Assembly (NCBI GenBank): GCA_012839145.1
Contig: DUNY01000257.1
Coordinates: 1-14,223, forward strand
DNA: 14,223 bases
Direction: 5' to 3'
Source of the DNA: Thermoanaerobacterales bacterium
Lineage (GTDB): Bacteria; Bacillota; Thermosediminibacteria; Thermosediminibacterales; Tepidanaerobacteraceae
The translations under genes were made by a program, and so were the position numbers. Every line of letters begins with the position of its first letter. Position 1 is the first letter of the stretch. Positions 1 through 14,223 of this stretch are shown in pieces. A model generated the notes under the pieces. It was not told the origin of the DNA. It worked only from the letters and a program-made list of their open reading frames with translations, and made no database searches.

Positions 1-279
1 GGTGCCATTGACCAAAAAATGAACATAATCGGCTCCAAAGGCTTGGGCTGCCAAATCTTCAGCCTCACGAATAACTCCCAAGGGATTACAGATGGTGTCT
101 AGGCCTAAAATACCAGAAGTAACATCGATTGACAGTACATTTTCACCAACAAAACTGCGAAATTCCGGTATGCCTTTGCCGCCTTTATGACCAGGTACAT
201 GAAATGAAACGGTCCTATCTTCTACGTACTTCTTCAAAGCATCAAAAAGCGGTGTTTTTTGCTGCTTTTTAAATTTCAT
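1..279 (-). CDS. Orn/Lys/Arg decarboxylase family PLP enzyme, N-terminal part (partial)
   Basis: This is an open frame of 93 codons running off the window edge, so only the N-terminus is visible. The start ATG (complement of 277-279) is preceded by AAAGGGGAG at good spacing. The protein begins MKFKKQQKTPLFDALKKY and then has FHVPGHKGG, IDVTSG and a visible end at VNGT. The 'P-L-x-x-A-L ... F-H-x-P-G-H-K' signature near residue 30 is characteristic of the fold-type I PLP decarboxylases of basic amino acids (SpeA, YaaO, lysine decarboxylase). The PLP-binding lysine and C-terminal domain lie outside the window, so the substrate cannot be decided. In Bacillus and many Clostridia a family member precedes tmk, close to the replication origin. 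That is family knowledge, not something visible here. No defect is seen in the part present. Confidence 0.85.
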   Translation of the reverse strand, partial: MKFKKQQKTPLFDALKKYVEDRTVSFHVPGHKGGKGIPEFRSFVGENVLSIDVTSGILGLDTICNPLGVIREAEDLAAQAFGADYVHFLVNGT

Positions 280-631
280 CCGGATTCACTCCCCTTTCTG
301 TTTCTATTCGGAGCTAAGCATCGAAAATGGCTATTTACTCCGGTCTGTTTCATATAAATGATTAACTAAAATATCCAATATGTTTATTAAACAAATACAA
401 TTAAAGCACAATTTCAATTTAATTTCAATACTTTAAGATAAAATATCTCCGCAATATCCATAGAAAGAAAGAGAAAACAGGTTGATCGGAGGTGAATTAT
501 CGGAACTATCGATAATAGAAGCGTATTGGACTGTTTAGAAATGAATTGCGATAAATTAAACTGCTTTTTACCATTGGATTAGCAAAAGCCGGTGGGTAGT
601 ATTACCTAAAAGCTTGTTTTTAAACAAATGT
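280..631. other. Intergenic region, no gene recognised
   Basis: About 350 bases separate the decarboxylase-family start from the hairpin behind spoIIR. Apart from the minus-strand promoter at 400-428 there is no supported gene. A plus-strand ribosome-binding-site-like GGAGGTGAATT near 488-498 precedes only very short frames that stop within 20 codons. I see no riboswitch or tRNA pattern. Confidence 0.5.
400..428 (-). promoter_or_regulatory. Putative sigma-A promoter of the decarboxylase-family gene
   Basis: On the minus strand TTGAAA (complement of 423-428), a 17-nt spacer and TTTAAT (complement of 400-405) form a near-consensus vegetative promoter. It would give a leader of about 110 nt before the ATG at 279. 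Called by eye, and the surrounding DNA is AT-rich, so chance matches are possible. Confidence 0.45.
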
Positions 632-673
632 ACAGTATAAAGCCCGGCAATTCCTTGCCGGGCTTTATACTGT
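632..673 (-). terminator. Perfect 19-bp-arm hairpin terminator behind spoIIR
   Basis: ACAGTATAAAGCCCGGCAA (632-650), a 4-nt TTCC loop, and its exact reverse complement (655-673) form a flawless stem. It starts 11 nt beyond the spoIIR stop codon. The GC core (GCCCGGC) flanked by an AAA/TTT run is what an intrinsic terminator needs. Because the T-run lies inside the symmetric stem, it could work in both directions. It insulates the downstream decarboxylase-family gene from the ger/spoIIR transcripts. Confidence 0.85.
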
Positions 674-683
674 GTCAGGGCAC

Positions 684-1400
684 TTATCTAAAGGCGAGTT
701 TGATGGTTCTGTCGATTTTACCTCTGGCTTCTTTCCACCAGTCTAACACTTTGAAACGTATTTCTACAGGTATGTCACCGGAGGTCTTGGCTGTTTCTAT
801 TGCTGTCATTTCTTGTGCAGTCAACACTTTGCTCATCCTCGATCTTGCCTCATCCTCTGTTATTCCATGGGTTATATCCACAAAGCACAGTGGCGGAAAC
901 AGCACACACCACCAATTAGCTCCTTTCCCGCTGCCTATAATTATCCGGAGAGCCTCATATTCTCCGGCCGGAAGAGTTGCATATCCATAAGTTTTTACCG
1001 GAAATGGAAATTTACCAAACATGGCGGTTGCACTGTAGTTTTTACCGCTTTTTTTGATTTCTCGGCGGGCTACTTCTTCAAGGTCTTTTATGTTGTTTTT
1101 TATATGTTCACGGGATTCGTTAATATCATCTATATCCTCAAACTCTCTGTCCAGGGTTTTTATTATGGCATCTCTTACCTTGAGCTTTAAATCCTGATCC
1201 TCAGGAGAGTCACTGTTAGCAATAACATGAAGTCTGATAAGTTTTGATGAAAGCTGCTGCTGTGTGGTTATATCACCGACACTGTCTTCTGGGCCGCCGG
1301 CAAGGCCACTGCTGCCTACCAGGGCTGCCACTAATGACATTATAAATATTCCAACAGTAACTAGGGTAGTTTTCTTCAATTCTCTTAGCTTGCTATCCAC
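684..1400 (-). CDS. spoIIR: Stage II sporulation protein R (SpoIIR)
   Basis: 238 aa. SpoIIR is made in the forespore under sigma-F and exported to the intermembrane space, where it triggers the SpoIIGA protease to activate pro-sigma-E in the mother cell. The sequence shows a short basic N-terminus, one hydrophobic segment (about residues 12-34) serving as signal or anchor, and the family hallmark KLIRLHVIANSDSPEDQ followed by LKLKVRDAII (about residues 53-80). Length is normal for the family. The start is GTG at 1400, preceded by GGGAGAG; no better in-frame ATG is present. It lies about 78 nt downstream of gerC on the same strand, is followed by a strong hairpin, and has a sigma-F-like -10 element in the gap. 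It may therefore be expressed separately from the germination genes, which in Bacillus are sigma-G dependent. Confidence 0.95.
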   Translation of the reverse strand: MDSKLRELKKTTLVTVGIFIMSLVAALVGSSGLAGGPEDSVGDITTQQQLSSKLIRLHVIANSDSPEDQDLKLKVRDAIIKTLDREFEDIDDINESREHIKNNIKDLEEVARREIKKSGKNYSATAMFGKFPFPVKTYGYATLPAGEYEALRIIIGSGKGANWWCVLFPPLCFVDITHGITEDEARSRMSKVLTAQEMTAIETAKTSGDIPVEIRFKVLDWWKEARGKIDRTIKLAFR

Positions 1401-1435
1401 TGCGATCTCTCCCTTGTTTTAACATTGCCTGTTAT

Positions 1436-1445
1436 AATTATTCCC
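1436..1445 (-). promoter_or_regulatory. Sigma-F-like -10 element of spoIIR
   Basis: On the minus strand GGGAATAATT (complement of 1436-1445) fits the Bacillus sigma-F -10 consensus GgNRANANTW at every defined position. It lies about 36 nt before the spoIIR start codon, leaving a plausible short leader. The -35 match is weak: only GCGAT or GATTA-like sequences occur at 14-16 nt, against GYATA. The call therefore rests on the -10 element and on known sigma-F control of spoIIR. Confidence 0.45.
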
Positions 1446-1478
1446 AAAATTTTTTCTTATAATCGCTCTAATATATTT

Positions 1479-2609
1479 TTATCGTATAACCCCAATATTT
1501 TTCACCGTTGTATGCACCTTTATATCAATCTTGACATTAGGATAAACATCTCCCCAGCTTTCTTCATATTTTCTCCATAATTCAGGTTCATGTTTGTACA
1601 AATGATCGCTCAATTTCAGCACATCAACTTTGTAAATTTCTTTAAGTTTTTTTACTCCTTTCGATATCTGAGCTGTTATTTCTTTTGATACAATGCCCTG
1701 CAGCTTTTCAGCATCTTCCAAACTTAATATAATACCATGGGTAGTGCTAGCTATATTGCCTGCCACATAAACATCCAAGGAAAATTCAGGAATCGGTTCT
1801 TTTGCCTTGAGAGAAAGTCTACTTTTCTCTCCCAAAATTATAAAGGTTACTGTTCCATTACCCTGGGGGTCCTCCACCACTATGTCCCCACCAGTTATTT
1901 TACCCAAGAAGAAATTTGCACCCTGTGTCTCTTCTTCATCGAGCCATCCCACCAATCGAAAATCCTTTATAACAGCAGCACCGCCGATGCTCACCTGGGT
2001 CTTATTCGCTGCCATTTTGCTGACCAGTGCATCACCTTTTTGGGAGTGGAGGTTTCGTAAAAAATCACCCAAATCTAATTCAGCAAATTTCCCTGAAAGG
2101 CCGGTAGACGCCAAAACAGTTTCCAAATATTCTGCCTTGAGCTTTTCCGTCCATGGATTTACTTCCATCACTTTCCTGGCTTCTCCCTCACAGATAGCTA
2201 TACGACTTCGTCGATTAAATTCCGTTAGACGAATCAAAGGATTGATGACTTTTTTTAGGTCTCCTCGGGCAACATCTTCACCGATGACTATTACCCTCAT
2301 ATGTTCAAAAAACAGATCACGGTTTAGCCTCAGTGCAAGGTTCCTTGCCCCGTCGACTATGGAATTGCCTACAGTCGATACCGTTGCCACCGCCTTTCCT
2401 CCACCGCCTCCACCTCCACCTTCTCCGCCAATTATCTCCCGAGCTATGGGTAGGGAAAAATGAAAGGTGTATTTATTGATTTCATCGCTTGTATCAATGC
2501 CGACGGACCCCACAAACAATCGCCGGTCTATTTCCGTCATATCCCAGCATCCTACCATGGCAACCATAGATAACAGAAGACAAATCCATAGTTTTTTATA
2601 TCTATTCAT
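1479..2609 (-). CDS. gerC: Ger(x)C family spore germination lipoprotein (C subunit)
   Basis: 376 aa. This is the lipoprotein C subunit of a GerA-type germinant receptor, anchored on the outer face of the spore inner membrane beside the A and B subunits. The signal peptide carries a lipobox, MVGC, with Cys21 as the predicted acylated residue, followed by the family motif WDMTEIDRR. The mid-region has the typical NLALRLNRDLFFEHMRVIVIGE stretch in two parts, NLALRLNRDLF then FEHMRVIVIGE. The C-terminal domain ends in W-x-x-Y-x-x-x-W and an alternating VKIDIKV strand, as usual. The ATG overlaps the gerB stop by 4 nt (ATGA), indicating translational coupling. A glycine run (residues 61-71: two Gly, Glu, eight Gly) is encoded by mixed GGN codons, probably a flexible linker. 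Which germinant is sensed cannot be read from the sequence. Confidence 0.93.
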   Translation of the reverse strand: MNRYKKLWICLLLSMVAMVGCWDMTEIDRRLFVGSVGIDTSDEINKYTFHFSLPIAREIIGGEGGGGGGGGKAVATVSTVGNSIVDGARNLALRLNRDLFFEHMRVIVIGEDVARGDLKKVINPLIRLTEFNRRSRIAICEGEARKVMEVNPWTEKLKAEYLETVLASTGLSGKFAELDLGDFLRNLHSQKGDALVSKMAANKTQVSIGGAAVIKDFRLVGWLDEEETQGANFFLGKITGGDIVVEDPQGNGTVTFIILGEKSRLSLKAKEPIPEFSLDVYVAGNIASTTHGIILSLEDAEKLQGIVSKEITAQISKGVKKLKEIYKVDVLKLSDHLYKHEPELWRKYEESWGDVYPNVKIDIKVHTTVKNIGVIR

Positions 2610-3709
2610 GCTGCCCCGCTCCTCTTTTTTAAGATGATTGACAGCACCAGAATTATAAGAGGTATTAAAATTCCCACTGTAATGCTACCTATTTTAACCA
2701 TGTAAACCAGCTTTTCCGTTACCAAAACGTTTGGGGGTATTGATGCAAAAAGGTATATCCAGGGAAACAGAATAGTGATAAAAAATTTAAATTCTCTTGC
2801 TCTTGTAAGATGTGTGAAGGTTAAGGCTCCCGTTAAAAAGAAGCTGTTAGCGGTAGTAAAGGATGCGATGGTCCATAGAGCCAAGGCCAGAGCGTCCAGT
2901 CTCTCAAAAACTTTTCCCGGAGCCATTATGGTGCGGATAATTGTCATACCGGGCCATATGAGTAATTTTGTGTTTTGCACACCTATTGTTGCAAAAACAA
3001 CTATTACAACAAACACATAAATCATCGTTGACACAGCTACACTTACAAACATGGTCCAATATATTCTCTCAGGACTTCTCATATAAGGTCCCAACATAAG
3101 TAAAATTTCTATTCCAAAAAAGCTGAACATGGTATTGAGGCTTCCCATTGCCATAGCTTTTACAGGAGTGTTCAGGAAGGGAAGGAGTTCTGTAAAATCC
3201 GCTTTTGGAATGGCTATTAAATACATGGCGAAAATGGGAATGATAAGTATAGGAAAAAGTATTTCCGCTATTCTGGCCGTCGGTTCAATACCATGACGGA
3301 TAAGATAAACCGTAAGCAGCATTTGAGTGATTATAATAAATTCTCGGGGAGTCTTTTGAAGCATGAAGGCATTTATTACTTCTGCAAATGTTCGAATAAC
3401 TATACAAGAAGCCAAAGTGAAATATATAATCAATACAATTCCCAGAAAAAATGCCGGGACTTTGCCGATAACCTTCTGAGAATACTCTATAAACGTATCA
3501 TTGGGGAATCTTCTTACAAGTGTGCTTAGGACAAGGCTGCCCACAAAGGTTAGGACTCCTCCAATTATCACAACAATCCAGCCGTCAGAGTTGGCATATA
3601 TGGCTACATCCCGGGGAAGGCTTAAAAGTCCTATTTCTAAAATGGTAGTAATAATCAAAACTACAGTTTGAGGAACGGTTATCAGGTCGTTATTCGTCAG
3701 CACTTTCAT
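2606..3709 (-). CDS. gerB: GerAB-family spore germination permease-like B subunit
   Basis: 367 aa. This is the B subunit of the germinant receptor, an APC-superfamily (GerAB/ArcD/ProY) integral membrane protein thought to bind the nutrient germinant. It is almost entirely hydrophobic, with about ten membrane segments. It begins NNDLITVPQTVVLIITTILEIG-type, matching the TM1 unwound region of the family (start LITVPQ, then LEIGLLSLPRDVA). Length is typical. The gene overlaps gerA by 20 nt and gerC by 4 nt, so the three subunits are coupled. Start ambiguity: the ATG at 3709 directly abuts its GCGGGGG, so the GTG two codons later (3703), with about 6 nt spacing, may be the real start. The difference is two residues. 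Confidence 0.93.
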   Translation of the reverse strand: MKVLTNNDLITVPQTVVLIITTILEIGLLSLPRDVAIYANSDGWIVVIIGGVLTFVGSLVLSTLVRRFPNDTFIEYSQKVIGKVPAFFLGIVLIIYFTLASCIVIRTFAEVINAFMLQKTPREFIIITQMLLTVYLIRHGIEPTARIAEILFPILIIPIFAMYLIAIPKADFTELLPFLNTPVKAMAMGSLNTMFSFFGIEILLMLGPYMRSPERIYWTMFVSVAVSTMIYVFVVIVVFATIGVQNTKLLIWPGMTIIRTIMAPGKVFERLDALALALWTIASFTTANSFFLTGALTFTHLTRAREFKFFITILFPWIYLFASIPPNVLVTEKLVYMVKIGSITVGILIPLIILVLSIILKKRSGAA

Positions 3710-5297
3710 CCCCCGCTTTGTCTATGGTATCATGCCGCCTATCGTTTATCCTGTCCAAGTCCTCGGGGCGGGTATATCCTGGCCTTATTTCCATGGAAGG
3801 TATGGGACCCCGGATTATGGTATCTTTACTTTCAGACCATCTGAAAGATACAAAAGGTGACAGAAAATGAGCCCCAAAACTCTTAAGAGTCACTAAGTGA
3901 ATTGTCAGCCCTAAAAGTCCGAGCATTATCCCATACAACCCGGCAACGGAAGCCAGTGCTATCAAAATGAAGGTCAACAGACGAAACCCTATGGCAACAC
4001 TGTAGTTGGGAATGGCAAAGGATGATATGGCATTTACCGCTACCACAATAACCATGATGGGGCTGACTATACCGGCTCGAACAGCGGCTTCCCCCACCAC
4101 TAATCCGCCCACTATTCCGATGGTCTGTCCTATGGGTCCCGGAAGCCTGACCCCCGCCTCTCTTAATACTTCCAGTGAGGATACCATAATCAATGCTTCC
4201 AGCACCGCAGAAAAAGGAACCCCCTCCCTGGCTGCCGCAATGGATAAGGCAAGGTCCGTAGGAAGCATGCCAGGATGAAAGGTTGTCATGGCAATATATA
4301 AGGCGGGGAAGGTGAAGGCGAAAAAAGCTGCCATAAAGCGGAGGATTCGAATCATGGATACGATATACCAACGCTCATAATAATCTTCCGGCGACTGAAA
4401 AAGACTTAACAGGGTAGCAGGAGCAAGTAGGGCAAAAGGCGTGTTATCACATATAATGGCCACATTCCCTTCTACCAGTGACGCTGCCACCACATCAGGC
4501 CGCTCGGTGCGTCGCAGCTGAGGGAAGGGGGATAGCCAGTCCCCTTCTATCATTTGTTCGATATAACCGCTTTCTAATACACTGCTTGTATCAACGGTAT
4601 TTAGCCTTTTTAGGACTTCATCAACTATGGATGGTTTTGCAACTCCTTGGATGAACATGATGCCAACATCGGTCCTCGTATGGCGACCCAGCTTTATAGT
4701 CTTGACTTTAAGGTTTGGATCTTTCAATCGCCGCCTCACCAAGGCCACATTAGTTCGATAAGTTTCCGTAAATCCGTCCCGAGGTCCACGGATTACTGCC
4801 TCAGTGGACGGCTCTTGAACTCCCCGCTTTTCCCACCCCCGGGTGCTTATAACCAAGGCTTTTTCAACCTTATCCAAAAATAAAACCGTATCTCCTGATA
4901 AAATACCCAGTATAACCTCACCGAAATTATCCGATTCTTTCAAGTCTCCTGCCGTCAAAAGACCTTCCTTTACCATATTGAAAAAATTTTCACCTACACT
5001 GTATTCCAAAGGGAATTGTCGGGTAAATATCATCAGTGGCTTCAATATATCATTTTGTAGCGTATCTTTATCCACCATACCATCTATAAACATAAGTGAC
5101 ATCTGATGTTTTGGGGTCTGCCCCATGTAAAAATCACGAGTGATAATATCATCACAGTCGTATAGATAACTGTGAACACCATCTATGTTTTCTTTTATAC
5201 TCTTTTTTAGTTTTTTACTTTTATCCGGGGACATATCCCTTTCAAAGTAAAGTTCTTTTTTCTTCGTATAATTGAGCTTCGAAAAGATGTTTGTCAT
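3690..5297 (-). CDS. gerA: GerA-family spore germination protein (A subunit)
   Basis: 535 aa with the start chosen here. This is the A subunit of a GerA-type germinant receptor in the spore inner membrane, which in Bacillus assembles into an ion-channel-forming oligomer. It has a soluble N-terminal half (residues about 1-310) with SLMFIDGMVD and VIRGPRDGFTE...NVALVRRRL, then ERPDVVAASLVEGNVAIICD split around residues 265-284. A membrane domain (about 310-475) with roughly five hydrophobic segments follows, then a short charged tail. The family motifs DNTPFALLAP, RLPGPIGQTIGIVGG and NYSVAIGFR are intact. An in-frame ATG nine codons upstream (5324) exists, but the ATG at 5297 has AAGGAG at ideal spacing and the upstream one has none. 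The gene overlaps gerB by 20 nt. I could not find a convincing sigma-G promoter directly upstream. Confidence 0.94.
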   Translation of the reverse strand: MTNIFSKLNYTKKKELYFERDMSPDKSKKLKKSIKENIDGVHSYLYDCDDIITRDFYMGQTPKHQMSLMFIDGMVDKDTLQNDILKPLMIFTRQFPLEYSVGENFFNMVKEGLLTAGDLKESDNFGEVILGILSGDTVLFLDKVEKALVISTRGWEKRGVQEPSTEAVIRGPRDGFTETYRTNVALVRRRLKDPNLKVKTIKLGRHTRTDVGIMFIQGVAKPSIVDEVLKRLNTVDTSSVLESGYIEQMIEGDWLSPFPQLRRTERPDVVAASLVEGNVAIICDNTPFALLAPATLLSLFQSPEDYYERWYIVSMIRILRFMAAFFAFTFPALYIAMTTFHPGMLPTDLALSIAAAREGVPFSAVLEALIMVSSLEVLREAGVRLPGPIGQTIGIVGGLVVGEAAVRAGIVSPIMVIVVAVNAISSFAIPNYSVAIGFRLLTFILIALASVAGLYGIMLGLLGLTIHLVTLKSFGAHFLSPFVSFRWSESKDTIIRGPIPSMEIRPGYTRPEDLDRINDRRHDTIDKAGDESADE

Positions 5298-5336
5298 GGT
5301 GCACTCCTTCTCGTATAATTGCATGTCGCAATATTC

Positions 5337-5352
5337 AATAACTTAATAACTT
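5337..5352. repeat. 8-bp tandem duplication AATAACTT x2
   Basis: AATAACTT at 5337-5344 is repeated directly at 5345-5352, abutting the GGTGCC palindrome. It may be a replication-slippage duplication or a trace of the event that placed the palindrome. Too short to say more. Confidence 0.5.
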
Positions 5353-5353
5353 A

Positions 5354-5366
5354 GGTGCCAGGCACC
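5354..5366. repeat. GGTGCCAGGCACC palindrome (REP-like)
   Basis: A perfect 6-bp-arm palindrome around one central base lies in the 103-nt gap between the small two-TM gene and gerA. From memory, this GGTGCC(T/A)GGCACC string recurs in intergenic DNA of many Clostridia. Only one copy lies in this window, so repeat status rests on that knowledge. If transcribed, it forms a short hairpin in the gerA leader that could modulate readthrough into gerABC. Confidence 0.55.
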
Positions 5367-5400
5367 ATTCGCATCTGCTTCACATGCTTAACTTTCTAAA

Positions 5401-5631
5401 TCAGAACAAGTATTTTAATAAAATAAATACAGCTAATGAGCCAAATATGTATAGTAGGCCAATAATCGTAACAGCATTTAGTTCACGTTTAAAGCCTTTA
5501 ATAGAAAGATCAATTCTATCTATAACCAGAAGATAAATTCCGCTGGCTATGAAGACCGCTAATGTTGTTAACGTTATGTTATTTTTAATGTTATCAATAA
5601 TTATGTTGAACACTTTGGGCACCGAAACCAT
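5401..5631 (-). CDS. Small two-TM membrane protein upstream of gerA (GerD-subunit/CLC_0170-like)
   Basis: 76 aa if the ATG at 5631 is used. The layout is a short amphipathic N-terminus, TM1 (about residues 20-37), a charged loop (DRIDLSIKGFKRELN) and TM2 (about 54-73) ending LKYLF. Position and architecture match two groups. One is the small two-TM 'D subunit' proteins found beside germinant-receptor operons in Bacillales and Clostridia, which modulate receptor function. The other is the clostridial CLC_0170-type small membrane proteins. I assign it by architecture and context, not by a conserved motif. It lies on the same strand as gerA with a 103-nt gap holding a palindrome. Start is uncertain: AAGAGG touches the ATG, so the GTG three codons in (5622), about 9 nt after AAGAGG, may be used. 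It is unrelated to the lipoprotein GerD of Bacillus. Confidence 0.7.
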   Translation of the reverse strand: MVSVPKVFNIIIDNIKNNITLTTLAVFIASGIYLLVIDRIDLSIKGFKRELNAVTIIGLLYIFGSLAVFILLKYLF

Positions 5632-5800
5632 CCTCTTATTGGTATCTCTATATATTTTTGTCCTTATTGACTTTTTTTATGAATACCGCTCTTTTCATAT
5701 TTATGATGTTTTTCCCAAATAACTGATGTCAGCCACAATCCATTCTTGAGCACGTATACAGTCGACAATGTATTTTTCAGAGTTTCCCGATGCCAGGCTG

Positions 5801-5829
5801 TTGACAAAAGTTTTTTACAGGAATATAAT
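5801..5829 (+). promoter_or_regulatory. Consensus sigma-A promoter of the radical SAM-ArsR operon
   Basis: TTGACA (5801-5806), a 17-nt spacer and TATAAT (5824-5829) are an exact match to the vegetative consensus. Transcription should start near 5836, leaving about 50 nt of leader. A promoter this strong is normally held by a repressor, which fits the ArsR gene in the same operon and the inverted repeat just downstream. Confidence 0.9.
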
Positions 5830-5837
5830 GAAAATAA

Positions 5838-5863
5838 GTCATATCGTTATATAGTTATATGAC
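5838..5863. promoter_or_regulatory. Inverted repeat, probable ArsR-family operator
   Basis: A 26-nt interrupted palindrome has outer arms GTCATAT and ATATGAC and a TTATATA-rich centre. It begins about 2 nt after the expected transcription start. ArsR/SmtB-family operators are typically AT-rich imperfect dyads of about 12-2-12 overlapping the promoter or start site, so both form and place fit autoregulation by the ArsR-type protein encoded at 7264-7572. Binding itself is inferred. Confidence 0.65.
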
Positions 5864-5887
5864 GAAATATGTAGGGAGGTCTTTTTC

Positions 5888-7243
5888 ATGGATTTAGCTC
5901 ACACTTATCTGGGTGAAAAAGTAATAAGTCAAGGGGTTAAATATTTGCTATCCAAGGACATGGATGATATCGATAAGTTAATAGGTTGGGCGGAAAAATT
6001 GCCTATGCCAAAAAATCAGAGGGAATATTTGGAAAATGCAAAAATATTTTTAGAAGACAAGAATTCCAACTGGTATCAATTAGGACAAAGACTCCTCTCA
6101 GAAACTGATCCTTATGTTAAAGAGAAAATCGGCATGAATTTTTTTGTCAATGCAAATTTTCTAGGAGTTCCAAGGCAGCATAAAATGGCACAAGAATTAG
6201 GCTATTCTATACCATGGGCCATTTTAATCGATCCCACAGAAAGATGTAATTTAAACTGCACAGGTTGTTGGGCGGGGGATTATCAACGGCATGAGGAACT
6301 GGATTTTGACACTTTAGATAGGGTAATGACCGAAGGTGAGGAGCTGGGAATATACTGTACTATAATGTCCGGTGGTGAACCTACCATCCGCAAAAAAGAC
6401 ATTATAAAGCTGGCAGAAAAGCATTCTTCACAATTAATACTGTTATTTACCAACGGCACTTTAGTAGATGATGAGTTTGTAGCTGAAATGAAGCGTGTCG
6501 GCAATATCACTCTAGCCTTCAGTATTGAAGGTTTTGAAGAATCTACCGATGCCCGTCGGGGTAAAGGTGTGTTTAACAAAGTAATGGCAGCCATGGATCG
6601 CATGCGAAAAGCCGGTCTTGTTTTTGGCGTTTCAGTAACATACACAAAGAATAATATTGAGGAATTGGCCAGTGAGGAATTTGTAGACATGTTGGTTGAC
6701 AAAGGTGCAGCATACGCATGGTATTTTACCTACATCCCCGTTGGCAAAGATGTGGATGTGGATTTAATGGCAACTCCTGAGCAGAGGGCTTATATGTACG
6801 AAAGGGTCCTAGAATATAGAAATACGAAACCTATATTTATAATGGACTTTTGGAATGACGGTGAGGTTTCCCATGGTTGTATCGCCGGGGGAAAACGGTA
6901 TCTGCATATCAATGCTCGTGGCGATGTGGAGCCCTGTGCTTTCGTCCATTATGCCACTTGCAATATAAAAGACCTATCTTTAAAAGAAGCTTTAGGTTCT
7001 CCGCTAATGAAGGCTTACCAAAAGCGACAGCCCTTTAATATGAACCATCATAGACCCTGCCCTCTTATTGACAACCCTGAAATGATGGTGGAAATAGTAA
7101 AGGAAAGCGGTGCATATTCCACTCAATTAAATCCAGATGAGACGCCTGAGGAGTTTGCCAAAAAGCTTAATAATTATTCAAACAAATGGAGACAGATAGC
7201 TGATGAAAAATGGGCAAAAAACCATGCATGTCCAAATAAGTAG
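5888..7243 (+). CDS. Radical SAM protein with SPASM-like auxiliary cysteines, substrate unknown
   Basis: 451 aa. A radical SAM enzyme: CNLNCTGC (Cys120, 124, 127) is the CxxxCxxC ligand set of the SAM-binding 4Fe-4S cluster, and SGGEP (161-165) is the SAM-contacting GGE motif. TLAFSIEG (208-215) and a following TIM-barrel pattern complete the core. Residues 1-110 form a mostly helical N-terminal region without metal ligands. C-terminally, Cys331-x13-Gly-x4-Cys350 followed by Cys358 and Cys391 resembles a SPASM/twitch domain reduced to one auxiliary cluster. The start ATG has GGGAGG at 7-8 nt. It is the first gene of an operon with an ArsR-type regulator (20-nt gap). Relatives in the MoaA/PqqE/AnSME superfamily modify peptides, cofactors or small molecules. 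No precursor peptide or dedicated transporter is visible next to it, so I do not assign a substrate. Confidence 0.9.
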   Translation: MDLAHTYLGEKVISQGVKYLLSKDMDDIDKLIGWAEKLPMPKNQREYLENAKIFLEDKNSNWYQLGQRLLSETDPYVKEKIGMNFFVNANFLGVPRQHKMAQELGYSIPWAILIDPTERCNLNCTGCWAGDYQRHEELDFDTLDRVMTEGEELGIYCTIMSGGEPTIRKKDIIKLAEKHSSQLILLFTNGTLVDDEFVAEMKRVGNITLAFSIEGFEESTDARRGKGVFNKVMAAMDRMRKAGLVFGVSVTYTKNNIEELASEEFVDMLVDKGAAYAWYFTYIPVGKDVDVDLMATPEQRAYMYERVLEYRNTKPIFIMDFWNDGEVSHGCIAGGKRYLHINARGDVEPCAFVHYATCNIKDLSLKEALGSPLMKAYQKRQPFNMNHHRPCPLIDNPEMMVEIVKESGAYSTQLNPDETPEEFAKKLNNYSNKWRQIADEKWAKNHACPNK

Positions 7244-7263
7244 ATTGAAAGGAGGCCCCATCG

Positions 7264-7572
7264 TTGAGCCTTAGTTTTGCTGAGTTCAAAGTTGAATTTT
7301 TACGGGGTCTGGCAGACAATACCCGATTAAAAATCATAGAATCCCTGAAAGGCAGGGAAAGAACCGTATCTCAATTGGTAAAAGAAATTGGGGGCTCTCA
7401 ATCCAATATATCCACTCACTTAAAACTGTTAAAATCAACGGGCATTGTCAAGAGCCGCAATGAAGGTAAATACGTATATTATAGCTTAAGAGATGACACC
7501 ATCTACGAATTTTTAAGTAAGCTGGAAGATATGCTGCTTTTGATGAGAAGAAAAGCCTTAGAAGGTGTCTAA
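7264..7572 (+). CDS. ArsR/SmtB-family winged-helix repressor, cysteine-free
   Basis: 102 aa, one HTH_5-type winged helix. FLRGLADNTRLKIIESL is the standard helix 1-2 region. TVSQLVKEIGGSQSNISTHL then LKLLKSTGIV form the recognition helices, and SRNEGKYVYYSL is the beta-wing (about residues 64-76). The start is TTG at 7264, with AAAGGAGG 8 nt upstream. The protein contains no cysteine, so the classical arsenic or cadmium ligand sites (such as ELCVCDL in ArsR) are absent. It also has few histidines, so it may respond to a non-metal signal. It closes the operon with the radical SAM gene and precedes a strong terminator. The dyad at 5838-5863 is the likely binding site. The ligand is unknown. Confidence 0.92.
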   Translation: MSLSFAEFKVEFLRGLADNTRLKIIESLKGRERTVSQLVKEIGGSQSNISTHLKLLKSTGIVKSRNEGKYVYYSLRDDTIYEFLSKLEDMLLLMRRKALEGV

Positions 7573-7579
7573 CGGTTAG

Positions 7580-7614
7580 AGCCCCATCAGTGCATTGCCT
7601 GATGGGGCTTTTTA
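7580..7614 (+). terminator. Intrinsic terminator of the radical SAM-ArsR operon
   Basis: AGCCCCATCAG (7580-7590), an 8-nt loop and CTGATGGGGCT (7599-7609) make an 11-bp perfect stem followed by TTTTTAT. It begins 8 nt after the ArsR stop. It separates this operon from the ACT/PFL pair, which has its own promoter. Confidence 0.95.
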
Positions 7615-7622
7615 TGTTGCTC

Positions 7623-7651
7623 TTGATAGCTTAGTATTTTTGCTTTATACT
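7623..7651 (+). promoter_or_regulatory. Sigma-A promoter of the ACT/PFL gene pair
   Basis: TTGATA (7623-7628), a 17-nt spacer and TATACT (7646-7651) are near-consensus. The start should fall near 7658, close to the AAAGGAAGG at 7667-7675, so the leader is very short. Confidence 0.7.
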
Positions 7652-7674
7652 AATTACATAATATTGAAAGGAAG

Positions 7675-8166
7675 GTGTGGACAGCCGGTTATTATAAATT
7701 AATCGGTTACATTTTTATGGAGATACTTGTAACCCTGGATGTATTGAAACAATATAAAGGTGAAAAAGTTGTTAAGTTTCCGCCGGATACTCTTGTGACC
7801 AAGGAAGCCCGGATGTATGCCGTGAAGCAGGGCATGGAATTGTATGTAGGGGAGAGAAAAGTCTACGATTCTGATTACTCCAACGGTATCTCAAGTGTTC
7901 GGGCTGTCATATCGGTAATAGGTGAAGACCGAGTGGGAATTATCGCCGGCATTTCTGATGTACTGGCAAGAGCCAATGTTAATATTTTAGATATTACTCA
8001 AACCGCTATTGAAGGCCTGTTTACCATGATTATGGTTGTGGATATTGCTGACTCAAAAATAAGTTTTGATGAACTGAAAAACCAGCTTTCATGCCGGGGC
8101 GAGGAATTATCAGTCCGGGTTGATGCCCAGCGGGAAGAAGTATTCCACTTTATGCACAGGATATAG
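7675..8166 (+). CDS. ACT domain protein (UPF0237-like) with N-terminal extension
   Basis: 163 aa from the GTG at 7675, or 149 from the ATG at 7717. Residues about 75-163 form a complete ACT-domain protein of the UPF0237/GcvR-like type: [20 protein letters not shown], then [10 protein letters not shown] and FTMIMVVDI, ending in the family's usual [15 protein letters not shown] domains bind small ligands, often amino acids. This type is found next to UPF0210 genes in many bacteria, as here. The extra N-terminal 60-74 residues are unusual. The segment [22 protein letters not shown] has the look of the 'TPxAR-x-yaxxxgI' segments near the start of some EutT/EutQ-like proteins, a resemblance only. 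Start choice is unsettled: the GTG sits too close to AAAGGAAGG, while the ATG has no good ribosome site but gives a natural N-terminus (MEILVTLDV). Confidence 0.88.
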
Positions 8167-8177
8167 GAGGAGCATCG

Positions 8178-9542
8178 ATGAACTTTACTCGAGACGAAAT
8201 AATTGAAACAATCCGCATGGTACAAGCAGAACAACTTGATATCAGGACTGTCACACTGGGAATAAGCCTGAGGGATTGTGCTAGTTCTTCAATTTCTGCG
8301 GTGGCTGATAAAATCTATGGTAAATTAATGGATAAAGGCAGGGAATTGGTACCGGTAGCCCTAGCTCTGGAAAAGGAGTTCGGAATACCCATCGTAAATA
8401 AACGGATTTCTGTAACACCTATTGCCATGGTAGCCGAAAGCTGTATGGAAAGCAATTATACCCCTATAGCTCAAGCAATGGATAGGGCAGCCAAGGATTT
8501 GGGCATTGATTTTATAGGAGGATTTTCAGCGCTGGTGCAAAAGGGCTTTACTCGGGGAGATATGAATCTGTTAAATTCCATTCCTGAAAGCTTGGCACTA
8601 ACCGAAAGGGTGTGTGCATCGGTAAACTTGGCCACAAGTAAAGCGGGAATTAATATGGATGCAGTCCTTGCTATGGGCAGAATTATTAAAGAAGTGGCAG
8701 AGTTGACAGGTGGTCAGGACGGTATTGGTGCCGCAAAACTGGTGGTTTTTGCTAATGCCCCTGAGGATAACCCCTTTATGGCAGGTGCCTTTCACGGTCC
8801 TGGAGAACCGGAAACCGCAGTGAATGTAGGAATTAGCGGTCCAGGGGTGGTGAACACTGTTGTGTCCAATCTTCCCAAAGGCGCTGATTTAGGTGAAGTT
8901 TCTGAAGCCATTAAGCGCATGGCTTTTAAAATCACTCGTGTTGGAGAACTAATCGGTCGAGAAGCATCCCGCAGGCTGGGAGCACCCTTTGGCATTATTG
9001 ATTTGTCACTGGCACCCACTCCTGCCGTCGGTGACAGTATCGCAAACATATTAGAAGCAATGGGCCTTGAGCGATGCGGTGCTCCCGGAACCACGGCAGC
9101 TTTGGCACTGCTCAATGATGCAGTTAAAAAAGGTGGAGCTATGGCAACTTCCTATGTGGGAGGTCTTTCGGGAGCTTTTATTCCCGTGAGTGAGGATGCA
9201 GGTATGATTCGTGCCGCAGCTGATGGGGCTCTTACCCTGGAAAAACTTGAAGCCATGACTTGTGTATGCTCAGTAGGCCTTGACATGATTGCCATTCCCG
9301 GAGATACATCTGCTGAAACCATAGCTGCCATCATTGCCGACGAAATGGCCATTGGTGTAATGAACAAAAAGACTACAGCCGTCAGAATAATCCCGGCACC
9401 GGGCAAAAAGGCAGGAGATTCGGTGGAATTCGGTGGACTTTTGGGACGGGCTCCGGTAATGCCGGTCAGCACCTTTGACTCTTCAGTCTTTGCTCGAAGA
9501 GGCGGACAAATTCCACCACCAATACAAAGCTTAACAAATTAG
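8178..9542 (+). CDS. PFL family protein, UPF0210/DUF711
   Basis: 454 aa, normal length for UPF0210. The family is structurally related to the pyruvate formate-lyase/ribonucleotide reductase barrel but lacks the glycyl-radical motif (RVxGY-type), and none is seen here. Characteristic stretches are intact: [11 protein letters not shown] near the N-terminus, [38 protein letters not shown] (shown as [11 protein letters not shown] then GISGPG), [25 protein letters not shown], and the C-terminal [15 protein letters not shown]. The ATG has AGGAGG 8-9 nt upstream. It follows the ACT gene by 11 nt, forming the conserved ACT-PFL pair, which suggests that the ACT protein senses or regulates something linked to this enzyme. 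The reaction remains unassigned, so the name is a family name only. Confidence 0.95.
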
Positions 9543-9563
9543 ACAATGTTAGTCTGTCATTAC

Positions 9564-9586
9564 GGTCGACCACAGGTCGCCCCTAC
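9564..9586 (-). repeat. GTAGGGGCGACCTGTGGTCGACC repeat (REP-like)
   Basis: Read on the minus strand, this block begins GTAGGGGCGACC and continues TGTGGTCGACC. It contains the dyad CGACC-ACA-GGTCG (9567-9579). From memory, the GTAGGGGCGACCTGTGGTCGCCC string is a common intergenic repeat in very diverse bacterial genomes. A second, inverted GTAGGGGCG follows at 9603-9611, so the unit also builds the stem of the terminator behind the PFL gene. Confidence 0.6.
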
Positions 9587-9624
9587 TTGACGTTTGTCCC
9601 TTGTAGGGGCGCTTTATCTTTTCG
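9578..9624 (+). terminator. Probable terminator of the ACT/PFL operon
   Basis: CGCCCCTAC (9578-9586) pairs perfectly with GTAGGGGCG (9603-9611) across a 16-nt loop and is followed by CTTTATCTTTT. The stem is GC-rich and starts 35 nt after the PFL stop codon. The loop is long for a textbook terminator, and the arms come from the REP-like repeat. Confidence 0.6.
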
Positions 9625-9723
9625 AGAGGCTTTCCTGCACTAAGTTGTTAACAACCATGGCCTAAGCCCTCGACTATAACAAAAATCTATTTTCCAGTTA
9701 TGTTATATTTAAAAACAGCTGTT

Positions 9724-9763
9724 GTGAATTGCCCCCCGCAGTAGACAGTTAAAATTGTTTACT
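9724..9763. repeat. IS-end-like sequence (IS3-family resemblance)
   Basis: TGTGAATTGCCCCCCGCAG is followed by AGTAGACA (9740-9747), an 8-nt spacer and TGTTTACT (9756-9763), a hairpin with one mismatch. A C-rich tract plus an AGTAGACA/TGTCTACT dyad resembles left ends of some IS3-family elements in Clostridia. No transposase frame, matching right end or target duplication is visible, so at most it is a remnant. Recognition is by resemblance only. Confidence 0.3.
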
Positions 9764-9781
9764 ATAAAGGGAGCATATACA

Positions 9782-9916
9782 TTGAAGACAAGTTTTTTTA
9801 AGATATATATATCAAAAACATACAAAATTTTTATAAATAACTATAAATTTTCCATATTTGAGTCGATAATTGGTATAATCCGTAAAATTTTTGACCCATT
9901 AAATAGGCCTAAATAA
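9782..9916 (+). CDS. Possible 44-aa basic peptide, doubtful
   Basis: A TTG-initiated frame of 44 codons is preceded by AAAGGGAG (9766-9773) at 8-nt spacing. The product starts MKTSFFKIYISKTYK and is rich in Lys, Ile and Phe, with no recognisable motif. Against it: the region is extremely AT-rich, the amino acids are those expected from AT-rich noncoding DNA, and the start is TTG. It ends 5 nt before the first DnaA box. It may simply be part of an AT-rich unwinding-type region. Confidence 0.2.
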   Translation: MKTSFFKIYISKTYKIFINNYKFSIFESIIGIIRKIFDPLNRPK

Positions 9917-9921
9917 TTAAG

Positions 9922-10024
9922 TTATCCACAGAGTTATACACAGGTGTTAATAACTTTAAACCATGTCCCAATGATTATGTCTAAGGACAGGCTACTTTTC
10001 CCCATTGGGGATAACTTATCCACA
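9922..10024. other. DnaA-box cluster (origin-like or DnaA-titration site)
   Basis: Three exact matches to TTATNCACA occur on the plus strand: TTATCCACA (9922-9930), TTATACACA (9934-9942) and TTATCCACA (10016-10024). Two one-mismatch sites lie on the minus strand: 9945-9953 (TGTTAATAA as read on plus) and 10006-10014 (TGGGGATAA). The first pair are in phase 12 nt apart, as in many bacterial oriC regions. The last two form the head-to-head dyad GGATAACTTATCC. Just upstream, 9785-9920 is very AT-rich, as a DNA unwinding element would be. No dnaA, dnaN, parA or rep gene is in the window, and flanking genes converge on the site, opposite to a standard Firmicutes oriC. The cluster itself is seen directly; its function is inferred. 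Confidence 0.7.
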
Positions 10025-10043
10025 ATTATGTTGATAGAAAAAT

Positions 10044-10105
10044 GCAATAGGAAAATGGGCCTAAAAACTTTTGTTTTGTGGTACAGTTTTTGCATCTCCT
10101 ATTGC
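10044..10105. repeat. 9-bp-arm inverted repeat beside the DnaA boxes
   Basis: GCAATAGGA (10044-10052) is matched by its exact reverse complement TCCTATTGC (10097-10105), with 44 nt between. It begins 20 nt after the last DnaA box. A further CCGCTA ... TAGCGG pair (about 10137-10168) follows. The arms could be binding sites for a dimeric protein or a long hairpin; no family is recognised. Confidence 0.45.
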
Positions 10106-10574
10106 TTCCATACTTTGTAAACAATATTATACATACCGCTACTTAAGCAGCTGCAACCATATTATGACAGTATAGCGGAACGGTGTTTTTCACCTTCTGA
10201 AAGTTATTACGAGGATGGTTTTTTGTCAATTCCTTAGTTTAGTTATGTAACACATGCGTCTGATGGCAACTGTAATGCTTCACATGCTTCCAGCCTTGCA
10301 TAACGCACAGAGTAATGATGGTTTTAGATGGTTGCTCATCAAGTTTATGGGTTCATCTGAAAAGGATTTTATTCGAGTTTCAAGATATTGAATGTATACA
10401 AAAAGCATGCCCCTTCTGTTGGTCTTGTTTTATTTGATATTTGAAATTTACCACAGAATGGCATACTTTTTCATTTTACTCGTTTATTTACTTTTGACGG
10501 CTTTATGTTTTGACCCATTGCACAGCAATTTTGTTATTTCTATATCACAATATAATATTTTCCAGGTAGCAAAA

Positions 10575-10604
10575 GGGTGACAGCAGAACCGTCCCCTGTC
10601 ACCC
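10575..10604 (-). terminator. GGTGACAGGGGACGG-type palindrome serving as SLH-operon terminator
   Basis: On the minus strand GGGTGACAG (complement of 10596-10604) and CTGTCACCC (complement of 10575-10583) make a 9-bp perfect stem with a 12-nt loop, followed by TTTT. It lies 46 nt past the SLH gene stop. The GTGACAGGGGACGGTTCT string recurs, from memory, as an intergenic repeat in Clostridia. It is probably a REP-like element that has taken on, or always had, terminator function. Confidence 0.65.
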
Positions 10605-10630
10605 ACGGGAAATACTTTCATTTACCGTGG
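10603..10630. repeat. Second hairpin downstream of the SLH gene
   Basis: CCACGG (10603-10608) and CCGTGG (10625-10630) pair, extended inward across one mismatch by AAAT/ATTT, leaving a 6-nt loop. It directly adjoins the GTGACAG palindrome and lies 20 nt after the SLH gene stop. The two hairpins may act together to end or stabilise the transcript. Confidence 0.5.
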
Positions 10631-10650
10631 TGCGGACAGCATGAGGATTC

Positions 10651-12156
10651 TTAGTTGTACAATATAATATTTTCACGATAGTCCTGTTGGAGATCCTTTT
10701 CGAGAAATTCCAAAAATCTTACTAACATGGCAGAGGATTCTGCCCTTGTCATTATTTTGCCGGGATTAAATCGGTTATAACTGTCACCTTGAATGATGCC
10801 GATTTCCCGGGCTACATATACACTATCCCTAGCCCAGGAAGGAATTTTGTCATCATCGGAAAAAGAGGTGTAATAACCGGGGTTAGGAGCCCGACTGCCA
10901 AATCCCAATGCCCTTATCAGTATAGTAACTGCCTGAGCCCTCGTAAGAGAGCCTTTTGGATCAAATAAATAATTTGAAACTCCTGCAATTATGTTCTTCT
11001 CCAAACCTTGTTTTATATATTGGAAGTCCTCATCCTCAACCTGAACATCCTTGAAGGGTGATTCCTCAGGTGGTTCCTTTCGCCGGCTTGACCTTTTGTT
11101 TTTGTCATCCTCCATGGATGACCTGATGTCACAAGCCCTAATGACGCCCTTTGTAAATTCCACCCGGGTCATGGGAACTTCAGGAGTGAAAAAATTGGGA
11201 CTTTCATCAAAAACATCCAGGGAGTAAAGTTTTGTTATATATTCCTCAGCCCAGTGTCCCATAACATCTCTAAATTTTGGTACTGGCAATCTTTCCACTC
11301 GAGGTACCATTTTGGCAGAAAGACTTATAGAGTCCTGCAACCTTTTCTTGCTGTCAGGAATATTATCACGTATGCGGGGAAGGTCATATTCATACCTTGA
11401 GACCATTTCCCTATTGGTTGTTCGAATGTAGCCACCGTAAAAGCTGGAAAGAGTTGCTTCATTTTCAGAATACACAAGCCTTTTTGTCATGCTGTCTGAA
11501 ACCTCTGCCTTCACACTACCTCCCCAGGACACCATTTCAGTATTGTTTTCTTCATCAGTTACCTTGCGCTTTGATGTAATGTAATAATTGATAATTTGAG
11601 TCTCAGTGCTGCCCCAAAAATTCTCATATCCTACATTACCACCTGAAATAGTAACTACAACTTCACCTTCATCACGATTTAGTTTGTAGAATTTTCGGCC
11701 TTCCAAATTCCCAGAATAAAAATCTGATGCCGGCCGCTTGTCAATCACATCTGCCTTGGAAAACTGAAAATCCTCCAGTACGTATTTGTCTTTCCCTATG
11801 TCTATTTTTTCCGAGTACCTTCTCAAAGTTGTCTGAGCAGTAGCTTGTCCTTTGTCATCTCGCTCGATATACTCTGTAACCAAAGTAATTTGCCTAGTCA
11901 GTTTGGTTTTTATTGTTTCATCTTTGTCGGTAAGGTTGTATGTGTATTTAACCGTCTCGGTATCTCCGCTCCTGCTTTCTGATACCTTTACATCTAATTC
12001 ACCGGAAAACTTCATGGGCTTTCCGGTGATAAATACAATTTCTTCATACTGGTATTCGTTGTTGACACCTCCGTCAAAACCGGACGGAGCACCAAAGGCT
12101 TGCAGGGGATTCAATAACATAGTCATCAGTATAAAAAACATCATAAATTTTTTCAT
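10651..12156 (-). CDS. Secreted protein with three C-terminal SLH domains
   Basis: 501 aa. An exported surface protein held to the cell wall by SLH domains, which bind pyruvylated or other secondary wall polymers. Signal peptide: basic MKKF, hydrophobic core to about residue 20, likely cleavage after AFG. Residues about 30-290 form a beta-rich domain of unknown function with many Thr/Lys/Glu strands. Three SLH modules follow: FRDVMGHWAEEYI (from 295) with MTRVEF (329-334), FKDV (from 368) with LTRAQA (404-409), and FSDD (from 432) with MTRAES (469-474). A highly charged linker (about 345-365, DDKNKRSSRRKEPP) separates modules 1 and 2. AGGGGGG stands 6 nt before the ATG. It follows the 553-aa protein gene by 11 nt, so it is the last gene of a surface-protein operon. 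Its specific role is unknown. Confidence 0.92.
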   Translation of the reverse strand: MKKFMMFFILMTMLLNPLQAFGAPSGFDGGVNNEYQYEEIVFITGKPMKFSGELDVKVSESRSGDTETVKYTYNLTDKDETIKTKLTRQITLVTEYIERDDKGQATAQTTLRRYSEKIDIGKDKYVLEDFQFSKADVIDKRPASDFYSGNLEGRKFYKLNRDEGEVVVTISGGNVGYENFWGSTETQIINYYITSKRKVTDEENNTEMVSWGGSVKAEVSDSMTKRLVYSENEATLSSFYGGYIRTTNREMVSRYEYDLPRIRDNIPDSKKRLQDSISLSAKMVPRVERLPVPKFRDVMGHWAEEYITKLYSLDVFDESPNFFTPEVPMTRVEFTKGVIRACDIRSSMEDDKNKRSSRRKEPPEESPFKDVQVEDEDFQYIKQGLEKNIIAGVSNYLFDPKGSLTRAQAVTILIRALGFGSRAPNPGYYTSFSDDDKIPSWARDSVYVAREIGIIQGDSYNRFNPGKIMTRAESSAMLVRFLEFLEKDLQQDYRENIILYN

Positions 12157-12167
12157 TGTTTTCCCCC

Positions 12168-13829
12168 CTACTTGACCAATAAGAATTTGCCTTCAAAGTC
12201 ATCTCTTACTGAATATATGTTATCTCCGGGCTTTAACTCATCCCAGGATATTACTTTATCATCCTTTATCAATATGGCTTTTTCTACCCGTATCCGAACG
12301 GGAAGAGTTTTTGCCATCCACTTTTCATTGCGGCTGCTCCAGTCCCGAGCATCTCGAAGTATCACAGTTTTACCTACATGCAAATCATCCTCCAACCGTT
12401 CTATGGTTCCAAGAGTTACCCTCTGTCTAAGAAGAGAGTCCATGTTCTTTTTTAAGGCTATGGCCACAATCCGGTCTCCCTCGGTATATGCGTATGCATA
12501 CCAAGATTTTAGCCCATAACGCCGTGCGTAACTGCTGTCCTCATCTACGGCATAGTGTTCAGTGATAAACTGCTCGGGAGTTATTTGTTCCATCTCTTCT
12601 AAATCAAAAATAAAAGTATCGTTATCGTAATAGAACTCTTTTTCATCATCAAAGGATTCCCATTCATTTTGGTTTTGAATGAAAAAGTCAGTAAATACAA
12701 CTTTGTTTTCCACAACCATGTCCAATTTGCCGGAATACAGGTAATACTGACCTTTATTGGAATTGTTCATATCCTGATTGTAGATATATACCACACTGGC
12801 AAGTGCTTTAGCTCCCCTACCATCTGCCACCACAAAGGCATCTTGCCCGGGTGTCAGCGCTGAGCCGTCAACAAGTCGATTATTTTTGACAAAAATAGTT
12901 CCTTCGCTAAAATCGACGTTTCGCTTGTTTTTTAGTTCAAATGCAGATGCATAAAAATTGACTTCTTCTATTTTATCGCTAAAAATGGTCTCATACAGGC
13001 TCTTTATGACCATTTGTTCCGTAATGTCTTTACCAAAAAAGTCCTTTACCGCAATGTACACAGTCTTACCGTGGTAATATTTTAAATTATTGGCGGGAAG
13101 CCTCTGCCCACTGTAATAAATAGGAACATCCCGGGTATAGTCTATTTGGAGGATGCTTTTTAACTGGCGCCAAGCCCCGTTTTGAAAAACTTCCACATTT
13201 TTTAACAAGATGGTGTTGTCTATAAGGTTTTGGGTGTCAAGATTTCCTTTATATAAGCCTTTAATCTTTACAGAATCCCCTTCAATATTTATCCTGCTGA
13301 CAATGGTAGTATCTTTCTCATCAAAATAAAGCTGGACCCTATCCCCTTCGTATAAGGTGCTAAGGGGTACATTTGCCCCGCTTTTTAGTACAATTGTAGC
13401 GGGACTTGTAAAGTAGGTTTCCTCCTTACCGGTAGTAAGCTGTAAAATCAGTTGATTTCTGTCAATATTTTTTATAATACCTGAACGAACCTTGCCTCCT
13501 GGAGGGATATATCCCGGATTTTCCGTAGACCAACTTTCCATACGAGTCAAGGTGTCCCTGTAGTACTGGCCATATATTTCCATACCAACCTTAAAATCAC
13601 CTAATTTGGCGGGAGTTTCATCGATTAAGAGTACCGTACCGGGAGTTATGTTCAATCGCCTTACATTTCCCCCATACTCTTCCACTTCAATCCGGAATTC
13701 ATTTATGTTTAAACTTTTTATATACCCTTCAAGTATTGGATAGGCCAAAGCTTCCAATTCTTTATCATATGGCAATACCGTCACGAACATTACAGCTAAC
13801 AGCATTATACAAATTATAAATCTTTTCAT
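12168..13829 (-). CDS. Secreted protein of repeated beta-type modules, function unknown
   Basis: 553 aa. N-terminal signal sequence MKRFIICIMLLAVMFVTVLP, possible cleavage after ALA. The rest divides by eye into about six diverged modules of roughly 70-100 residues. Each starts with a strand like 'G-x-I-x-x-I' (EGYIKSLN, RSGIIKNID, IKGLYKGN, YSGKLDMV, LGTIERLE), passes through a residue such as TVLLID, TIVLKSG or TIFVKN, and ends in 'L-x-x-G-D/Q-x-x-x-V' (YEGDRVQLYF, TPGQDAFVVAD, KPGDNIYSVRD). This resembles OB-like or DUF5666-like repeats found in SLH-containing surface proteins. No SLH domain of its own is present. The start at 13829 has AGGAGG 7 nt upstream; an ATG seven codons earlier lacks this. 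It sits between two other exported-protein genes and probably works with the SLH protein 11 nt downstream. Confidence 0.8.
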   Translation of the reverse strand: MKRFIICIMLLAVMFVTVLPYDKELEALAYPILEGYIKSLNINEFRIEVEEYGGNVRRLNITPGTVLLIDETPAKLGDFKVGMEIYGQYYRDTLTRMESWSTENPGYIPPGGKVRSGIIKNIDRNQLILQLTTGKEETYFTSPATIVLKSGANVPLSTLYEGDRVQLYFDEKDTTIVSRINIEGDSVKIKGLYKGNLDTQNLIDNTILLKNVEVFQNGAWRQLKSILQIDYTRDVPIYYSGQRLPANNLKYYHGKTVYIAVKDFFGKDITEQMVIKSLYETIFSDKIEEVNFYASAFELKNKRNVDFSEGTIFVKNNRLVDGSALTPGQDAFVVADGRGAKALASVVYIYNQDMNNSNKGQYYLYSGKLDMVVENKVVFTDFFIQNQNEWESFDDEKEFYYDNDTFIFDLEEMEQITPEQFITEHYAVDEDSSYARRYGLKSWYAYAYTEGDRIVAIALKKNMDSLLRQRVTLGTIERLEDDLHVGKTVILRDARDWSSRNEKWMAKTLPVRIRVEKAILIKDDKVISWDELKPGDNIYSVRDDFEGKFLLVK

Positions 13830-13833
13830 GTTA

Positions 13834-14223
13834 CTACCTCCTGGCCCCAAATATTCCGTATGTTCCTACTCGATTAATAGTAGTTCGTATGACGATATCA
13901 TAGCTGTTATATCTTGCATAAAGCTTTTGCCAATCACTGCTTGCTTCATCGTAGCGATAAAGGGCAACATCGGTAATTCTTCTTAAATTCGCTTTGGTCC
14001 CGTCATACTCTAAAGTAAATTCCATGTGACTGTTTAAATAATCAATGAAAGATGAGTCTTTCCCTACGTAAAACTTAGCACTCATAACATATTGGGTGGA
14101 AAGTGGGGTTCTTCCCTGACTATTGGAATTACCATCGTACGATGCAAGCTCAAATCTCACTCCGGCATCGCTTCTATCACGATACTGTCTTACTTTGGAA
14201 GTATCAAATACTTTAGGGTTGAA
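13834..14223 (-). CDS. C-terminal part of a probable surface/exported protein (partial)
   Basis: An open frame of 129 codons plus stop entering from the right edge, with no stop before the edge. A GTG at 14160 is internal, not a convincing start. The C-terminus has LRRITDVALYRYDEASSDW, then QKLYARYNSYDIVIRTTINR and the ending GTYGIFGARR. The pattern 'LYRYD...W.KL......I......GTYGIFG' is common at the ends of beta domains in clostridial SLH and other wall proteins, where a GTYALF-like string closes the domain. The last two Arg codons and the stop (AGG AGG TAG) themselves form the ribosome binding site of the next gene, 4 nt away, so translation is probably coupled. Its N-terminus and any SLH or signal region lie outside the window. 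Confidence 0.75.
   Translation of the reverse strand, partial: FNPKVFDTSKVRQYRDRSDAGVRFELASYDGNSNSQGRTPLSTQYVMSAKFYVGKDSSFIDYLNSHMEFTLEYDGTKANLRRITDVALYRYDEASSDWQKLYARYNSYDIVIRTTINRVGTYGIFGARR

Follow-up and report, generated by a model that had tools for sequence, protein, structure and literature searches.

The bipartite replication origin of Bacillota is composed of two halves, i.e., oriC1 between rpmH and dnaA and a second half between dnaA and dnaN. In the known bipartite origins, one half is about a dnaA length away from the other. The oriC1 half carries tandem DnaA boxes placed 12 nt apart and then an inverted box. In C. difficile, both halves are described as needed for unwinding in vitro (PMC7561715). 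For B. subtilis, a DnaA-mediated loop between oriC1 and oriC2 is described, and the same source states that oriC1 'may serve as replication enhancer' (PMC13220808).

DnaA-box clusters (DBCs) are also described away from the origin. Those of B. subtilis, e.g., gcp-ydiF, hold several intergenic boxes away from oriC, and one of them is placed between two gene 3' ends (PMC4447404). The joint deletion of six such clusters outside oriC is reported to cause early initiation (PMC5295017, PMC13220808); nonetheless, the role of the clusters is judged not significant in PMC5295017. The E. coli datA is another non-coding DnaA-box cluster, and in glyY-queG a two-mismatch box and a perfect box are in tandem, 12 nt apart. 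The essential boxes of datA are described as lying in one direction, and IHF as needed (PMC5742627).

The window, i.e., the whole stretch of 14,223 nt that was analysed, is contig C285 of a 493-contig, 2.58-Mb assembly (G000). It holds a DnaA-box element which starts with an oriC1-like arrangement but, in 6/6 genomes with the two on one contig, lies 64-176 kb from dnaA and not between rpmH and dnaA. The element is also reversed relative to dnaA in comparison with oriC1, and adds a block of three sites (D-E-F) not seen in the oriC1 regions inspected. Its box directions are mixed over the six sites; the single direction described for datA concerns the essential boxes. As in the B. subtilis DBCs, it has three or more boxes, is intergenic and is placed away from oriC, but it keeps one fixed six-site design across two families, a difference from clusters that are known here by description.

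Architecture of the DnaA-box element

Exact DnaA boxes (TTATNCACA) were found in the window at 9922, 9934 and 10016, all on the plus strand, and one-mismatch boxes at 9945 and 10006 on the minus strand. The first-pass annotation had reported three perfect and two one-mismatch boxes within 103 nt, and all five were recovered. It had missed a two-mismatch site, D, at 9996-10004. Together they form an element of 103 nt (9922-10024) with six sites, A to F, of which A, B, D and F are on the plus strand and C and E on the minus strand.

Box A (9922..9930, plus) is TTATCCACA and is identical in 22/22 genomes of the order. Box B (9934..9942, plus) is TTATACACA and starts 12 nt after A in 22/22, so that the earlier description of two boxes 12 nt apart (starts 9922 and 9934) holds. 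It is a perfect box in 21 of the 22 genomes, and its variation is almost confined to the free fifth position, with one exception. Box C (9945..9953, minus) reads TTATTAACA with one mismatch and starts 23 nt after A in every member. A-B-C is an oriC1-type triple, i.e., two tandem boxes and then one inverted.

The spacer between C and D (9954..9995) is 42 nt long in the window and 41-43 nt across the 22 genomes. The mean pairwise identity of the spacer was 0.56, and values went down to 0.23 (92 pairs of equal length). Within it, a C-N-TGT motif at 9962-9966 is nearly invariant, the C and both T being found in 22/22.

Site D (9996..10004, plus) is TTTTCCCCA, with two mismatches, and is the left arm of a near-dyad with site E (10006..10014, minus), which reads TTATCCCCA, with one mismatch, in 20/22. 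Across the order, D is a one-mismatch box in 9/22 and is TTATCCCCA (one mismatch) in 8/22; the D-E dyad is perfect in eight of the 22 genomes. Two genomes from different genera, G006 and G014, have the perfect box TTATACACA at E, and there the D-E mirror is lost. Binding of DnaA is favoured over a hairpin, because E turns into a perfect box in these two genomes and no longer mirrors D. Box F (10016..10024, plus) is TTATCCACA in 21/22 and lies 93-95 nt after A, which is approximately nine helical turns. A dyad of two boxes had been noticed at first pass; it is the pair at 10006 (minus) and 10016 (plus), i.e., E and F, arranged back-to-back. The site order in 22/22 is A (plus), B (plus) at +12, C (minus) at +23, D (plus) at +73-75, E (minus) at D+10, and F (plus) at E+10.

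Sites with zero or one mismatch were not enriched window-wide, i.e., 23 were found versus 17.6 expected, and 27/200 shuffles reached 23. The exceptional feature is the clustering of exact sites, not their window-wide number. The expectation of one perfect site per 30 kb per strand, given at first pass, was about right. The 2.58-Mb assembly holds 105 exact boxes (55 + 50 per strand; 49 + 37 in the reversed control), and a first-order Markov simulation with the window composition gave one exact site per 19.6 kb (both strands). In 40 Mb of Markov simulation, no three exact sites started within 95 nt. The cluster is real, and chance is not its source.

The stretch at 9785-9920 has 20% G+C, compared with 41% in the whole window, and was correctly called very AT-rich. 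The AT fraction of the 100 nt left of the element ranged from 0.52 to 0.78 in the 13 members looked at; therefore, the AT-rich stretch is not conserved.

Conservation and gene neighbourhood

The element is present once in each of the 22 genomes of this order of heat-loving bacteria, of which the named families are Tepidanaerobacteraceae and Thermosediminibacteraceae. Absence of the boxes in close relatives had been named at first pass as evidence against its reading of the cluster, and it was clearly not observed. The box spacing is constant to within 1 nt in the 22 genomes, and the spacer sequence and flanks drift. In 20 sequences, the core had a mean column identity of 0.81 with 51/103 invariant columns; the 100-nt flanks had 0.46 and 0.51 with zero invariant columns.

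The intergenic region was searched by blastn against 41 genomes (its own and 40 relatives), and 24 had matches, including all 22 order members. Matches in the order cover the core (about 9921-10030) or pieces thereof, and those beyond the order were short, i.e., inside the core in G029 and outside the core in G031. A three-box pattern was found in 21/26 class genomes, every one in the order, and had no match in the 4/4 class genomes outside the order. The order member missed by this pattern was G001, in which the element is present with box F changed. In a 398-genome sample of the phylum, the pattern was found in 20 genomes, i.e., 12 of the order and 8 others, and these 8 differ in the sequence inside the pattern. 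A strict pattern hit 13 places in named genomes, all among the 22 order members already counted, and did not recover the remaining nine. The genera are Tepidanaerobacter, Thermosediminibacter, Thermovorax and Fervidicola, together with further assemblies of both families. No description of the element was found in titles and abstract openings of the open-licence PubMed Central literature, and nothing pairing Tepidanaerobacter with DnaA boxes was found in that literature.

The left neighbour of the element is a DUF711 protein gene (8178..9542, plus) and the right neighbour is an S-layer-homology protein gene (10651..12156, minus), and they converge on the element, as was noticed at first pass. 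The gene at the left edge of the window, called YaaO-like before, is an Orn/Lys/Arg decarboxylase gene. The spoIIR gene is at 684..1400 on the minus strand. Eleven order genomes were searched for spoIIR. It was located 5-26 kb from the element on the same contig in eight of them and on another contig in G017 and G018, and was not found in G012. The ywlB-ywlC pair of B. subtilis presumably lies near spoIIR as well, and this shared proximity may be coincidence. A DnaA site of B. subtilis is described between these two genes (PMC4447404).

Twenty neighbourhoods were surveyed, with families assigned by blastp and small ORFs left unjudged, and four arrangements were recognized, one of them convergent. 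The element is placed between converging DUF711 and S-layer-type genes in G000, G010, G012, G002, G011, G007 and G004. G006 resembles this arrangement but sits at a contig edge. In G014, G015, G016, G017, G018 and G020, the element is 5' of a giant protein gene, F0, of about 2,300 aa. It is beside another large protein gene, F11, in G003, G005, G008 and G009, and beside a ger-type gene, F10, in G013 and G019. Because there are four arrangements and one is between converging genes, the element is not tied to one gene.

The side on which the S-layer-type operon flanks the element differs between members, right or left, and no inversion accompanies the change (L071-L086), so either the operon or the element moved across. 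In G005, a c-di-GMP-I riboswitch (68.7 bits, L017:1314-1397, minus) is located approximately 100 nt from the element. Short blastn matches in some genomes fell at 10572-10650, pieces of which match five other places in the window's own assembly and four in G004 (85-97% identity), so that a small dispersed repeat is contained in this stretch. An inverted repeat was recognized by eye at 10044-10051 and 10098-10105 and is perhaps a terminator of the converging genes. In the Rfam search, FuFi-1 was matched at 10039-10179 on the minus strand with 23.3 bits, below the threshold of 59.6.

Position relative to dnaA and relation to oriC1

The window holds no dnaA, as stated at first pass. The dnaA match of this genome is on contig C344 and the element on C285, and in this genome the position of the element relative to dnaA would be placed by synteny only. 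The cumulative GC-skew was calculated over 400 kb around dnaA in three closed relatives. In G013, the minimum was at +1688, inside the dnaA-dnaN gap (1452-1701), and the element at -71 kb. In G010, the minimum was at +1974, 0.14 kb into dnaN (gap 1572-1830), with the element at -176 kb, and in G005 at +1769, also 0.14 kb into dnaN (gap 1366-1625), with the element at -120 kb. In three draft genomes, the element and dnaA share a contig and are 114, 68 and 64 kb apart. In 6/6 linked genomes, the element is a left-arm locus at a distance of 64-176 kb and points the same way as dnaA.

The dnaA-dnaN region shows boxes and then a DnaA-trio-like run, recognized by pattern in G010 and G005 and by eye in G013. 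At the element, four consecutive TAR or YTA triplets were absent in 4/4 loci. An unusual oriC had been one suggestion of the first-pass annotation, which had named a distant skew origin and a distant dnaA as evidence against it. Both were found far from the element in the three closed relatives, and an origin at the element was rejected on the skew minimum at dnaA-dnaN and on the DnaA-trio, which was not found at the element. A plasmid or mobile origin was also rejected, as 9700-10200 had no plasmid match and the head is found once per order genome in one neighbourhood.

The head A-B-C was searched as the pattern TTATNNACA-2..4-TTATNNACA-1..4-TGTNNATAA. It was found exactly once in each of the 22 order genomes, at the element, and upstream of dnaA in 4/4 sister-class genomes. 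Among other genomes of the phylum, 11/30 had the pattern, and in 10 of these 11 it preceded the DnaA Pfam match by at most 1.9 kb, G029 being the exception. The reversed control had no match in any of the 56 genomes. A slightly tighter pattern was found in 95 genomes of the 398-genome phylum sample, and its control was without matches. Outside the order, 31 of the 34 triple loci examined encode dnaA and/or rpmH within 1.5 kb; these 34 loci come from only 15 families and are not a random draw. The triples not beside dnaA or rpmH are L203, L295 and L296 (G029, G178 and G078). The oriC1 triples run opposite to dnaA in 28/28 loci with one clear orientation.

No exact box was found over the 1500 nt that precede the DnaA Pfam match in 14/15 order genomes with this stretch complete, the exception being G012 with one exact box at -880. 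G002, for which a shorter stretch of 524 nt was available and which is counted apart from the 15, had none. The same 1500 nt outside the order held at least two exact boxes in 4/4 class genomes and 21/26 phylum genomes; of the remaining five phylum genomes, two had no box and three had one. The rpmH gene is still beside dnaA in the order, by motif in G010, G000, G006, G011 and G012 and by eye in G005 and G013. From the head-pattern and upstream-box counts, the triple is missing at rpmH-dnaA and present at the element in the same order.

A model of the element was also scored on other genomes, with up to 90 candidates per genome. The best scores outside the order were 36.2 bits for the tsaD-linked cluster of G022 (24.7 for its oriC1), 33.9 for C97 of G041, and 32.7 for C54 of G029. 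None of these three is at oriC1, and those of G041 and G029 are on contigs other than that of dnaA. The oriC1 was the best match in G023 and G024 and the second in G025. No counterpart of the D-E-F block was seen in the sister-class oriC1 regions inspected. In the sister class, the spoIIR side was also searched for an element. In G022, the only cluster in 1,020,000-1,189,999 was the origin, and no exact box was seen on the spoIIR contig of G024 (all 7.9 kb) or in 20 of the 38 kb of that of G025.

From these comparisons, we infer that the element may descend from oriC1, although the best model matches outside the order are not at oriC1 and D-E-F was not seen in the sister oriC1 regions inspected. 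It is also possible that a shared design of DnaA sites was used more than once. The L203, L295 and L296 triples and the model matches at L212 (G041) and L213 (G029) are perhaps further displaced elements.

Candidate functions and other DnaA-box clusters

The element is considered to be a dedicated origin-proximal DnaA-binding control site, i.e., a sink or enhancer, which would replace the lost oriC1 and would be neither an origin nor a promoter site. We give this reading a probability of roughly 0.6. What the sequence shows is the architecture, the conservation, the position in relatives, and the absence of boxes upstream of dnaA (14/15). DnaA would bind at the element and initiation would be restrained. 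Because the head has the oriC1 signature and no boxes are at rpmH-dnaA in the order, the element most likely replaced that half of the bipartite origin which has the regulatory role. The titration site and the accessory origin part of the first-pass annotation both survive in sharpened form, i.e., as an oriC1 box signature in an order without boxes at the oriC1 position.

Weak DnaA sites are known to be filled by cooperation. At the element, DnaA would load on the tandem A-B and on F, the predicted strong sites, and would spread to the weaker C, D and E to make one nucleoprotein complex, the geometry of which would be set by the spacing (A-F 93-95 nt). In six relatives the element is a left-arm locus at 64-176 kb from dnaA, so that it is replicated shortly after initiation, and its hold on DnaA would double near the new origins. 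The doubled sink may draw DnaA off these origins and restrain early re-initiation. The six B. subtilis clusters outside oriC are a precedent. The control-site reading has weak points. Most boxes at C, D and E are imperfect, and the element has no more than its head A-B-C in common with oriC1. The direction relative to dnaA differs (6/6 versus 28/28), the three best model matches outside the order are away from oriC1, and three of the 34 triples are not beside dnaA or rpmH. The box-poor region upstream of dnaA is also not unique to the order (5/26 other phylum genomes have none or one).

The same features can be read in terms of an origin that was split. Rather doubtful is the reading of the element as the actual oriC1, displaced by 64-176 kb and acting through DnaA looping as a long-range enhancer of the dnaA-dnaN half. 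The halves of known bipartite origins are only about one dnaA length apart, the orientation relative to dnaA is reversed here, the D-E-F block was not seen in the sister oriC1 regions inspected, and the best model matches outside the order are not at oriC1. It is favoured by the A-B-C triple, present at the element and missing at rpmH-dnaA in the same order, and by the DnaA looping of oriC1 and oriC2 with a possible enhancer role in B. subtilis (PMC13220808). A broader scenario is put forward tentatively. In the ancestor of the order, the oriC1 half may have left rpmH-dnaA, settled 64-176 kb off near spoIIR and gained D-E-F, and it may still control firing at dnaA-dnaN, either through DnaA bridges over a long range or as a sink that doubles early. 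Firing at the element itself, as an origin or accessory origin, is very improbable. The box cluster and the AT-rich DNA on its left in the window would suit it, but the skew minimum is elsewhere, the DnaA-trio was not found by pattern at the element in four loci, and the AT-rich stretch is not conserved. Among the putative second origins of Gao 2015, that of Dehalobacter sp. CF is similar in being a box cluster about 150 kb from dnaA; it adjoins parB (PMC4403523). Sites on the Gao list must have a skew switch as well as a replication gene, whereas the skew switch here is at dnaA-dnaN, and the Dehalobacter site is right of dnaA in the coordinates of its record, whereas the element is left of dnaA (PMC4403523).

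Other functions of DnaA boxes have to be weighed against the control site. Read backwards, the head is C (plus), 11 nt, B (minus), 12 nt, A (minus), and may resemble a DARS, a site recharging ADP-DnaA. The E. coli boxes in bioD-uvrB and rppH-mutH, which we take to be the DARS1 and DARS2 cores, are box (plus), 14 nt, box (minus), 12 nt, box (minus). DARS box I is described as opposite to II and III, with the same spacing in DARS1 and DARS2 (PMC5742627). One box opposed to two tandem boxes (C versus B and A) and the tandem spacing of 12 are thus common to the element and the DARS cores, but the spacing of the opposed box (I-II) is 11 in the element and 14 in DARS. Recharging sites are not alone in this geometry, which clostridial oriC1 also has, and a DARS-like function is unlikely. 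DnaA could instead act as a transcription factor for a neighbour, e.g., the S-layer operon or the spoIIR/ger genes, as some B. subtilis clusters are described as promoters (PMC4447404) and the element is 5' of the left gene in 12/20 neighbourhoods. Such regulation has a low probability, as the element is between converging genes in 7/20 (G006, truncated at the end of its contig, would be an eighth) and does not change when its neighbours do. An RNA structure or terminator between converging genes, with incidental boxes, is hardly credible. D and E can pair, a second inverted repeat was seen by eye (10044-10105), and FuFi-1 was weakly matched at 10039-10179. The dyad is perfect in only 8/22, it is broken in G006 and G014 where E becomes a perfect DnaA box, and the FuFi-1 match is 36 bits below the threshold. 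As an RNA element, the locus was rejected after Rfam gave only the sub-threshold FuFi-1, which was absent at E <= 1 in a 12-locus search including L006.

The existence of the two halves on separate chromosome stretches would be a natural experiment on why Bacillota origins have two halves and on the role of the upstream one, as either half could be removed or relocated independently of the dnaA promoter. The fixed six-site design is also a clear target for work on the assembly of DnaA complexes at a distance from the origin.

The tsaD (gcp) gene was surveyed in 30 genomes of the phylum (loci L231-L260), and G023 was left out since its contig ends there. At least two exact boxes were found within 400 nt downstream of tsaD in 18/29 genomes, and none in 9/29. 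The downstream boxes total 56, mostly on one strand; the control region upstream of the gene had 2, and shuffled sequence 0.4. The clusters show recurring spacings, e.g., L266:9816-9901 and L244. The cluster is present in G003, G005, G013, G014 and G016 and absent in the window's genome and G010. In B. subtilis, one of eight strong DnaA sites is described downstream of gcp and ydiF (PMC4447404). The element and the tsaD-linked cluster suggest a wide conservation of non-origin DnaA control sites in the phylum.

The presumed E. coli DARS1 and DARS2 cores (L302:1108-1142) and the clostridial oriC1 share one layout, in which two tandem boxes with a spacing of 12 nt are opposed by a single box. DnaA-box clusters were also found upstream of an iorA-like gene in two genera, i.e., at L003:1826-1926 (G000:C448) and G010:C1:82461-82522 (in L146). 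This gene was read by eye as indolepyruvate ferredoxin oxidoreductase alpha, and the G010 cluster is 82 kb right of dnaA. At L004:1489-1685 (G000:C214), two plus-strand ORFs flank four exact boxes that fit into 200 nt. By eye, the ORF on the left reads as a secreted CAP-like protein.
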